Shown here one piece after another: positions 1 through 64,000 of a stretch of 64,000 bases of DNA (positions are counted from its first letter, which is position 1; every line of letters starts with the position of its first letter). Source of the DNA: Chryseolinea serpens (GTDB lineage Bacteria > Bacteroidota > Bacteroidia > Cytophagales > Cyclobacteriaceae); the NCBI RefSeq assembly GCF_900129725.1, contig NZ_FQWQ01000001.1, positions 992,001 to 1,056,000 on the forward strand, written 5' to 3'. The notes beneath the pieces were generated by a model that ran no database searches, was not told the origin of the DNA, and was given only the letters and a program-made list of their open reading frames with translations. The position numbers were made by a program, and so were the translations under genes.

Positions 1-101
1 TCCCCCATCCATTTTGTCATTCGTTCGGGCACAGTAAGAGCAGACCATACTTCGGCCGGTGAGGCGTTTATTGTAACCGCGTTAGAAAATCCATCCATCA
101 T
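1..101 (-). CDS. SRPBCC (AHSA1-like) domain protein, N-terminal fragment
   Basis: Reading the minus strand from an ATG at 101 (a second ATG follows at 98) gives an open frame to the window edge. It begins MMDGFSNAVTINASPAEVWS and continues ALTVPERMTKWMG. The pattern V-x-I-x-A-s-p-x-x-V-W-x-A-L-T-x-P-e-x-x-x-x-W is the first strand and helix of the SRPBCC/AHSA1 fold, a hydrophobic-ligand-binding helix-grip domain. Only 33 residues are visible; the rest lies outside the window. The membrane-protein gene upstream ends 28 bp before this start, so co-transcription is plausible. No substrate can be inferred. An in-frame stop just upstream of the ATG rules out a longer N-terminus. Confidence 0.6.
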   Translation of the reverse strand, partial: MMDGFSNAVTINASPAEVWSALTVPERMTKWMG

Positions 102-129
102 TACGGGGCGCTTTCTTTATCCATGTGAC

Positions 130-516
130 TTATAGTCCATCCTTATTTATCCATGCCGAAAAATCCCGTCGGTGCGCATAAACAAATGCAACGAACACCA
201 ACAGTGAAAATAGCTGTATTCCCAACATTACCTCCGCGTCCAGCGCCGCAAACTTAAATCCGCCGCCGATGATCATAATTGTTGGCGTGAAGGCGACGAT
301 GTTTAGCAGCCCCAACACTAACGTCACCCCGAGAATTATATTTGAAATCCGCTTATTCAGAAAATAGGTTACTAAGACGATCGCTGTCAGCCCATAGGCC
401 ATCCTATGTTGACGTGTCAAAATTACATTAGTCGTCAAAACAATCATTGCCGTGTAGATCAGCGCGGCTACTATAAGTCCCAACGGAAATAGTTCTTTGA
501 TTTTTTGTCCATTCAT
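130..516 (-). CDS. Small four-helix integral membrane protein, unknown function
   Basis: This 128-residue protein has four hydrophobic segments, at about residues 9-29, 39-55, 57-79 and 95-114, separated by short charged loops. It ends in a basic cytoplasmic-looking tail (AHRRDFSAWINKDGL). I chose the ATG at 516; an upstream TTG at 525 would only add MAH. I do not recognise the family. It resembles small DoxX-like or four-helix inner-membrane proteins in size only. It lies directly upstream of the SRPBCC gene on the same strand (28-bp gap) and may form an operon with it. Confidence 0.6.
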   Translation of the reverse strand: MNGQKIKELFPLGLIVAALIYTAMIVLTTNVILTRQHRMAYGLTAIVLVTYFLNKRISNIILGVTLVLGLLNIVAFTPTIMIIGGGFKFAALDAEVMLGIQLFSLLVFVAFVYAHRRDFSAWINKDGL

Positions 517-619
517 GTGTGCCAAAGTTTTATTCGACGCTATGCGCTATGCTAGTAAATTAAACCTACAAATACTCAACTCCTCGGCAATGAATTATGC
601 GCATTGGTCAGATGTTTAT

Positions 620-1072
620 TCACTTCCCATCCTCCAAAAGGTCCATAAGGGCCCGTCCATAAAGTGTACGAAATACAGCCTCTTGCTCTCCCTTTTGTAT
701 TGAGATGGTTTGGTGATGACCGCCGTATACCGGCGAGTTCATTGGGTGAGAAGCTCTATCAAGTTGCCATAAAAAAACTTGTTTTGAAAAATTGAGGATC
801 TTGTCGCTTTTTCCATCGGTCATATCAATGATATAGGAAAGTACTCTTATACTATCGGTTCCCACCCACAGCGTTGATGCAATCGTGTATGTCCCATTGT
901 GTTGATTGATTATTCTGACACTCACCATTTCATTTTTGCTATCTGCGATATATTTCTTTAATAAGGCTACTGATTCTGAAATCGGATCAATTTGTTGGAT
1001 TTGCCGGCGCGCGCTGGAGAATCCACAGAAAAGGATGACAGAAATGATTAAAACAAATGGCGTGCTTCTCAT
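620..1072 (-). CDS. Secreted protein of unknown function
   Basis: The 150-residue product starts with a signal peptide (hydrophobic stretch at residues 5-18, cleavage likely around SSA). The mature part is polar and has no cysteines. It contains a Thr/Ile-rich segment (HNGTYTIASTLWVGTDSIRVLSYIIDM) that looks like beta-strand. I do not recognise a family. It is one of five consecutive small exported proteins encoded on the minus strand between 0.6 and 3.6 kb, which suggests a lineage-specific cluster. The gap to the next upstream gene is 85 bp. Confidence 0.5.
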   Translation of the reverse strand: MRSTPFVLIISVILFCGFSSARRQIQQIDPISESVALLKKYIADSKNEMVSVRIINQHNGTYTIASTLWVGTDSIRVLSYIIDMTDGKSDKILNFSKQVFLWQLDRASHPMNSPVYGGHHQTISIQKGEQEAVFRTLYGRALMDLLEDGK

Positions 1073-1157
1073 ATCTCAGTAGCCGGCTTGAGCGGGACAA
1101 AGCTATGGTTCTTTGAATTTCCAGAAGACTTCATCTTTACATTATTTAAAAACCAAA

Positions 1158-1484
1158 CTACAAATTCAGAATCTCCTTGAATTTTTCACAACGCTTTTCC
1201 AATTTTTTCCAAAGCCTATCTCGAATGGCTACGATTTGTTCTACCGTGATCCCTTCATCCTTCATTTTATACTCTTTTCTTAACCCCTCCATGTCGGTTG
1301 CCATGCCCTGTCCAAGGCAAGCATTTATGGAGTCCTTCACATGAACATTTTCAGCCATGATTGGGATCTTTATTTCGAGACATTTGCAAATTTCATTGCT
1401 TACTCTGTCGGAGCTTTTTTGTCCATAGGAAATGGTCCCCATTGACAAAAGAATAATGCTAATGGTCCAAACTTTTAACGTCAT
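1158..1484 (-). CDS. Small secreted cysteine-containing protein, unknown function
   Basis: This 108-residue protein has a signal peptide (residues 1-21, ending SYGQ, a typical Bacteroidota cleavage context). The mature part is helical and charged, with four cysteines (in EICKCLEI, NACLGQG and KRCEK). The spacing suggests a small disulphide-stabilised helical bundle. A C-K-C...C...C pattern after a short signal peptide is common in uncharacterised Bacteroidota periplasmic proteins. No catalytic motif is visible. It lies 70 bp downstream of the 291-residue secreted protein and may be co-transcribed with it. Confidence 0.55.
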   Translation of the reverse strand: MTLKVWTISIILLSMGTISYGQKSSDRVSNEICKCLEIKIPIMAENVHVKDSINACLGQGMATDMEGLRKEYKMKDEGITVEQIVAIRDRLWKKLEKRCEKFKEILNL

Positions 1485-1554
1485 GGTGATCTATCCTGGT
1501 TAAGTGTCTTGATTTAACGGTTGGCTCACAAACAACTCTTGTTGATTACTGCAA

Positions 1555-2430
1555 TTACACTTTAATCAACGTGAATTTTGTTTTCTTATTCGCCGTCATG
1601 ACCCCCGAGGCTACTAACGTCATAATGCCGTCGTAAGAAATCCAACGCCCCTTGTCAATGGAGAACTCCGCAAGCGCTTGATGTGTTAACTTCATCATTG
1701 TTTCTGTTTGCTCACCCCCGTTGCCCAACTTCGACATAGAAAAATTTCCTTTTACGTACTGTACGATATCATATTTCAGAACCGCTATATTCTCTCCTTG
1801 AATTTTCTTGATCTCCACCAAGGTTACTTTATTGAGATTATAAGAGCTGTCACAGTCAAAATTTTCATCGTTGGAGATTAAATTAACATCCAGTTTCCAA
1901 GTATCGCCCACCTGAACAGGCTTGGTCGGTAGCTCAAAAAATATTGAGATCAAATTCTTTTGATTGGTCTTTGTCCAGAAACTGTGTATTCCCCCCGTTT
2001 CATAAACCGAACCCCGGAGCAAAACGCCCTGACCCATGGCTTGCATCATTTTTATCATCCTGTTTTGCTTGCTGTCTGTAGTGTCCGATTGAAATTCATT
2101 CTTATCCCGTTTAGCAACCGCTACGATATCAATAACACCTCCTCCTTTGTTCGTTAATGTTGTAACCACATTCACGCCTTTGAATGCAGCATTAAGTTTT
2201 TTAAAAAAATCCTTTGCCTGGGACATGCCTTTGCCCGTGCTGTCTGAAAATGATTTAAATAAACCACCAAAATTCAGTTCTATGGAAGAGGTGTCTATGT
2301 CGCTCATGACGGTCAAGTAAGAGAGTTTCTCCTCTTTCGCAATCTTCCAATCTAAATCAACTTTTTGCTTCTTTTGGCCGAAGCTGGCGGTTGCCAGAAA
2401 TACGAAGACAAATGTCATTATTTTATCCAT
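1555..2430 (-). CDS. Secreted protein, resembles DUF6263-type periplasmic proteins
   Basis: The 291-residue product has a short signal peptide (MDKIMTFVFVFLATASFGQ). The mature part is beta-rich. Features include an acidic/serine-rich segment near residues 45-75, a conserved-looking LPTKPVQVGDTWKLDVNL stretch (about 165-185) and a C-terminal segment on basal versus treated state (GRWISYDGIMTLVASGVMTANKKTKFTLIKV). The 'P...V..GDTW' motif followed by later strands resembles the DUF6263 family from memory; I could not check this. No catalytic residues are evident. The TonB-like gene upstream ends 31 bp before this gene starts. Confidence 0.55.
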   Translation of the reverse strand: MDKIMTFVFVFLATASFGQKKQKVDLDWKIAKEEKLSYLTVMSDIDTSSIELNFGGLFKSFSDSTGKGMSQAKDFFKKLNAAFKGVNVVTTLTNKGGGVIDIVAVAKRDKNEFQSDTTDSKQNRMIKMMQAMGQGVLLRGSVYETGGIHSFWTKTNQKNLISIFFELPTKPVQVGDTWKLDVNLISNDENFDCDSSYNLNKVTLVEIKKIQGENIAVLKYDIVQYVKGNFSMSKLGNGGEQTETMMKLTHQALAEFSIDKGRWISYDGIMTLVASGVMTANKKTKFTLIKV

Positions 2431-2461
2431 CGGGGTTTATATGTTTATAGTTGGCGTCAGT

Positions 2462-2902
2462 TTAGAATCTAAATCGTACGGGAACTACGTACTGAACGGG
2501 TACATTTTTGCCTTCACATTGTCCAGGCGTCCAGGTCGTTAAGTGATCAATTACTTTTAAGGCTTCCTTGTCTGCGTTACAGTATTTATCGTCGAGAAGT
2601 CCCTTTAAAATTCTTTTGTTTGTCAGTTTTCCATTTGCTTCAATGATACAGGTCACGAAGACTGTCCCCTCCATGTCACAGCGTCCTCCAGGCCATTTCA
2701 AGTTTTTGTTTATTGCTTTTATTAGGGCTTTTGGACCACCCTTAAAGTCCGGCATCCTATCTGCAGTTACATAATACGATCTGCTCAGCGCGCTGTCGTA
2801 CTTTAATTCACAAGCGTCTGATGCGTGACTGATCGTTTGCCCCGAGACTTGAATGGTCTGCCCGAAGACGATCACCAGGATAATTACCGCCGTGTTTTTC
2901 AT
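2462..2902 (-). CDS. Periplasmic TonB C-terminal-domain protein
   Basis: This 146-residue protein has a signal peptide (to about residue 22) followed by a complete TonB C-terminal-like domain. The domain shows MPDFKGGPKALIKAINKNLKWP, GTVFVTCIIEANGKLTNKRI and TWTPGQCEGKNVPVQYVVPVRF, all standard blocks of this family in Bacteroidota. It lacks the N-terminal membrane anchor and Pro-rich linker of a true TonB, so it probably does not transmit energy by itself. Its start overlaps the stop of the upstream gene by 4 bp (ATGA), so the two are translationally coupled. Extra cysteines (C-x-M, Y-C-N and Q-C-E) suggest a disulphide in the periplasm. Confidence 0.75.
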   Translation of the reverse strand: MKNTAVIILVIVFGQTIQVSGQTISHASDACELKYDSALSRSYYVTADRMPDFKGGPKALIKAINKNLKWPGGRCDMEGTVFVTCIIEANGKLTNKRILKGLLDDKYCNADKEALKVIDHLTTWTPGQCEGKNVPVQYVVPVRFRF

Positions 2903-3564
2903 TGCACCTCTTTACGCTCGATTTCAATCACCCCGTTCATTCCAATGAGTCCGTACTTGTCGTATGCAGCCTTACCCCTCACAATGTTTATGGCACATTT
3001 GTCCGGATCGATTTGTTTTACTTTTCTTTTAAGTCTGCGGCTCCTCCAGTAGTCTCTTATATTCATTGAACTAAACCAACTCGTCTTTGTGGTTCTTTGT
3101 TTGAATATTTTCCCGTCGATCGCGTAAACGGTGTATTTGTAGTTAATTGATTTTTTATCGACGTAGGTGTAGCCGGAAACAAGGTCATACATGGTCTTGT
3201 CTGACTTTAGAATAAAGCGTGCATTACAAAATAGTCTTACTGCAAAATTAGCCGTATCCCGGCCAGTCCTCGCAAACACAATCGTGTCGCCACTTACTTT
3301 GTGAGTCAAGTCATAATCGCCCCTTCGTTTAATCTCTGAAAACATAATCGTGTCACCACTTCGTTTGTAGGTCATGTCAAAGTCTTCCCTTGGAGGAAAC
3401 ATATGTCCGGCTGGAAATGTCAATTGACAATGCTCCTTATCGATAAAAGTCACGTAGTGTATGGATTGATTTTCCTCGGTGAAGGTCCAATAGCTAACAT
3501 TCAGTTGCTGGGAAGTTCCGTGGTTTAAAATAAAAGCCAGCAAGATTGACAATGATAATCGCAT
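2899..3564 (-). CDS. Secreted protein with plug-like C-terminal motif, unknown function
   Basis: The 221-residue product has a signal peptide (residues 1-18). The mature part contains two internal repeats of the form 'Y-K/H-x-SGDTI-x-F' (near residues 67-75 and 88-97). The C-terminus reads IVRGKAAYDKYGLIGMNGVIEIE. That ending closely resembles the 'YG..G.NGVI.I' strand of TonB-dependent receptor plug domains, also found at the C-termini of some Bacteroidota M56/BlaR1-like proteins. The stop codon overlaps the start of the TonB-C protein by 4 bp. Together they suggest a coupled pair acting in the periplasm, but the function is unknown. Confidence 0.6.
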   Translation of the reverse strand: MRLSLSILLAFILNHGTSQQLNVSYWTFTEENQSIHYVTFIDKEHCQLTFPAGHMFPPREDFDMTYKRSGDTIMFSEIKRRGDYDLTHKVSGDTIVFARTGRDTANFAVRLFCNARFILKSDKTMYDLVSGYTYVDKKSINYKYTVYAIDGKIFKQRTTKTSWFSSMNIRDYWRSRRLKRKVKQIDPDKCAINIVRGKAAYDKYGLIGMNGVIEIERKEVQ

Positions 3565-4031
3565 TCGTTGGTGTTATTTGTCATAAACATTGCTCACAAC
3601 ATCTGTGTACTGGCGATGCCTGGTGCACTCCTTAAGGATGTTTCAACGACCAAATTGATCAGAATTGTAAATATTTCAAAACCTGATGGGGAGTTAATTT
3701 GGTGGCATTGATCTTTTCTTAAGCTGGGCGTGCGCCGAACCTTGGCTGAACGTTTGGTGGGATAGTATGGCGTGGTGCACACGCTCTTTGGCATTTCATA
3801 GCCCCGCTCCGGGGCCGCGGGGGGCCCCGCATGTTCCACCAGGGCTTAACCCTATCCGCGCATACCCATGCCAGGCCAAAGATAGGCTTAGGCCCTGGTG
3901 GAACATGCTGAAGGAAGTGTGGGTGTGAGGCCTGGGTGCGGAGTGGGGGGTGTGCCCCACTTATTCGCGCGTCAAATGAAAATGACCAGCCTTAGCTCTT
4001 GAGTATTGATATGACTTACTGAATGCGGATA
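3565..4031. other. Intergenic region with GC-rich hairpins
   Basis: I see no convincing gene here; a 81-codon frame at 3594-3839 on the minus strand has no family signature and overlaps the hairpins. The stretch holds a GC-rich hairpin (GCCCCGCTCCGGGGC, about 3800-3814), the long inverted repeat at 3829-3908 and a short hairpin at about 3943-3960 (GTGGGGGGTGTGCCCCAC). Confidence 0.5.
3829..3908. repeat. Long imperfect palindrome (27-bp arms)
   Basis: The arm at 3829-3855 (starting GCATGTTCCACCAGGGC) is the reverse complement of 3882-3908 with only two mismatches in 27 positions. A 26-nt spacer separates them. Transcribed in either direction it would form a very stable stem-loop. No transposase or terminal duplication was recognised, so it could be a MITE remnant, a structured RNA or a terminator-like element. 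Confidence 0.75.
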
Positions 4032-4100
4032 CTGACTACTGACTACTGAATTCCGAATTTGGATTCTGGCTCCTGGCTTCTGGATTCTGGCTCCTAACTG
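4032..4100. repeat. Degenerate heptanucleotide repeat array (CTGRNTN)
   Basis: Ten consecutive units of about 7 nt follow CTGACTA, CTGACTA, CTGAATT, CCGAATT, TGGATT (one base short), CTGGCTC, CTGGCTT, CTGGATT, CTGGCTC, CTAACTG. The last unit contains the stop codon of the histidine kinase gene (CTA on the plus strand is TAG on the minus strand). The same unit in the opposite orientation forms the array at 57087-57135. Confidence 0.75.
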
Positions 4101-5626
4101 TTCGCTCCCAAATCGGAAACCCTGACATTCGGGATCTCGATGGTAAATTCCGTCCCCTCCCCCAATCGTGACTGCACTTGTATCGTGCCATTCAATTTCT
4201 CCAGTGCCCCTTTCACAATGTACAGGCCCAGTCCCGAGCCTTTGCTGTCGGCGTTGGCGCGAAAGAACATTTTGAAGATCTTGTCGACGTATTCCTCTGC
4301 TATACCCACGCCGTTGTCGGTGAAGCGGATGAGGGCGGTTTCTTCGTTGGCGATGATGTCGATCTTCAGGAAGGAGTTGCCGCGGCCGGTGTGGCGGTAG
4401 CGGACGGCGTTGGCGATGATGTTGTTGAAGATCATCAGGAGGCGGCTGTAGTCGGAATAGAACGGGGCCATCACCTGGATGTTTTTGATGCTTTTCACTT
4501 GCTCGGCGCCTTCCATGAATTTTAGGGATTCGATGGACTCTTCCAGCAGCTCGTGGAAGTCGATGCGCTTGGGCATGATCTCCATGCGCGAGTTGCGCGA
4601 GTAGTGGATGATGTCGGATATGAAATGGTCGAGCTTGTTCACGCTGCGCTCGATCAGGGCGAGGTATTGTTCGGTGTTGGCTTTGTCGGGGTCGCGCTTG
4701 ATCATGTTGAGCAAGCCCTTCACCGACATGAGCGGCGCACGCAGGTCGTGCGAAGCACTGTAGACAAAGCGGTCGAGTTCGGAATTGATCTTGATCAGTT
4801 CCTCGTTCTGTTTTTTCAAGAGGTCCTCGGCACGCGTTTGGTTCGTGATGTCCCTGGCAAATACCGTCAGTCCTGTTACTTCTCCATTCTCCACGATCGG
4901 GTATGTTTTAATTTCGTAGGTCCTCCACTCCTTGTCGTCGACCGGGTAGGTATCATAGTATTTTCCCGGTCTTCCCTTCAACCCGCTCTCGTAGCGTAGC
5001 CGCCACGTTTCGCGCAGGTCCGGCATGGTTTCGGGGAGCAAGGTCAGTATGTTGGCGCCCTTCAGCAACTTAACGCCGAAGGCCATTTTATATTTTCTAA
5101 AGAACTCTTTATTAAAATCGATCAGCTCGTAGTCGGCGTTGATCAGCCAAATGCTGTCTTCGATGGTATTGAGGATAGACCGCAGGTTGGCTTCGTTGCC
5201 GATGATCTTGCGTTGATAGGCTTTGCGAACGGTGATGTCGCGACTGAAAACAGAAATGACTTGCGAGCCGTCGGGACGGGCGCTGGATTTGAAATGGATC
5301 TCCCAGTAGTAGCTGCGGCCGTCGATCTCGAAGATGTCTTCTACTTTGATGGGGGTGCCGCTGAGGGCGATCATGCAGCGCTCTTTCCACTCGTGGGTGA
5401 GCCGTGGATTTTTGGGCTCCATGGCGTTGAGCAGCGAGCTTCCTTTTTTGAGTTCGATGCCATAGGTCTCCAAGAAAATCCAATAGAAACCGGAGTTCAG
5501 GCTGATGACCTTGAACTCTTCATCGATCAATAAGATATTTGCATCTGCATCTTCAATGATGGATGTAAACATGTCTTGCCACACACTCACATCGCTCTGC
5601 TCCAACTGCGTCATCCGTCCTGTCAT
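4094..5626 (-). CDS. PAS-PAS sensor histidine kinase
   Basis: The 510-residue protein has no membrane segment or signal peptide, so it is a cytoplasmic sensor. It carries two PAS/PAC modules (about residues 12-135 and 142-270; the PAC ends read VFSRDITVRKAYQ and VFARDITNQTRAE). A HisKA domain follows with the phosphoacceptor His293 in SASHDLRAPL. The HATPase domain has an N box (IFNNIIANAVRY), a G1 box (DNGVGIAE), an F box (KIFKMFF) and a G2 box (GSGLGLYIVK). It lacks a receiver domain and has no response regulator beside it, so it is an orphan kinase whose partner is elsewhere. The signal is unknown. The TAG stop lies in a heptanucleotide repeat array. Confidence 0.93.
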   Translation of the reverse strand: MTGRMTQLEQSDVSVWQDMFTSIIEDADANILLIDEEFKVISLNSGFYWIFLETYGIELKKGSSLLNAMEPKNPRLTHEWKERCMIALSGTPIKVEDIFEIDGRSYYWEIHFKSSARPDGSQVISVFSRDITVRKAYQRKIIGNEANLRSILNTIEDSIWLINADYELIDFNKEFFRKYKMAFGVKLLKGANILTLLPETMPDLRETWRLRYESGLKGRPGKYYDTYPVDDKEWRTYEIKTYPIVENGEVTGLTVFARDITNQTRAEDLLKKQNEELIKINSELDRFVYSASHDLRAPLMSVKGLLNMIKRDPDKANTEQYLALIERSVNKLDHFISDIIHYSRNSRMEIMPKRIDFHELLEESIESLKFMEGAEQVKSIKNIQVMAPFYSDYSRLLMIFNNIIANAVRYRHTGRGNSFLKIDIIANEETALIRFTDNGVGIAEEYVDKIFKMFFRANADSKGSGLGLYIVKGALEKLNGTIQVQSRLGEGTEFTIEIPNVRVSDLGANS

Positions 5627-6440
5627 TTTTTGGTGATTGATTGAACTGTCACAAAATCGGTGACGGCTCTAGGCACGTACGCGCACCGGTTGCGGGATCA
5701 GCTCGGGTTTGGGTGGGAAGATGCGATTCAAGGCGTTTCTAAGCCAATTCATAGGCAATTGAGTATTTAAGGGCATTATCACTTGGGCTCCAACACAAGC
5801 GGATAATGGCTGTATAACGCTGAATGGCTGGATTTAGATGCTGGTTTACAAAAAAAACTTGGGTCCGTGTCGCGGGAACGACGTAAGGTATGGCTGGAAA
5901 AGACGGTCTGGGATGGGAACTAAATTCAGGGTTTCGTTTTCCGCTCTTGCAAACGGGTTGTGCACCTTCGCCAAGACGGTATGCCGATGGACTGTCCAGG
6001 TGTGCCGATGAACTTTGCTTGTAATATTTTGTGTATAGTTTCTGCGGACCTAACTAGTGTAAGCCTTTGAAGAGCAGCAGGATCGGACGATGGGTTCCTG
6101 AAAATGGCCGGGTGTTTTTATTGAAGGCGCGACTTGACAGCGTGTATTTTTTGAAGGCTGCCGGAAGCATTTGGTCTTTTGGCCGCTACGTCTCCAATAG
6201 CCTGGATCCTAACCCACTACCTTAAGATTTTGATTGTCAAGAGAAGCCAGGGGCGCGATGATGACCGAGCGTCGGGATCACAACATACCACGAAAACCCC
6301 TCGCCCGACCGTTGTGGTGGTACTATTTTTTGTTCTTAAAAACTTAATCACAAACAAAATAAAAAATTACGTATACTTGAAATGCTATTTGTAATTCCTC
6401 CGTAACCTAGTTGTGAATCATCGTTAACTCCATAACCATT
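5627..6440. other. Intergenic region, no recognised gene
   Basis: This 0.8-kb stretch lies between the divergently transcribed histidine kinase and lipase genes and presumably holds both promoters. The only longer open frame (6179-6394, plus) has no family features and is probably chance. AT-rich DNA at about 6330-6420 is a reasonable place for the lipase promoter, but I found no clear TTTG-N19-TAnnTTTG match. Nothing else was recognised. Confidence 0.4.
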
Positions 6441-9400
6441 ATGCAAATTTTACAGAATTTTTTTTCGACGCGCCTCGGCCTCTCGGGAAGGTTTGTCGCC
6501 ACACGTCATGTTGAAAACCGAAGCAACATCAGCAACCATTCCTTTCGGCTCTCCAGGGCTGGGATTGGATTAGGTTTGCTATTGTTTGTTGGTTGCCTTC
6601 TTCCGGGCTACGCGCAAACTTCCTACAAGGATCTGGCCCCTTACAATGCCATGTTTGATCCGCAATACAGCAAGACGGGCTTTATTCTGAACAAGGGATT
6701 TATTTCGACCGACCGGATGATCAGGTCAACGATGGACAATCAAAATCCAGACGACTTCGTGATCAGCAGTCCATTTGACTGGAAGCAGCTCTATCGTTCT
6801 CTGCAGCTTTCGGAAACGGCCAGCAAATCCATATTACCCGATTTAAAAAAGTTGCTGACCACCTACCCGCATGATCAGATACCTATTGGGATTATCAACA
6901 TCGAGGGTGAATATCTGGACCCTGAACTGATCTCTAGTTATTACGATATGGGGCGCAACAAGCTAAAGGCAAACGCCCCTTATGCGAGACATACGCTACT
7001 GGCGGTGTCCAATTTGAAAGGCACCGTAAAAGTCGGCGAGGCAAATTTCGTCTTAAGTCCAAAACTATATTTCAGCAACAGCAAGGAAAAGCCGCTGGGC
7101 CTGGAAATTGATTTTGGCGACGGCTTGGGATACCGGCGCTATGCCTTGAGTGAACAGGTGGTCAAAGTCAAGTATAAGAACATCGGCGAGCATAGCATCC
7201 GTTTCAAACTTTTGCTAAACAGTGGAACCCAACTGTCGTATAGCAAAGTCGAGGTAACGGGTTTAGAGCAGCCACGGGCCACGACGACCGGCACCGTGAC
7301 CAGCGGTGGCGGCGCGGGATCACGGACTGTTCCCAATGGCTACTACGAAATTTACAATGGCTGTGATGGCGTGCTGGACCGCCCGGTCATCATCGTGGAA
7401 GGTTTTAATCCGCTTGGGGGATCGAGTGATTTTACGTCTATGTACAATCTTTATTTTAATAATCTTTCAGAAGATTTAATGAATGCCGGATACGACATTG
7501 TTTTGCTAAAGTTCGCAAACAATAACACCTATATTGAAGACAATGCTCAAGTGTTGAAGGCCCTTCTGAACGACATTAATTCATTAAAGTCGGGCAACTA
7601 TGAAAATGTTGTCGTGGGCGAAAGTATGGGTGGCCTTGTTACGCGCATCGCGTTGGCGCAAATGGACGCGGCGCACATCGATCATGAAGTAGGCTTATAT
7701 GTATCCTTTGATTCGCCACACAAAGGGGCCAACATTCCCTTGGGTATGCAAAAATTTGCCGCCGATGCTGCAGACATAGAATTTGTCGAAATCACAGATC
7801 TTTTAACGGATTTAACCAACTTATTTTCCTTTGGCGCAGGGGGCTTACCGTCAGAGATATTCGATGAAGAGGATTGCAAGTGGTGCGACCCCTATACGGT
7901 CGATGATCTCAACACGCTCGTTCAGGCCAATAATTCACCGGCTGCTATGGAAATGCTTATTCGCCACTATCTTGCCCCGGGTGGGCCAAACCCGGCGTAC
8001 GTGAGCTTTCAAAGCTTTTTGAACACCACGGGCTTTCCGGTAGAATCGCGAAATGTTGCGTTAATCAATGGAAGTAATCATGGTGCACAGCAGACCACCA
8101 GTGATTCACCTGCCATTCCGGTCAATATTGGAGACCAGTTTGTTGATGCGCATATTGGAAGCCAGTGCGGCGCCATTGAATTCTATTTCGACATCTGGGT
8201 TTCCCCCGTAAATACGACTGCGAAAGTTTCGGATCTTGAGATCTGGTTCTCAGGCCCACTTGCCTGTCTTCCTAAAGGAAGAACGACGGATAAAGAGGGT
8301 ACATTTACCTTCGATCAACACCCCTGGGACATTGCGCCCGGAGGCTACCAGTCTGCCAACGTCCCCAAAGCTGTCGATGGTTATATCACCAGAGATCGGT
8401 TTGATTTTGTTCCCTCCGTGAGTTCTATCGCCCTAAACGATGCTCTGATCAACGGCACAAATGGGTTGTACTATTTCGATAATCAAAATGTGAGCCGGGC
8501 AAAGGCCGAATTGGTAAGACTAAATCAAACCCCATTCGACGATATTTATAGTAATCCTGGTAATACCAAGCACGTCATACCAAGAACTTCAAATTTCGAC
8601 GGAGTAGCCACCATGGAAATAATGCCAGACAACAAATATTTACAGAACAAAACGATAGTGTCAGGTCGTAAACGCGACTTCAAAGCCTCCGCCACGATTC
8701 TTAGCGGGAATAATGTAACACCGCCAACCTGGAACAAATTAATAGACCAGGCAGATTTCGTTGTCGCCTCCGGTGCAGAGGTCAACTTCATTGCCGGGAC
8801 ATCCATAACACTTCGTCCAGGGTTTAAAGCCGCTTCAGGATCTGTTTTCAAGGCAAAAATACAAGCGAACAATAGTTGCACGTCCAGTTTACGCATGCTT
8901 GCCGATACTGAAACGCCGGCATTGCGCTTTGCTCCCCTGCCAGACATCGAGGTTCTGAAGAAGGACAACGACGTCGCTTTAAATATCATCAACTACGAAG
9001 ATACGTTGAGCGGCGTAAGTTATACCTGGAGGCTAACCGGCGAAAACTTTGAGCTGAATTCAAGCACCAAGCGATTTGACGCCACGGGGCTAAAACCCGG
9101 CCAGTATACGGCATACGCGTCGGTAAATAATGGCGAACGCGTATCTTCGAAAGTCTTTCATGTCGCCGCGACCGAAACCTCGAAGCAAGCCGTCATGCCG
9201 GAGAAGGAGCTGTTGAAAGAGGATGCGGTAACTATATATCCTAACCCGTCATCGAAGGATATAACGGTGAGCTACGAGAACGAATTTGCGGGCAATGTAC
9301 AGATCTACCTGACCGATGTCACCGGTAAGGCGGTGAGGAATCTGTCCAATGGCGCAAAAGGCTCGGGATCTTATGCCGACACGTTCGACATATCGGCTAT

Positions 9401-9476
9401 GCCTTCGGGGGTATACCTATTGGTGATCGAGAAAGGCAGCGCAAAAAGCGTTCATCAATTGATTATTGTTGATTAA
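6441..9476 (+). CDS. T9SS-exported alpha/beta-hydrolase (lipase/esterase-like)
   Basis: The 1011-residue protein carries a late signal sequence (hydrophobic core at about residues 41-57, ending GYAQ) after an unusual 38-residue N-terminal extension. The central part is an alpha/beta hydrolase. It has a nucleophile elbow VVVGESMGG with candidate Ser395, followed by YVSFDSPHKGAN, as in lipases and PGAP1-like esterases. From about residue 730 there is a block (LRPGFKAASGSVFKAKI) typical of the Bacteroidota 3-coathanger stack domain. The last 80 residues (VTIYPNPSSKDITV ... GVYLLVIEKG) are a T9SS type A sorting domain. The enzyme should therefore be secreted or attached to the cell surface. A strong terminator follows at 9548. 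The lipid or ester substrate is unknown. Confidence 0.88.
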   Translation: MQILQNFFSTRLGLSGRFVATRHVENRSNISNHSFRLSRAGIGLGLLLFVGCLLPGYAQTSYKDLAPYNAMFDPQYSKTGFILNKGFISTDRMIRSTMDNQNPDDFVISSPFDWKQLYRSLQLSETASKSILPDLKKLLTTYPHDQIPIGIINIEGEYLDPELISSYYDMGRNKLKANAPYARHTLLAVSNLKGTVKVGEANFVLSPKLYFSNSKEKPLGLEIDFGDGLGYRRYALSEQVVKVKYKNIGEHSIRFKLLLNSGTQLSYSKVEVTGLEQPRATTTGTVTSGGGAGSRTVPNGYYEIYNGCDGVLDRPVIIVEGFNPLGGSSDFTSMYNLYFNNLSEDLMNAGYDIVLLKFANNNTYIEDNAQVLKALLNDINSLKSGNYENVVVGESMGGLVTRIALAQMDAAHIDHEVGLYVSFDSPHKGANIPLGMQKFAADAADIEFVEITDLLTDLTNLFSFGAGGLPSEIFDEEDCKWCDPYTVDDLNTLVQANNSPAAMEMLIRHYLAPGGPNPAYVSFQSFLNTTGFPVESRNVALINGSNHGAQQTTSDSPAIPVNIGDQFVDAHIGSQCGAIEFYFDIWVSPVNTTAKVSDLEIWFSGPLACLPKGRTTDKEGTFTFDQHPWDIAPGGYQSANVPKAVDGYITRDRFDFVPSVSSIALNDALINGTNGLYYFDNQNVSRAKAELVRLNQTPFDDIYSNPGNTKHVIPRTSNFDGVATMEIMPDNKYLQNKTIVSGRKRDFKASATILSGNNVTPPTWNKLIDQADFVVASGAEVNFIAGTSITLRPGFKAASGSVFKAKIQANNSCTSSLRMLADTETPALRFAPLPDIEVLKKDNDVALNIINYEDTLSGVSYTWRLTGENFELNSSTKRFDATGLKPGQYTAYASVNNGERVSSKVFHVAATETSKQAVMPEKELLKEDAVTIYPNPSSKDITVSYENEFAGNVQIYLTDVTGKAVRNLSNGAKGSGSYADTFDISAMPSGVYLLVIEKGSAKSVHQLIIVD

Positions 9477-9547
9477 GGTCTGGGAGCAACTTTAGATGAT
9501 CTAAAAAAATCACTGCGCCTGCATCCTTCGTGGCGTGACGCATGATC

Positions 9548-9592
9548 AGCAACTGGTGGAATGTCCATGTTCCTCCAGTTGCTTTTTTTTTG
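9548..9592 (+). terminator. Rho-independent terminator of the lipase gene
   Basis: A 14-bp stem (AGCAACTGGTGGAA paired with TTCCTCCAGTTGCT, one mismatch) encloses an 8-nt loop and is followed by a run of nine T. It lies 72 bp after the lipase stop codon. Confidence 0.9.
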
Positions 9593-9630
9593 CAAACTCT
9601 ATAAAATTCATAATCACACATTAACATTGC

Positions 9631-9706
9631 CCGGCCAGGGATAGAAACGGAAAGCCCGAAGTGCGTGGGCCCCTCGGAATCGGACTTGGAGTGGATAGCC
9701 CGACCG
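9631..9706 (+). repeat. Structured repeat, copy A (Flavo-1-like motif)
   Basis: This copy starts CCGGCCAGGGATAGAAACGG and shares its first 39 nt exactly with copy B at 10659. After 11 nt of different sequence it ends CGGACTTGGAGTGGATAGCC. The paired GGGATAG...AAGCCC and GGACTTG...GGATAGCCCG blocks resemble the Flavo-1 class of Bacteroidota intergenic RNAs, from memory. The strand of any transcript is uncertain. Confidence 0.45.
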
Positions 9707-9797
9707 AACGTACCCACGGTACATTCAACTGAGAGTTAGTCATACGTTCGGTGACGGGCGGGCCGTCCGAGGTTTCCGAGGGCGTTATAGTAGGCAC

Positions 9798-10523
9798 TCA
9801 ATAAATGTCCTCCTGAAGCCCGCTCAATTTTATTAAATATTCTCCACACTCTTTGAAGCAGCCTTTTGGGCTCCACCGGTCCACCATCCAATATTTGTCC
9901 TCGAAAGACGCTTCAATGATCCATTGCGAGCCATCGAATCCAAGTTTCCTGATGTCATATGGCGTCATCTTCCAGTAGCCACAGCTAATCAGAAGCTCTT
10001 CAAAGTTTCTCCAGTCTGTTGACGTTAATTCCATCTTATCATTTTTGATAAGACTCGCATGCCTATCGGGCTGCACAACCGAGTCGGTCTTCATAAATTT
10101 CGCTATATATACCGTTTTTATAAAGTCCGGTTGTCTGTCCAATTTTTTAACCGTTAACCAAACGCTGTCACCTTCTTTTGATAGCGTAATAATAACCGGC
10201 TCGTGAAATGACCTTAGCCAGGTAAATCTGTAAATGCTTTGCCCGTGATAATAGTTATATAGTATCTTTTCCTTGGAGGGATACAATTGAGAGGAGTACC
10301 AATTTAGCCGGAAACTATCGAGCCTTGTTTCGATCGCGCTGTCCCCATACTTTATTTCTGACGGAAGAAAATGTGTTAACGAGTCGATGGGGTCACCGTT
10401 TGATTTTGAAAGCTTTGGGTCTTGCGGGTATAAGTATTTGTCGTGAGACTTGTTCCTGGTCTTATCACAACGTACGCAAGCCAGCCCGACTACTGTAATA
10501 AAAAATAATGAAACGTATTTCAT
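9798..10523 (-). CDS. Putative lipoprotein, unknown function
   Basis: A longer open frame runs to 10781, but its first 86 residues are encoded by a repeat element and look spurious. Translation most likely starts at the ATG at 10523, giving 241 residues that begin MKYVSLFFITVVGLACVRC. This is a signal sequence with a possible lipobox (LACVRC), so the mature protein would be a periplasmic or outer-membrane lipoprotein. The rest is polar, with several Trp/Tyr-rich strands and a late cysteine pair (GCFKECGEY). I do not recognise a family. The gene is bracketed by direct repeat copies A and B, 1028 bp apart. Confidence 0.6.
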   Translation of the reverse strand: MKYVSLFFITVVGLACVRCDKTRNKSHDKYLYPQDPKLSKSNGDPIDSLTHFLPSEIKYGDSAIETRLDSFRLNWYSSQLYPSKEKILYNYYHGQSIYRFTWLRSFHEPVIITLSKEGDSVWLTVKKLDRQPDFIKTVYIAKFMKTDSVVQPDRHASLIKNDKMELTSTDWRNFEELLISCGYWKMTPYDIRKLGFDGSQWIIEASFEDKYWMVDRWSPKGCFKECGEYLIKLSGLQEDIY

Positions 10524-10658
10524 GCTGCTGTCAAAATATGGGTATATCGGCCGCTGGTTTGGGGCTTGATCTACTTTCAAGTATAGCAAATTTGTTGCCA
10601 TCCAGGCTTCCCTTTCCGTGTTCAAATCATATTCTCTAACCCTCGCGTTAAACGGGGA

Positions 10659-10733
10659 CCGGCCAGGGATAGAAACGGAAAGCCCGAAGTGCGTGGGACT
10701 TGCGCGTGGCCGGACTTGTAGTGGATAGCCCGC
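10659..10733 (+). repeat. Structured repeat, copy B (Flavo-1-like motif)
   Basis: The first 39 nt are identical to copy A at 9631. The variable centre is 13 nt (ACTTGCGCGTGGC), then CGGACTTGTAGTGGATAGCC follows. A further shared fragment, CCGAGGTTTCCGAGGG, occurs at 10734-10749 and again at 9767-9782. Both copies are in the same orientation and flank the lipoprotein gene. Confidence 0.45.
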
Positions 10734-10864
10734 CCGAGGTTTCCGAGGGGGCCGCCAAGTCCTCATCAATTTGGTGCCCACGATAATTTAAAGATACGAT
10801 TCATTCAAGGGGTGGTCGTTGCGTCAGGTAACCTTTTCAGGGTTGAAATGTCTTGACACGCTGA

Positions 10865-10909
10865 CCCCCGGTTTCACCGGGGGCTATGCTCGGGAACTCC
10901 TTCGGAGTT
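10865..10909. repeat. Tandem REP-like hairpins
   Basis: Two adjacent perfect stem-loops are present: CCCCCGGT-TTC-ACCGGGGG at 10865-10883 and AACTCC-TTC-GGAGTT at 10895-10909. No T-run follows, so they are not classical terminators. A similar C5/G5 hairpin occurs at 46666-46693, which suggests a dispersed REP-like family. Confidence 0.55.
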
Positions 10910-11047
10910 TAAAGGCAGAGTGGCTTTGGGGGCTTTAGCAAAGGCAATGATAGCTCACTTTTCTGGTTCGTTCACGGGATGATTTATTGTCGCTTTCAGC
11001 CTGGCCTATTGACGCAATCACCCTCGCCCTCTTTTATTGCAGGTCGC

Positions 11048-11055
11048 TACGTTTG
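11048..11055 (+). promoter_or_regulatory. -7 promoter box upstream of the GyrI-like gene
   Basis: TACGTTTG is an exact match to the Bacteroidota TAnnTTTG box and lies 21 bp before the start codon at 11077. No TTTG -33 box is seen at the expected spacing, so the call is tentative. Confidence 0.4.
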
Positions 11056-11076
11056 TAAAAACTAAATCGTACGACC

Positions 11077-11484
11077 ATGGAAAAATTTGTTCTCCCAAAA
11101 GACCTTCACCTGTTTGGCAATAGAGTTCACACATTCCCGATGGGGATCAAAGAAAGTTTCGATGCGTTGATTGAGATGCTTCCCGAGGGTCTTGAGCGGC
11201 CCTATTATGGTGTGAGTTGGATGGAGGGCGAAGACGTGATCTACTACACGATGGCGGCGGAGAAATTTCAGAGGGAGTCAAAAAAGTACAATTGTGAAAT
11301 GGGTCTTACCATCGAAAAGGGTGAATATCTCGCGGCCACTGTCTACGACTGGATGAGTAAGACCGATTCGATCAAAGATGTGTTCGATGCGCTGATGAAA
11401 GACCCGCGCGTGGCCATGGGCGCGCCGTGTGTGGAATGGTATAAGTCGGATGAGGAGATGGTGTGTATGATAAAATCAAAATGA
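11077..11484 (+). CDS. GyrI-like small-molecule-binding domain protein
   Basis: The 135-residue cytosolic protein fits the GyrI-like/effector-binding (AraC_E_bind) fold: an alternating beta-alpha pattern with G-V-S-W-M-E-G-E-D at about residues 45-55, then the typical second half 'LTIEKGEYLAATVYDW' and a C-terminal 'CVEWYKSDEEMVCMIKSK'. Free-standing members usually bind hydrophobic or cationic ligands, or modulate regulators and enzymes. There is no DNA-binding domain here. The next gene is 97 bp downstream on the same strand. The ligand is unknown. Confidence 0.65.
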   Translation: MEKFVLPKDLHLFGNRVHTFPMGIKESFDALIEMLPEGLERPYYGVSWMEGEDVIYYTMAAEKFQRESKKYNCEMGLTIEKGEYLAATVYDWMSKTDSIKDVFDALMKDPRVAMGAPCVEWYKSDEEMVCMIKSK

Positions 11485-11581
11485 CCCCTCCCCCAATTGC
11501 TTCTCTCGACGCCTGCAATCCTGATTTTTTTCTGCTATCTTAGTTTAAATCATTTTTTGTCTGGTCATCCCCCACCCGGTC

Positions 11582-12193
11582 ATGGAATTTAAAAAGGATC
11601 TTGCGCTGGAAAAGCTATTGAAGGTAGCCCCGATCAGTATCAACATTATCGATATCTCCACGCGGGAATTGATTTGCACCAGCAGTTGGGTGAAGGATCA
11701 TATTGGTTACACGCAGGAAGAATACATGGCCTTGAGTCATGACCTGTTTGAAAAAATAATCCATCCGGAAGACCGAATAACACAGCTGAAGACGTATGCT
11801 TCTTTGGTCGAAAACCCTTTGGCGCTGTTTAAAGAATGCAGGATCAGGATCCGGAAAAAGGATGGCGATTATCTTCATGCGATCGTGCGGCTGTCGGTCC
11901 TGGAAATTGATGAGAACCAAAAAGCAAAGACAGTCCTGAACACGGCGGTTGATATTACCGAGATCGTCGAGTTGCGACGACGTCTCGCCGAAGAACTGAG
12001 CAAAATGGAGATCATTTCATTTAAGAACAGCCACGAATTGAGAGGCCCCGTAGCGACGATACTCGGCCTTGTTCAACTGATGAGCCATGAGAGTGCGATC
12101 GGCATCCAATCGCAGGAGATCATCGAGATGTTGAGGGCGACGGTGATCAAATTGGACAATGTGATTGGGCAGATTAACGATCACACATACTAA
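11582..12193 (+). CDS. PAS plus HisKA-like protein lacking an ATPase domain
   Basis: The protein is 203 residues. Residues 10-130 form a PAS/PAC module (YTQEEYMALSHDLFEKIIHPED ... TVLNTAVDITEIVELRRR). Residues 138-200 resemble a histidine-kinase dimerisation helix hairpin with the conserved H-box SHELRGPVATILGL (His151). It stops there; no N, G1 or G2 box follows, and no ATPase frame was found before the convergent gene at 12260. It could act as a sensor/phosphotransfer adaptor, form mixed dimers with a full kinase, or be a truncated kinase that is decaying. The H-box is intact, which argues for retained function. A short AT-rich leader precedes the ATG. Confidence 0.82.
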   Translation: MEFKKDLALEKLLKVAPISINIIDISTRELICTSSWVKDHIGYTQEEYMALSHDLFEKIIHPEDRITQLKTYASLVENPLALFKECRIRIRKKDGDYLHAIVRLSVLEIDENQKAKTVLNTAVDITEIVELRRRLAEELSKMEIISFKNSHELRGPVATILGLVQLMSHESAIGIQSQEIIEMLRATVIKLDNVIGQINDHTY

Positions 12194-12259
12194 CGCGGCC
12201 GCCGAAGCCATCTTTTGACGAGAGAGCCTCCATTCTTTTAGTAGTTTGTTCTCGGGATT

Positions 12260-15200
12260 TTACCGCTTTACCATTCGGGTAACCGATTTTTCACCGCGGT
12301 GACTAACGGTTACCAAGTATAATCCCGGCTTGAGTGAGGACAAATCTATGGACACCGTGCTTGTGGCCGTGCCCTGGAGCACCGGTTGTCCCACTACACT
12401 ACATACCTGATACGCAAATGGCGTAGACGCACCACTTACATTGACGGTGACCGTTCCCGATGCAGGATTGGGATAGAGCGATACAAAATGTTGCACTGTC
12501 TCCTCCACGGCCGTGACGGTTGACGTCCTAAACGATGTTTCCGATGTGGACATCGATCGGGTGCCGTCACTGACGGTGATGCGGCAGTAGTAGCGCGTAT
12601 CGGGGTCCAAGTCCTGCAGGTTGTAGATAAGGGGTTGATTCAGAACACCGGCATACTGTCCCAGGCTGTAGGTGTGGTCGTAGAGGCCCGCCGCGCGGCC
12701 AACCTGTAGCGTAACGGTGGTCTGTGGCAGTGACATGTAGGACAATATTTTTGAATGTATCGTTGCTCCGGACAACGTCACGTCTGTTACTGACACGTCG
12801 TCAAGATGTAGTGCGTCGTCGTAGCTTATGGTCGACGTGAGGATAGCACCGTATTCGCCGGCAATATAAATGTCCGTGCCCTGCACTTCGAGCAGTTGCG
12901 AGTAGCTGCTGGGAATGTGTGCCCAGGAGGTACCTCCGTCCTTTGTTACTTGCAGGTAGCCATATTCATCCAGGATATAGCCGTAGTCCTTCGATACAAA
13001 ATGGACATCGTCATAGTCGGCATATTCCGTATTCAGTTTTTGCCATGTGGTGCCTCCGTTCATTGTTTTGAATACTGTATTCCCCTCGCCAACATAATAG
13101 CCCGTTAGCGCGTCTACAAAACAAAGGGCGTTGATTCCAGTATCCCCTCCCTTTACGATCGTCCAGGTTTCTCCTCCGTTGACGGTTTTGTATATCCCGG
13201 AAGGATAATAGGAAGCGGTACGTGCGTACCCCACGTCCGCATTTAAAAATTGTAAATCGGCCAGGCCCACGGATGCTACTGCTCTCCAGGTGACACCCCC
13301 GTCGGTGGTTTTCTGGGTTGTGGTACCCCCCCAGCTTATAAAACCTGTGTTCTCATCCGTAAATTTTATTGTCGAAAAATCGCCCGACAGATAGGTATTG
13401 TAATAAATCTGTATCCAGGACTTACCTCCGTCGGTAGTTTTCATGAGGCGGTTGGCGTAATAGCCTACGGAAGCAAAGCCCAGGTTGTCGTTTAGAAAGT
13501 CAAACCGGGCCGTTCGTTGTCCGCTGATCGGCGCGTTTATGCGCTGCCAATCTTTTTTGTTGACGGTTTTGATTAGATCGCCTCCGGCAATGGCATAGCC
13601 GGTTTGGTCACTGGTGAAGTCGATCTGCGTTATTTTGTTATACGTTAATGCATAGGGTGTCCAGCTTTTTCCTCCATTAACGGTTTTCAGTATCCGACCT
13701 CGCATACCCGTTGCAAAGCCTCGGTCGAGATCGAGGAAGAAAATGCCGTATATATCATTGGCATCTATTCTGCCGTCGCCAATCCATTGCCAGGTGGCGC
13801 CGCCATCGATCGTCTTATGCATGGCGCCATCATCACCACCAATGAAGCCAACTTTGGGACTGGTGAATTGCAGGGTGTAGGCGGCGTCGAGGGTGGCGGT
13901 TAATTTCGTCCATGTTTCACCTCCATTGGTTGTCTTAAAGACATCGCTATGTTCACGCGTTGCGTACCCCACGTTAGCGTCGGCAAACGTAACACGAAAA
14001 AAGTCCGATGGAATCGAATTCGAAGTAAGTGTTGCGTACCAGGTGACGCCACCGTCCTTTGTTTTTTTGATCGTACCATTAGTACAGACAGCATGGCCTA
14101 CTTTTCCGCTGGTAAAGAAAGCGTCGTTAACCACGGTATAGTATGCGTCTGCATTGTTGATCACGGGATAGCTCTGCCACGTTTTGCCGCCGTCATTAGA
14201 GGCAAAAAGCGTCTTGTTGCTGGTTATGCGAAGGGTATCGTCGCTTACTACGGTGATGCTGTTGAAATTCTCGGTAGTGGTTAGCTTCAGCGCATTCCAC
14301 CCGACACCGAAGTGAGTCGACTTGTAGATCTGCCCTGCATCGCCTACGACATAACCGATTTGGTTTTTGAACACCATGCGGCGGCCCTTCACTTTTTTGG
14401 AATAAATTTCCCACGTCTCGCCTGCATCGGTCGTGCGAAGCAAGGCACCACTGCTCACAATAAATCCTATCTTTTCGTTTACGAATTGAACATCAAGACC
14501 TGTCGCGCCGGTGGGCAGTGGATTAAGCCACGTCCATGGTGAGTTCGTATCGGGCAGCCGTACGCCGTCATCCACGTAAAGACTTTTCGCAGCCTGGCAT
14601 CCAAAATCGTTCGCTACGAGTACCGAGTACCATCCGGCTCGTGTAACCGTAAGGGTCGGTGTGGATTCGCCGGTGCTCCATACCTGATGGCTGAACGTGC
14701 CGGGGTCCAGCAGCACCGATCCGCCTGCGAGTGGAATCGTGTCGGCCAGGCTGATGGCCGGAAGCGGCGCCACGTTGATTTGAACGGAGTCTTTGGATAT
14801 GCAGCCGTCTGCGTTTGTAGCCGTCAATTTGTACTTTCCACTGGTATTTATCTCGATGTTTTTACTGGTTTCCGTTGTGCTCCATTGATAGGCCGCAAAG
14901 CCATCGTCGGCTACAAGTTTATAGCCGGGGCACACCATTCGGTCCGTGCCGAGGTCAAACGGTGTTTGCGCCTTAATGGTGATGTCTTGTGTGATGGTTG
15001 TGGGTTTCCCCTTATAGTACACCGTGAGCTTGACGGTATACTTTCCCGCCTGCGTGTAGGTAATGGGTAGCGGCTGCAGGGCGTTGGATGTGACGCCATT
15101 ACCAAACGACCATTCGGCCGATTCCACCTGGTGCAGGTTGGTGATGCGAAAGGTTGTCGGCGCGTTTTGGCAGTGGCCCTCTGCTACGAAACTCGTCTTG

Positions 15201-16342
15201 TAGAGATAACTCTGAATCAAACTCGGCATGAAGACTACAAAGCAGCTCGCGCCATTGAGGTATACGCCCTTCTCTTTGAACAACACATCTTTGGCTGGTG
15301 CGTTGGGGTTATCGATTGCCGCCAGGTAATTGGCTGTGCTGCCACCCGCGCCTTTAGTGGCATAGATCCTTCCGTCGGGTCCGAGTTGAAGCGAGTACAT
15401 AACATTGTAGATCGTGCCGGTGTTCAATGCGGTCCGCGAATTCTGAATATCGGTGTAGGTGGGCAGGGAAACGTCGTATTGGAACACCGTGTATGGGCCC
15501 TCCACGTAAACCCTCGTGCCGTCGCTAGAAAATTCAGGCCCGATCATGCCGCCATTGATATCTTGCAACGAAAATAACATCTGGTTTGTAAGAACACCTG
15601 TAGTCGCATCAAAGTCCGCGATCATCATATCCTGCCGGTTGTCGATTGGGTAGGTCAGGGCAAGCTTCTTACCATCGGGAGAAAACTTCATTTGCCCGAA
15701 CGACAAGCCAATGGTTGGGCCCATGTGCTGCTGGAACACGGAGGCCGAAGGTCCCGCGTCGGTAACTAACAGGGCGTAGAACAAGTCTGAATTGTGTTGA
15801 TGGGTCATCACCCAGATGTCTTTGCCATTTTCATGAAGCACCGCACTCAATTCGTCGTTCGTTTTTACGATCAGCCTTACACCCTTCGTCACCACATCGC
15901 CCAGGCCGCCGGCCAGACTTATATCGACTACACTATAATACAATCCAGAAGTGGTTTGCCCGTTGTAGGGATCGGTGGTAAAAATATAAAAGATACTGGC
16001 ACTGCCGGGTTTGGGGACAACGATGGATTTTTGAAGCGTGGTGACCGACGTTGCAGGCAACAGGTCACTGCCGTTGGGCATGAGCTGGTGATTTTTGTTC
16101 CACACCGAAAAGCCGTCGGTATAAAAAAGCAACGCACCACTTTCATCACAAATCATGCCCTTGCTCCGTGTAGAGATCAATCCTAAGCCGCTATTCAGCA
16201 CAGGCGTGCCCGTGGCAAAGTCAAGCTCGTAGTTTGAAAGGGAAAAGATATTGGCTTGTTTTTGAGCCCATGAGGGGGTAGCGAAAAATAACAAGGCAAT
16301 CACCAAAATGGTGAATTTGGGCATTTGGCAGCTGATCATCAT
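12260..16342 (-). CDS. Giant T9SS cargo with Ycf48-like repeats and PKD domain
   Basis: The 1360-residue exported protein starts with a signal peptide (to about residue 27, SWAQ; starts at 16339 or 16324 are equally possible). Residues 30-380 look like a beta-propeller that reads log-like 'STRSKGMICDESG' and 'MKFSPDGKKLALTYP' blades. A PKD-type domain follows at about 395-460. Residues 600-1170 contain at least ten Ycf48/BNR-type units of the form 'VGYA...K/TTDGGxTW', the sialidase-like Asp-box repeat. A fibronectin-like segment lies at about 1180-1270. The C-terminus (VSLYPNPASGTVTV ... PGLYLVTVSHRGEKSVTRMVKR) is a T9SS type A sorting domain. A surface-exposed adhesive or binding role is likely; no catalytic residues are evident. 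Confidence 0.88.
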   Translation of the reverse strand: MMISCQMPKFTILVIALLFFATPSWAQKQANIFSLSNYELDFATGTPVLNSGLGLISTRSKGMICDESGALLFYTDGFSVWNKNHQLMPNGSDLLPATSVTTLQKSIVVPKPGSASIFYIFTTDPYNGQTTSGLYYSVVDISLAGGLGDVVTKGVRLIVKTNDELSAVLHENGKDIWVMTHQHNSDLFYALLVTDAGPSASVFQQHMGPTIGLSFGQMKFSPDGKKLALTYPIDNRQDMMIADFDATTGVLTNQMLFSLQDINGGMIGPEFSSDGTRVYVEGPYTVFQYDVSLPTYTDIQNSRTALNTGTIYNVMYSLQLGPDGRIYATKGAGGSTANYLAAIDNPNAPAKDVLFKEKGVYLNGASCFVVFMPSLIQSYLYKTSFVAEGHCQNAPTTFRITNLHQVESAEWSFGNGVTSNALQPLPITYTQAGKYTVKLTVYYKGKPTTITQDITIKAQTPFDLGTDRMVCPGYKLVADDGFAAYQWSTTETSKNIEINTSGKYKLTATNADGCISKDSVQINVAPLPAISLADTIPLAGGSVLLDPGTFSHQVWSTGESTPTLTVTRAGWYSVLVANDFGCQAAKSLYVDDGVRLPDTNSPWTWLNPLPTGATGLDVQFVNEKIGFIVSSGALLRTTDAGETWEIYSKKVKGRRMVFKNQIGYVVGDAGQIYKSTHFGVGWNALKLTTTENFNSITVVSDDTLRITSNKTLFASNDGGKTWQSYPVINNADAYYTVVNDAFFTSGKVGHAVCTNGTIKKTKDGGVTWYATLTSNSIPSDFFRVTFADANVGYATREHSDVFKTTNGGETWTKLTATLDAAYTLQFTSPKVGFIGGDDGAMHKTIDGGATWQWIGDGRIDANDIYGIFFLDLDRGFATGMRGRILKTVNGGKSWTPYALTYNKITQIDFTSDQTGYAIAGGDLIKTVNKKDWQRINAPISGQRTARFDFLNDNLGFASVGYYANRLMKTTDGGKSWIQIYYNTYLSGDFSTIKFTDENTGFISWGGTTTQKTTDGGVTWRAVASVGLADLQFLNADVGYARTASYYPSGIYKTVNGGETWTIVKGGDTGINALCFVDALTGYYVGEGNTVFKTMNGGTTWQKLNTEYADYDDVHFVSKDYGYILDEYGYLQVTKDGGTSWAHIPSSYSQLLEVQGTDIYIAGEYGAILTSTISYDDALHLDDVSVTDVTLSGATIHSKILSYMSLPQTTVTLQVGRAAGLYDHTYSLGQYAGVLNQPLIYNLQDLDPDTRYYCRITVSDGTRSMSTSETSFRTSTVTAVEETVQHFVSLYPNPASGTVTVNVSGASTPFAYQVCSVVGQPVLQGTATSTVSIDLSSLKPGLYLVTVSHRGEKSVTRMVKR

Positions 16343-16467
16343 ACAACAGCGGTTACAGTCTCTATTCGGACCGCAATGATAAGAAATTTACGACGAAGTC
16401 TTAGCGGTCAACACGCCGTTTCAAAGTTTCCAAGTCATTTGCAACCCTCCCGGTATCTCTTTCTTCT

Positions 16468-16475
16468 TAGCTTTG
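16468..16475 (+). promoter_or_regulatory. -7 promoter box upstream of the VOC gene
   Basis: TAGCTTTG matches TAnnTTTG and is 16 bp before the ATG at 16492. A TTTG occurs at 16438-16441, but its spacing of 26 bp is too long for a normal -33 box. Confidence 0.4.
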
Positions 16476-16491
16476 GAGAATATCACAAGAC

Positions 16492-16845
16492 ATGACCTCA
16501 CTCAATTTAATTGTCATCAAAACCAATAACCTGGAGGGACTAGCCGAATTCTACACAACGTTGGGAATGCAGTTCGACTATCACCAACACGGCAATGGCC
16601 CTCACCACTATGCGAGTATTACGGATGGTCCGACGCTCGAAATATATCCGCTGTCAAAGAATGTGACGAAGCCAGATCACACAACCCGTTTAGGGCTTGT
16701 GGTCGAACGGCTGGATGTATTGATCGCAGATCTCAAATCGCGGGGCATCACGATCGTGTCTGAACCCGCGGTTACGGAGTGGGGGTATGTAGCGATTGTT
16801 CAGGATTTAGATGGCAGGAAGGTCGAATTAACCGAACGAAGGTAG
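16492..16845 (+). CDS. VOC family protein (glyoxalase/bleomycin-resistance fold)
   Basis: The 117-residue single-domain protein shows the classical VOC layout: MTSLNLIVIKTNNLEGLAEFYTTLGM at the start, a central beta strand with the acidic ligand residue in PTLEIYPL, and DLDGRKVELTER at the end. His residues near HQHGNGPHHY and a C-terminal Glu could supply metal ligands. VOC proteins act as glyoxalases, dioxygenases or thiol transferases; the specific reaction cannot be told. It is 113 bp upstream of leuS but has its own promoter-like box, as does leuS. Confidence 0.85.
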   Translation: MTSLNLIVIKTNNLEGLAEFYTTLGMQFDYHQHGNGPHHYASITDGPTLEIYPLSKNVTKPDHTTRLGLVVERLDVLIADLKSRGITIVSEPAVTEWGYVAIVQDLDGRKVELTERR

Positions 16846-16931
16846 GGTGAGGCGCCGCGATTCCAGCTCAAAATCATCAAAGTTTCCCCGCTCATTTACG
16901 CCCTCCGACACCATCTTTTTGCCAGAATCCT

Positions 16932-16939
16932 TATTTTTG
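16932..16939 (+). promoter_or_regulatory. -7 promoter box upstream of leuS
   Basis: TATTTTTG matches TAnnTTTG and lies 19 bp before the leuS start. The -33 position shows no TTTG at 19-20 bp. A start site in GGCCTTTAACG would leave a very short leader. Confidence 0.4.
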
Positions 16940-16958
16940 GGCCTTTAACGATAACCTG

Positions 16959-19751
16959 ATGGCCGAATACAGCAAAGACGAGATCAAGCGCATAGAGGAA
17001 AAGTGGCGGATGAAGTGGCAGCAAAATGGCGTCTACAAAACTGATAATCACTCAGATAAGCCAAAATACTACGTGCTGGACATGTTTCCCTATCCCTCCG
17101 GGGCGGGGCTGCACGTGGGGCACCCGCTGGGCTACATCGCCTCCGATATCGTGACGCGCTACAAACGCCTGAAGGGCTTTAACGTGCTCCACCCCATGGG
17201 CTTCGACGCCTTCGGGCTTCCCGCCGAGCAATATGCCATCCAGACCGGCCAGCATCCGCGGGTGACCACGGAAAAGAATATGGCCACCTACGTGGCGCAG
17301 CTCAGCAAGATCGGCTTCGCCTTTGACTGGGACCGCAAAGTGGTGACCAGCGACCCCTCCTACTACAAATGGACACAGTGGATCTTCATGCAGTTGTTCA
17401 ACGCCTGGTATGACCGGACCGCGAACAACAAGGTGGGCAAGGCCCGTCCCATGACGGAGCTCGTGGCTGAACTGGAGAAGCACGGCAACAAGAACATTGT
17501 CGCCGTCTGCGATGATGAAACGCCAACGATCACCGCCGCGCAATGGACGGCGTTCAACGAAATTGAAAAGGAGAACTTCCTCCAAAAATACCGCATCGCC
17601 TACCTGGCCGAAACCATGGTGAACTGGTGCGCTGCCCTGGGCACCGTGTTGTCGAACGACGAAGTGAAAGACGGCGTGAGCGAACGCGGCGGCTACCCGG
17701 TGGAACGCATCAAGATGCTGCAGTGGAACATGCGCATTTCGGCCTACGCCGAAAGGTTGCTGACCGGCCTGGACACGATCGATTGGCCCGAGCCGATCAA
17801 GGAAATGCAACGCAACTGGATCGGCAAGTCGGTGGGTTGTGAACTGGATTTCAAGCTGGCCTCCGGCGACGATTCCATCCGCGTGTTCACCACGCGCATC
17901 GACACGATCTATGGTGTGACCTTCATGGTCATTGCCCCCGAACACGAATTGGTGGACAAGATCACCACCCCCGCCCAGCGCGAAGAAGTGACCCACTATG
18001 TGGAGGTGGCCAAGAACCGAAGCGAGCGCGAGCGCATGAGCGAAGTGAAACGCATCAGCGGCGCGTTCACCGGAGCGTATGTCATCAACCCGTTCAACCA
18101 CGAGAAGGTGCCCGTGTGGATCGCCGACTACGTGCTGGCCGGTTATGGCACCGGCGCCGTGATGGCCGTGCCCAGCAGCGACACACGCGACTATGCGTTT
18201 GCAAAACACTTCAACCTTCCCGTCGTCGACGTGCTGGAAGGCCCTACGAGCGATATCACCAAAGACAACTTCGAACCCAAGTCGGGCAAGATGATAAATT
18301 CCGGCTCGCTGAACGGCTTGCCGTGGCAGGACGCCATTGAAAAGGCGCTGCAACATGTGGAGACCTTGGGCATCGGTACACGCAAAGTGAACTACCGCAT
18401 GCGCGACGCCATCTTTGGCCGTCAGCGTTATTGGGGGGAGCCCTTCCCCGTGTATTTCGACAAAGGCATCCCCAAACTGGTGGACGAAAAAGATCTGCCC
18501 GTGACCCTGCCGGAGATCGACGCCTACAAGCCCACCGAAACCGGCGAGCCTCCCCTGGGCCGCGCCAAAGGCTGGAACTACAAAGGCCATCCCTACGAAC
18601 TGACCACCATGCCCGGCTGGGCTGGGTCGAGCTGGTACTGGTTCCGCTACATGGACCCGAAGAACGACAAGGTCTTCGCCAGCAAGGAAGCGCTCAATTA
18701 TTGGAAAGACGTCGACCTGTATATCGGCGGCTCGGAACACGCTACCGGCCACCTGTTGTACTCACGCTTCTGGTGCAAGGTGATGAAAGACCTGGGCTAT
18801 GTGTCGCCGGAGGAGCCGTTTAAGAAGCTGATCAACCAAGGTCATATTCAAGGTATTTCCAAACTGGCCTACCGGATCAATGGCACGAATAAGTTTGTGT
18901 CGTATAACCTGAGAAAACAATACGAAGTAACCCCCTTGCACGTGGACATCACCTTCGTGGATGGCGATGTGCTGGATGTGGAAAAATTCCGAAACTGGAG
19001 AGACGACCTGAAAAACATCGAGCTGATCCTGGAAGATGGCAAATACATCTGCGGGTCGGAAGTCGACAAGATGTCGAAGCGCTACTACAACGTGGTGAAC
19101 CCCGACGACATGGTGGAAAGCTATGGCGCCGACACGCTGCGTATGTACGAAATGTTCCTCGGCCCCCTGGAACTGTCCAAGCCCTGGAACACCAATGGCA
19201 TCGACGGCGTGTTCAAATTCCTGCGCCGCTTCTGGAACCTGTTCCACGACAACCAGGGCAACATCAACGTGAGTGATGCAGAGCCATCGCGCGAGGAGTT
19301 GAAAGTCTTGCATAAGACCTTGAAGAAGATTGCCTATGATATCGAGCATTTCTCGTTCAACACCTCCGTGAGCGAGTTCATGATCTGCAGCAACGAACTA
19401 AGCAGCATGAAGAGCAACAAACGCGCGATCCTCGAACCCCTGCTGATCACCCTGGCCCCCTTCGCCCCGCACATTGCGGATGAATTGTGGGAAAAGCTGG
19501 GACACAAAGAATCGATCCTTTATGCAAGTTTCCCGCAATACAACGAAGAATATTTAACGGAGAGCTCTTTTGAGTACCCGATCTCCATCAATGGCAAAGT
19601 GCGCGTGAAGATGAACTTTGCACTGGATATGCCGAAGGATGATATCGAGAAGCTGGTGATCGCTTCGGAGGTGGTGCAGAAATGGACCGAAGGGAAGGCA
19701 CCGAAGAAAGTGATTGTGGTGCCGGGGAGGATTGTGAATGTAGTGATATAA
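16959..19751 (+). CDS. leuS: Leucyl-tRNA synthetase
   Basis: The 930-residue class I aminoacyl-tRNA synthetase charges tRNA-Leu with leucine in the cytoplasm. The HIGH motif is HVGH at residues 52-55, preceded by [10 protein letters not shown]. The KMSKS motif is KMSKR at residues 704-708. The CP1 editing domain spans about residues 225-430, with the T-rich editing block ([16 protein letters not shown]) and [19 protein letters not shown]. The anticodon-binding domain follows at about 750-900 and the C-terminal domain ends GRIVNVVI. The length is normal for Bacteroidota. Codon use is GC-rich and strongly biased, typical of a highly expressed gene. A terminator lies at 19818. Confidence 0.98.
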
Positions 19752-19817
19752 ATCAGGAGCCAGGAGTTTGGATGGTGTGTTGGGGTTCATTTTTGTGATG
19801 GTGAAACTGGAATGTGA

Positions 19818-19860
19818 TGAGCACCCTTGGCGCGTTGGCGCGTTGGGGTGCTCATTTCTT
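19818..19860 (+). terminator. Terminator of leuS
   Basis: TGAGCACCC (19818-19826) pairs with GGGTGCTCA (19846-19854). The 19-nt loop contains two copies of GGCGCGTT, and a TTTCTT tail follows. It lies 66 bp after the leuS stop. Confidence 0.75.
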
Positions 19861-19874
19861 TTGTGTGGCGGGTT

Positions 19875-19905
19875 AAAAAAACTTGTTGGTGGGACACCAA
19901 CAAGT
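19875..19905 (-). terminator. Minus-strand terminator hairpin (copy a)
   Basis: On the minus strand ACTTGTTGGTGTCCCACCAACAAGT is followed by seven T. It is an inverted copy of the hairpins at 20110 and 20291 and would stop transcription arriving from the AhpD-like gene. Confidence 0.75.
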
Positions 19906-20109
19906 GGGCGTTTTGGGACTTCATGATGCACCCCTCATTTCGAGCGGTGAGTCCAAACTTGTGGTGATGAGCATCAACCTCGCGAATTCCTTGTCCTCCG
20001 TCATCCCCCTTTCACACAAAGTCGCAACAACCTCACCTTGCTATGACGCACAGCATCAGGGCTACTGGCCCCAAATGATGCTCCACATCATTAAAGTTTC
20101 CCCACACCC

Positions 20110-20142
20110 AACTTGTTGGTGTCCCCACCAACAAGTTTTTTT
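20110..20142 (+). terminator. Terminator hairpin (copy b)
   Basis: AACTTGTTGGTG pairs with CACCAACAAGTT around a 4-nt loop and is followed by a T-run. It is the plus-strand terminator of the first repeat copy. Confidence 0.75.
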
Positions 20143-20290
20143 GACCCAACACACAAACGAACCAGCACCACAACGCGCCCCACACCATGCATTCCTCACC
20201 TCCGGTGACCCGCTCACCTTGCTATGACGCACAGCATCAGGGCTACCGGCTACAAAATGATGCTCCACATCATTAATTTTCCCCACACCC

Positions 20291-20322
20291 AACTTGTTGG
20301 TGTCCCACCAACAAGTTTTTTT
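20291..20322 (+). terminator. Terminator hairpin (copy c)
   Basis: This is the same stem as copy b with a 3-nt loop, followed by a T-run. It belongs to the second repeat copy. No plus-strand gene lies just upstream, so it is a backup for leuS or a relic of the duplication. Confidence 0.75.
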
Positions 20323-20377
20323 GACCCATCACATAAACGAACCAGCACCCCAATGCGCCCCACCCCCACTGCCTTCC

Positions 20378-20812
20378 TCAACTCGGCCACAAATTGGTCG
20401 TCACCCCAATCCTATTCCAAGCATTCATCGTGACGATCGCCATCATGGCTTGCGTCACATATTTTTCTCCCAGCAATTTCACCGCGCGGTTGTAGACTTC
20501 ATCCGATACGCGGTTCGTGATGAACGTTACTTGTTCGGTGAGGGCGAGGATGGCTTGTTCGTCTTCGGTGAAGAAAGGGGTTTCATTCCAGGAGGTGATG
20601 TTATAGAGGCGTCGTTCGGTTTCGCCGTTGGCGCGGGCTTCCTCGGTGTGTTTGTCGATGCAATACGAACAGCCGTTGAGCTGGGATGTGCGGATCTTGA
20701 TGAGATCCTTGTGACGCACTGATAACTGCGTGGTGCTGAGGTACTTTTCCAGGGCGAGCATAGCTTTGAGCGCATCGGGATCGACATCCTGGAATTTTTT
20801 TCTAGGTTCCAT
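20378..20812 (-). CDS. AhpD-like carboxymuconolactone decarboxylase family protein
   Basis: The protein is 144 residues from the ATG at 20812 (an upstream GTG at 20842 would add ten residues). It carries the AhpD core: LIKIRTSQLNGCSYCIDKHTEEAR, with the redox Cys48-x-x-Cys51 pair and His55. Family members are alkylhydroperoxidases or peroxidase-like proteins that trimerise. The gene lies 81 bp downstream of a Crp/Fnr-type regulator on the same strand, a pairing often seen in Bacteroidota for oxidative-stress control. The 3' end sits in the 181-bp duplication. The electron donor is unknown. Confidence 0.9.
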   Translation of the reverse strand: MEPRKKFQDVDPDALKAMLALEKYLSTTQLSVRHKDLIKIRTSQLNGCSYCIDKHTEEARANGETERRLYNITSWNETPFFTEDEQAILALTEQVTFITNRVSDEVYNRAVKLLGEKYVTQAMMAIVTMNAWNRIGVTTNLWPS

Positions 20813-20893
20813 AAGCGTGACTTTGTTGTTTTTTGTTGACACAAAGTAACGGCGGCGGGTAGGAGAAATAACTTAATCTAGTTCAAGAACGAT

Positions 20894-21484
20894 TCACTCC
20901 TTCCGTTTTGCTCTGATCTTGCTGAGGAATTCGGGGGTGAAGCCCAGATAAGACGCAAGCATGTATTGCGGGACGCGTTGAACAAATTCAGGGAATAGGC
21001 GGCAGAATTGTCCATAGCGCTCCTCCCCTGACTGGTTGTAGATAAAATGAATCCGGGTGAGCGATGCGGAATAGGCGCGCTCGGCGATGAGGCGGAAATA
21101 GCGTTCTAAAGTTGGCACTTTTGCCAGCAGTTCTTCCAGGTCTGTTTTGGTGATGACCAGGAGTTGTGAGGGTTCTACGGCCTGGATGGTGAAGGTAGAG
21201 GGCCTTTGCAGTTCGAAGCTCATGTAGTCGGTCATCCACCAGTTGTCGATGGCGAATTGGATGATTTGTTCATTGCCTTCGTCGGTGTGGATGAAGAGGC
21301 GGAGGCAGCCTTTGGCAACGAAGTATTTTTCGTGACAGATTTCGCCGGCGCGGGACAGTATGGTTTTGTTGGGGATGGTTTTGGGTTGGATGAAGGTGGA
21401 GACGGTTTTGGTGTCTGCGTCGGTTAGGGGGACGAATTTTCGGATGTGTTGGATGAGGGAGTTCAGTTGAGGGGTGTGCTCCAT
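20894..21484 (-). CDS. Crp/Fnr family transcriptional regulator
   Basis: The protein is 196 residues from the ATG at 21484; a longer frame to 21550 adds a poorly conserved leader. Residues 20-125 form a cNMP-binding-like beta-barrel (ILSRAGEICHEKYFVAKGCLRLFIHTDEGNEQIIQFAIDNWW). The C-terminal part contains helix-turn-helix features (YMLASYLGFTPEFLSKIRAKRKE). It lacks the Fnr cysteine cluster, so direct oxygen sensing through an Fe-S cluster is unlikely. Many Bacteroidota relatives control a neighbouring AhpD or oxidoreductase gene, which fits the AhpD-like gene 81 bp downstream. The ligand is unknown. Confidence 0.9.
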   Translation of the reverse strand: MEHTPQLNSLIQHIRKFVPLTDADTKTVSTFIQPKTIPNKTILSRAGEICHEKYFVAKGCLRLFIHTDEGNEQIIQFAIDNWWMTDYMSFELQRPSTFTIQAVEPSQLLVITKTDLEELLAKVPTLERYFRLIAERAYSASLTRIHFIYNQSGEERYGQFCRLFPEFVQRVPQYMLASYLGFTPEFLSKIRAKRKE

Positions 21485-21552
21485 GATTTGTATTTGAGGT
21501 TTTAACCGCCTCACCGTCGCGAAGGCTTCGACGAGCGAAGAAAGGCACAAAG

Positions 21553-21645
21553 TGCCCTCCTTCGCTGAGGTTTCGGCGGGCGAGCAGCAAAGTTAACGCA
21601 AAGTTTGCTTTGCGCTAGCCCGCCGAAGCTTCAGCGAAGGAGGGC
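21553..21645. repeat. Inverted pair of a dispersed GC-rich element
   Basis: GCCCTCCTTCGCTGAGG... at 21553 is the reverse complement, with 26 of 28 matches, of GCCCGCCGAAGCTTCAGCG... at 21618-21645. A GGGCC-TTC-GGCCC stem with six T follows at 21642-21662. Related copies lie at 34067-34093 and 40820-40848. Confidence 0.75.
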
Positions 21646-21669
21646 CTTCGGCCCGGTTTTTTGGTCGGC

Positions 21670-22116
21670 CTACTTTTTTGTGGATTTCAACATGCGCGCC
21701 TGCATCTCCTCCACCGACAATTCTTCAAGCACTTGGGCGAGCCACCACGTGTTTCCCTGTGGATCTTTTATGCCGCCTTCGCGGTAGCCATAGAAACGGT
21801 CGGCGGGTTCCATCAGGGGGGTGGCTCCGGCGGCGAGGGCCCTTTGGAAGACGGCGTCTACCTCGTGTACGAAGACGTAGTTGGCTCCCGGGGTAGCGGG
21901 CCATTCGGGACGGGCGCGGCCCATCATGATGACGGTTTCGCCGAGGCTCACTTCGCCGTGCTGGACGAAACCATTCTCTTGTTTCAATTCTTCTTTGACG
22001 CGGGCCCCGAAGACGGCTTGCAGAAACTGCACTTCCGACTCGACGCTTTCCACCATCAGGTAAAGGCACACGTTGCTATAGCCTGCGGGCGCGGGGGTTT
22101 CTCTTTTCTTTTCCAT
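21670..22116 (-). CDS. VOC family protein (PhnB-like)
   Basis: The 148-residue protein has the VOC fold: YLMVESVESEVQFLQAVFGARVKEE in the first half, and RFYGYREGGIKDPQGNTWWLAQ in the second, which is the PhnB-like signature. Candidate metal-ligand positions are His41 in NGFVQHGEVSL and the late Glu/Gln residues. The substrate is unknown. It lies 85 bp downstream of an AraC regulator on the same strand, so it may be its target. Confidence 0.88.
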   Translation of the reverse strand: MEKKRETPAPAGYSNVCLYLMVESVESEVQFLQAVFGARVKEELKQENGFVQHGEVSLGETVIMMGRARPEWPATPGANYVFVHEVDAVFQRALAAGATPLMEPADRFYGYREGGIKDPQGNTWWLAQVLEELSVEEMQARMLKSTKK

Positions 22117-22201
22117 AGTGATTTGTGATTTAGTATGGAAGCAAAGTAAACAGGGGGACCGGCGGGAAAATTGTACAAACCGGACATGCTGAAGACAGTG
22201 G

Positions 22202-22984
22202 TCAGGCGCTCAGCTTTATAAAGTTGTCGGCGGCGTGACGATCGTTGAGGTTGAAATATTGCTTTGGACTGAGACCGGAGAATGCTTTGAAGTCGCGGAT
22301 GAAGTGCGACTGGTCGTAGTACCCTGCCTCCAATGCCAACGCGGTGAGGTTGTCGAAGTCTTTACCTTTTCGGAGCGACAGGCAGGAGTGAAACCGGATG
22401 AGTCTTGAGAACGCTTTGGGTGACGTGCCAACGGCGCTGATGAATTTGCGATCGAAGTGGCGCCCGGAAATGCCAAGGTCGCTCACCAGGGCGTCGATGG
22501 CTGTGGCGCCCTTGTAGCGGACGATGTGCTGAACGCATTGAAATAATCCGTTGGCTTCTCGTTGGCGTGATTTCAGTTTTCGCAGCAAGTACCGCGACAA
22601 GGCGGCGATGCGGGCATCGTGGTGCGCGGCATTCGCGATCTCGTCCTTTAGCGATATTCCGTCGCTTCCCAGGAAGTCCGCGATCGCTACCGTGGTGTTG
22701 GTCAGGGCCTGGGGCGATTCGTGGAAGAGGAACGGGAGGGCGTAGGGATATAAGAACGCGCCCATCATGCCCAGCTTGCCGGGCATGGCGAAGTCGCGGT
22801 GGTGGTGGGTGATGCCACTCACCAGGCCGGCATTGTAGTGATAAAAGAACACCAGGCCGGGAGCGCTTTCCGCAAAGAGCCTGTAGGTGACGGGAGCCGT
22901 GGGGACATCGTCGGATTCTATGCTCCAGAAATAACGGACCAGGTCCGAAAGCGCGGGTGGAGGCAATGTTTCCCTGTAGAGCAT
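22202..22984 (-). CDS. AraC family transcriptional regulator
   Basis: The protein is 260 residues from the ATG at 22984 (a GTG at 23017 is a weak alternative). The C-terminal part carries two helix-turn-helix motifs of the AraC family: IDALVSDLGISGRHFDRKF and DNLTALALEAGYYDQSHFIRDFKAFSGLSPKQYF. The N-terminal half (about residues 1-150) looks like a ligand- or dimer-forming beta domain (EYFWSIESDD, LVSGITHHHRDFAMPGK). No ligand can be named. The PhnB-like VOC gene follows 85 bp downstream; autoregulation would be typical. Confidence 0.9.
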   Translation of the reverse strand: MLYRETLPPPALSDLVRYFWSIESDDVPTAPVTYRLFAESAPGLVFFYHYNAGLVSGITHHHRDFAMPGKLGMMGAFLYPYALPFLFHESPQALTNTTVAIADFLGSDGISLKDEIANAAHHDARIAALSRYLLRKLKSRQREANGLFQCVQHIVRYKGATAIDALVSDLGISGRHFDRKFISAVGTSPKAFSRLIRFHSCLSLRKGKDFDNLTALALEAGYYDQSHFIRDFKAFSGLSPKQYFNLNDRHAADNFIKLSA

Positions 22985-23086
22985 GAGCGAAGATACAAAT
23001 TCGGTTTGAGTTGCCACCCCATCACAAGAATCCGTTAGGATGAGGTTGGATCTTTCTTTTTATCTTTCGTATAAACCCCAGCGCTT

Positions 23087-25075
23087 ATGAAATGTGTAAC
23101 CCTGTTCGTGGTGTTCAGCCTCTCTTTGGTTTGCCACGCGCACGCCCAATCCGACACTTTGCAATGGACCATCTTGATGGGTGGACAAAAATCCGGTCAT
23201 TTCAAACATCTCAAAAATGCCGACGGCTCCTTCACCGAATGGTTCCAATTCAACGACCGCGGCCGGGGCGACAGCACAGTGATCCACTATCGCCTGAACG
23301 ACCGGGGCTACATGACCTGGATGGATGCCAAAGGTGTGGACTACTTCAAGAAACCCATCTTCGAAACCTTCAACATTCAAAACGGTATAGCCGCCTGGGA
23401 AAACCCCGTGGAAAAAGAACAGCGAAAAATACAGGGCGACATAGTGTATATCCCCTTGAAGATGCGCGGCGGCGTTTCTTATGCCTACTTTTTTCAGACC
23501 CCCGATCACAGCGTGAACTTACTACCCGCGGGCCGCGAGAAATTGACTGCACTGCAGGAACATACATTGAAAGATGGCCGGAAGATGAGCCTTGTATCAC
23601 TGTCGGGAACCGGCCTCACGCCGCAGTATGTCTGGCTCGACAGCCAGCGCAATTTTTTTGCCCTTCCCAGCGATTGGTTTGCCATCGTTCCCAAGGGCGA
23701 TGAAGGCCTTAATGAAGAACTGCTCGTCGTGCAGAAAGGCGTTGAACAAAATTATTACAAAGACCTGAAAACAAAGCTCGCCAGGAAAGTCTCGGGTGGC
23801 CTGGCCGTTACCCATGCTACTTTGTTTAACCCCAAAAGCGGTACCGCCCAACCTAATTCAACCATCCTGATCGAGAACGGCACCATCACCCAGGTGGGTC
23901 CCGGCATGAGTGTGACGGTGCCCCAAGGTTTTCAAGTGGTGGACGTCCAGGGGAAATTTGTGATGCCCGGCCTCTGGGACATGCATGTGCACTACAGTCA
24001 GGGTACCGACGGGCTGCTGCACCTCGGCAATGGTATCACCAACGTGCGCGACATGGGCAACAGCGAGAGCTTGCTGGACGAGAAGAAACAAATTGACGAG
24101 GGGCTGGTCCTTGGCCCCCGCATACAAGCCCTATGCGGCTTCATTGACGGTGCCGGACCCTATGCCGGGCCCACGGGCGCGCGGATCAACAGCGTGGAGG
24201 AAGGGATCGCTGCCGTCAAGAAATACAAGACGATGGGCTACACGCAGATCAAGCTCTACAGCTCCCTGAAACCCGAATGGGTGAAGCCCATTGCTGCGGA
24301 AGCGCACCGGAATGGCCTGCGCGTGAGCGGCCACATTCCCGCCCACATGCTGGCCAGCGAAGCCATCGACGCGGGCTATGACGAGATCCAGCACATGAAC
24401 ATGGTGTTCCTCAACTTCCTGGGCAAAGACCTGGACACGCGCACCCCCGTGCGCTTTCATGCGGTGGCACAAAACGCCGCGTCACTCGACCTGACCAGCG
24501 CGCCGGTGCAAGCTTTTATCAAACAACTGGTGGCCAGGAAAACGGTTATCGATCCCACCATCAGTTTTTTTGAAACGATGTTCATCCCGACCAAAGGAAA
24601 GCCCGTGCCGACCATGGCGGCGGTTGTCGATCGCCTGCCGCTGGACTTGCAACGCGAGTATAAATCCGGTGGAGCGCTCGAAGTGCCTGCGGGCATGGAG
24701 GACACCTATGCCAGGTCTTTTCAAAACATGCTCAGGATGGTGAAAGTGCTCCACGACAACGGGGTGGTTATCGTACCGGGTACGGACGATACGCCGGGAT
24801 TTGTATTGCACAAGGAACTTGAAAACTATGTTCGCGCGGGCATCCCCAACGCCGCGGTGTTAAAGATCGCCACCCTGCAATCGGCCATGGTGGCCGGCAA
24901 AGAAAAAAACTACGGAACCCTTGAACCCGGCAAAGCCGCCGACATCATTGTGATCGACGGCAACCCGCTGACCAACATCAGCGATGTCCGCAAAGTTGAA
25001 ACGGTGATCAAAGGGCAAGAGATCTATCAAACTAAGGATCTGCTTAACGCTGTTTCTATACGGTATTTTAAGTAA
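23087..25075 (+). CDS. Secreted amidohydrolase family protein
   Basis: The 662-residue protein has a signal peptide (residues 1-20, cut near AHAQ). Residues 25-230 are an extra N-terminal domain of unknown function. From about residue 245 it is an amidohydrolase-superfamily enzyme: GKFVMPGLWDMHVHY (His300/His302 metal ligands), VSGHIPAHMLASEA, GYDEIQHMN and VIVPGTDDTP. It ends with the standard GTLEPGKAADIIVIDGNPLTNI block. Such secreted enzymes typically hydrolyse cyclic amides, imides or short peptides; the substrate cannot be predicted. The exact metal ligands are inferred from family patterns. Confidence 0.92.
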   Translation: MKCVTLFVVFSLSLVCHAHAQSDTLQWTILMGGQKSGHFKHLKNADGSFTEWFQFNDRGRGDSTVIHYRLNDRGYMTWMDAKGVDYFKKPIFETFNIQNGIAAWENPVEKEQRKIQGDIVYIPLKMRGGVSYAYFFQTPDHSVNLLPAGREKLTALQEHTLKDGRKMSLVSLSGTGLTPQYVWLDSQRNFFALPSDWFAIVPKGDEGLNEELLVVQKGVEQNYYKDLKTKLARKVSGGLAVTHATLFNPKSGTAQPNSTILIENGTITQVGPGMSVTVPQGFQVVDVQGKFVMPGLWDMHVHYSQGTDGLLHLGNGITNVRDMGNSESLLDEKKQIDEGLVLGPRIQALCGFIDGAGPYAGPTGARINSVEEGIAAVKKYKTMGYTQIKLYSSLKPEWVKPIAAEAHRNGLRVSGHIPAHMLASEAIDAGYDEIQHMNMVFLNFLGKDLDTRTPVRFHAVAQNAASLDLTSAPVQAFIKQLVARKTVIDPTISFFETMFIPTKGKPVPTMAAVVDRLPLDLQREYKSGGALEVPAGMEDTYARSFQNMLRMVKVLHDNGVVIVPGTDDTPGFVLHKELENYVRAGIPNAAVLKIATLQSAMVAGKEKNYGTLEPGKAADIIVIDGNPLTNISDVRKVETVIKGQEIYQTKDLLNAVSIRYFK

Positions 25076-25106
25076 GCCTATGATGACTACGACGGCCTGG
25101 ACGCCG

Positions 25107-25137
25107 TTTGGTCGACATGGGATATCCTTTATCTTTG
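25107..25137 (+). promoter_or_regulatory. Bacteroidota sigma-A-type promoter
   Basis: TTTG (25107-25110) and TATCTTTG (25130-25137) are separated by exactly 19 bp, the preferred spacing. The predicted start near 25143 puts the ATG at 25153 downstream, and excludes the alternative ATG at 25108. Confidence 0.75.
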
Positions 25138-25152
25138 GGTAAATCAAAATCT

Positions 25153-25854
25153 ATGCGTTATCCGTTAATCGTTGTCCTGTTGGTTACCCTATCGTTTATC
25201 GCCAAGGGGCAATATTCCGACATAGAAGAAACAGACACTGAAGAAATCGACATCGAAGAAACCGACACAAGACCTGTTTTCACGCCGGGGCTATACCTCA
25301 ACTTTTACAACTTCATTGAAAACGATCCGATTTTACCGGAAGATATCATCACGGATATACCCCGACAGCGTGATTTTTACATTCAATTGTTTAGAGCGAA
25401 TGCCATCGATGTGGCCTTGAGCGACTCTATGCTTCATCTCCGTCCGGACGACGTTTGGGGGTACTCCGACGGTCGTGGCATTTTCATAAACCGGAGCAAA
25501 TTCCCAACGAACGTTCTTGTCGGGGCGGATGTGAGTGAAAATCCCTTTGCGCAGATCAATATCATGGGGACGCTGTGCCTGGTATACTACCTGAAGACTC
25601 ACTCTTCTTCGGCGTTGACAGGGAACCGAGTCATGGTGCGCGCCAACGACGTCCGGCAAAGTGCTGCGAAATTTATTCTGAACACCAAAGACGGTTCGTT
25701 CCACAACGCCACGCTATCCCAACTCGAACAAATGATCGCGGACGATCCGGCGCTACTGAAAGAGTTTAATGCTTACCGGGGGAAAAGGAGCATCAAATTC
25801 TATGTCTTTCTAAAAAAATATAACGAGAAACATCCTGCCGCACTGGGATATTGA
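25153..25854 (+). CDS. Secreted protein of unknown function
   Basis: Start 25153 is set by the promoter just upstream. The 233-residue product has a signal peptide (MRYPLIVVLLVTLSFIAKGQ) followed by an acidic, Thr/Asp/Glu repeat (EETDTEEIDIEETDT). A structured part follows with GRGIFINRSKFPTNVLVGAD and a helix-like C-terminus (EFNAYRGKRSIKFYVFLKKYNEKH). No catalytic motif or known family was recognised. It stands alone between the amidohydrolase and a convergent VOC gene. Confidence 0.6.
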   Translation: MRYPLIVVLLVTLSFIAKGQYSDIEETDTEEIDIEETDTRPVFTPGLYLNFYNFIENDPILPEDIITDIPRQRDFYIQLFRANAIDVALSDSMLHLRPDDVWGYSDGRGIFINRSKFPTNVLVGADVSENPFAQINIMGTLCLVYYLKTHSSSALTGNRVMVRANDVRQSAAKFILNTKDGSFHNATLSQLEQMIADDPALLKEFNAYRGKRSIKFYVFLKKYNEKHPAALGY

Positions 25855-25885
25855 GCAGGCTCAATGAAATCTTCCTTGGCGAAAC

Positions 25886-26260
25886 TTATTCTCCTTGCTG
25901 ATACACTCCGAACACATTCCCATAGGGATCGCTGAAGCGTGCCGTGACCTCCGGTGCGTCGCCTCCAATGGGTTGCACGATGGCCCCACCGTTGGCCAGG
26001 ATGAGTTCAATGGTGGCATGAATGTCGTCTACCATGATGTAGGTGAGCACACCTACGGTGGTTGATGGCGGCCGGTTCAGTACCCAGGCACCACTCACCT
26101 CGCCGACGCCATCGTCGAAGGCCGTGACGCCGTCGGTGCGGTGGCGGATGTTCCAGCCGAAAGCGGCTTTGTAAAAGTCGGCCGATTTTTTGATGTCTGC
26201 GGCCGGAATTTGGAGGTAGCAGATCTTGCCGTTGCCTAAGGTGGGTTCTTTGGATTGCAT
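25886..26260 (-). CDS. VOC family protein
   Basis: The protein is 124 residues from the ATG at 26260; the longer open frame to 26332 adds a non-conserved leader. It contains YLQIPAADIKKSADFYKAAFGWNIR, then a variable segment, and FSDPYGNVFGVYQQG at the C-terminus, as in CFP-30B-like VOC proteins. The reaction is unknown. It is convergent with the secreted protein gene and divergent from the lipoprotein gene, so it has its own promoter. Confidence 0.88.
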   Translation of the reverse strand: MQSKEPTLGNGKICYLQIPAADIKKSADFYKAAFGWNIRHRTDGVTAFDDGVGEVSGAWVLNRPPSTTVGVLTYIMVDDIHATIELILANGGAIVQPIGGDAPEVTARFSDPYGNVFGVYQQGE

Positions 26261-26657
26261 AGATGAAGATACGGATTTTCGTACTTTGACCGCAAGCAGG
26301 ATCGATGGGATGTGGTACACACGGATCCACATGGTCCACTCCAGACTTTGATGACACTGCTGGACAGTTGGCTTGTTGCGGTCCCATCAAAGAGGCAGGT
26401 CGTCGGGCTTGGGGGGTGGGTCTGTCATAGCGCACAAGACATGGCCAGCAGGCCTCTCCCCGGTCGTCTCCACTGTCCACCGGGGCCATAAAAATCAAAA
26501 ATGGTTTACAACCTTACGTCTGTAGGCACCGCTCCTACTCTTTCCGGGTTCGTTAGCTCCATTCTGCGAGTTTTACCTCGAATTATAAACCATCCTAAAC
26601 CTGTAAAAACCGATCCCTCCGAGATCAAAACCCAAGTTACCCTTCAGAAACATCTCT
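26261..26657. other. Divergent intergenic region, no recognised gene
   Basis: This 397-bp stretch presumably contains the promoters of the VOC gene and of the lipoprotein gene at 26658. Frames across 26007-26498 are shadows of the VOC gene. I saw no convincing promoter box, repeat or RNA motif. Confidence 0.4.
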
Positions 26658-27944
26658 ATGATAAAATTGAAACATGCATTTCCCGTCCTTTTCCTGACCA
26701 GCCTGGTATTCTCCTGTAGTAAAGATGAAGGAACCGGAGCCGGTGGCGCGGCCCTGGATATCGCCGACGCCCAGACGCTCGTGTTGATCGACGGCAGCAC
26801 CAACGGTCTCACCGGGGGTCGCATAAAAGGCACCCAGGACCAACAATTCAACGCCCTCTACAAGATCGACACCAGCGGCGACCTGCAGGAAGTACACTAC
26901 AGCGAAGGCGAGGGCTCTATCGATGTGGATAAGATCATCCATCTCAACACCGACTACCTGGTGATGCTGGGGAAATTCGTGATCAATGACAAAAACTATT
27001 TTTCGCTGCTTGTGAGGAAATCGGATGGCGCCGTTTTTGATTTCACGGACTATGATCTGAATATGGAGAATTGGAAACTGGGTGAGAACTTTGTCAAGGC
27101 CGACGGCGATGGCAACCTTTATTACCCGATGTATGACCAAATCAAAAAACTCGACATCACCGATCCCCAAAACATCAAACGTACCGACTATCTGCCCTCC
27201 GGTCAGACCGCGTGGTTCTCTGACATCGATAAGGCCGGCAACCTTCTTTACAATTATGACAATGACGGTACGGGTATAAATAAATTTTTGAGGATAAAAA
27301 AAGTTGGCGGGGGCATTTTCGATGCCACGGTGGATGGAAGGACTTATCGCGACTTCTGGCTGGGCAACAATGGTCACTTTTATATCAATGGCACATCCGA
27401 GGCCGGGGCCGCAGCGATCTATAAGGCCACGATCGCGAACAGTGAAGTGACCGTTGAAAACGTATGGTCGGACGACAACAATCCCGCCGCGGGCATGGTG
27501 AAACTCATGTTTTCGACCTCGTCGCAAGGAGCTTACCGCATTCAGAAACCAAACTCCATCCTCTTCCTGGAGACATTTTATGACGCAGACCACGGCGGCA
27601 TGAGCTGGGAGTTTTTTGAGGACACCAACACGGTGCAGGCCATCGACTTGCCTCACCTGAAAGAAGGCAGCGTCTTTGCCCACTCGTCGCACTACTACTA
27701 TATCGGCACCGGTACAGACCTCTACAAAGTGGACATCAATACCCACAGCTACACCAAGCTGCTCACCAGCGGCGAGTACGAAGTGTATGCCCTGAGCGTG
27801 GATGAAAACGACAATCTCCAATTCTCTGGGCTCCGTTTTTCGGATGGAAAGAGAATCTTTGCCGAGATCAGGAATGGTGGCGGGCTTACCCTTGTGGATG
27901 AGGAACTCGATAAGAAAGCCGTCGTCCTAACACGGCTGAATTGA
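26658..27944 (+). CDS. Lipoprotein with predicted beta-propeller, unknown function
   Basis: The 428-residue protein carries a lipoprotein signal peptide with lipobox LVFSC (Cys20), then a Gly/Ala-rich linker. The mature part repeats short segments such as KIDTSGDLQEVHY, NYFSLLVRKSDGAVFDF, DGNLYYPMYDQIKKLDI, FYINGTSEAGAAAIYKATI and YYYIGTGTDLYKVDI. Each has a Y/F-rich strand followed by a turn, as in beta-propeller blades. It should be anchored in the outer or inner membrane facing the periplasm or surface. No catalytic residues are visible. A terminator lies 69 bp after the stop, so it is probably monocistronic. Confidence 0.65.
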   Translation: MIKLKHAFPVLFLTSLVFSCSKDEGTGAGGAALDIADAQTLVLIDGSTNGLTGGRIKGTQDQQFNALYKIDTSGDLQEVHYSEGEGSIDVDKIIHLNTDYLVMLGKFVINDKNYFSLLVRKSDGAVFDFTDYDLNMENWKLGENFVKADGDGNLYYPMYDQIKKLDITDPQNIKRTDYLPSGQTAWFSDIDKAGNLLYNYDNDGTGINKFLRIKKVGGGIFDATVDGRTYRDFWLGNNGHFYINGTSEAGAAAIYKATIANSEVTVENVWSDDNNPAAGMVKLMFSTSSQGAYRIQKPNSILFLETFYDADHGGMSWEFFEDTNTVQAIDLPHLKEGSVFAHSSHYYYIGTGTDLYKVDINTHSYTKLLTSGEYEVYALSVDENDNLQFSGLRFSDGKRIFAEIRNGGGLTLVDEELDKKAVVLTRLN

Positions 27945-28012
27945 TCCCTCGCCTCCCTGCATTTAAAACGCAGGGCCAGGAAATGAGATAGCCAATGTTT
28001 GTCAAAAGGCAC

Positions 28013-28054
28013 GAGCCAGGAGTCAGTCAATTTTCTGATTCCTGGCTCTTTTTT
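28013..28054 (+). terminator. Terminator of the propeller lipoprotein gene
   Basis: GAGCCAGGAGTCAG pairs with CTGATTCCTGGCTC (one mismatch) around an 8-nt loop, followed by six T. The stem sequence contains the same heptamer words (CCAGGAG, TCAG) as the arrays at 4032 and 57087. Confidence 0.88.
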
Positions 28055-28117
28055 ATGGACGCCATATTTGCTTATCTTCATCGCTTCGAAATCCCGTCAT
28101 GGTAAAGTAAACCGTTT

Positions 28118-30622
28118 ATGCTAAAAAACTACTTCCTCGTCGCCCTGCGCAACCTGTTGCGTAACAAGATTTTTTCGCTCATCAATATTTTCGGGCTGGC
28201 CGTGGGATTGGCGGCGTGCTTTCTCATTTACCAGTATGTGCAATTCGAAGAAAGCTATGATTCTTTCCATGAGAAACGTGGACAGCTGTACCGGGTACCG
28301 ATACAGTTCTACAACGGCACCAGTCGTGTTGGCGGTTCGGCGACGGCAGCTCCCGCCCTGGGACCGGCGTTGAAGGCCGAGTTCCCGGAAGTGGCTGACT
28401 TTGCCCGGATGGTGAAGACTTCCTTGTTCACGTCGTCGCTCACCTCCTATTTTGCAAATTCCCTGGAATTTTCCCGTGTCGCTACCAACGGCGAACTCGT
28501 GGCCTTCAATGAGGAGCGTGTTTATTTTGCCGACGCGCCGCTTCTCACCATGTTCTCCTTTCCCCTGCAAGCGGGAACAGCCACCAACGCCCTTACCGAA
28601 CCCAACACGGTAGTCATCACCGAAAAGATGGCACAAAAATATTTTGGCACCGAGCCGCCCTTAGGAAAGGAGTTGAGGTTGAACCGGGAGATGGTTCTCA
28701 AAGTGAGTGGTGTGTTAAAAGACATTCCCGAAAACTCGCACCTGCAGTTCGACATCCTCATCTCCTTCCCCACCCTCATGAAAAGTTTTGGCAACGGCTA
28801 CACGTTGTGGGGGTGGTCCGCCTTCTACAACTATATCCTGCTGACGCCCGGCGCCAACCCGCAAGCACTGGAAGCCAAGTTTCCGGCACTCCAGAAAAAG
28901 TACCTCGGCAACGACTTCAATACCGGCGACAGACGCATGCTGTTCTCGCTTCAGCCCATCGCCGACATCCACCTCGATTCACAGCTCGACAATGAGCAAT
29001 CAACCAATGGCAGCCAACGCGTGGTGTACTTTCTCTCCATCCTTGCCGTCTTCATCCTGGTGGTGGCGTGGATCAACTACATCAATCTTTCAACGGCCAA
29101 GGCATTGGAGCGCGCCAAAGAAGTGGGTTTACGAAAAGTGGTGGGGGCACACCGGATGCAGTTGATGTGGCAATTTTTTATGGATGCGTTGCTGGTCAAT
29201 CTGCTCGCCCTCCTCCTGGCCGCAGCATTGGTATTGCTGTGTTGGCCGCTATTTGAAAAACTGGTCGACAAACCGATGGGCGACGTCTTGTTTCGCGACG
29301 GCCTGATCAGTGGACGCCAGCTGCTTGCCATTGCGGCCATGTTCTTTGCAGGGGTAGTGCTGGTGGGGGCTTACCCGGCGTTGGTCCTCTCCTCCTTTCA
29401 GCCTGTACAAGTGTTGAAGGGAAAGTTTATCAAGTCCACCTCCGGAACATTGCTGCGCAAGGGGATGATCGCTTTTCAATACACGCTGTCGGTGTTGCTC
29501 ATCGCCGGCGCGTTCACCATCTCCCGCCAGCTGTCCTACATGCAGTCGCAGGACCCGGGCTATGCCAAAGACCAACTGCTGGTGGTGGAAGCTCCGGCCG
29601 TATACGACTCCACCGCCGATGACCGGGTCGCGTTCTTTAAAAATGGCGTCGCCCAACTCTCCGGCGTTCACAACCTGACAGCCTCCGCCGACGTGCCCGG
29701 CCAACGCATCACCGAATTTTCGGGAATGAAGCGTATGAATGCTCCCGACCAGGACTATTTCGGATCGTCCATCATGAGCATCGACACGACATTCTTCTCC
29801 ACCTACAACATTAAACTCCTGGAAGGACGCCTGTTCACCGACGACGAACGGATGACCTTCCGCCGGCAGGACAAACACGAAGCCATACGCGCTGTAGTGA
29901 ACGAAGAATTCGTGCGTCGCATGGGATTGCAGAATTTGAAAGACGCTCTCCACGAGAAAATTGTTTTCGGCTGGGGACCGGACGAGCGCTACGCCGAGAT
30001 CATTGGCGTCACGGCCAACCATCACCAGGTGTCGTTGAAGGAAGACTACTCCGCGATATTATACATGCGCCCGCAATGGTCGGCCTGGAAATATTTTTCG
30101 ATCAACCTCCAATCGACCGACATGCCCGCCGCGGTGGAAGCCATCCGCGAGCAATATGCGAAAGCGTTCCCCGACCATCCCTTCAGCTATTTCTTCCTGA
30201 ACGACTTCTTCGACCGCCAATACCACGCCGACCGCCAATTTGAAAACATCTTCAGCGTGTTCACCGCCCTGGCCATTGTAGTGACCTGCCTGGGCTTGCT
30301 GGGCCTCTCCGTCTTCTCCGTAGCCCAGCGCACAAAAGAGATGGGCATCCGCAAAGTATTGGGCGCATCGGCGACGAGAATCCTCGGCTTGTTTGCACAG
30401 GATTTTCTAAAAGTCCTTTTGCTCTCCTGGTGTCTCGCCGCGCCGGTGATCTACTTTGCCGGCCATGCCTGGCTGGAAACTTTTTCTTTCCGCATTCCTA
30501 TGAGTTGGATGATGTTTGTGCTACCCGTCGCGTTGCTGGTCGGTCTGACGTTGCTCACCATTGGGGTGATCAGCTTGAAGGCCGCCTTGGAGAATCCGGT
30601 GAAAGCGTTGCGGCATGAATAA
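28118..30622 (+). CDS. FtsX-type ABC transporter permease without linked ATPase
   Basis: The 834-residue protein has the double MacB_PCD/FtsX layout: TM1 at about residues 20-42, a large extracytoplasmic domain to about 290, an FtsX core (VYFLSILAVFILVVAWINYINLS ... about 300-400), a second periplasmic domain, and a final FtsX core (about 710-830) that includes RTKEMGIRKVLGASATRI. It should export or extract lipids, peptides or lipoproteins, or transmit a mechanical signal. No ATP-binding subunit lies beside it. The closest relatives in the window are the genes at 34143, 47222 and 57249. The substrate is unknown. Confidence 0.88.
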   Translation: MLKNYFLVALRNLLRNKIFSLINIFGLAVGLAACFLIYQYVQFEESYDSFHEKRGQLYRVPIQFYNGTSRVGGSATAAPALGPALKAEFPEVADFARMVKTSLFTSSLTSYFANSLEFSRVATNGELVAFNEERVYFADAPLLTMFSFPLQAGTATNALTEPNTVVITEKMAQKYFGTEPPLGKELRLNREMVLKVSGVLKDIPENSHLQFDILISFPTLMKSFGNGYTLWGWSAFYNYILLTPGANPQALEAKFPALQKKYLGNDFNTGDRRMLFSLQPIADIHLDSQLDNEQSTNGSQRVVYFLSILAVFILVVAWINYINLSTAKALERAKEVGLRKVVGAHRMQLMWQFFMDALLVNLLALLLAAALVLLCWPLFEKLVDKPMGDVLFRDGLISGRQLLAIAAMFFAGVVLVGAYPALVLSSFQPVQVLKGKFIKSTSGTLLRKGMIAFQYTLSVLLIAGAFTISRQLSYMQSQDPGYAKDQLLVVEAPAVYDSTADDRVAFFKNGVAQLSGVHNLTASADVPGQRITEFSGMKRMNAPDQDYFGSSIMSIDTTFFSTYNIKLLEGRLFTDDERMTFRRQDKHEAIRAVVNEEFVRRMGLQNLKDALHEKIVFGWGPDERYAEIIGVTANHHQVSLKEDYSAILYMRPQWSAWKYFSINLQSTDMPAAVEAIREQYAKAFPDHPFSYFFLNDFFDRQYHADRQFENIFSVFTALAIVVTCLGLLGLSVFSVAQRTKEMGIRKVLGASATRILGLFAQDFLKVLLLSWCLAAPVIYFAGHAWLETFSFRIPMSWMMFVLPVALLVGLTLLTIGVISLKAALENPVKALRHE

Positions 30623-30637
30623 TCAGGGCAAAACAAT

Positions 30638-30669
30638 TTTGCACAATTTATGATCATCGGTTGCGTTTG
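30638..30669 (+). promoter_or_regulatory. Candidate promoter upstream of the TonB-like gene
   Basis: TTTG (30638-30641) and TGCGTTTG (30662-30669, one mismatch to TAnnTTTG) are 20 bp apart. The predicted leader to the ATG at 30733 is about 60 nt. Confidence 0.4.
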
Positions 30670-30732
30670 AAAACTTAGCAATCGGATGACGGGCCCGCCC
30701 TCCTTTAAGCGACAATAGCCATTATGCAATGA

Positions 30733-31599
30733 ATGCTCATGAAGGGATGCATTTTAATTATTTCGATAGTCTGTTGCGTAAAATCCTTTGGGCAGATTTC
30801 TATAAAACCGCTGAACCAGCTCCCTACGCTGCGAGAGCAATACATCCAGGAAGATACATTCCTGTTACAGACACGCCTAAACTATCTCCTAAACACTCGC
30901 GCAGGTGATACGACTTGCCGCAATGCCGTTAAAAGGGCCCAAATCCGTGCAAGGGATACCATCGATTTTGTGATCGATTTCGGAATGGGTAGCCCTCGCT
31001 TGCGATATGAGAAGGAACTCGCGGCGCTATGTAGAAAGCAGGGACTTACCTATCAACTGGAACTAGCGAGTTGCATATACATAGAAGGCCAAACGGATGG
31101 ATGTTACAAGGATTATATGGACTTTCTGTTACGCGAAAAGTATGGACGAGATTTCAAGATAGGACTGCATCATAAAGCCGACAGCCTATTTTTGATTAAC
31201 GCGGCGAACGATACGATCATATCGTGGGATTGCGACAAGGAGCCCACCTGCATCGGCAAAGAAGTAGACACCGCTGAGGGCATCTATCTTTCCATTGCAT
31301 TGCCAGTGCAAGACAATCGGGAGGAATGGAAGAGCCAAGATGGCAAGCCGTCGTTCGCTCTTTACCATCCTTTCATAGACATACGCTTTGTGATTGACAA
31401 AAAAGGAAACGTGTCTAACTTTCACCTGTCAGACTTTATTCCGGCGCGAAAAGAAAATGAAGTATACAAAGAGAGGCTCTTCGAATTGGCAAAAAGAGAA
31501 ATCAAAAAAAATTATTCAAAATGGCACCCCGGTGAAATCAACGGAGTGCCCCTAAACACCTTTTACTTTTTAAGAGTGCAGTTTAAACACGGAACATAA
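30733..31599 (+). CDS. Secreted protein with divergent TonB-C-like tail
   Basis: The 288-residue protein has a signal peptide (cut near SFGQ; an alternative ATG is at 30739). The body (about residues 40-190) contains six cysteines and charged helices. The last 80 residues (IDIRFVIDKKGNVSNFHLSDFI ... NYSKWHPGEINGVPLNTFYFLRVQF) follow the 'F-x-I-x-x-x-G-x-V ... W-x-P-g-x-x-x-G-x-P-v' plan of TonB C-terminal domains, but are divergent. There is no membrane anchor. A periplasmic adaptor role is possible. It ends convergently with the CSICGCG barrel gene, 50 bp apart. Confidence 0.6.
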   Translation: MLMKGCILIISIVCCVKSFGQISIKPLNQLPTLREQYIQEDTFLLQTRLNYLLNTRAGDTTCRNAVKRAQIRARDTIDFVIDFGMGSPRLRYEKELAALCRKQGLTYQLELASCIYIEGQTDGCYKDYMDFLLREKYGRDFKIGLHHKADSLFLINAANDTIISWDCDKEPTCIGKEVDTAEGIYLSIALPVQDNREEWKSQDGKPSFALYHPFIDIRFVIDKKGNVSNFHLSDFIPARKENEVYKERLFELAKREIKKNYSKWHPGEINGVPLNTFYFLRVQFKHGT

Positions 31600-31649
31600 C
31601 CTCCATGCTTTTGCACGTGGACAACCCCCTAATGATGGATAGCAGTCGA

Positions 31650-32567
31650 TCAAAACAAAAACGTCACATGCACCGTCATCTTATCATGCGCCTTGCTATG
31701 GCCATCCGCAAGAAATTGTGAGAACGGCGACTGGTAGTTAAATCCCACGGACAATTTCTTATAATACGTCTCCACTCCCGCTGATGCAAAATACGCGTGT
31801 CCCCCGGTGATGTCGATGGGCAAGCCATATTGCTGGTTCTTCCCAGAGTCCTCAAAATACACGCCTGCGTTGGGCATGAGGCCAAGCGATTTGATTTGCT
31901 GCACATAGAAGAGCGACGTGGTGCCGTTGATGCGATTGCCAAAGCGATAGTCGTTCGTGTTCCGGGTGTTCATTTTATAGGTGGCATCCACCGACAGGCC
32001 GAGGCGCTTATAGCGAAGCGTATACAGCGTTGTCAACAGGAAGTCGACGCTTCCCGTGCCCAGTTGGAAGTTGGCGTTGGCAACTTCGGTGGGGTCGTCC
32101 TGAAATTGATATTTGCCGGTCGGCAACTTCACACCCCCTCCGGCAAAGAGGTTGTGATTCAACACACGCTCGTCGGAATGCGGGCGGTTGTTGGTGTTGA
32201 CCAGGTTGTAGTTGGCAATGATGGGAATGTCGCCCAACCCCTGGAGGTCTTTGGTCACGCCATGATCGAGCTGGCGGTTAAAGTTATAGTTGACCAGGGA
32301 AATGATTTGCAGGCGTGGCGTCACATAAAAGCGCATCCAGATCTCGGCGCTGCGAAAAGTCTCTTGGGTGGCCTCGTAGGGATTATAGCCCTCGCCGATG
32401 TGCGAGGTGAAGCTGTAGGTACGATAGCGCACACCGATGAAATTCTTGCTGTACTGTGGCATAATGCCGAGATAATAATTTCCCGCACCACAGCCGCAGA
32501 TCGAGCAGGCCTGGGCCCCGCAGAGAAAGAGCGCACTGACGAGGGTGAGAATTCCTTTCTTTTTCAT
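31650..32567 (-). CDS. Outer-membrane beta-barrel-like protein with CSICGCG motif
   Basis: The 305-residue protein has a signal peptide (to about residue 20). The mature N-terminus reads ACSICGCGAGNYYLGIMPQ, a four-residue-spaced cysteine motif that could bind a metal or heme. The rest is strand-rich, with alternating hydrophobics and aromatic belts (WMRFYVTPRLQIISLVNYNFN; VGFNYQSPFSQFLADG; MTVHVTFLF). The final Phe is typical of outer-membrane barrels. It is encoded 74 bp downstream of an MbnP-like gene, a pairing known for MbnP relatives in Bacteroidota. A copper-linked transport or storage role is inferred. Confidence 0.72.
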   Translation of the reverse strand: MKKKGILTLVSALFLCGAQACSICGCGAGNYYLGIMPQYSKNFIGVRYRTYSFTSHIGEGYNPYEATQETFRSAEIWMRFYVTPRLQIISLVNYNFNRQLDHGVTKDLQGLGDIPIIANYNLVNTNNRPHSDERVLNHNLFAGGGVKLPTGKYQFQDDPTEVANANFQLGTGSVDFLLTTLYTLRYKRLGLSVDATYKMNTRNTNDYRFGNRINGTTSLFYVQQIKSLGLMPNAGVYFEDSGKNQQYGLPIDITGGHAYFASAGVETYYKKLSVGFNYQSPFSQFLADGHSKAHDKMTVHVTFLF

Positions 32568-32641
32568 GGATCTCGTTATTTAAAGTATGAAGCGCGGACC
32601 AGTCCCGGGGGAGTGACCGGTCCGCTGTTATCTTTTTAATT

Positions 32642-33454
32642 TTAATTCTGTTTCGGATCGTTGTGCACGTGTCCGAACGCAATCATCGACGCATAGTTAC
32701 CGGCAATGATTTTTGAATAGTCCGTGAACATCACGTCGGGATGCTCCGCCAGGCTCACCTTCGTGTTGCCGTTGAACACCTTCTGGATGTCGATATAAAA
32801 ATGGGCCTCGGGGGCGATGGTCGTGCGCACTTCTGCTTGAGAAGAACCGAACGTGAGACTGAACTTCTTGAGGTTATTGAAAGTCTTTTCCGCCGCGCTG
32901 GGACCACCATAGCCGCCGATGTGATAGGCAAACGTTTTGTCGGCACCGGATATCACATCTGACGTACCCTCCAGGTCAAAGAAAATGTAGCCTTGGTTCT
33001 TGGACCAATACATGTCGTTAGCCTCGGGTGCGAGGACACCCGTCCGGGCGCTGGCGTCGGCAACGCTTTTTAAGCTGTCGACCCCCAGGGTGAACGTGAC
33101 GGCGTTGTAGTCGCCGGCGGGAATATTCTTCAGCACGAGGTCCTGGCTTTCTTCATCGGCTTCGTCAACGAGGAAATAGCTGGAATCCTGGGGAAGGGTA
33201 TACACGTCCCCGGCAACGGTCTTCAGCGAGATGTTGCTGATGAAATAACGTAGGGCGGTTACTTTGAAGGTCTCGCCACTCGCGTTGGTATACGAAGTGG
33301 TGTTCAACGTCAGATCCTCGTCGCCAACGACGTTGTCGAAATGCAAGGTCAACGTGCCTTTCTCTTCGTTGCCCGGCGCCGGGTCGTCCGAGTTGCAAGC
33401 GGTTACGAAAAGAGAAATGAGGCAGAGTATAGAGATGAAATGATTTGTCTTCAT
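32642..33454 (-). CDS. MbnP family copper-associated lipoprotein
   Basis: The 270-residue protein starts at ATG 33454; the frame extends to 33493 without support. It carries a lipobox (LFVTAC) after a signal peptide. The mature part contains the MbnP-domain hallmarks: LTLHFDNVVGDEDLTLNTTSYTNASGETFKVTALRYFISNISLKT, then PAGDYNAVTFTLGVDS and EANDMYWSKNQGYIFFDLEG. These are usually annotated MbnP-like and are often copper-linked and partnered with the di-heme protein MbnH. No MbnH-like gene is seen within the window. Operon: small membrane protein (33996) - MbnP - CSICGCG barrel. Confidence 0.82.
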   Translation of the reverse strand: MKTNHFISILCLISLFVTACNSDDPAPGNEEKGTLTLHFDNVVGDEDLTLNTTSYTNASGETFKVTALRYFISNISLKTVAGDVYTLPQDSSYFLVDEADEESQDLVLKNIPAGDYNAVTFTLGVDSLKSVADASARTGVLAPEANDMYWSKNQGYIFFDLEGTSDVISGADKTFAYHIGGYGGPSAAEKTFNNLKKFSLTFGSSQAEVRTTIAPEAHFYIDIQKVFNGNTKVSLAEHPDVMFTDYSKIIAGNYASMIAFGHVHNDPKQN

Positions 33455-33612
33455 GGTGTACGGATGATATAATTCGTATGCGCATGCCGCCACGTGAGCG
33501 AAGCGCTATACGGTTTGTTTAGAAACTAAAAGGGGATGTAGCGTGAAAGCATTCGCGTTCACGGCCATTCAGAATTTTCCCACGACGGTTGCGGGATAAA
33601 TAAGAAAGGGGA

Positions 33613-33996
33613 TTACCCGCGGCAGGGCGGATGAAAAATATCTGCGTTCGCAGTATGGTAGAGCTGGCCCGAATAGGGTGTGACGGCCTTCATTGTAAAA
33701 GGTATCTCCGAGAATGACGGCTGGGTAGTGGCCGGAGGCATGAAAAGAATGATCTCCTGGGCCTGAACAAACAGATGTTGACTAGGCTGTTCAGCGCTGT
33801 CGTTTTCAAGGATCGTGAGCCCTGCGTCGAAGTCATACCCACTGCTACACATGGCAATCGGCACTTCGGTGATCAGGCCGATCGTGTAAGCGATGCGGTG
33901 ACGGTTTTCATACAGGTGCGAGAGCAGCCCAAGCCGGCCGGCACAGTGCAACACCATGCTTCCCAGGATCAACATACAAATCGCCCGCCTCAACAT
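33613..33996 (-). CDS. Small anchored protein, first gene of the MbnP cluster
   Basis: The 127-residue protein has one N-terminal hydrophobic segment (about residues 4-20: RAICMLILGSMVLHCAGRLGLL), which is either a membrane anchor or a signal peptide. The mature part contains HRIAYTIGLITEVPIAMCSSGYDFDAGL, a segment I recall from uncharacterised Bacteroidota proteins close to copper or receptor genes. A C-terminal cysteine (HPPCRG) may pair with Cys76. It lies 158 bp upstream of the MbnP gene start on the same strand. Its role is unknown. Confidence 0.6.
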   Translation of the reverse strand: MLRRAICMLILGSMVLHCAGRLGLLSHLYENRHRIAYTIGLITEVPIAMCSSGYDFDAGLTILENDSAEQPSQHLFVQAQEIILFMPPATTQPSFSEIPFTMKAVTPYSGQLYHTANADIFHPPCRG

Positions 33997-34066
33997 GGGG
34001 GCAATTTAGTTCGCGAAAGCGGATCCAAAAAGAACTTTGCGCATTTCTTTGTATCTCTGCTTGCCT

Positions 34067-34142
34067 GCCCGCCGAAGCTTCAGCGAGGGAGGGTCTTAGC
34101 GGTTCAAATTTTACCACAGAGACGCAAGGAAAGGCGCAAAGG
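34067..34142. repeat. Dispersed GC-rich element and GCAAAGG-type repeat
   Basis: GCCCGCCGAAGCTTCAGCG... at 34067-34093 is a single copy of the element found inverted at 21553-21645. A second motif, ACCACAGAGACGCAAGGAAA, then GGCGCAAAGG, follows at 34113-34142. A related hairpin lies at 57194-57226. The region ends exactly at the stop of the permease gene (34143). Confidence 0.6.
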
Positions 34143-36770
34143 TTATTCGTTTTTGAGGACTTCGGATGGGTTGGCGCGGGCCACCTTCAGGGTTTGGGAG
34201 CCGATCATGAGCAGCGCGATCACCGTGACGGACACGAGGCTGATCACCAGTTCCACATATCCCAAAGGCGGATGATACACAAAGTTGACCAGCACTACCC
34301 TGTCAAAAAGCAGATAGGTAAACGGCAACGCCACAGCGGCCGCCAGGAGCAACAGAAAGAGAAACCCCTTGCTCAACAGGTAGATCAACCGGCCCTCGCT
34401 GGCCCCCAGCACTTTGCGGATGCTGATCTCTTTCAAACGCGTTTCGGCGGTGAACACGACCATACCGAACAACCCCAGCGACGCAATGCACACCGCCAGG
34501 AAGGCCACGGTGCCGATCACTTTGATCATGGTGGCAAACATGCGGTAGGCTTCTTCGATCTGGTCGTCATAAAATTTCGCATCCAGGGGATGCACCTTGT
34601 CGACCTTTTGCCAGGCAGCTTCAATGCGGGCGCGCGTGGCGGGCCAATCATTCGTCGTCACCTTGACGTTGAGGTAGCCCCAGGGTTCGTGGGCGCTGTA
34701 GCGCAGGGCCATCGGTTCGATCGAATTTTCCACCGTGCCGTAATGAAAGTCCTTTACAACGCCTACAATGGCCAGCTTCTTTTCGTCGATCAGAATAATT
34801 TCTCCCAAAGCTTTGGCGGGATCCTGTGGCGAAATATTGAACCGTTTCAAAAGTTGCTCGTTCACCACGGCTTCGCTTTCCTCGGCACCATCCGGCAAGG
34901 CCTTCAGATTTTTTCCTGCCAGAAACGTATGCCCATGCAAAGGCAGGTATTGCTCGTCTACATAATTTAGCCACACGACGATGGAGTCGTTGAGGTCCTT
35001 GTATTTCATGCCGGCCCCTTGCAGGCTGCCCAGACTGGTCACGATCCGTGACACCGAAATGGCTCCTACTTCGGGCACCTCCGCCAATTCCTTTTTTATC
35101 AATTCTTCTTTGTTGTGTTGCAACCGTATGTTCAGGATGTGCGCCGTGTTAAAACCCAGGTCAAAGGTGAGAAAGCTTTTATACTGGTTGTACCCGATCA
35201 GCGTGGTGGTAATAAAAATCAACGAAAAACAATACTGGACAACGATCAACGCCTTTCGCAGGTTTACGTGCCGGAATACCTTCAACGCAGACGAACCCTT
35301 CAATACCTGTATGGCATTGATCTTCGAGAAGAACACCGCCGGCAACAGCCCCGAACCAAACCCCACGACAAGGGCCATCAGCACAAAGTAAAGCACCATG
35401 CGCGACGTGAGATCCAGCGACACCAGGTCCGACAAAAATCTATCCAGCGAAAGAAATTGTACACGAAGAAACAGGAACAACACCAACGCGATCGCCAAGG
35501 CCATCAGCGCAATGATCGTTGACTCCACAATGAATTGCCATCCTACCTGGTGTTTCAACGCTCCCATCACTTTCCGGATCCCCACCTCGCGCGTGCGGCG
35601 CATGGACCGGGCAATGGACAAGTTGGTGTAGTTAAAACCCGCCGAAAGAATGATGATGAACGCCAGTCCTTCGAAAAAATACAAAGCCACAGGACGCATC
35701 ACCGGGCCGATCTGGTTGCTCAGTTTCTTTCCCAGCACTATATTTTCTAAAGGTTGCAACTGCAGGGAGATCGTTCGATGTTCAATGCGGGCATTCTCAG
35801 CGGCACTTAGTTTATCCAGGTTTGCTTGGAATGCGGCAGGGTCGGAGTCTTTCGGGAGAAGCACGTAGGCACAAATGGAGTAAATGTTGGTCCACGTATT
35901 AAAGCTGCCACCCTCTTCCCGATGCTCTTTCGCCGACGAAAAGGAGACCAGCGCGTCGAATCGGAGATGCGAATTTTTCGGAACGTCTTTGACCACGCCG
36001 GTCACCACATAGTTTGTTGTGTCGAACACCACCGACTTTCCCAACACGTTCACATCGCCGAATAAAGTCTTGCACATTTTCTCTGAAAGGACCAGGGAGT
36101 AAGGTTCCTTCAGTGCCGTGGCCGGGTTGCCTTGCAGCAACGGAAAGGAAAAGATGTTAAAAAAATGTTCGTCGGCCCACACCGCGGACACCGGGATAAC
36201 GGACTCGCCTATCCTGGCGTCGCCGCTAAACCCATTCCGCACCAGCGTAAAGTCTTCTATACCGGAAAGGGAAGTATCCACTTTTTTTCCCGCAACAAGC
36301 GAGGTTGTTGCAAGATCCATCGCCGGCTCGCCAAGCCGCTGGTCGTGCGTGATCACCCTGTAAATGCGATCCTTCTTCGCATGAAAATCATCGAACGACA
36401 AAAGCTCGGTCACCAACGCGATCACCAGCAACCCCACCGACATGCTCACGGCCAGACCGGCAATGTTGATGAACGAGAACAACTTATGCCGCATCAAACT
36501 GCGGCCCGAGGTTTTAACGTAGCTTCCAATCATGATCCAATGCAGTAAGAGGTTTACAAATTCTGGTTTTCGTATCGTATACAACCTGAAAAACTTAAAC
36601 ACATCCGCGATGTAGATCCAACGCGCCCGCCTTGGCCCTTTGGCCACCACGTTACGTTCAAAATACTCGTTCAGGTCACCTTCCAGGTCTTCGGCCAACT
36701 CGGGCTTGCAGTACCAATGCAGTAGGCGTTGTGCCCAACGGGGTGGCCGCGTGTCGTTTATAGGCTTCAT
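34143..36770 (-). CDS. FtsX-type permease with N-terminal permease-prefix domain
   Basis: The 875-residue protein begins with a short prefix domain (about residues 9-70: PPRWAQRLLHWYCKPELAEDLEGDL...), characteristic of PadR-linked Bacteroidota permeases. A double MacB_PCD/FtsX layout follows: TM near residue 97-125 (MRHKLFSFINIAGLAVSMSVGLLVIALV), FtsX cores near 380-460 and 755-865 (ETRLKEISIRKVLGASEGRLIYLLS). Its start overlaps the stop of the PadR gene by 4 bp (ATGA), so translation is coupled. The fold suggests extrusion or membrane mechanotransmission; no ATPase is adjacent. The gene at 57249 is its closest paralog but lacks the prefix. Confidence 0.9.
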   Translation of the reverse strand: MKPINDTRPPRWAQRLLHWYCKPELAEDLEGDLNEYFERNVVAKGPRRARWIYIADVFKFFRLYTIRKPEFVNLLLHWIMIGSYVKTSGRSLMRHKLFSFINIAGLAVSMSVGLLVIALVTELLSFDDFHAKKDRIYRVITHDQRLGEPAMDLATTSLVAGKKVDTSLSGIEDFTLVRNGFSGDARIGESVIPVSAVWADEHFFNIFSFPLLQGNPATALKEPYSLVLSEKMCKTLFGDVNVLGKSVVFDTTNYVVTGVVKDVPKNSHLRFDALVSFSSAKEHREEGGSFNTWTNIYSICAYVLLPKDSDPAAFQANLDKLSAAENARIEHRTISLQLQPLENIVLGKKLSNQIGPVMRPVALYFFEGLAFIIILSAGFNYTNLSIARSMRRTREVGIRKVMGALKHQVGWQFIVESTIIALMALAIALVLFLFLRVQFLSLDRFLSDLVSLDLTSRMVLYFVLMALVVGFGSGLLPAVFFSKINAIQVLKGSSALKVFRHVNLRKALIVVQYCFSLIFITTTLIGYNQYKSFLTFDLGFNTAHILNIRLQHNKEELIKKELAEVPEVGAISVSRIVTSLGSLQGAGMKYKDLNDSIVVWLNYVDEQYLPLHGHTFLAGKNLKALPDGAEESEAVVNEQLLKRFNISPQDPAKALGEIILIDEKKLAIVGVVKDFHYGTVENSIEPMALRYSAHEPWGYLNVKVTTNDWPATRARIEAAWQKVDKVHPLDAKFYDDQIEEAYRMFATMIKVIGTVAFLAVCIASLGLFGMVVFTAETRLKEISIRKVLGASEGRLIYLLSKGFLFLLLLAAAVALPFTYLLFDRVVLVNFVYHPPLGYVELVISLVSVTVIALLMIGSQTLKVARANPSEVLKNE

Positions 36771-37099
36771 GCTTTTTTCAGGATCAGGTCAGGGATGCGG
36801 TTCCACAGTTCGTCGCGCACTTCTTTGGCTTTGATCAGCGCTGCCTTGCCGCCGTTGGTCACCGTGTAATAGCGTTTTCGTTTCCCTCCCCGCGTGCTGG
36901 TGGCTTCGCCCAATGTGCTTTTCACAAACCCCTTGTCCTCCAACCGGTTCAACACAGCATGCACCACACCCAGCTTCGCCGCGCGCCCCGCATGCTTCTC
37001 CAACTCGTCGCAAATGGCGACGCTGTAGGCATCGTTCACCAACGTGGCGATGGTGAGCAACACCAGTTCCTCAAACTCTCCCAGGTTTGTTCCTTTCAT
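36767..37099 (-). CDS. PadR family transcriptional regulator
   Basis: The 110-residue winged-helix protein shows the PadR pattern: GTNLGEFEELVLLTIATLVNDAYSVAICDELEKHAG, VVHAVLNRLEDKGFVKS and RGGKRKRYYTVTNGGKAAL (wing). These small PadR proteins are repressors that usually respond to membrane or drug stress and control the gene they overlap. Here that is the prefix-permease at 34143, with a 4-bp overlap. A pseudo-palindromic candidate operator is located 14 bp upstream of its start. The inducer is unknown. Confidence 0.93.
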   Translation of the reverse strand: MKGTNLGEFEELVLLTIATLVNDAYSVAICDELEKHAGRAAKLGVVHAVLNRLEDKGFVKSTLGEATSTRGGKRKRYYTVTNGGKAALIKAKEVRDELWNRIPDLILKKA

Positions 37100-37112
37100 G
37101 TCTGATGATTAA

Positions 37113-37130
37113 TTACGTAAATGTATGTAA
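37113..37130. promoter_or_regulatory. Candidate PadR operator
   Basis: TTACGTAAATGTATGTAA is an imperfect palindrome with 14 of 18 positions matching its reverse complement. It lies upstream of the PadR gene, in an AT-rich stretch likely to be its promoter. Autoregulation through this site is inferred. Confidence 0.5.
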
Positions 37131-37250
37131 AATAGTTTTAGTTTTGCAAGCAGGCGTTTTTGTAATTCTGAAAACAGATCCAGATCACCGTCCCGCACGA
37201 CCTTTTGGTTTTCTAAAACCGATGGGGAATTATGGTATTGAAGAAAAATA

Positions 37251-37375
37251 GCTGTACACCGATTCGAACGGTGTGACATAATCGGTTTTAGCCAGGCATA
37301 AACTACCCAGGTAGAGCGGTGGGATTCGAACCCATTCGACTATGGTTTTGCCATTAAACTAACAGCCGGCGCAAG
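37251..37375 (-). ncRNA. Two tRNA-like modules without anticodon arms
   Basis: On the minus strand two modules follow each other. Module 1 has TAGTTTAATGGCAAAAC (D-arm-like), a 10-nt spacer (CATAGTCGAA), then TGGGTTCGAATCCCA (T-arm-like). Module 2 has TAGTTTATGCCTGGCTAAAA (ending C), a 10-nt spacer (CGATTATGTC), then ACACCGTTCGAATCGGTGT. Both lack room for an anticodon arm by about 13 nt, and the shortfall is the same. GGCTGT before module 1 can pair with ACAGCT after module 2. They could be decayed tRNAs or a dedicated tRNA-like RNA; neither module is a functional tRNA as it stands. Confidence 0.5.
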
Positions 37376-37397
37376 ATACAAAATGGTGTGTCTGCAA

Positions 37398-38185
37398 CCC
37401 ATAGAAGTACTGCTGCACGTTCGGAAAAAAGCACGTCGTTCCGCAGGCACAAGTTTCATCGATCTTCGCACTGGACCAAGGAACCCCGTGGATAGCGCGT
37501 TGAATCTGTGTGGTGATGCATTTGACGCGGACGGGGCGCATTCGGTGTTGGCCGAGTTCTTTTTTACGGAAGCACTTCGCACGTTCGACAAAGGACGTCG
37601 TTCCGCAGGCACGCACGTCCTCTGGCTTCACACGTTTTCAAGGAACCCCGTGGAAAGCTCACTGGATCTGTGCTGCATTTGAAGGGGGCGGGCTGCATTC
37701 GGTGTTGGCCAGGTTTCGTTTATTCTGTGCGAAGCTTAGCCACGTCCACCGCATTCGAAACTCGGGATGTCTTGAACTGCTGACGTAGGTTTTTAGAAAA
37801 CTTGTGCCTGCGACATGACGTGCGGTTCGGCGCACATTGGATGTGTGGCGATGCATTTGAAGCGGGCGGGGCGCATTCGGTGTTTGCCTGGTTTCGTTTT
37901 ATTCCGAGCGAAGCTTATCCACGTTCACTGCATTCGAAACCCGGGATGTCTTGAACTGCTGACGTAGGTTTTTAGAAAACTTGTGCCTGCGACATGACGT
38001 GCGGTTCGGCGCACATTAGATGTGTGGCGATGCATTTGAAGCGGGCGGGGCGCATTCGGTGTTTGCCTGGTTTCGTTTTATTCAGTGCGAAACTTTTCCA
38101 GGTTCACTGCATTCGAAACTCGGGATGTCTTGAACTACTGGAGTAGGTCCTTATGCAACTTGTGCCTGCGACATGACGTGGGTCT
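37398..38185. repeat. Tandem array of 157/179-bp units with inverted cores
   Basis: The array has two unit types. Type A starts near 37398 and 37568 and contains GTCGTTCCGCAGGCAC, followed by GGAACCCCGTGGA. Type B units are offset by 178 and 179 bp (anchors GAAG at 37681, 37859 and 38038) and contain CTTGTGCCTGCGACATGACG. The type A core is the reverse complement of the type B core. All share GATGCATTTG followed by GGGCGCATTCGGTGTT. No protein-coding frame with a family signature was found. Confidence 0.85.
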
Positions 38186-38191
38186 CGCTCG

Positions 38192-40678
38192 TTATCTGCC
38201 AATAACAGGATCCGTGAACCCATCCACACCCGTCTCCACACGACCGGCAAAGCGGCGTTCAAACGAGGGTGTTTCTTTCACGATCACACCAAAGTCATAC
38301 CAGCCGTAAGTCTTTTCAAGCTCGACCACCACCGTGGCCTTCCCTCCTGCCGCCACCGTCTTGGCTTGGGAGCCATAGGCATAGGACAGGTCTTTTATCT
38401 CGACGGTGTAGGCGCTCTTTGTGTTTTTGTTTACCAGCATCACGTCCACATTTCCCGTAAAGTCTTTCCCTTTCTTCGAATACTCGACGGTGATCTCCAG
38501 GGCCGGGTCTTGCGCGTCGCCGGCGAACACTCTGTAGAAGCCGTTCGGGCCGTATACCTGGAAATGGTAATGACCCTTGTCAAAGTCGGTTAGCGGCCAG
38601 GTGTCGGCCACGCTCTTGCCGGCGGCTACGGCGTAGTCGCGGACGTGATAGGTTTTGCCGTGGGCATAGACATGGAAGGGGGCGCCGGCGGTGGCTTCGC
38701 CGAATTTTTCTTTGCGCGACTCCAGCGTGATGCCAAAGCTTTTTTTGTCGACGCTGATCTTGCCCTGCGCATAGAGCTGGTAGGGTAACGCCCGCGATAG
38801 GCGCATGCCCTTTTCTTGTTGCGGCATGTAGGGGCTGGCAGCGCTCTGATTTATTTTTTCAATCTCTTCGGCATTCAGTTTTTGATAGCCGGTGGGGAGG
38901 CCTTTGAATTGTGCTTTGTGAATGCCTTCCAAAAACGATTCCTTGTCCACAAAGGGTGGCAGGGTGACATTCTCTCCATTGTAGGGCGTGAACACTGAAC
39001 TCAGGTCGCCGCAAACGGCCCGGCGCCAGGCGGTGATGTTGGTCTCGGTAATTTTCTTTCCCGTCTTGTGCGACAGGAATTTTTCCAGGAATTGCAGGAT
39101 CGAGGTGTGGTCGAACACTTGCGAGCACACCGCTCCTCCCCGGCTCCAGGGCGAGGCAATCACCAGCGGCACGCGGAATCCCAGGCCAATGGAACTTTCG
39201 CGGCTGTCGTTGGCGGGCCGGTGTTTCAATTCCTGTGTCATCGTCACATACTCGGTCGCGGCGTCGATGCCGGGCGACATCTTGCCGGTGTTGGGTTTGG
39301 TCGGGTGTGGCGGCACAAACGGTGGCACGTGATCATAGTAGCCATCGTTCTCGTCATAGCACAAAATGAAAATGGTCTTCTTCCATACTTCCGGATTCTT
39401 GGTAAGGATATCGATCGACTCCGACAAATACCAGGATCCATACCACGGTGCTCCCGGGTGGTCCGAAAAATTCGTCGGTGCCACCAGCCACGACACGGTG
39501 GGCAGGGTGCCATTCTTTACGTCGGCACGGAACTGGTGCAACACATCCCCTTTGGGAACCTGCATCTCGCGCACTTCGTTGCCATCGGCATATTTTACTT
39601 TCTCGAGGGTGTGGTAGTCGGGGTCGCCAACGTTGGTGGTGAAGGCTTTGCGATGAAGGCTTTTTTCGCGTTCAGGAATTTTGGCAAAGGCTTCGGGTGT
39701 CAGCGTCTTCTGGTCCTCGCGGTAGCGTGCCAGCATTTGCTTGCCCTCGGCGATCTGTCCCGAAAGTTTTTTTGCTTCGTCGCCCGACAAGCCCGTTAGT
39801 TTTTTTTCGGCCTCCGCGATATCGTGCGTAATTTTTTCAATGGCGTCGGGCAGGTGTTTGATGTAGGCGGGGTGGAATTTCACATGGTATTGGGTGAACC
39901 ATTCGATCGGGTTGTCGCTGAAATTCGCCAACCAATCATCTTGCTCGCCTTCAAAACCTACGCCCACATTGATTTCGTTCTGGTAGATCTTCCACGAGAT
40001 GCCGTTGTCTTCCAGGCGCTCGGGAAAGGTAGTCCAACTGGCCGGCACGTCATAGTCGAGCTCTTCGTTACGTACGCGCGCAAAGGCCTGGGCATGTTCG
40101 CGGATGGTGCCTGTCCAGAGGTAAAGCCGGTTTGGGGTGGTGCCGGTGAGCGACGAGCAGAAGTTCTGGTCGCAAACCGTGAAGGCATCGGCCAAGGCAT
40201 AATAGAACGGGATGTCTTCGCGCGTATAATGGCCCATGGTGAGGGGCATGTCGGCGTATTCTTTGTGACCCGAAGGTTTGGCCTGCAGCCATTGGTCGTA
40301 TTTGCCGCCGTTGCGGGCATCTACTTGGTTGGTCCAGCTGTGGGGCAGCGAACCCATCCAGGTTGACTTGGTGTCTTTTATGTTGAGGCGGAAGGGTGCA
40401 TACGTTTCGCCGGCCGCATTGGTCTGGAGCCATGCTTTGTTGCCGTTGGGCAGGCGGATCGTGCGGGGATCTTCAAAACCCCTCACACCCTGCAAGGTGC
40501 CGTAGCAATGGTCGAACGAGCGGTTTTCCTGCATGAGGATCACAATGTGCTCGGCGTCGAGGTAGGTCGTGCCGGGTGCGGGGTTGATGGCGAATGCTTT
40601 TTGGATCGACGGCGGCAATGTCCCGGCGACGGCCGAGAGCATGGCTACTTTTTTGAGAAAATCACGACGGGTTTCCAT
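38192..40678 (-). CDS. Phosphocholine-type phospholipase C (Tat-exported)
   Basis: The protein is 828 residues from the ATG at 40678; the frame to 40741 lacks conserved sequence. The N-terminus METRRDFLKK is a twin-arginine signal. The catalytic phosphoesterase domain begins with AEHIVILMQENRSFDHCYG (residues 43-60) and includes FCSSLTGTTPNRLYLWTGT, WLVAPTNFSDHPGAPW and FILCYDENDGYYDHVPPF. Two C-terminal domains (about 640-830) match the PLC-associated DUF756 type. The family hydrolyses phosphatidylcholine or sphingomyelin, releasing phosphocholine. It is monocistronic, directly beyond the tandem array. Hydrolysis of choline lipids suggests nutrition or interaction with eukaryotes; this is inference. 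Confidence 0.93.
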   Translation of the reverse strand: METRRDFLKKVAMLSAVAGTLPPSIQKAFAINPAPGTTYLDAEHIVILMQENRSFDHCYGTLQGVRGFEDPRTIRLPNGNKAWLQTNAAGETYAPFRLNIKDTKSTWMGSLPHSWTNQVDARNGGKYDQWLQAKPSGHKEYADMPLTMGHYTREDIPFYYALADAFTVCDQNFCSSLTGTTPNRLYLWTGTIREHAQAFARVRNEELDYDVPASWTTFPERLEDNGISWKIYQNEINVGVGFEGEQDDWLANFSDNPIEWFTQYHVKFHPAYIKHLPDAIEKITHDIAEAEKKLTGLSGDEAKKLSGQIAEGKQMLARYREDQKTLTPEAFAKIPEREKSLHRKAFTTNVGDPDYHTLEKVKYADGNEVREMQVPKGDVLHQFRADVKNGTLPTVSWLVAPTNFSDHPGAPWYGSWYLSESIDILTKNPEVWKKTIFILCYDENDGYYDHVPPFVPPHPTKPNTGKMSPGIDAATEYVTMTQELKHRPANDSRESSIGLGFRVPLVIASPWSRGGAVCSQVFDHTSILQFLEKFLSHKTGKKITETNITAWRRAVCGDLSSVFTPYNGENVTLPPFVDKESFLEGIHKAQFKGLPTGYQKLNAEEIEKINQSAASPYMPQQEKGMRLSRALPYQLYAQGKISVDKKSFGITLESRKEKFGEATAGAPFHVYAHGKTYHVRDYAVAAGKSVADTWPLTDFDKGHYHFQVYGPNGFYRVFAGDAQDPALEITVEYSKKGKDFTGNVDVMLVNKNTKSAYTVEIKDLSYAYGSQAKTVAAGGKATVVVELEKTYGWYDFGVIVKETPSFERRFAGRVETGVDGFTDPVIGR

Positions 40679-40819
40679 GTGGAATGAGGGGGATATGGTG
40701 TTGGTGCCTAAAAATAATGCAATCCTCCGGATGACTACCATGCCGGCGGTGGAATTAAAGATAGTTTAACGTTTGGTTAAAAGTCTATAACCCGACGGTC
40801 ATGTTTTTACCGGGGTGCC

Positions 40820-40848
40820 CCTCCTACGCTGAGGCTTCCGCGGCGGGC
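40820..40848. repeat. Copy of the dispersed GC-rich element
   Basis: CTCCTACGCTGAGGCTTCCG, continuing CGGCGGGC, is a diverged copy of the element at 21553, in the same orientation as that arm. It lies between the phospholipase and metalloprotease genes. Confidence 0.5.
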
Positions 40849-40883
40849 AAGCAGTCAGGCGGAAAGAAAAAAAATATGACGGA

Positions 40884-43358
40884 TCAGCGATGTTTGTCGG
40901 CTAGGGCTACGGTGATTTTGTTGTCGATGTAGCGGAGGTGGTAGATGCTCATGACGTCTTTGATTTTGAGCATCCCTTTTTTGATGTGTTGCTGGATCTC
41001 TCCCAATTTAATAATGATGATGGGGGCTACGTCGCGATACTCCCGGTCGGAGCGCGTGGACGTGGCCAACTCCAGCAGGCGGTCTATATAGGAGCGCTGC
41101 AGGTTGCGGCGGTAGAGGCTGATGCTCTCGAACGTGGTCAGCTCGGTCCACATGCCTTCGTCGAGGTCGTCGAGGAAATCGATGAGCTGGTAAGCACGGG
41201 GGCCATAGGTCGCCTGCGAGGTCACGATCTTCGAGAGGTTCGAGCTGCTGAGCAAGCCCGACAGCACCATGTCCTGCGAGCGGCTGACGATGGTGGTGGG
41301 CGATTGGCCGGTCCGGGTGAGGATGGCCGTGTCCAGCAACCAGGTAGGTGTTTTAAAAACCTGTCGCGCCAGGAAGTCCATCGCGTCGCGTTGCATTTCC
41401 ACGGGCACGGTCTCGTAGACTGGCCCGGGTTGGTCCATGGATTTCAGGGTTTCGTATTCGCCGCCGATGTAGGTCATGGCGTGGCCCAGGTAATAATCGA
41501 ATTGATTGGTCAGGGCGGTGTACATGCGCTGCAAACTCCGGTAACCTTCGTGGGGCTGGTAGGTCCATTGGATCAGGTTGGGCACTACGCGTTGCAAATT
41601 CCGGATGCCGTATTCCCCGGCCTTCATGGCGTTGTCGCCCACGTCTTCGGTTTGGGAGCGTGGATCGCCCGTGGCAAATTCGGACCCGAAGCGCAGTTTG
41701 TCATTGCGCAGCCTTTCGTTGGCCCAACTGTTCAGGATGGGCAGTTCTTCGTCGGCGGTCTTGGCCTGGGGAAACCAACGGTAGCCCCACTCGATGGCCC
41801 ACAGGTCGTATACGCCAATGCGCGAGATCAGGCCTCTCTCCCCTACGCTGTCCTGGGGTTGCGCCACATAGTTAAAGCGCGCATAGTCCATGATCGACGG
41901 CGTGTGACCGTTGGCTGCCAGCCATTCGCGGTCGCGAAGTTTCTCCACGGGCACGGACGCACTCGCTCCAAAATTGTGTGTGAGCCCCAGCGAGTGGCCC
42001 ACTTCGTGCGACGCCACCGAGCGGATCAGTTGTCCCATGAGGTCGTCGTCGAACTTCATCTTCTGGGCGCGCGGATCGTTGGGTCCGCACTGGATCATAT
42101 ACCACTCTTGTAAGATGGACATCAGGTTGTGATACCAGTTGATGTGACTTTCCAGGATCTCGCCACTCCGCGGATCGGTGATGATCGGCCCCGCCGCATT
42201 GGCAAACGACGACGGCTTATACACAATGGCCGAGTGCCGGGAATCCTCCAGGCTCCAGTTGGGATTGTCTTTGGCATTTGGTGCCTCCAACGCGATGATG
42301 GCATTTTTGAATCCCGCTTTCTCAAAGGCCGGCCGCCAGTCGTTCACCCCTTTGATGAGATAGGGCACCCACACTTTTGGTGTAGCCGGGTCGATGTAGT
42401 AGATGATGGGCTTTTGGGGTTCCACCAATTGGCCATCCATGTATTTCTGCACGTCTTCCGGTTTGGGCTCCAGCCGCCACCGCTTGATGTAGTTCACCAC
42501 CTTGACGCCTTGCGGGTTGGCGTCGTAGTCGGTGTAGCGTTCGGAGAAATAGCCGATGCGGCGATCGGAGAAGCGCTTGCGCATGGGCTTCCGGGGAAGC
42601 AACACGACCGAGGTGTTTAGTTCGAGTGTGAAGTTATTGTCGGTGGCGTTGTTCACATATGTTTTTATGGTGCGGATCTCCAGGTTGAGGGGAAACGCAT
42701 TCACGTCTTTGATATAGCTGGTGTTGCTTTGCAGGCTGCCCACCCGCATGGTCTTCTTGGTGGCGGAGTTAAAAAAGAAAATGTCATTGTCTCCGTTGAT
42801 GTAGTCCGTGACATCGATCACACTGCTCCGGTTGCCCGGACCATAGGCGCCGATACCGAAGGCTGCCACCAGGGGTTGCAGGTTCGAGCGCACCACGGCG
42901 TTGTACATGGCGTCGGTGGTGTCGCCGGCGTTCTCCTCGAAAGTGATGCGGCGCAGGAACAACTTATGACTGGGTCCTTTCTCGAAGCGGATCACGGTGT
43001 TGTTCACCTGGTCGCCGGCATACCCGGTGTATTCCGGCCGAATCCCCGCGGCACCTTGTGCAATGCGGCAGACGATCAGCAAGTCGCGCCCCAACAAACT
43101 GTCGGGAATTTCGAAGTAATAGTTATTATCGGTTTTGTGGATGGTAAAAATGCCCTTGCGTGTCTCGGTGTTGGCCTTCACAATGTTGCCATAGCTGCGT
43201 GGCGACGACGATTGATCATTGGCGGCGGGCACCGAGACTGGTGATTCTTTTTTGGTGGTGTCCTGGGGGGGCACGATGGTCGTCGTTCCCACCGGCAACT
43301 GGGCGTATGCATGAACGGTGGCGCATAGGATCAAAAACAAACAAAAGCGAATACCCAT
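40884..43358 (-). CDS. Secreted zinc metalloprotease, DUF5117/DUF5118-type
   Basis: The protein is 824 residues from the ATG at 43358 (a TTG at 43364 is also possible). It has a signal peptide (to about residue 20), then an N-terminal domain (KGIFTIHKTDNNYYFEIPDSLLGRDLLIVCRIAQG) and the DUF5117-like block (ALEAPNAKDNPNWSLEDSRHSAIVYKPSSFANAAG). The metzincin motif is VASHEVGHSLGLTHNFGAS at about residues 447-465, with HEVGH...LTH as zinc ligands and Glu as base. A C-terminal region of helices follows (about 590-820). The protein is periplasmic or secreted. The substrate is unknown; members are widespread in Bacteroidota. Confidence 0.92.
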   Translation of the reverse strand: MGIRFCLFLILCATVHAYAQLPVGTTTIVPPQDTTKKESPVSVPAANDQSSSPRSYGNIVKANTETRKGIFTIHKTDNNYYFEIPDSLLGRDLLIVCRIAQGAAGIRPEYTGYAGDQVNNTVIRFEKGPSHKLFLRRITFEENAGDTTDAMYNAVVRSNLQPLVAAFGIGAYGPGNRSSVIDVTDYINGDNDIFFFNSATKKTMRVGSLQSNTSYIKDVNAFPLNLEIRTIKTYVNNATDNNFTLELNTSVVLLPRKPMRKRFSDRRIGYFSERYTDYDANPQGVKVVNYIKRWRLEPKPEDVQKYMDGQLVEPQKPIIYYIDPATPKVWVPYLIKGVNDWRPAFEKAGFKNAIIALEAPNAKDNPNWSLEDSRHSAIVYKPSSFANAAGPIITDPRSGEILESHINWYHNLMSILQEWYMIQCGPNDPRAQKMKFDDDLMGQLIRSVASHEVGHSLGLTHNFGASASVPVEKLRDREWLAANGHTPSIMDYARFNYVAQPQDSVGERGLISRIGVYDLWAIEWGYRWFPQAKTADEELPILNSWANERLRNDKLRFGSEFATGDPRSQTEDVGDNAMKAGEYGIRNLQRVVPNLIQWTYQPHEGYRSLQRMYTALTNQFDYYLGHAMTYIGGEYETLKSMDQPGPVYETVPVEMQRDAMDFLARQVFKTPTWLLDTAILTRTGQSPTTIVSRSQDMVLSGLLSSSNLSKIVTSQATYGPRAYQLIDFLDDLDEGMWTELTTFESISLYRRNLQRSYIDRLLELATSTRSDREYRDVAPIIIIKLGEIQQHIKKGMLKIKDVMSIYHLRYIDNKITVALADKHR

Positions 43359-43692
43359 AAGCAATGCAATACGTCTCGAAAAATGGATTCAATCTTCAAC
43401 AAGCGTGGCGTAACCAGCGCTAAGATAACCCGGTTGGGTAGCAAAGAGTTTTCCCCCCGACCTCCCAGATCATGCGCACAACGAATATAAGACCATCCGG
43501 TCACCGAAACACGCCCAGCCCTAGGGAATGCCCTACCCAAACCCGCGATCTTTTTCCACAACCGCTGCGTACTTGCCCAACCTTAAATGCCCCTTAATGC
43601 TGGCTGGAGACAGACTTCTGCCGCGTGGCATGATTTTTACAATTCAGGTTACCAAACAGATAGCGCATTTAAAACGAAATACTGACAACACT
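43359..43692. other. Divergent intergenic region with sigma-54-like site
   Basis: This 334-bp stretch separates the metalloprotease and DUF2383 genes. Apart from the sigma-54-like site at 43626-43641 I see no gene, repeat or RNA motif. An open frame reading in from 43528 is only an extension of the DUF2383 gene. Confidence 0.4.
43626..43641 (+). promoter_or_regulatory. Sigma-54-like promoter candidate
   Basis: TGGCATGATTTTTACA has GG and AC separated by 10 nt, so it matches the -24 element (TGGCA) and approximates the -12 element (TTACA instead of TTGCA). It lies 51 bp upstream of the DUF2383 start. A comparable site precedes the PRC-barrel gene. Confidence 0.3.
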
Positions 43693-44154
43693 ATGGAAAC
43701 CAAAGAAAAAACGATCGAGGTATTGAACGACCTCATCAAGATCAATAACGACCGTATCGCCGGCTATCAAAAAGCCTCCAACAATACCGAGATCACCGAA
43801 GCCGATCTGAAAACGCTCTTCCAGCGCATGGCCGAAGAGAGCAGCGATTATGTGGAAGAACTTTCCGCCGAAGTGATTTCCCTTGGTGGCTCACCCGCCT
43901 CCGACACCACCACCGCCGGCAAGATCTACAGAACCTGGATGGACGTTAAAGCCACCTTCAGTGGAAAAGATGCTCACGCCACACTCGCCTCTTGCGAATT
44001 TGGCGAAGACGCCGCCCAACGCGCCTACAACGACGCGATGGACGAAACCGACCTCGAACCCTCCATGCTCGGCCTGGTCGCCCGCCAGAAGGCGCTGCTC
44101 AAAGGCTCGCACGACCTGGTGAAACGCTATCGCGATCAATTTGCCGAAGTGTAA
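43693..44154 (+). CDS. DUF2383/PA2169-type four-helix protein
   Basis: The protein is 153 residues from the ATG at 43693; the longer frame to 43528 has no support. It is all-helical and ferritin-like: EKTIEVLNDLIKINNDRIAGYQKAS, FQRMAEESSDYVEELSAEVISLGG, AGKIYRTWMDVKATFSG and EDAAQRAYNDAMDETDL. These are the hallmarks of the PA2169/DUF2383 family, which occurs in stress-adapted bacteria. Metal binding is possible through the conserved Glu/Asp residues. It is followed 33 bp later by the DUF4142 lipoprotein and probably co-transcribed with it. Confidence 0.92.
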   Translation: METKEKTIEVLNDLIKINNDRIAGYQKASNNTEITEADLKTLFQRMAEESSDYVEELSAEVISLGGSPASDTTTAGKIYRTWMDVKATFSGKDAHATLASCEFGEDAAQRAYNDAMDETDLEPSMLGLVARQKALLKGSHDLVKRYRDQFAEV

Positions 44155-44187
44155 ACCAATTTCATTTTTTTACTTAAAACACAATCC

Positions 44188-44754
44188 ATGAAACATACAA
44201 CCCTGCAATTCCTCACCATCCTGACGCTCGGCGTCGCCCTGACCGCCTGCGGTCCTAAAAAGACCGACAGCACCGAGATCGCCAAAGAAGCAAACGACGA
44301 AAAATTCGATACGAAGGCTTCCGAAAAAGACGCCGACTTTGTGGCCGACGCCGTGGCCGGAAATTATGCCGAGATCAAAATGGCCGAACTGGCCAAGACA
44401 CGCTCCGCCAACACCGAAGTGCAAGCCATCGCCGCCATGCTGGTGGACGATCATACCAAAGTGCTCACCGAGTTAAAAGATTTCGCCACCCAACGCGGCA
44501 TCTCCATCCCACTGGAGGAAAAAGACGACGCCAAGGAAAAAATGAACGACCTCTCGAAACAAGACGCGAAAGACTTCGACAAGCAATGGTGCAAGACGAT
44601 GACCGAAAAACACGAGAAGACCATCAAGGACTTTGAGTCTACCTACGACAAAACAGAAGACACTACCTTAAAGGAATGGATCAACCAAACGCTTCCCAGC
44701 CTGAAGACGCATTTGGATAAATTGAATACCTGTGAAAAGAACCTGAAATCATAA
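44188..44754 (+). CDS. DUF4142 lipoprotein
   Basis: The 188-residue protein has a lipoprotein signal (LTACG, Cys21). The mature part begins with a charged linker and then DFVADAVAGNYAEIKMAELAKTRSANTEVQAIAAMLVDDHTKVLTELKDFA, the core of the DUF4142 ferritin-like four-helix family. The second half (DFDKQWCKTMTEKHEKTIKDFES) contains another helix pair. The family is common next to stress genes; its biochemical role is unknown. It follows the DUF2383 gene 33 bp downstream and ends 72 bp before a strong terminator. Confidence 0.92.
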   Translation: MKHTTLQFLTILTLGVALTACGPKKTDSTEIAKEANDEKFDTKASEKDADFVADAVAGNYAEIKMAELAKTRSANTEVQAIAAMLVDDHTKVLTELKDFATQRGISIPLEEKDDAKEKMNDLSKQDAKDFDKQWCKTMTEKHEKTIKDFESTYDKTEDTTLKEWINQTLPSLKTHLDKLNTCEKNLKS

Positions 44755-44826
44755 AATAAAGATCGACGCAACAGCTTGGGAGGCTACCTTCCATCTCAGG
44801 GCGCCGATCTTGTTATAGTTGGTGAT

Positions 44827-44870
44827 CCGGATCGCCCCACACCACTTGGGGCTTTCCGGTGTTTTTTTTT
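44827..44870 (+). terminator. Terminator of the DUF2383-DUF4142 unit
   Basis: CCGGATCGCCCCACACCACT pairs with TGGGGCTTTCCGG to give a GC-rich stem of about 11 bp with an internal bulge. It is followed by TG and a run of nine or more T. Confidence 0.85.
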
Positions 44871-44904
44871 CAGGACGGCCGGAAGCGTGCCTATGCGAGA
44901 AAAC

Positions 44905-45354
44905 CTATTCTTTACCGGTGGTCTTAATTTTAGAGATCACCTTACCGATCGATTCCGTTGGCTTCTCCATGTCCTGAATGGCAAAGTCGACAGCTGATTT
45001 TACCAGCGCTTTAATTTTCGCGTTCCTGTAGCCTTTCGGTGTCTCCACGGGAACATGCCGTATCAGGTTTCCGGTACCCGTTAACAACTGGTGTGGGTCC
45101 TTGATCAACGTCCCCTTAGCAAACCCCAGGTTCACGTGATTGGTGTAGACGGGCAGCATACAAAACGCATCGGATAATTTGTCTGAAATAGAGAACACCG
45201 TTGTCAATGCGTGGGTGTGATATAGGATCTCGTTGCTATCGGGGTAGATCTCGAGAATGTATTCGCGAAGATCCTTGAATAGATCAATTAGCTTCTGTTC
45301 TTTAAACTCCAGAAGGTAAAGGAAGTCAGGATGTATCTTACGAACTTTATTCAT
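44905..45354 (-). CDS. DUF1801-type protein
   Basis: The protein is 149 residues from the ATG at 45354; an in-frame GTG at 45369 would add five. It follows the DUF1801 (YdhG-like) plan: LREYILEIYPDSNEILYHTHALTTVFSI, then LPVYTNHVNLGFAKGTLIKDP and RHVPVETPKGYRNAKIKALVKSAVDFA. Members are small cytosolic proteins of unresolved function, often found with regulators. It converges on the DUF4142 terminator and stands alone. Confidence 0.85.
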   Translation of the reverse strand: MNKVRKIHPDFLYLLEFKEQKLIDLFKDLREYILEIYPDSNEILYHTHALTTVFSISDKLSDAFCMLPVYTNHVNLGFAKGTLIKDPHQLLTGTGNLIRHVPVETPKGYRNAKIKALVKSAVDFAIQDMEKPTESIGKVISKIKTTGKE

Positions 45355-45429
45355 TTTCTTTTGCGCCACCGCCGTTATCGCTACGGAGCGAAAACATACA
45401 GGCAGTTAAAATAGCGAAAGAATAAGACA

Positions 45430-45467
45430 CAAAAAAGGACCTCATCTCCGTGGGGATAAGGTCCTTT
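45430..45467 (-). terminator. Terminator of the Tat-exported isomerase-like gene
   Basis: On the minus strand AAAGGACCT pairs with AGGTCCTTT around a 16-nt loop and a T-run follows. It lies 15 bp downstream of the stop at 45482. Confidence 0.8.
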
Positions 45468-45481
45468 CGTGGCGACCTCTT

Positions 45482-46402
45482 CTACATCGTTCCGTTTTTG
45501 ATCAGTTCCCGCTTCACATAAGCAATGCTCTGCCCCACGCTCTCGAACGGGTCGGCTTTCAGGTTGTTTCCCTGCTCCACAAACACATGTTTCACGCCGG
45601 CAAGCCGCGCATCTGGCAATATGCTTTTGAAGTCGATGGTGCCATTGCCCATCTCCGTGTGAAGATCGCGATTCACTTTGTCCATGTCTTTCAAGTGCCA
45701 GGCCACAAAACGCCCGGGATATTTCTGGAACCACTCGTGCGGTTTCAAAGGCGAACTGTGCGACACCCAATATAAGTCCATCTCCAACTTCACCAGCGCG
45801 GCATCGGTCTCGTCCAAAATAATATTGTAGCCGATCTGTCCGTCGTGATCGATGAATTCGAAATTATGGTTGTGGTAGGCCACCTGCAGGTTCGCCTTCT
45901 TGGTTCGCTCGCCGATCTCGTTCAGTTTCTGCGCCACTTTCTTGAAGCCGTCGATGCTATAAAACTGCGGGTCGAGCCAGGGCCACACGATGGTCTCCTG
46001 CTTCAGCACGCTGGCGGCTTCAATACATTGATCCACATAGCGTTTAAAATCATCGTCCGTCACGCCGGGCAAGATAAATTTATCGAGGTCATAATGACCG
46101 CTGGACGTGGTCAGGTGGTTATCGTCCAGGATCTGTTTGAATTCTTTTGGCGTATAGCCCAGGTACTGGTGGTTCTTCCCCCAGTTGTAGCCATAGGTCT
46201 CCACCTCCTCATAACCCAGGCTGGACACTTTGCGCAGGGTTCCTTTCACATCCTGCCCCATCGGGTCGCGCAGGGTATAGAGTTGCAGGCCGATCTTGTA
46301 ACGGCTGGCCCGGGGCATGGCGTTGAGCAAGGCATTGGAACCGAGAAGCGCTCCCGTAGTGAGCGCACCGGCTTGATGGAGAAATTTTCGTCTGTTGATC
46401 AT
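45482..46402 (-). CDS. Tat-exported sugar-phosphate isomerase/epimerase-like TIM-barrel protein
   Basis: The 306-residue protein has a twin-arginine signal (MINRRKFLHQAGALTTGALLG). The mature part is a xylose-isomerase-like TIM barrel: YKIGLQLYTLRDPMGQDVKGTLRKVSSLGYEEVETYGYNWG, NLQVAYHNHNFEF, LVKLEMDLYWVSHSSPLKPHEW, RFVAWHLKDMDK and HVFVEQGNN. Candidate metal ligands are the Glu, His and Asp residues in these blocks. Bacteroidota carry many such secreted proteins, some acting on inositols, glucosides or keto-sugars. The exact reaction is unknown. Confidence 0.9.
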   Translation of the reverse strand: MINRRKFLHQAGALTTGALLGSNALLNAMPRASRYKIGLQLYTLRDPMGQDVKGTLRKVSSLGYEEVETYGYNWGKNHQYLGYTPKEFKQILDDNHLTTSSGHYDLDKFILPGVTDDDFKRYVDQCIEAASVLKQETIVWPWLDPQFYSIDGFKKVAQKLNEIGERTKKANLQVAYHNHNFEFIDHDGQIGYNIILDETDAALVKLEMDLYWVSHSSPLKPHEWFQKYPGRFVAWHLKDMDKVNRDLHTEMGNGTIDFKSILPDARLAGVKHVFVEQGNNLKADPFESVGQSIAYVKRELIKNGTM

Positions 46403-46665
46403 GGAATGTGTTTGGTTATAGTTTTATAAAATGAACGGACCAACCCCAGAATACGGCAGGATGTTGGCGATACGTTCAATGGGTAAGATAAGGGAATTAA
46501 GTTTTACAGTGGCAATATTTCGGAGGAATGGTTCAGGAATGGTGCGACGTGTTGTAGTGTGCAGCTGCTCCCGTGCGAAGGGCGATGGGGGGCGTTCGCA
46601 CCAGACCGTGTGTCGATAGGTAGCCCGAGAGAGGTCAGGGCAAAAGCCCGGTTCGTGTTCGTTTG

Positions 46666-46693
46666 ATACCCCCGGCCTAAAGGCCGGGGGTAT
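46666..46693. repeat. Perfect 28-bp REP-like palindrome
   Basis: ATACCCCCGGCCT (46666-46678) and AGGCCGGGGGTAT (46681-46693) are exact reverse complements around AA. The flank TTCAG mirrors CTGAGTAA before the hairpin at 46802, so the two hairpins form a BIME-like inverted pair. Confidence 0.75.
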
Positions 46694-46801
46694 TCAGTTC
46701 AGTTGCGCTTGATACTTCACTCAAATCTATCCTAACTGTATCGCACTCACTTGGGTATTAAATGTTGGCGTTACCAGCAAGCCCGAGCATGCAGCTGAGT
46801 A

Positions 46802-46823
46802 ACCCCGGGCTTTAGCACGGGGT
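46802..46823. repeat. Second REP-like hairpin
   Basis: ACCCCGGGC and GCACGGGGT pair at 8 of 9 positions around TTTA. It lies 108 bp from the palindrome at 46666 and in inverted relation to it. Confidence 0.55.
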
Positions 46824-47007
46824 ATACCCTCCAACGATCTAATTGCGCCACAGATGCGCCATCTGGGAGCACGTACTTTCATGGCGCAACCTCGCAACAC
46901 CTCCTCGAAGTGATGCTTCGGGGCTATCACTCAACAGCTGGTTCGCCCACACCGCCATTGACAAAATCAAAACCAGATTGCTATTTTTGAAGCACAATTC
47001 ACTTCCC

Positions 47008-47199
47008 ATGAACGGCACCCTCCGCGTCAACATCAAACCCGGTCAACGGGTGGCCATCGTACAAAAGCAGGATCAACGCTCCGGCGCGTTGACGGAAGGT
47101 ATCGTAAAGGATATCCTCACCAACTCCCCCACCCACCCCCACGGCATCAAAGTGCGCCTGGACAACGGTATCGTTGGGCGCGTCAAGAAGATCCTGTGA
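47008..47199 (+). CDS. ywbE: YwbE family protein
   Basis: The protein is 63 residues from the ATG at 47008; the longer frame to 46843 has no support. The full length MNGTLRVNIKPGQRVAIVQK ... QRSGALTEGIVKDILTNS ... HGIKVRLDNGIVGRVKKIL matches the YwbE/DUF2196 family, small cytosolic proteins of unknown role that are widely conserved. It ends 22 bp before the convergent FtsX permease gene. Confidence 0.93.
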   Translation: MNGTLRVNIKPGQRVAIVQKQDQRSGALTEGIVKDILTNSPTHPHGIKVRLDNGIVGRVKKIL

Positions 47200-47221
47200 C
47201 CGTCAGGGTTATTCGGGAGAC

Positions 47222-49585
47222 TTATTCGTTGCGCAAAGAATTCACCGGGTTGCTTCTCGCGGCCCGCATGGCCTGGGTGCTCACGATGAGCAAGGCAAAG
47301 ATCAGGGCCATCAGGCCCGTGAAGGGGAACACCCACCACGGTATCTCTATGCGGTATTGATACCGTTCCAGGTAGCTGTTCAACAACCACCACGCCAACG
47401 GCGCCGACACCACAAAGGCAACGATCACCAACCGAGAAAAATCTCTCGACATGAGGCCCACCAGGCTGGACACCGAGGCACCCAACACCTTGCGGATGCC
47501 GATCTCCTTGGTGCGCTGTTCGGCCGTGAAGGCGGCCAATCCAAAAAGACCCAGCCCGGTGATGATGATCGCCAACGAGGCGAAGAGGCTCGCCAGCCGG
47601 CTGATCATGTTGATGTTGGTGAACTTCTTCTGGAATTCCACATCCACGAAAGTGTATTCAAACGGATAGGCGGGATTGTATTTTTTGAAGATGGCCTCCA
47701 CACGGGCCAGCGATTCCTTGATGTCTTTTGTTTCGTCGAGGCGGATCGATACGGCGCTGATCCAGTTCGGTTGCAGTACGATGAACATGGGGCCGATCTG
47801 CCGGTCGGGAGAACCCATCAGCACGTTGTCGACAATGCCGATCAGTTCCATTTTCTTTTCCCACAAGTCGAGCTTGGTGCCAATGGGATCTTTGAGTTGC
47901 ATGATGTCCATAGCCGCTTTGTTCACGAGGATGGCGGCGGTGTCGCTCTTGAAGTCTTCCGAGAAATCGCGACCCTCCAGCAGTTTTATCCCCATGGTTT
48001 TGACGTAGTCGTATTCCGTAGCGATGGTGGCAAAGATCACCCGGCGGTCCGGTGCTTCGCCGGGCCAGTTCAGGAAGTTGTTGGAATAGATCTGGGTGAT
48101 GGGGCTGTTGGATTTCGTCACGGCCTTCACCGCGCCCGACTGCAGGAGTTCCTGTTTGATCGTCTTATAATGCTTACCGATGTCGGTGGTGTAGTCCACG
48201 GTGATCAGGCCTTTTTGGCTATAGCCGATATCGCGGCTTTTTACGTGCTGGATCTGTTTATAGATGACGAGCGTGCCGATGATGAGAAAGATGGAAAACA
48301 TGAACTGGATCACGACCAACACCATGCGCGGCGTGCCGGCGCCCTTGCCCACCTGCACTTTGCCCTTCAGCACTTTCACCGGCTGGAACGACGACAAATA
48401 AAACGCCGGATAGCTTCCGGACACCAGGCCGGTGAACAAGATCAGGCTGATGCCATACACCCAGAACTGCGGCGATTCATAGGCGATGCGCAGATGTTTT
48501 CCCACCAGGTCATTGTAGAATGGCAACAGCAATTCCGCCAGCAAAACGGCAATGACAAACGCCAGGAAGGCAATGAACAACGACTCGCCCAGAAACTGAA
48601 AGATGATCTCGAACTGTCTTGATCCCACACTCTTGCGAATGCCCACCTCGCGTGCCCTCCGTTCGGAACGCGCCGTGGCCAGGTTCATGAAGTTGATACA
48701 GGCGATCACCAGGATGAATACGGCAATCACGGTGAACATCTGCACGTATTCGATCATGCCGCCACTCTCCTTGCCATTTTCAAAGTTGGAGTGCAGGCGC
48801 CAGCGCGCCAGGGGATGCAGGTAAAATTCGCGGGGGTCCTCCGTCTGGCCGTGTTTGGTTAGCATGTCGGCGATGGCCTTTTCCACACGGACCTCGTTCT
48901 CGCCTTTGTCGAGTTCCACAAATACCTGGAAGGAATAGTTGCCCCAGTTGCTTTTATTGTCTTTGACCCATTGGTGGGTCTCGTTGTATTTCCACGGCAA
49001 GAGGAAGTCGAATTGGAAAGTAGAATTCTCAGGCACGTTCTTTACTACGCCGGTCACTTTCAGGTCGGCTTCATCGTCTACGCGAATCACCTGGTTGATG
49101 GGGTCGGTGTCGCCGAACAACGCCTTGGCTGTTGCTTCGCTGATCACGATGGCATGGGCGTCGGCCAGTACTTGTTTGGCATCGCCTTTCAGGAGGGGAA
49201 ATTCGAACATGGTCAGAAATTCTTCGCTCGCGTAATAGCCCTGCTTCACGATGCGGGTTTCGCCCACCGTGAGCATGTGCTCGCCACCCCAGTCGGTGAT
49301 GACGGAATTGATGATGTGGCTGTCGCCAGTCTTCATGCCTTCATAGGTGGGCAGCGGCACCGACGTCCAGGAATTGACCCTGCCGTCGAAGGTGGCATTG
49401 ATCCATACCTGGAACAAACGGTCGGTCTTAGGATGGAAACGATCGAACGAAAGTTCGTCGAATACCCAAAGGAGGATGAGGATGCTACAGGTGATGCCGA
49501 TGGAAAGGCCCGCGATGTTGATAAAAGAATAGACCCGATTTTTCATCAGGTTGCGGAAAGTGACCAGGACGTAATTTTTCAGCAT
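47222..49585 (-). CDS. FtsX-type ABC transporter permease without linked ATPase
   Basis: The protein is 787 residues from the ATG at 49585 (MLKNYVLVTFRNLMKNRVYSF); the frame up to 49633 is not conserved. It has the double MacB_PCD/FtsX layout: TM1 at about residues 17-40, first FtsX core about 285-380 with AREVGIRKSVGSRQ, second core about 670-780 with RTKEIGIRKVLGASVSSLVGL. It resembles the gene at 28118 more than the two others, as it also lacks the prefix domain. The neighbours are YwbE and an MBL hydrolase; no ATPase. The substrate is unknown. Confidence 0.88.
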   Translation of the reverse strand: MLKNYVLVTFRNLMKNRVYSFINIAGLSIGITCSILILLWVFDELSFDRFHPKTDRLFQVWINATFDGRVNSWTSVPLPTYEGMKTGDSHIINSVITDWGGEHMLTVGETRIVKQGYYASEEFLTMFEFPLLKGDAKQVLADAHAIVISEATAKALFGDTDPINQVIRVDDEADLKVTGVVKNVPENSTFQFDFLLPWKYNETHQWVKDNKSNWGNYSFQVFVELDKGENEVRVEKAIADMLTKHGQTEDPREFYLHPLARWRLHSNFENGKESGGMIEYVQMFTVIAVFILVIACINFMNLATARSERRAREVGIRKSVGSRQFEIIFQFLGESLFIAFLAFVIAVLLAELLLPFYNDLVGKHLRIAYESPQFWVYGISLILFTGLVSGSYPAFYLSSFQPVKVLKGKVQVGKGAGTPRMVLVVIQFMFSIFLIIGTLVIYKQIQHVKSRDIGYSQKGLITVDYTTDIGKHYKTIKQELLQSGAVKAVTKSNSPITQIYSNNFLNWPGEAPDRRVIFATIATEYDYVKTMGIKLLEGRDFSEDFKSDTAAILVNKAAMDIMQLKDPIGTKLDLWEKKMELIGIVDNVLMGSPDRQIGPMFIVLQPNWISAVSIRLDETKDIKESLARVEAIFKKYNPAYPFEYTFVDVEFQKKFTNINMISRLASLFASLAIIITGLGLFGLAAFTAEQRTKEIGIRKVLGASVSSLVGLMSRDFSRLVIVAFVVSAPLAWWLLNSYLERYQYRIEIPWWVFPFTGLMALIFALLIVSTQAMRAARSNPVNSLRNE

Positions 49586-49786
49586 GACCGTTGGATTTGG
49601 GTGGAGTACTCTGAAAAGTGGAAAAGGTTTCATCGACCCAGGGTCGAAATGAAGCCGGCCTCCGTATTTTTTTCTGAGACGCTAGCCCAAGGATTGGGTT
49701 ACAGACCCCGGGGTTGCACCACCCGGATAATTTCTCCGGATACCCTCAAAATATTATCGGTATCTTTTGCGACTTATCGCCTAGGT

Positions 49787-49839
49787 CACGACCGGTGTGA
49801 AGGTGAACAGATCTTCGGATAGCGGGGATACCGGTCGTG
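49787..49839. repeat. Long-loop inverted repeat upstream of the MBL gene
   Basis: CACGACCGGT (49787-49796) and ACCGGTCGTG (49830-49839) are perfect 10-bp inverted repeats with a 33-nt loop. They lie 26 bp before the MBL gene start and could be a leader structure or a repressor site. Confidence 0.5.
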
Positions 49840-49865
49840 GTCTTTAGCATTTTTATCTTTTCGCT

Positions 49866-50909
49866 ATGCAACAAAAGCCCTTTGGCAAACTACCCTCCGG
49901 CCCACGGCAGGAGCGCATCCTTAAATCTCCCCAATACCAGGGCGACGGCTTTCAGAACATCCTGGAGACTCCCATGCTGGCGGACGACATCTCCTATTTC
50001 CGGATGTTCAAGGAATATTTTTTCCACGACGACGAGCGCCGCCCCACGCAGATCCTTCCCTCCGTGCGCACAGACCTGAAGGCACTCCCCGATGGCGAAC
50101 CCACCCTGGTCTGGTTTGGACACTCCTCCTACTTGCTCCGCATCGAAGGCAAAACCATCCTGGTGGACCCCGTCTTCAGCGACCGCCCCTCGCCCGTCCA
50201 ATTTGCGGGTACAAAGGCATATCCCATTCAAACGCCTTATTCACTGGACGATCTCCCCGAACTCGATGCCGTTATCCTCACCCACGACCACTATGATCAC
50301 CTGGACTATAACAGCATCCTCAAACTAAAGCGTCATACCAAAAAATTCTACACCGCGCTCGGTGTAGGCTCCCACCTGGCCTATTGGGGCGTGACCGAAA
50401 GCCACATCCAGGAATTCGACTGGTGGGACAGCGCCACGATCTTTCCCGGCATACAACTCACCGCCACACCCGCCCGCCATTTTTCGGGTCGCGGGTTCAC
50501 GCGCTACAAGACGCTGTGGGTGTCATTCGTTCTTCAAACCCCTACGCACAAGATCTTCCTCGGCGGCGACTCGGGCTACGACGACTCGTTCAAAAAGATC
50601 GGTCAAACCTTTGGCCCCTTCGACCTCGCCCTGTTGGAGTGTGGCCAATACGACCGTAAGTGGCCCCTCATCCACATGGCGCCCGAACAAACGGTGCAGG
50701 CCGCCGTCGACCTCCAGGCCCGTGTGCTCATGCCGGTGCATTGGGGCAAGTTCACGCTTTCGGTGCACCCGTGGCGCGACCCCATACGACGCGCCACAAA
50801 ACAGGCCGCCATCCTGGGACAGAAGTTGACCACACCGCTCATCGGTGAGGCGATCAGACTTAATAGTTATTTGCCCAACACACCGTGGTGGGAAGAACGG
50901 ATGGGCTAG
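49866..50909 (+). CDS. Metallo-beta-lactamase-fold hydrolase (NAPE-PLD-like)
   Basis: The 347-residue protein shows the MBL fold: LVWFGHSSYLLRIEGKTILVDPVFS, the metal motif LTHDHYDHLD (His140, His142, Asp144, His145), PARHFSGRGF, IFLGGDSGYDD and VLMPVHWGKFTLS. The arrangement is close to the NAPE-PLD/UlaG-type hydrolases. A phosphodiesterase or lactonase reaction is likely, but the substrate is unknown. There is no signal peptide, so it is cytoplasmic. The gene is transcribed divergently from the FtsX permease. Confidence 0.92.
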   Translation: MQQKPFGKLPSGPRQERILKSPQYQGDGFQNILETPMLADDISYFRMFKEYFFHDDERRPTQILPSVRTDLKALPDGEPTLVWFGHSSYLLRIEGKTILVDPVFSDRPSPVQFAGTKAYPIQTPYSLDDLPELDAVILTHDHYDHLDYNSILKLKRHTKKFYTALGVGSHLAYWGVTESHIQEFDWWDSATIFPGIQLTATPARHFSGRGFTRYKTLWVSFVLQTPTHKIFLGGDSGYDDSFKKIGQTFGPFDLALLECGQYDRKWPLIHMAPEQTVQAAVDLQARVLMPVHWGKFTLSVHPWRDPIRRATKQAAILGQKLTTPLIGEAIRLNSYLPNTPWWEERMG

Positions 50910-50947
50910 TGTTCGATACTCGTTTTTGGGAACCCAGTAACGAATCG

Positions 50948-51472
50948 TCAATGATGTTTTATCGAAGACCCTAAAGCCTTTACGGCTTTCAACAAAGGAA
51001 CGAGTTTGGCGTTGGGGTCTTCATTGTCAAAGGAATGCGCATAGGTTTGTTGTGTCGTGGTGACCTGGAGTGTGCCTTGCAGCGCCGCGTCGGAAGCCCT
51101 TTGCATGCCCGGTGAGGGAAGACCGGGGATAGTTTGAAAGGGCACATTTTTTAAAGTCTTCAACAACGCACGCCATTCTTTCGCCGCCAACTTCCTTCCG
51201 GATTGCTGTACCTTCTCATCGGCCCTGAAATTCTCTATCCGCACCACCACGCTATCGGGTGTGACGCGAATGCGTTCTTCGTATCCACGGGTGGACTTCG
51301 TGAAATCAATTTGTTTTATACCCTCCTTTTGTTGGGCACTGAGCGAACCAGCCGTCATCATGATCAACGCGCAAAGCACAAAGGCTTTGAGCGGTACTCC
51401 AGCACTTCGTGATGCTCCCATGGACAGGGATCTGGAACGAGTGGGTGAATGGGCGGGGCGTTGTAGCGTCAT
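50948..51472 (-). CDS. Secreted protein of unknown function
   Basis: The start chosen is the ATG at 51472, only 7 bp after the stop of the upstream esterase, giving 174 residues; ATGs at 51421 and a longer frame are alternatives. The hydrophobic segment at about residues 30-46 (LKAFVLCALIMMTAGSLSAQ) is a signal peptide. The mature part includes YEERIRVTPDSVVVRIENFRADEKV and EWRALLKTLKNVPFQTIPGL, a pattern of a small beta-domain. It is probably co-transcribed with the esterase. The family is unknown. Confidence 0.6.
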   Translation of the reverse strand: MTLQRPAHSPTRSRSLSMGASRSAGVPLKAFVLCALIMMTAGSLSAQQKEGIKQIDFTKSTRGYEERIRVTPDSVVVRIENFRADEKVQQSGRKLAAKEWRALLKTLKNVPFQTIPGLPSPGMQRASDAALQGTLQVTTTQQTYAHSFDNEDPNAKLVPLLKAVKALGSSIKHH

Positions 51473-51479
51473 AAGGTAT

Positions 51480-52265
51480 CTATCGATTATGGAAAAACAG
51501 CCAAGGCAGTAGGTCGGTGTCGGCAAATGCATTGATCCAGCTCTCATGGCCCACATCCGGGTATTCGGTATATTTCACTTCGGCACCCAATTCTTTCAGG
51601 CGATCGCGCATCCGTCTCGAGTTTTCTACGGCCACTACGTCATCCTTCTCGCCGTGGAAAAGCCAGAATGGAACACGCGAAGCCTCTTTTGAATAAGCCC
51701 TCACGTCTCCACCTCCACAAATGGACACGGCACCGGCAAAGGTTCGGGGATAACGATAAACCGCCTCCACCGCGCCCATGCCCCCCATCGAAAGACCGAT
51801 AATATAAACCCGTTTCCTGTCGACGCCCTCGTTCTCCTTCATATTCTCCAAAAGCTCCATCACCGTTTTCAGGGCGTGCGTGATCGTGTAAGCTTTATAA
51901 TTGAAATCCAGGTCGAAGGGACGCTTGTTACGTTGGAATTTGACGGAGGCCCAGTAGTCGTTTTCCGGGCATTGGGGCACGACCACAAAGCAGGGAAACG
52001 TGCGCCGGTTCTCCCGCTTCAGGAATAGACTTGCCCCCCATTTAAGCTGCTTTTCGTTGTCCGTGCCCCGTTCCCCGGCGCCGTGCAGCAGCAGGACCAC
52101 GGGATACTTTTTGAGCGGATCATAGCCTTCCGGATACAAGATCCGGTAGGGCATGGTCAACCCAGCCGTGCCCGTAAAGGTGTACTTTCGATAAAGCGAA
52201 GAGTCCTGCGCGATCGCCATAGACATTACGGTGGAGAACAGAAAGAGTGTGCCAAGTGACTTCAT
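51480..52265 (-). CDS. Secreted alpha/beta hydrolase (PHB-depolymerase/phospholipase-like)
   Basis: The protein is 261 residues from the ATG at 52265. The signal peptide ends near SMAIAQ. It shows the esterase core: YPVVLLLHGAGERGTD, YIIGLSMGGMGAVEA with nucleophile Ser159 (GLSMG), and FWLFHGEKDDVVAVENSRRM with the acid, then YPDVGHESW with the catalytic His. The layout resembles predicted secreted peptidases/esterases of the prolyl oligopeptidase-like type in Bacteroidota. The small secreted protein downstream may act with it. The substrate is unknown. Confidence 0.9.
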   Translation of the reverse strand: MKSLGTLFLFSTVMSMAIAQDSSLYRKYTFTGTAGLTMPYRILYPEGYDPLKKYPVVLLLHGAGERGTDNEKQLKWGASLFLKRENRRTFPCFVVVPQCPENDYWASVKFQRNKRPFDLDFNYKAYTITHALKTVMELLENMKENEGVDRKRVYIIGLSMGGMGAVEAVYRYPRTFAGAVSICGGGDVRAYSKEASRVPFWLFHGEKDDVVAVENSRRMRDRLKELGAEVKYTEYPDVGHESWINAFADTDLLPWLFFHNR

Positions 52266-52305
52266 TGCGGTTTTGGGACCAGAAATTAGGTAAAGTAATA
52301 AAAAC

Positions 52306-52335
52306 AAAAAAGCCAGGCGGTTGGCCTGGCTTTTT
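52306..52335 (-). terminator. Terminator of the cold-shock gene
   Basis: AAAAAGCCAGGC and GCCTGGCTTTTT form a near-perfect hairpin with a GGTTG loop, so it can act in both directions. It lies 20 bp downstream of the cold-shock stop codon on the minus strand. Confidence 0.85.
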
Positions 52336-52354
52336 GTACTGGAATGATGTCTTA

Positions 52355-52552
52355 TTAATTGGCTAAACGTACGTTAACCGCATTCAAGCCTTTTTTGCCT
52401 TCTTTGAGTTCAAAAGTGACTTCATCATTTTCGTGAATCTGATCGACAAGAAGTCCTGAGATGTGTACAAAATACTCTTGTCCTGTTGCTGTTTCCTTGA
52501 TGAATCCGAATCCTTTGGATTCATTAAAGAATTTTACTGTTCCTTCTTTCAT
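52355..52552 (-). CDS. Cold-shock domain protein (CspA family)
   Basis: The 65-residue protein is a complete cold-shock domain: GTVKFFNESKGFGFIKE (RNP1 KGFGFI), EYFVHISGL (RNP2 FVHIS) and VTFELKEGKKGLNAVNVRL. It binds single-stranded RNA/DNA as an RNA chaperone. It is transcribed alone, with an exact -7 box at 52578-52585 and a bidirectional terminator downstream. Confidence 0.97.
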   Translation of the reverse strand: MKEGTVKFFNESKGFGFIKETATGQEYFVHISGLLVDQIHENDEVTFELKEGKKGLNAVNVRLAN

Positions 52553-52577
52553 TATTAATAATTATAAAAACTTGGGG

Positions 52578-52585
52578 CAAAGATA
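52578..52585 (-). promoter_or_regulatory. -7 promoter box of the cold-shock gene
   Basis: On the minus strand TATCTTTG is an exact TAnnTTTG match. It lies 26 bp before the ATG, so the leader would be short, unlike the long leaders of enterobacterial cspA. No -33 TTTG was found at the expected spacing. Confidence 0.5.
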
Positions 52586-52871
52586 AGGGAATATTTCCAA
52601 GTTATACGCATGGCACCGTTCCCAACCAAAGAAAATTCTCAACGATGGCCCGGTTCCCGGTTTCAAAAGAATCGCAAAATAGTTTGCACAACAACGAAAC
52701 TAAACACCGCAACTTTGCGTATTGAGAGTAGAACGAATTATGTATAACTTACTGATAAACAACGAGAAACAAACAAAATTTCCCTGGAGAAGCCTTCTCC
52801 GGAAGGGTGTGTTGTCTGGCGGAAGAATGCAGCATTTAAATACTGAAAAGCCTGCAGAAGGAGATATGACT

Positions 52872-53156
52872 ATGGAATGGAACACCGTGTATTTAAGAGG
52901 AAAGTCAAACTTCGAAAACGAGGTACGGCACAATCTGGAGCATAATGGCTTCAGGTTCATGCCCGGTTTCTCGCATGAAAAGGGATTGGCCCTCTATTGG
53001 ATCGAGGACAAAAAGTGCCTCCGCGAATTTAAAAAAGCCATCGGTAGCAAAACCGTGTTCAAGTACAGACTACGCTTTTACAACAGCATCGAAGAGTTTG
53101 TCGAATCAAAACACAATGCCGCTACCCTGCACCTGCCCTTAAAAAGCAGGATTTAA
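52872..53156 (+). CDS. Small protein of unknown function
   Basis: The start at 52872 is set by an AGAAGGAG ribosome-binding site 8 bp upstream; the ATG at 52866 is too close to it, and the frame upstream to 52722 is not conserved. The 94-residue cytosolic protein (MEWNTVYLRGKSNFENEVRHN ... GLALYWIEDKKCLREFKKAIG ... FVESKHNAATLHLPLKSRI) is alpha/beta and strongly charged. I do not recognise the family. Confidence 0.65.
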   Translation: MEWNTVYLRGKSNFENEVRHNLEHNGFRFMPGFSHEKGLALYWIEDKKCLREFKKAIGSKTVFKYRLRFYNSIEEFVESKHNAATLHLPLKSRI

Positions 53157-53213
53157 TGTTTTTGGCCTTCCGGCCCGATGCCCGTTATTACTCGCGTTAG
53201 CAGCAATCGATTC

Positions 53214-53870
53214 CTAGCCTTTTTTCTTCAGCCAAGTATCCGTCGCCTCCACCAGTTCTTCTAAGAATTCCTTTTTTCCTTTTTTGAACGAATGGTCGGC
53301 ACCTTCAAAAGTCACCAGCGTGGCCGTTGGCAGCTTGCTGCAAACCTCCGTGATGAGGCCTATTTCGGCGAGGGCGTCTCTGGTGCCTTGCAAAAACAGC
53401 ATGGGGATCTTTACGCTTGCCAGGTGCTCTGCCCGCTCCGTTGCGGGAGCCCCGGCGGCGTGAAGCGGAAAACCATAAAAGACTATGCCTTTCACAAAAC
53501 CCTTGTCGTTGGCCGACAAATAGCGCGCCGACATCCGGCCTCCAAACGACTTACCGGCAGCATACAGCGGCACCCCGGCGGGAAGTAAGCTTTGCGCGCG
53601 CTCTAACGCAGCGCCTACCGTCTTTTCCGCGACAGCGGCCACATCCGGTCTTTTTTTCTTGTTCTCCATAAAAGGAAAGTTGTACCGGAAAGTGCCAATG
53701 CCGCGATCGGCGAGTTGAGTGGACAATTTCTCCATGAAGGCATGCGTCATGCCCGCGCCGGCACCATGGGCCAGCGCCAGGATAGCCTTCGGGTTGTCGG
53801 GGAGAAACAGGATGGCCGAAACTTCGCCGATGCTATCGGAAACCTTGAACTTGATGGATTGGGTTTTCAT
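53214..53870 (-). CDS. KANL3/Tex30-type alpha/beta hydrolase
   Basis: The 218-residue protein has the short alpha/beta-hydrolase plan of the KANL3/Tex30 group: LALAHGAGAGMTHAFMEKL (oxyanion region), YNFPFMENKKKRPD, LYAAGKSFGGRMSARY (nucleophile Ser108 in GKSFGG), FYGFPLHAAG, FLQGTRDALAEIG (Asp) and FEGADHSFK (His). There is no signal peptide, so it acts in the cytoplasm, probably on a small ester. The gene stands alone beside a MITE-like element. Confidence 0.9.
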   Translation of the reverse strand: MKTQSIKFKVSDSIGEVSAILFLPDNPKAILALAHGAGAGMTHAFMEKLSTQLADRGIGTFRYNFPFMENKKKRPDVAAVAEKTVGAALERAQSLLPAGVPLYAAGKSFGGRMSARYLSANDKGFVKGIVFYGFPLHAAGAPATERAEHLASVKIPMLFLQGTRDALAEIGLITEVCSKLPTATLVTFEGADHSFKKGKKEFLEELVEATDTWLKKKG

Positions 53871-53911
53871 TCGTGCTCAAATAAGAATTAGGGAGAACAC
53901 GAAGATATAGA

Positions 53912-54012
53912 ATTAGTACGTCATTGCGAGGGAGCAAGGCCCTGCCCTTTCCTTACCTTAACCTATCCCGGAAAAAGCGCGAACCTGCTCCACATCGCAA
54001 TGACGAATTAAT
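53912..54012. mobile_element. MITE-like element with 10-bp or longer inverted ends
   Basis: CGTCATTGCG (53919-53928) and CGCAATGACG (53996-54005) are exact inverted repeats. The similarity extends inward (GAGCAAGG versus GAGCAGG) and outward through AATTA on both sides. The length is about 90-100 bp. CGTCATTGCGAGG words are widespread in bacterial repeat families, from memory. No transposase is nearby. Confidence 0.55.
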
Positions 54013-54025
54013 TGGGGGCGATCAA

Positions 54026-54445
54026 CTAAGGTTGTATCACAGGGCCCCAATAGTTGTTTACATCGTTAAAATAACTGTGATCGTTCGTGGCGGGCCAATG
54101 CATTTTATCAAAGCCCGGCATATCCGCGAAGCTGGCGCGGTCACGGTCAAGGACAAAACATTCCTTGTCCGCATTCAGGTGCAGCTCGCCGAACGGTATG
54201 GCAAACAATTTTCCCCCCAATCCGAGGAAGGCCCCGAATTCGAGCACGACATATTCGATCCTCCCACTCATAATGTTAATCATGAGGTTGTTGATCTGAC
54301 CCAAGTGATCACCCTTGGTGTTTTCAACTGAATCGCCTATGATACTGGTGGCCGTTAACCGGCGCACCGGCGTGTTGGCCGCCGGACCTGCATGATTGTG
54401 TCCGGTCACGTTGTCGACTTCATAATTTCTTCCATGCACCTTCAT
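54026..54445 (-). CDS. PRC-barrel domain protein
   Basis: The 139-residue protein has a PRC-barrel: VRRLTATSIIGDSVENTKGDHLGQINNLMINIMSGRIEYVVLEFGAFLGLGGKLFAIPFGEL, followed by a C-terminal Asp/His-rich tail (GFDKMHWPATNDHSYFNDVN). PRC-barrels are adaptor domains found in stress and RNA-processing proteins; in Bacteroidota they are often stress-induced. A sigma-54-like site lies 33 bp upstream, similar to that before the DUF2383 gene. There is no signal peptide. Confidence 0.9.
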   Translation of the reverse strand: MKVHGRNYEVDNVTGHNHAGPAANTPVRRLTATSIIGDSVENTKGDHLGQINNLMINIMSGRIEYVVLEFGAFLGLGGKLFAIPFGELHLNADKECFVLDRDRASFADMPGFDKMHWPATNDHSYFNDVNNYWGPVIQP

Positions 54446-54477
54446 AAAACCTCCTGCTTTTGGTGGGACATTCTTTT

Positions 54478-54493
54478 TTCAATTGAAGTGCCT
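54478..54493 (-). promoter_or_regulatory. Sigma-54-like promoter candidate
   Basis: On the minus strand AGGCACTTCAATTGAA matches TGGCAC-N5-TTGCA at all but two positions (GG and GA 10 nt apart). It lies 33 bp upstream of the PRC-barrel start. Evidence is limited to the pattern. Confidence 0.3.
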
Positions 54494-54622
54494 AAATAAA
54501 AATCATGCATACTAAAGACGATCCCCAGTGCGTGGCACCCTTATCTTCTCACGCGAAGCTTTGGAATTCACCCAACAATGGGGGTTTTATGTAAACAGTC
54601 GGGAGGGCATTCTGTTTTCAAA

Positions 54623-56917
54623 TTATTTTTTAAAACGGGTGTGCTTCACGCCTTTTTTTGTTTTGAAGAGACGCTGGAAAAAGTTGCGGTCGGAACGTGA
54701 CATGCTGCAGTCCAGTTTACCGGCCAACTCGGGCGACAGCGCCGGGAAGTGCGCGCCGGTGATGGCCCTGAGCTCGGGATCTTTATTCATGCGCTGCAGC
54801 ATGCCGGCCACGATGGGCAAGGCCGTAGCCGAACCCTGTCCCATGGACGTGCTCCGGAAGTGAATGGCCGGGTCGTCGGCTCCCACCCAGCAGCCGATCA
54901 CCAGTTTCGGGGTGATGCCGATGAACCAGCCGTCGGCGTTGGATTGCGTGGTGCCGGTTTTGCCGGCGAGGTCGTTGTTGAGCCCGTATTTGGAACGCAA
55001 CCCCGAGCCGGTGCCTTCGTTCACCACCCGCTTCAGCATGTGCAGCATGATCTCGGCCGTTTCTTTTGACAGGGCGCGCTCGGACTTGTTGTTCTTGCCA
55101 AACGAATCGAGCCGCTTGCCCTGGTTGGTGGTGATGGTCGTGAGATAGACCGGCTTCCGGTAGCTTCCCCCATTGGCAAAGACGCTATAGGCACCCACCA
55201 TCTCCATCATGGAAATAGACGGCGTGCCCAGCGCGATAGACGGCACCGCCGGCAAGTCGCTGTGAATTCCCATGCGGCGGGCGATGGCGATGGCATTGGG
55301 GATGCCGGCTTTTTCCAGCAGCTTCACCGACACGGTGTTGACCGAACCGGCCAGACCACCCTCCATGGAATATTTCTGATCATAGGTTTCCGAGTTGGAA
55401 TTTTCCGGTGTCCATCCCTCCATGTTGGTGTATTCCGTCCGGCGGGCCGACGTGTAGTCGCAAGGACTCACGCCCTGCTCGATGGCGGCCGCATAGACAA
55501 CAGGCTTAAAGGTTGACCCCACTTGTCGCCGCGTGCTTTCGCGAACGTGATCGTACTGAAAGAATTCGTGGTCGATCCCTCCCACCCAGGCTTTCACCGC
55601 GCCCGTGCGGGGGTCGGTGGCCAGCAAGCCGGTTTGTAAAAACTGGAGATGATGAAGCAGCGAATCGTAGGCGCTCATTTTCATTTCCCGTTCGCCCTCC
55701 CAGGTGAAGACCTTTCGCATGCCGCTTTTTTTCAGGTCGGCCATGATCGCCTTTTCGGGACGGCCATCGGCGGATTCGGAAATGTATTGAGGAAGGGACT
55801 TCAGTTTGGATGCCGCGGCACTTTTGAGACTGCGCTTGTCCACCTGGCCAGCGAACCGGGTCTGCAACACTTTCATGTGAGCCTTCATGGCGGCCTCGGC
55901 ATAACGCTGCAGGCGCGAGTCGATGGTGGTGTATATTTTCAGACCATCGGTATATAAGTTATAAGGTGTGCCGTCCGGCTTTTTATGATCCTGGCACCAG
56001 GCCAGCAGTTCAGCTTTGAGGTATTCGCGGAAGTAAGGCGCGAGACCGGAGTTGTGGGTGATCCTTTGGTAGCGCAGCTTTAGCGGAAGGGCTTGCAGGG
56101 AATCGGCTTCCGTCTTGGTGAGGTAGTCGTATTTCTCCATTTGTGCCAACACGACATCTCGCCGCAATTTGGCGCGTTCAGGGAACAAGCGCGGGTTGTA
56201 GGTGTGGGTGGCTTTGAGCATCCCGATGAGCACCGCGGCCTGGTCGGTGGTGAGTTTGTTCACCGGCGTGGAGTAAAAGCGTTCGGCCGCAGTCTTGATG
56301 CCATAGACGTTGTCGCCAAAGGGAATGGTGTTGAGATAGAGTACGATGATCTCCTCTTTTGAATAGACGCTCTCGAGCCTGCTGGCAATGATCATTTCCT
56401 GGATCTTGTTCACCGCCAAAGAGAACATCACGTGCGACTGGCGCGGATAGAGGTTCTTGGCCAATTGTTGCGTCAGGGTGCTTCCTCCTCCCGCGGACTC
56501 ACTTTGAAAAAAAATGCCTTTGATCAATACGCGGAACATGCTCCGCGTATCGATGCCCGAATGTTGGTAGAACCGTGCGTCTTCGGTGGCGATCAGAGCG
56601 TTTTTGAGTCTTTTGGGGATGTCGGAGCCGGGCACGGTGGAGCGTTCCTGGAGATAATAACGGCCCAGCAAAACACTGTCGGCGCTATACACTTCGGTGG
56701 CCACCTGGTGACGGATGTCGCGCAACTCGTCGCGGCCGGGCACGTGGCCGAAGACACCAACCCAAACCATGGCCACAAACAAAACGGCCAGGATGCAGAG
56801 GCCGGCAAAGAAAAATAGTATGGAGCGAATGATCCGCTGATGGCGGAGCGATTGCTGGATAAGGCGGTTCAGGAGCGCTTTGCAGCGTTCAACAAGTTCA
56901 AAAAATGATTCTTTCAT
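54623..56917 (-). CDS. Class A penicillin-binding protein (PBP1-type)
   Basis: The protein is 764 residues from the ATG at 56917; the longer frame to 56986 has no support. A transmembrane anchor lies at about residues 31-54. The glycosyltransferase GT51 domain follows (IATEDARFYQHSG with catalytic Glu112, then GGGSTLTQQLAKNLYPR and QEMIIASRLESVYSKEEIIVLYLN). The transpeptidase domain has GSTFKPV with catalytic Ser468, SVN (about residue 532) and KTGTTQSNADGWF. It polymerises and cross-links peptidoglycan in the periplasm. It stands alone. The C-terminus is basic (KTKKGVKHTRFKK). Confidence 0.95.
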   Translation of the reverse strand: MKESFFELVERCKALLNRLIQQSLRHQRIIRSILFFFAGLCILAVLFVAMVWVGVFGHVPGRDELRDIRHQVATEVYSADSVLLGRYYLQERSTVPGSDIPKRLKNALIATEDARFYQHSGIDTRSMFRVLIKGIFFQSESAGGGSTLTQQLAKNLYPRQSHVMFSLAVNKIQEMIIASRLESVYSKEEIIVLYLNTIPFGDNVYGIKTAAERFYSTPVNKLTTDQAAVLIGMLKATHTYNPRLFPERAKLRRDVVLAQMEKYDYLTKTEADSLQALPLKLRYQRITHNSGLAPYFREYLKAELLAWCQDHKKPDGTPYNLYTDGLKIYTTIDSRLQRYAEAAMKAHMKVLQTRFAGQVDKRSLKSAAASKLKSLPQYISESADGRPEKAIMADLKKSGMRKVFTWEGEREMKMSAYDSLLHHLQFLQTGLLATDPRTGAVKAWVGGIDHEFFQYDHVRESTRRQVGSTFKPVVYAAAIEQGVSPCDYTSARRTEYTNMEGWTPENSNSETYDQKYSMEGGLAGSVNTVSVKLLEKAGIPNAIAIARRMGIHSDLPAVPSIALGTPSISMMEMVGAYSVFANGGSYRKPVYLTTITTNQGKRLDSFGKNNKSERALSKETAEIMLHMLKRVVNEGTGSGLRSKYGLNNDLAGKTGTTQSNADGWFIGITPKLVIGCWVGADDPAIHFRSTSMGQGSATALPIVAGMLQRMNKDPELRAITGAHFPALSPELAGKLDCSMSRSDRNFFQRLFKTKKGVKHTRFKK

Positions 56918-57086
56918 AAGAGGGTCCGCAAAACTAACGACAACGGCGCGACAAAAAGCATGCGCGGTTTGTAATTCTCCGGTCAACGGTAAAAACGGGC
57001 CGTATTTTGTTGATTCGGGGCTTTGAAGATGATATGGGATGCCGGAGTGAGACTGGGGTGTGTAGATTTTCCACGGCTTTAAAGGT

Positions 57087-57135
57087 CAGGAGCCAGAATC
57101 CAGGAGCCAGAATCCAGTAGCCAGTAGTCAGTAGG
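57087..57135. repeat. Heptanucleotide repeat array (CAGNANY)
   Basis: Seven consecutive 7-mers are present without a gap: CAGGAGC, CAGAATC, CAGGAGC, CAGAATC, CAGTAGC, CAGTAGT, CAGTAGG. The period is exactly 7. The reverse-complement unit occurs in the array at 4032-4100. Confidence 0.85.
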
Positions 57136-57193
57136 AGTGCGAGGGTGAGAGTGTGGGTGAGTGTGTGCTGGCTCGGAGGGAAAAAATGCACAG

Positions 57194-57226
57194 AACCGCA
57201 AAGGCGCGGAGGGCGTCCTTGCGGTT
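57194..57226 (-). terminator. Weak terminator or GCAAAGG-type hairpin
   Basis: AACCGCAAAGGCGC and GCGTCCTTGCGGTT pair at 12 of 14 positions around GGAGG. On the minus strand, CTGTGCATTTTTT follows, a poor T-run. It lies 23 bp downstream of the permease stop at 57249. Confidence 0.4.
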
Positions 57227-57248
57227 AAAACCTTGAATGCGCAGTCTC

Positions 57249-59672
57249 CTATTCGCTCTTGAGGACCTCCGCCGGATTGCTCCTTGCTGCCTTCATCGTC
57301 TGCGACCCGATCATCAGGATGGCGATGAGCAACACTATCAGCAAGCCAACGGACAACTCGGCGATTTGCACGGGTGTGTGATAGGGAAAATTCGTGAGCA
57401 CCACCTTTTCAAAAAAGACGTATGTCGCCGGCAGGGCAACGAGCGCCGACACCGCGAGAAGCAATAGAAAATCGCGACTCAGTAAGAATACAAGGCTGCC
57501 GGCGGTGGCGCCCATGATCTTTCGGATGCTGATCTCTTTTAGTCTGGTCTCGGTGGTGAACACCACCATGCCGAACAATCCCATCGACGCAATCGAAATG
57601 GCAAGGAGCGAAAGGAAGCCCATGATCTTGATCATCGCTGAAAATTCGCTGTAAGCCTCTTCAATGGCTTCGTCATAAAATTTCGCCTGAAAGGGATGAA
57701 CGCGATCAATCTTCTTCCAGGCCGACTCGATCTTCGCCAGGGCCCCCGGCAGGTCCGTGCTTTGTATTTTGGCATTGACAACGGCCCGGTCGCCGGGTGT
57801 CCAAAACATGAAGGCCACCGGCTCGATGAGGTTGTCGACCTTGCCATAGTGAAAGTCATTCATCACGCCGACTATGGTCATCTTGCGCCCATGTATATTG
57901 AAACTACTGAAGGTGATCTCCTCCCCTATGGCTTTACCGGGGTCGCCGGCACCGATGTTCAGGCGTGTTAACACTTGCTGGTTAACGATCACTTCCGTGG
58001 CGGCGTCTGCTGTGGTGGGTCGGAACCTGAAATTTCCTCCAGCGGCGAGTTTGTGTTCATGCAAAGGCAAATAGTTTTCGTCGACATGGTTGGTCAGGAC
58101 CAGCACCGAGTCGCGCGAATCTTTGTATTTCATATACCCACCCCAGGCATTCCCCACACTGGTGATGATCAACGACCGGGAGAGCCCGGTGATCTCAGGC
58201 ATTTCGCCTAGTTCCTTGAGAAGGGCTTCGGGATTATTGTCCTGCATGTTAATGTTCAGGATGTGTTCTGTTTTGAACCCCAGGTCGAATGCCAGGATGT
58301 TCTTATACTGCACATAGCCAACCGCGGTGGCGGTTATAAAGATCAATGTGACAGTGTACTGAATCACCACCAGGGCGCGCCGGACGATTACATGTTCAAA
58401 TACTTTCACCGACGACACATTCCTGAGCGCATTGATCGCACTGACTTTCGAAAAGAATATCGCAGGCATAAAGCCGGCCATAACACCTACGGCGATCGAA
58501 AAGACGATAAAGGCGACAACCATAGCCGGCGTGAGCTCCAGCTTCACCATGCGTTGCATCTCTGGAGCGATGTTGATGAGCTGCGGTCGCAGCACGAGAA
58601 AGATCAGGAATGAAAGAAGCAGGGCCGCCAGGGAGATGATGATCGCCTCCGCGAGAAATTGCTGCCGGATCTGGCTTTTTCCGGCGCCGATCGCTTTGCG
58701 GAGACCCACTTCCTTAAAGCGACGCAAGGCCCGTGCCATCGAAAGATTGGAATAGTTGAAACATGCCGACAAGATCACCACCAGCGCCAGGCCACCAAGT
58801 ATCCAAACCACCACGGGAGGCATGTGCGGACCCGTGGGCCCCATGGGGCGATGGAGCTCCTCTCCGACCACGATCTCATAAAGTGGAAGAAGTTCAAGTT
58901 GGATCTTCGTGTCCCGATAGCTATCGGGACGATTCTCCTCCCGGGCCATGGCATCGAGTTGTGACTGGATGGAGGCTTTATCGGCATTTTCGGGCAGAAG
59001 CAGATACACGTAGTTCGAATACATACTTGCCCAGGACTCAAAACGATGATCGTCTTTATTGATTTTTTCAGCCGTGGAGAACGACACGAGCGCCTCGAAG
59101 TTGAGATGCGAAAAGAAAGGAATATCCTTCATGACACCGGTCACCTGGTAATCGAGGGTATCGAATCTGATGGCCTTGCCGAGTGCAGATTCGTTGCCAA
59201 AAAGTTTCCTGGCAGCGGTCTCCGTGAGAACGATCGAGTAAGGATCGTTGAGCGCCGTGGCGGGATTGCCTTCCAGCATCGGAAAGGTAAAGATCCTGAA
59301 CAACGAGGGCTCGGCCCAGAAGCCTTTGATCGGAACAACATTGTCGCCAACTTTCGCGTCTTGTGAAAAGTCGCTGCGCAGAATGGCGACTTCTTCAATG
59401 CCGGTCATTTTCTCGCGGATAAGTTTTCCGGTCTTTATCGATGTGGTCCCGAACTTTCCGTTTTGAACACCATTGGAAGTCACTGCGTTGGTGATGCGAT
59501 AGATCCTGGCACCCTGTTTGTTGAACCTGTCGTACGAACGCAGGTCGAGTACGAACGCGATCAGCAATAACCCGACGGACATACTGATGGCAAGGCCAAC
59601 CATATTGATGGCCGAAAACAGCTTGTTACGCATTACGTTGCGTCCCGATGTTTTGATATAGCTTCCGATCAT
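57249..59672 (-). CDS. FtsX-type permease paralogous to the prefix-permease
   Basis: The 807-residue protein starts at ATG 59672 and directly with MIGSYIKTSGRNVMRNKLFSAINMVGLAISMSVGLLLIAF, which corresponds to residue 82 onward of the gene at 34143. It lacks the prefix domain and there is no trace of it upstream. The layout is otherwise the same: FtsX cores near 300-395 (RRFKEVGLRKAIGAGKSQI) and 685-795 (TRLKEISIRKIMGATAGSLVFLLS). A 20-bp palindrome (58911-58930) is embedded in-frame, encoding RPDSYRD, and adds two residues relative to the paralog. The two-component genes lie upstream; no ATPase. Confidence 0.9.
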   Translation of the reverse strand: MIGSYIKTSGRNVMRNKLFSAINMVGLAISMSVGLLLIAFVLDLRSYDRFNKQGARIYRITNAVTSNGVQNGKFGTTSIKTGKLIREKMTGIEEVAILRSDFSQDAKVGDNVVPIKGFWAEPSLFRIFTFPMLEGNPATALNDPYSIVLTETAARKLFGNESALGKAIRFDTLDYQVTGVMKDIPFFSHLNFEALVSFSTAEKINKDDHRFESWASMYSNYVYLLLPENADKASIQSQLDAMAREENRPDSYRDTKIQLELLPLYEIVVGEELHRPMGPTGPHMPPVVVWILGGLALVVILSACFNYSNLSMARALRRFKEVGLRKAIGAGKSQIRQQFLAEAIIISLAALLLSFLIFLVLRPQLINIAPEMQRMVKLELTPAMVVAFIVFSIAVGVMAGFMPAIFFSKVSAINALRNVSSVKVFEHVIVRRALVVIQYTVTLIFITATAVGYVQYKNILAFDLGFKTEHILNINMQDNNPEALLKELGEMPEITGLSRSLIITSVGNAWGGYMKYKDSRDSVLVLTNHVDENYLPLHEHKLAAGGNFRFRPTTADAATEVIVNQQVLTRLNIGAGDPGKAIGEEITFSSFNIHGRKMTIVGVMNDFHYGKVDNLIEPVAFMFWTPGDRAVVNAKIQSTDLPGALAKIESAWKKIDRVHPFQAKFYDEAIEEAYSEFSAMIKIMGFLSLLAISIASMGLFGMVVFTTETRLKEISIRKIMGATAGSLVFLLSRDFLLLLAVSALVALPATYVFFEKVVLTNFPYHTPVQIAELSVGLLIVLLIAILMIGSQTMKAARSNPAEVLKSE
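58911..58930. repeat. 20-bp perfect palindrome inside a coding region
   Basis: GTCCCGATAGCTATCGGGAC is identical to its reverse complement. It falls in the permease gene and keeps the reading frame open. A variant, GTCCCGGGAGCTATCGGGAC, occurs at 59807-59826 in the adjacent intergenic region. Confidence 0.9.
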
Positions 59673-59806
59673 ATTCAGTTTCTTTTTTGCGTTTTTGATC
59701 TCAACGCAACTTAAATATGAAAGCTCAGTTATTCCAACGGACTTTCCTGAACGACCAATCGGCTGATCCGAATGCCGCTTTTCAAGACGCGATTCCGTCC
59801 CGTCCC

Positions 59807-59826
59807 GTCCCGGGAGCTATCGGGAC
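59807..59826. repeat. Variant copy of the palindrome
   Basis: GTCCCGGGAGCTATCGGGAC differs from the perfect palindrome at two positions. It lies between the permease and the response regulator, 8 bp from the regulator stop at 59835. It could also form a weak terminator for that gene. Confidence 0.7.
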
Positions 59827-59834
59827 CAATGGGA

Positions 59835-60620
59835 TCAATCTTTCCCCAGCCATTCCTTAAAATCTGCAACCCGATCGCCGCTTACAGCAACTTCTTGTTT
59901 TGTTTTTGGCATCAAGTCCAGCTTGAGTTTTCCTGCCGAGATCGTGTGTACCATTTGGATCGACTTCAGCGACACCACAAATTGCCGGCTGACCCGAAAG
60001 AATTGTTTTGGGTCGATGATCTGCATAAGCTTATCAAGACTGTAATCTATCGGGAGCGTTGTGCCGTCATGTGTAACCAACAAAACTGTTTTTTCCTCCA
60101 GATAAAAATAAGCAATGCTTTCCGTTTGGATCGATCGGATCTTCGTCCCAACCGTTACCATAAATCTGTCCTTGAACGGCGGATTATTTTGCTGGCTCAA
60201 CTGGTTCATCAAGGTCTTCAGATCTGCTTGCATTGATCTCGTTTGGAGTTCATTACCGGATCGCAAAGACCGGAATTTATCAAGCGCGGCAGCAAGTTCC
60301 TCGTAATTCACCGGCTTCAACAGGTAATCGATGCTGTTGACCTTAAAAGCCCTGATCATGTAGTCATCGAACGCCGTTGTAAAGATGATCGGGGTCATCA
60401 GGTTCAATTTGCTGATAATTTGAAAACTGTCGCCATCTTCCAGGTGAATGTCCATGAAGGCAAGATCAACGGCAGCGGCCGGGTTGGTTTGGAACCAGGA
60501 AATGGCATCCGCCACGGAGGCAATTTGAGCCAGCACATGGATGGAAGCATCGTACTTTCTTATCAACGAAATCAGGCGTTGGGCGGTCAATCGCTCATCT
60601 TCGATCACTACGACATTCAT
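59835..60620 (-). CDS. LytTR-type response regulator
   Basis: The 261-residue protein has a receiver domain (MNVVVIEDERLTAQ, with acidic pair Glu7/Asp8; phosphoacceptor Asp57 in DLAFMDIHLEDG; conserved Lys in IDYLLKPVNYEE). The LytTR DNA-binding domain follows at about residues 150-255 (DRFMVTVGTKIRSIQTESIAYFYLEEKTVLLVTHDG, FFRVSRQFVVSLKSIQMVH). Its start overlaps the kinase stop by 4 bp. It probably regulates genes for envelope functions; the FtsX permease beside it is a candidate target. The intergenic palindrome lies just downstream. Confidence 0.95.
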   Translation of the reverse strand: MNVVVIEDERLTAQRLISLIRKYDASIHVLAQIASVADAISWFQTNPAAAVDLAFMDIHLEDGDSFQIISKLNLMTPIIFTTAFDDYMIRAFKVNSIDYLLKPVNYEELAAALDKFRSLRSGNELQTRSMQADLKTLMNQLSQQNNPPFKDRFMVTVGTKIRSIQTESIAYFYLEEKTVLLVTHDGTTLPIDYSLDKLMQIIDPKQFFRVSRQFVVSLKSIQMVHTISAGKLKLDLMPKTKQEVAVSGDRVADFKEWLGKD

Positions 60621-61777
60621 AGCAGCGGAATTTTTACCGTGAACAACTCCCCATCCTGCCCGGTTTGCACGGGACTTTTGGTAAGAAGCTGATACCGACT
60701 TTTAATATTTGCCAAACCGATCCCTGTCGATGTGGCCCTTTCAAACTCATCTCTGGGCCTGACCGGGTTTGCTACAACCAGGTAATCCCCCTTAATCAAA
60801 ATCGTGACCATCAAAGGTTCTTTCTCCGACATACGATTATGCTTAACCGCATTCTCGATCAGAAGTTGCAAGGTCAATGGCGCGATCCGATACCTTTCTG
60901 CCTCCTGGTCAGTTACGGAGACCTTCACCTCAAACTTATTCTCGAACCTGATCTTCAACAGGAACGCGTAAGCGCTAAGGAAGTCCAACTCTGTTTTTAG
61001 CGTAACGGTTTCGTTGTCCTTCTGCTCAAGAATATAACGATAGGCTTTGGAAAGCTGATCGATGAATTTTTCGGAAAGGTTCGCATCCACATGCACGAGC
61101 GAAGATAAGATGCTCAGGCTGTTGAAAAGAAAGTGCGGGCTAACCTGGTTCTTCAACGCCTCAAATTGCGCCAGGGCATTCTCCTTCATCAGTTGCTCGG
61201 CCTGGATCTCCATCTGACGCATCCTGAAATGCGACTTACGATTCAGGATCAGGTAAAAAATGGAAATGGAAATCACAATCGTTAGCCCGGTATTCGTTCG
61301 CCTCAAGGCATTCCACCATCTAAACTGAGGCGGCCCGCCAAGCCGGTGAAGTTCCTTCTGGTTCATCGACTCCACCAGCATGGACCAGAACCTGACATTG
61401 AGTTTGAAGAGAAGTTGTGACAATACCACGGCCACCACGGCGACGACAATGGACAAAGCAATGGTTTTGAACCGCAGTTCAAGTATGCCCGGTCCGATGA
61501 TCTTTTCGGTGGCGTCAATAATGCGATCAATGGCCAGGATGAGCACAGCATAAAATACAAAGTTCACCACGGCGGGGAACACCAGGAATTGCACATTGTT
61601 CCAATTTCCAGGAATGCCTTCCCGCCAATGTTCCAAGGGGATGCTGACAGAAATTGTAATGGGATAATAAATGCACAGCACCGTCAGCGCCAGATACATC
61701 GCTTGTTTAAAACTTATCTTTCCCTGCTTCGAATCCGTCATAAAGAGCAAAGGTATGCAAGCCAGGAATTTATCCAT
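60617..61777 (-). CDS. LytS-type sensor histidine kinase
   Basis: The 386-residue membrane kinase has four hydrophobic segments at about residues 28-46, 62-82, 105-123 and 163-179. A His_kinase domain follows with His215 in QVSPHFLFNSLSILSSL, then the ATPase part (LTLQLLIENAVKHNRMSEKE and TGIGLANIKSRYQLL). This short form is typical of LytS-like Bacteroidota kinases, which pair with LytTR regulators. The start is ATG 61777; another ATG at 61741 is close to a TACCTTTG -7 box (61748-61755) and would give a leaderless message. The signal is unknown. Confidence 0.93.
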   Translation of the reverse strand: MDKFLACIPLLFMTDSKQGKISFKQAMYLALTVLCIYYPITISVSIPLEHWREGIPGNWNNVQFLVFPAVVNFVFYAVLILAIDRIIDATEKIIGPGILELRFKTIALSIVVAVVAVVLSQLLFKLNVRFWSMLVESMNQKELHRLGGPPQFRWWNALRRTNTGLTIVISISIFYLILNRKSHFRMRQMEIQAEQLMKENALAQFEALKNQVSPHFLFNSLSILSSLVHVDANLSEKFIDQLSKAYRYILEQKDNETVTLKTELDFLSAYAFLLKIRFENKFEVKVSVTDQEAERYRIAPLTLQLLIENAVKHNRMSEKEPLMVTILIKGDYLVVANPVRPRDEFERATSTGIGLANIKSRYQLLTKSPVQTGQDGELFTVKIPLL

Positions 61778-61852
61778 TTTCGAGGCAGGGCAAGCATTCC
61801 GGGTCCAGGAATTTTCTTGTGGAATGCCAGCTTTTGGGGTTTGAATCGGAGT

Positions 61853-62824
61853 CTAGTCCTTGGTGGGTTGAGCGGGAACGATAAAGACCTTTTCGCCGCG
61901 TCGAAAATCGCTATTCGCCGCCGCCTTCACGGTCAGGGTATTTTCCGCGAGGGCCACGACGATCTCGCGGTGGCTTCCAAAAAAACGGATGGTTTTGATT
62001 TCGCCGGGCCAACCCTTCTTGTCCGTCCGGGAAAGGGAAAAGTCTTCCGGACGGGCGATCGATGGGGAGGTATCCCTCGCGCTACCCGACAATCGGCCGG
62101 ATTGGGATGGTGTCAGCAGATTGAAGGTGCCGAAGAGGCCGGCGGCATAGGCGTTCACCGGCTGGCGGTAGATGTTTTGGGGAGAATCTTTTTGAACGAT
62201 CTGCCCGTCTTTCATGATGATGATCTCGTCGGCCCACGGCAGCGTGTCGGCCGGGTCGTGCGACACCAGCATGCAGGTGATGTTGAGGCGGTGGCCAATG
62301 TCGTCGATGACCGACTTCAGGATGTTCTTGTGCACCATGTCGAGGTTCGTAAAAGGCTCGTCCAGCAACAACAACTGCGGTGAGCCGATGAGCAGCTTTG
62401 CGAGAGCGACACGCTGTCGTTCGCCGCCCGACAGATGATCGGTTTTGCGCGAAAGAACATGGGTGATCTCGCAAACGTCATACAACGTGTGGGCCACGGT
62501 GTCCGGGATCTTGTTGGCATACTGCAACACCTGTTCGATGCGCAACGACTTGGGCAACTCGAAATGCTGTGACAAATAACCAATAGCAGGATGACCGGGC
62601 ACAAGCTTCTCGCCAGCCCCCAACACGCGCTCACCTTTAAACAACACTTCGCCTTCGTCGGGTTGGTTCAGGCCGGCGATGGCTTTGAGGAGCGAGCTTT
62701 TTCCGGAGCCCGTTTCGCCGGCGATGGCAATCTTTTGAAGTCTCGCCTGCGAAAAGCTGATGTCGTTCAACACAAAGCCTTCTTCTTTTTGGATGCGAAG
62801 ACCGGATACTTTTAAGAATGTCAT
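61853..62824 (-). CDS. ABC transporter ATP-binding protein with TOBE-like tail
   Basis: The 323-residue ATPase has Walker A GETGSGKSS (36-44), signature LSGGERQ (131-137), Walker B LLLLDEP (151-157) and an H-loop (VSHDPADTL). After about residue 230, an extra region (IARPEDFSLSRTDKKGWPGEIKTIRFFGSHREIVVAL) resembles the TOBE domain of importer ATPases such as PotA, CysA or FbpC. No permease or binding-protein gene of that type is in the window, so it is an isolated ATPase. It lies 48 bp downstream of the MtfA-like gene and may be co-transcribed. Confidence 0.88.
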   Translation of the reverse strand: MTFLKVSGLRIQKEEGFVLNDISFSQARLQKIAIAGETGSGKSSLLKAIAGLNQPDEGEVLFKGERVLGAGEKLVPGHPAIGYLSQHFELPKSLRIEQVLQYANKIPDTVAHTLYDVCEITHVLSRKTDHLSGGERQRVALAKLLIGSPQLLLLDEPFTNLDMVHKNILKSVIDDIGHRLNITCMLVSHDPADTLPWADEIIIMKDGQIVQKDSPQNIYRQPVNAYAAGLFGTFNLLTPSQSGRLSGSARDTSPSIARPEDFSLSRTDKKGWPGEIKTIRFFGSHREIVVALAENTLTVKAAANSDFRRGEKVFIVPAQPTKD

Positions 62825-62872
62825 CTGCGTTTCTAGGGCTTAATTCTGGGATACTATTTTGGATGATTCCGG

Positions 62873-63736
62873 TTATGCGCCACAACATTTTTTAAACTTC
62901 TCCCCTTTTCCACATGGACACGGATCGTTGCGTTCGATGGTAGCTTTTGCGGGCACGTCACGCTTTGCGGCCATGTCCTGGTGGAAGGCTTGTGCGAGCA
63001 GTGCGTAGAGGTCGGGATGATTCTTTTTTAACAGCTCGGGCCGCTCGAAGAAATACTCGCCCACCACGGCCAGGAACTCGCTCTCGTTGGTGGCGCCATA
63101 GACGTCGATGTCGCTCTTGCCTTTCAGAATATCTTTGATGGAAGCATGGATGAGGTCCAGCCACGGCCGCGCATAGGCTTTGTTGTTGAGGATGGTGGGA
63201 ATGCCATCGATGCTGCCGTCTTCCTTGTCGAGCAGGTGGATGAATTCGTGGATGCCCACGTTGTGTTTGTCCGACTTGTTGCTGAAGCCCTCGTGCAAGG
63301 CCGGCTTGGACAGGATCATTTTGCCCTGCAGGTTGCCACTGCCCACCATGCCCAGGATGGCCTCGTCCTTGCTGCCGATGTCATAGTCACGGTCGAAGTG
63401 GCCGGGGTAGAGCAGCACCTCGTCCAAAAACGTGTAGTCCCACTCCGGGAAGCCGAACACGGGGATGGCGGCGCTGCTGGCCACCAGGAGTTTGTCGGTG
63501 ATGTCGACGGTGGTCTCAATGCCGGTGACGCGGACGTTGACCAGGAAGCGCATGACATCGTTTTCGAACCGCTTTTTTTCGTCGTCCGACAGGTTGCGGT
63601 AAAACCCCACCTTCTCATCCAAAACCAACCTCCAGGATGGGGGAAAATCGCCGGTCGCCTTTTTCTTGCGGTGTTGGCCGCTATAAAAGATGGAAAACAC
63701 AATGATAAAGGCGATGATGAGCAAAAAGGGGATCAT
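62873..63736 (-). CDS. MtfA-like zinc peptidase with C-terminal SEC-C motif
   Basis: The protein is 287 residues from the ATG at 63736 (a TTG at 63751 adds five). It has an N-terminal membrane helix (residues 1-19), then a MtfA-type domain: PVFGFPEWDYTFLDEVLLYPGHFD and the zinc motif NVGIHEFIHLLDKEDGSIDGIP (His163, Glu164, His167). The last 20 residues (NDPCPCGKGEKFKKCCGA) are a SEC-C zinc-binding motif, as found at the end of SecA. MtfA members act on the Mlc repressor in enterobacteria; here the partner is unknown. The added SEC-C motif is unusual for MtfA as I know it. Confidence 0.88.
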   Translation of the reverse strand: MIPFLLIIAFIIVFSIFYSGQHRKKKATGDFPPSWRLVLDEKVGFYRNLSDDEKKRFENDVMRFLVNVRVTGIETTVDITDKLLVASSAAIPVFGFPEWDYTFLDEVLLYPGHFDRDYDIGSKDEAILGMVGSGNLQGKMILSKPALHEGFSNKSDKHNVGIHEFIHLLDKEDGSIDGIPTILNNKAYARPWLDLIHASIKDILKGKSDIDVYGATNESEFLAVVGEYFFERPELLKKNHPDLYALLAQAFHQDMAAKRDVPAKATIERNDPCPCGKGEKFKKCCGA

Positions 63737-63751
63737 ATCACGGGCGCCCAA

Positions 63752-63783
63752 TTTTAAGGGATGGCAATTTAATAATATATTTG
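63752..63783 (+). promoter_or_regulatory. Promoter of the ABC-F gene
   Basis: TATATTTG (63776-63783) matches TAnnTTTG exactly. TTTT at 63752-63755 takes the -33 position with a 20-bp spacer (consensus TTTG). The leader to the ATG at 63802 is about 12 nt. Confidence 0.6.
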
Positions 63784-63801
63784 CCCCCTTATTTCAAAAT
63801 C

Positions 63802-64000
63802 ATGATTTCAGTTGACGCGGTCAGTGTAGAGTTTAACGGTTCAGCCCTTTTTAGCAACATCACCTTTAACATCAACGAAAACGATCGCATTGCCCTCATG
63901 GGCAAGAACGGCGCGGGCAAATCCACGCTGCTCAAGATCATCGCCGGCGTGAACAAACCCACGCGGGGCAAAGTATCGGCCCCCAAAGACGCCATCATCG
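63802..64000 (+). CDS. ABC-F family ATP-binding protein, N-terminal part
   Basis: The frame starts at ATG 63802 and runs to the window edge. The 66 visible residues (MISVDAVSVEFNGSALFSNI ... DRIALMGKNGAGKSTLLKIIAGVNKP) have a Walker A GKNGAGKST at 34-42 and lack a transmembrane segment. This matches ABC-F proteins such as EttA or Uup that act on the ribosome, which usually have two ATPase domains. The rest lies outside the window, so the subfamily cannot be assigned. Confidence 0.85.
   Translation, partial: MISVDAVSVEFNGSALFSNITFNINENDRIALMGKNGAGKSTLLKIIAGVNKPTRGKVSAPKDAII

Follow-up and report, generated by a model that had tools for sequence, protein, structure and literature searches.

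Cells and viruses make tRNA mimics that recruit or block tRNA-handling proteins. To our knowledge, the known bacterial mimics carry one tRNA-like fold, and no other RNA is known with the architecture described below. Permuted, split and intron-bearing tRNA genes, as well as dimeric pre-tRNAs, mature to ordinary tRNAs with an anticodon. The bacterial Y RNA of the YrlA type (PDB 6CU1) is described as a circularly permuted tRNA mimic with a D-arm, a T-arm, a closed acceptor and no anticodon, whose single tRNA-like domain sits on a basal stem that binds Rsr/Ro60 (PMC8394870; PMC11472068). Dimers of tRNA are reported to form in vitro or by a mutant mitochondrial tRNA (works cited in PMC7357161). 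No RNA of the kind reported here was found in Rfam 15, or in the titles and abstract beginnings of the open-licence papers searched.

In the genome of Chryseolinea serpens, the minus strand at positions 37367-37249 of the window (the whole stretch of DNA analysed, 64,000 nucleotides) holds an RNA element of about 119 nt, in which two modules of D-arm, 10-nt spacer and T-arm follow each other in tandem. Judged from sequence comparison, the element is very probably a stand-alone noncoding RNA gene with two tRNA-like folds that share one anticodon-type helix. An earlier, sequence-only reading had pointed to two tRNA-like modules on this strand without anticodon arms and with spacers of exactly 10 nt, and both observations hold (spacers at 37344-37335 and 37284-37275). 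Its proposal that GGCTGT and ACAGCT pair and so close the modules into one RNA is borne out by an outer stem of 6 bp, including one G-U, that pairs in 11/11 homologues. Absent from that reading was a pairing between the spacers themselves: the first eight bases of spacer 1, CATAGTCG, are complementary to CGATTATG of spacer 2. This 8-bp pairing accounts for the missing anticodon arms, because the strands that would form the two hairpins pair with each other in a single inter-module helix. With both the spacers and the outer ends paired, the result is one closed RNA with two tRNA-like folds on one helix. Along the minus strand the order is GGCTGT, TA, D-arm 1, CATAGTCG-AA, T-arm 1, the linker CTAC-CTGG-GTAG, D-arm 2, CGATTATG-TC, T-arm 2, ACAGCT and A. 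The features are as follows, with counts that refer to the homologues and simulations discussed further on.

37249..37367, minus strand: whole RNA element (about 119 nt), with two predicted tRNA-like folds and one common stem; supported by covariance-model matches, alignment A5, covariation and selection
37362..37367, minus strand: 5′ strand of the outer acceptor stem, GGCTGT, with G37367 as the predicted 5′ end of the RNA; pairs in 11/11, too little variation for significance alone (71/1000 simulations)
37345..37359, minus strand: D-arm 1 (GTTT/AAAC stem, GG in loop); stem invariant in 11/11, hence no covariation test
37337..37344, minus strand: strand 1 of the shared anticodon-type stem, CATAGTCG; two-sided changes in 6/8 pairs, 0/1000 simulations
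37320..37334, minus strand: T-arm 1 (TGGG-TTCGAAT-CCCA) of the inner fold; 4/4 pairs kept, one with a two-sided change
37303..37314, minus strand: CTAC-CTGG-GTAG, a likely hairpin closing the inner fold at the acceptor place; nearly invariant (no covariation test), lower in energy than the D-arm alternative in 11/11
37285..37303, minus strand: D-arm 2 (GTTT/AAAC stem, GG in loop) of the inner fold; stem invariant where aligned
37277..37284, minus strand: strand 2 of the shared anticodon-type stem, CGATTATG; support as for strand 1
37256..37274, minus strand: T-arm 2 (ACACCG-TTCGAAT-CGGTGT) of the outer fold; two-sided changes in 4/6 pairs, 3/1000 simulations
37249..37255, minus strand: 3′ strand of the outer acceptor stem, ACAGCT, and a discriminator-like A; no encoded CCA

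The outer fold follows the normal tRNA order and has free ends and an open acceptor. Its acceptor and T-stem stack comes to 6 + 6 = 12 bp, which is the usual total in tRNA, and the TA after GGCTGT may be the counterpart of U8-A9, which it resembles. The base that follows the outer stem is A in 9/11 sequences and G in 2/11. The inner fold has a circularly permuted order (T-arm, closed end, D-arm) and is closed near its acceptor end, with a spacing of 2 nt to the T-arm. The element contains no anticodon; the strands of the shared stem lie about 52 nt apart, with the inner fold in between. The elbow bases of both folds (GG in the D-loops and TTCGA in the T-loops) are invariant in the 11 sequences, and across the 11 genomes the parts keep the same order and the length is nearly constant at 121-124 nt.

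Within the inner fold, the last G of the CTAC-CTGG-GTAG hairpin doubles as the first base of D-arm 2, so that the two compete for one G. The closing hairpin beats the D-stem alternative by energy in all 11 sequences, and neither one varies. The RNAalifold consensus of a structure-free alignment of five sequences (A3, below) instead pairs columns 62-68 with 74-80 into an inner helix, some of whose base pairs are broken in as many as two of the five sequences; the D-arm, being invariant, was chosen over it. The minimum-energy fold of the window copy includes the two T-arms together with the outer and shared stems. Its energy is unremarkable (z -0.40), and 60 of 200 shuffled sequences fold equally well. 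As the folding energy of the window copy is not unusual, the case for the RNA element rests on its relatives. The same ordinary energy speaks for the locus being debris of tandem tRNA genes, or chance, a reading that can be given almost no credence once compensatory changes, selection, and the constant order and length in 11 genomes are set against it.

A DNA search found full copies in four of the five other genomes of the genus, the exception being G005 (genomes are given by G numbers, with G000 for the own genome). A covariance model, R1, built from the five genus sequences, matches five of the six genus genomes with one copy each. A second model, R2, was built from 11 sequences and matches 11 of 390 family genomes, which belong to four genera of one family and carry a single copy each; these matches are the same 11 sequences from which R2 was built (that of G1003 with the coordinates of locus L031). 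An earlier family draw searched with R1 gave 11 matches in 295 genomes, of which one, L021, is an ordinary tRNA. In the large samples, searched with stricter filters under which weak matches may be lost, the order sample matched in 1 of 390 genomes, the own genome only, and the class sample in 13 of 395, namely the own genome and 12 ordinary tRNAs, with no other real match. Both L021 and the class-level matches L048-L059 were dropped before counting, as ARAGORN calls a tRNA gene at the matched place in 13/13. A scan of genomes of 84,980 species with a core pattern, which may omit the own genome and cannot match the short-loop form in G092 and G211, returned six records, titled Chryseolinea (three), Chryseosolibacter, Fulvivirgaceae and Flammeovirgaceae. 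Viral contigs searched with the core pattern, plasmids and phages held no copy. These matches suggest a narrow RNA family within one bacterial family.

Two viral contigs contain an exact copy of a 20-nt D-arm string and were rejected as bearers, their best score (22.3 bits) falling on an ordinary tRNA. One viral contig, IMGVR_UViG_3300023082_000008 (L136:2842-2945), carries eight tRNA genes, and its copy of the 20-nt string lies inside an uncalled tRNA-like piece.

Covariation was measured on two alignments. Alignment A5 holds the 11 sequences aligned to the covariance model and therefore leans towards the structure, which was first drawn from these sequences; standard pairs fill 98.6% of its 349 cells, and two-sided changes occur in 12 of the 32 pairs. 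Neither the pairing nor the two-sided count was reached by any of 500 shuffles, and the number of pair types was reached by 20 of 500. Sliding the partners by 1-3 columns lowers the pairing to 31-50%. Alignment A3 comprises five sequences aligned with MAFFT without the structure, which was drawn from the same five sequences; here 98.8% of cells pair and 6 of 32 pairs are two-sided (1/500 shuffles). A tree-based null kept the change count of each column and placed the changes at random on the element's tree. None of its 2000 simulations reached the observed pairing (98.6% versus a mean of 91.2%), two-sided pairs (12 versus 3.2) or two-sided cells (26 versus 5.1).

The signal is carried by particular stems. 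For the shared stem alone, the two-sided pairs were reached in none of 1000 simulations and the two-sided cells in three; T-arm 2 is also significant by itself. The outer acceptor is not, because this stem hardly varies, and both D-stems are invariant and so contribute zero covariation support. Across the alignment there are 20 G-U cells and one A-C cell, which identifies the minus strand as the RNA strand. These results uphold the suggestion of the sequence-only reading that the shortfall shared by the two modules does not reflect independent decay, and its alternatives of a degraded tandem tRNA or chance fail, since 11 relatives have the same covarying double element and not a full-length tRNA.

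Comparison of the own genome with its sister G001, which share the locus, shows how strongly the element is kept. The RNA element is identical at 118/120 positions (98.3%), whereas the stretch from the element to the PadR promoter is identical at 67/104 (64.4%; shuffled mean 47%), and the fourfold sites of the permease and phospholipase genes agree at 65.6% and 64.0%, respectively. Debris would resemble the adjoining DNA, so an element kept this much better is not debris.

On its 3′ side the element is followed by PadR and permease genes in G000, G001 and G002; G092 and G211 have three genes in common on that side. Across genera, clustering yields no common neighbour apart from one recurring permease family, whose position varies. 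As the neighbours differ between genera, the element probably acts in trans. Its place upstream of the same PadR gene in three genomes could also mark a cis-regulatory leader of the downstream PadR/permease operon. This is very improbable: the PadR orthologues of G003 and G004 lack the element, which sits elsewhere in those genomes, the PadR gene has a conserved upstream block of its own, and the other genera have no PadR neighbour. That block, TTTTACATACATTTACGTAAT at 37100-37145 of the window, is kept in the five genus genomes compared, with or without adjoining RNA, and is likely a promoter or operator. The PadR-like regulator itself (36767-37099) belongs to a large paralogous set, with 25 matches in G000, 29 in G001 and none in G005 at the same threshold, and precedes a MacB/FtsX permease gene.

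On the other side of the element, the window has a tandem array between the phospholipase gene and the RNA (37674-38180 in TRF, with a period of 179; by eye, further and more diverged copies start near 37400). The sequence-only reading had linked this array to the modules. In G001 the element directly follows the phospholipase gene with no array, and TRF places the window array away from the RNA, so the link is not supported and the array looks unrelated.

The distribution also invites the view of a small element that moves or is passed on horizontally and whose likeness to tRNA helps it to spread, in the manner of a SINE or an integration site. Presence is patchy (11/390), neighbours change between genera, a gene in G004 runs into the RNA element, and the copy in G176 matches that of G004 at 94% identity and that of its genus-mate G102 at 78%, a likeness that may reflect horizontal transfer. 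We give this view a slim chance. Each genome has a single copy, the place is the same in G000, G001 and G002 (3′ side) and likewise in G092 and G211, and both sequence and pairing are under strong selection. A scan of 20 neighbour proteins gave Pfam matches for 16, with no mobile-element family among them, and transfer alone would leave the fold unexplained. The DUF1801 relatives in G172 and G192 offered no usable empty site.

The promoter signal upstream of the element does not differ from controls (mean score 5.73 versus 5.42), the sigma-70-like sites found lie within the element, and no terminator-like site was found on its strand. In 5/11 loci (L022, L023, L025, L026 and L029) a same-strand gene ends less than about 80 nt from the predicted 5′ end or inside the element. 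The absence of a promoter common to the loci, taken with these upstream genes, suggests that the RNA is released from longer transcripts, and it would at times be read through from the upstream gene. At L025:1791-2957, in Chryseolinea bin CF_bin.38, the frame of a VWA-domain protein enters the element and has its stop codon inside it.

On the natural sequence, ARAGORN calls no tRNA in the window, in any of the 11 natural elements or in any of 22 single modules; the tRNA model RF00005 scores 15.2 bits on the element against a cut-off of 29, and Rfam 15 at gathering score has zero matches in the whole window. Once the insert gives way to a generic 7-nt loop, 11/11 outer folds are called as tRNA by ARAGORN (0/1100 shuffles), in keeping with its acceptor, D-arm and T-arm with elbow bases. 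With a generic acceptor, the inner fold is called in 2/11 (0/1100 shuffles), which makes it the less perfect mimic. Identity as a tRNA fails on the absent ARAGORN calls, the sub-threshold score and the lack of a 7-nt anticodon loop. Identity as a tmRNA (RF00023) was likewise rejected, there being no family-model match in the window and no G3-U70.

The complete outer acceptor, T and D parts, an A or G at the discriminator place, and the fact that an unencoded CCA is usual here (8 of the 47 tRNA sequences of the own genome end in CCA as called) would suit an outer end that is aminoacylated and used outside normal decoding, either in a tmRNA-like manner or as an amino-acid donor in biosynthesis. 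Such a chargeable acceptor seems quite unlikely. The element has no anticodon and no clear identity element, as the third outer acceptor pair varies between C-G, U-G and U-A and the alanine identity pair G3-U70 is thus not conserved; no biosynthetic gene occurs among the 20 neighbour proteins, and the own genome has a separate tmRNA (C8:456049-456440). That genome encodes tRNA genes for all 20 amino acids. It also holds a cluster of odd, divergent tRNA genes for Asn, Lys, Pro, Tyr and Arg (G000:C3 86088-88484; L089, L103 and L113), with ordinary duplicates elsewhere, which by eye resembles the tRNA set of a phage or mobile element.

The inner fold invites comparison with YrlA, since it has the permuted tRNA-like domain, with the reservation that its closing hairpin is nearly invariant and lies outside the covariation support. 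Five Y-RNA-like stretches lie beside the Ro60 (TROVE) gene of the own genome (L001:1-720, minus strand; G000:C10, about 3265786-3266505). All five contain TACTTCG, and two have a clear order of T-arm, hairpin and D-arm. The element could thus be an offshoot of bacterial Y RNAs, Ro60/Rsr-bound and PNPase-linked, in which the Ro60-binding stem was replaced by a second tRNA-like fold. Besides the part order that the inner fold shares with those two clear stretches, this is favoured by the distribution of TROVE, which occurs in 5/10 bearers tested and in 17/285 other genomes (Fisher p 0.0003, uncorrected for kinship or genome size, with G1003 left out and on the assumption that the TROVE and R1 searches drew the same 295 genomes). 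We nevertheless regard such an offshoot as unlikely. The other five bearers tested, including the single-contig genome G001, have no TROVE match; in the own genome the element lies 2.2 Mb from the Ro60 gene; and TACTTCG and CCGTA, the latter common in the Ro60-side stretches, are both missing from 11/11 elements. These two words may form the basal-stem motif that binds Ro60. The element may therefore work like the tRNA-mimic half of YrlA, and it lacks the marks by which a Y RNA is recognized.

Comparison establishes a covarying double tRNA-like sequence that is under selection and tied to no single neighbour gene. Both D-arms have the same GTTT/AAAC stem, which is missing from all 47 distinct tRNA sequences found in the own genome, and this shared stem hints at tandem duplication. 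The gene would have arisen by tandem duplication of one tRNA-like unit, followed by strand swapping. Enzymes of tRNA processing would trim its transcript at the outer acceptor, with RNase P acting at G37367 and CCA being added, and the product would act in trans as a two-headed tRNA mimic. The two elbows of D-loop and T-loop would bind tRNA-handling or RNA-decay proteins as a decoy or tether, a role that we put forward tentatively. That the element is a natural, covalently joined and strand-swapped tRNA pair, selected as a bivalent adaptor to join two elbow-binding proteins or two copies of one, is possible though doubtful. Taken as a whole, architecture and mechanism together, this explanation stands at about an even chance of being right.

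If true, the element would be a natural bivalent ligand, with a pair of elbows on a single stem. It would show that a strand-swapped tRNA dimer can be an evolved, heritable gene, and it would define a new architectural class of noncoding RNA, reached from duplicated tandem tRNA by a change of function. It would also show that tRNA finders and Rfam miss genes of this kind, as both missed this one. The homologue set and covariance model make the element directly testable.

Ultimately, the element can be placed by what it has in common with each known system. It is like tRNA (RF00005) in its outer acceptor, D-arm, T-arm and 12-bp acceptor/T stack, but has no anticodon loop, and its anticodon stem is common to a second fold. 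Like tmRNA, it has a tRNA-like end with a large insert instead of an anticodon arm; it differs in being only about 119 nt long, in filling its roughly 52-nt insert with the inner fold, in its complete D-stem and in the absence of G3-U70. Permuted, split and intron-bearing tRNA genes and dimeric pre-tRNAs likewise rearrange, interrupt or repeat the parts of a tRNA; the element, unlike them, encodes no anticodon. The inner fold is alike to YrlA in its permuted T-arm, closed end and D-arm without anticodon, but in the element the stem continues into another tRNA-like fold, no Ro60-side motif is present and five of the ten bearers tested have no Ro60. The tRNA dimers also join two tRNA bodies by swapped pairing (works cited in PMC7357161). 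Those dimers, however, consist of two molecules, whereas here one RNA encodes both folds and the pairing is conserved.
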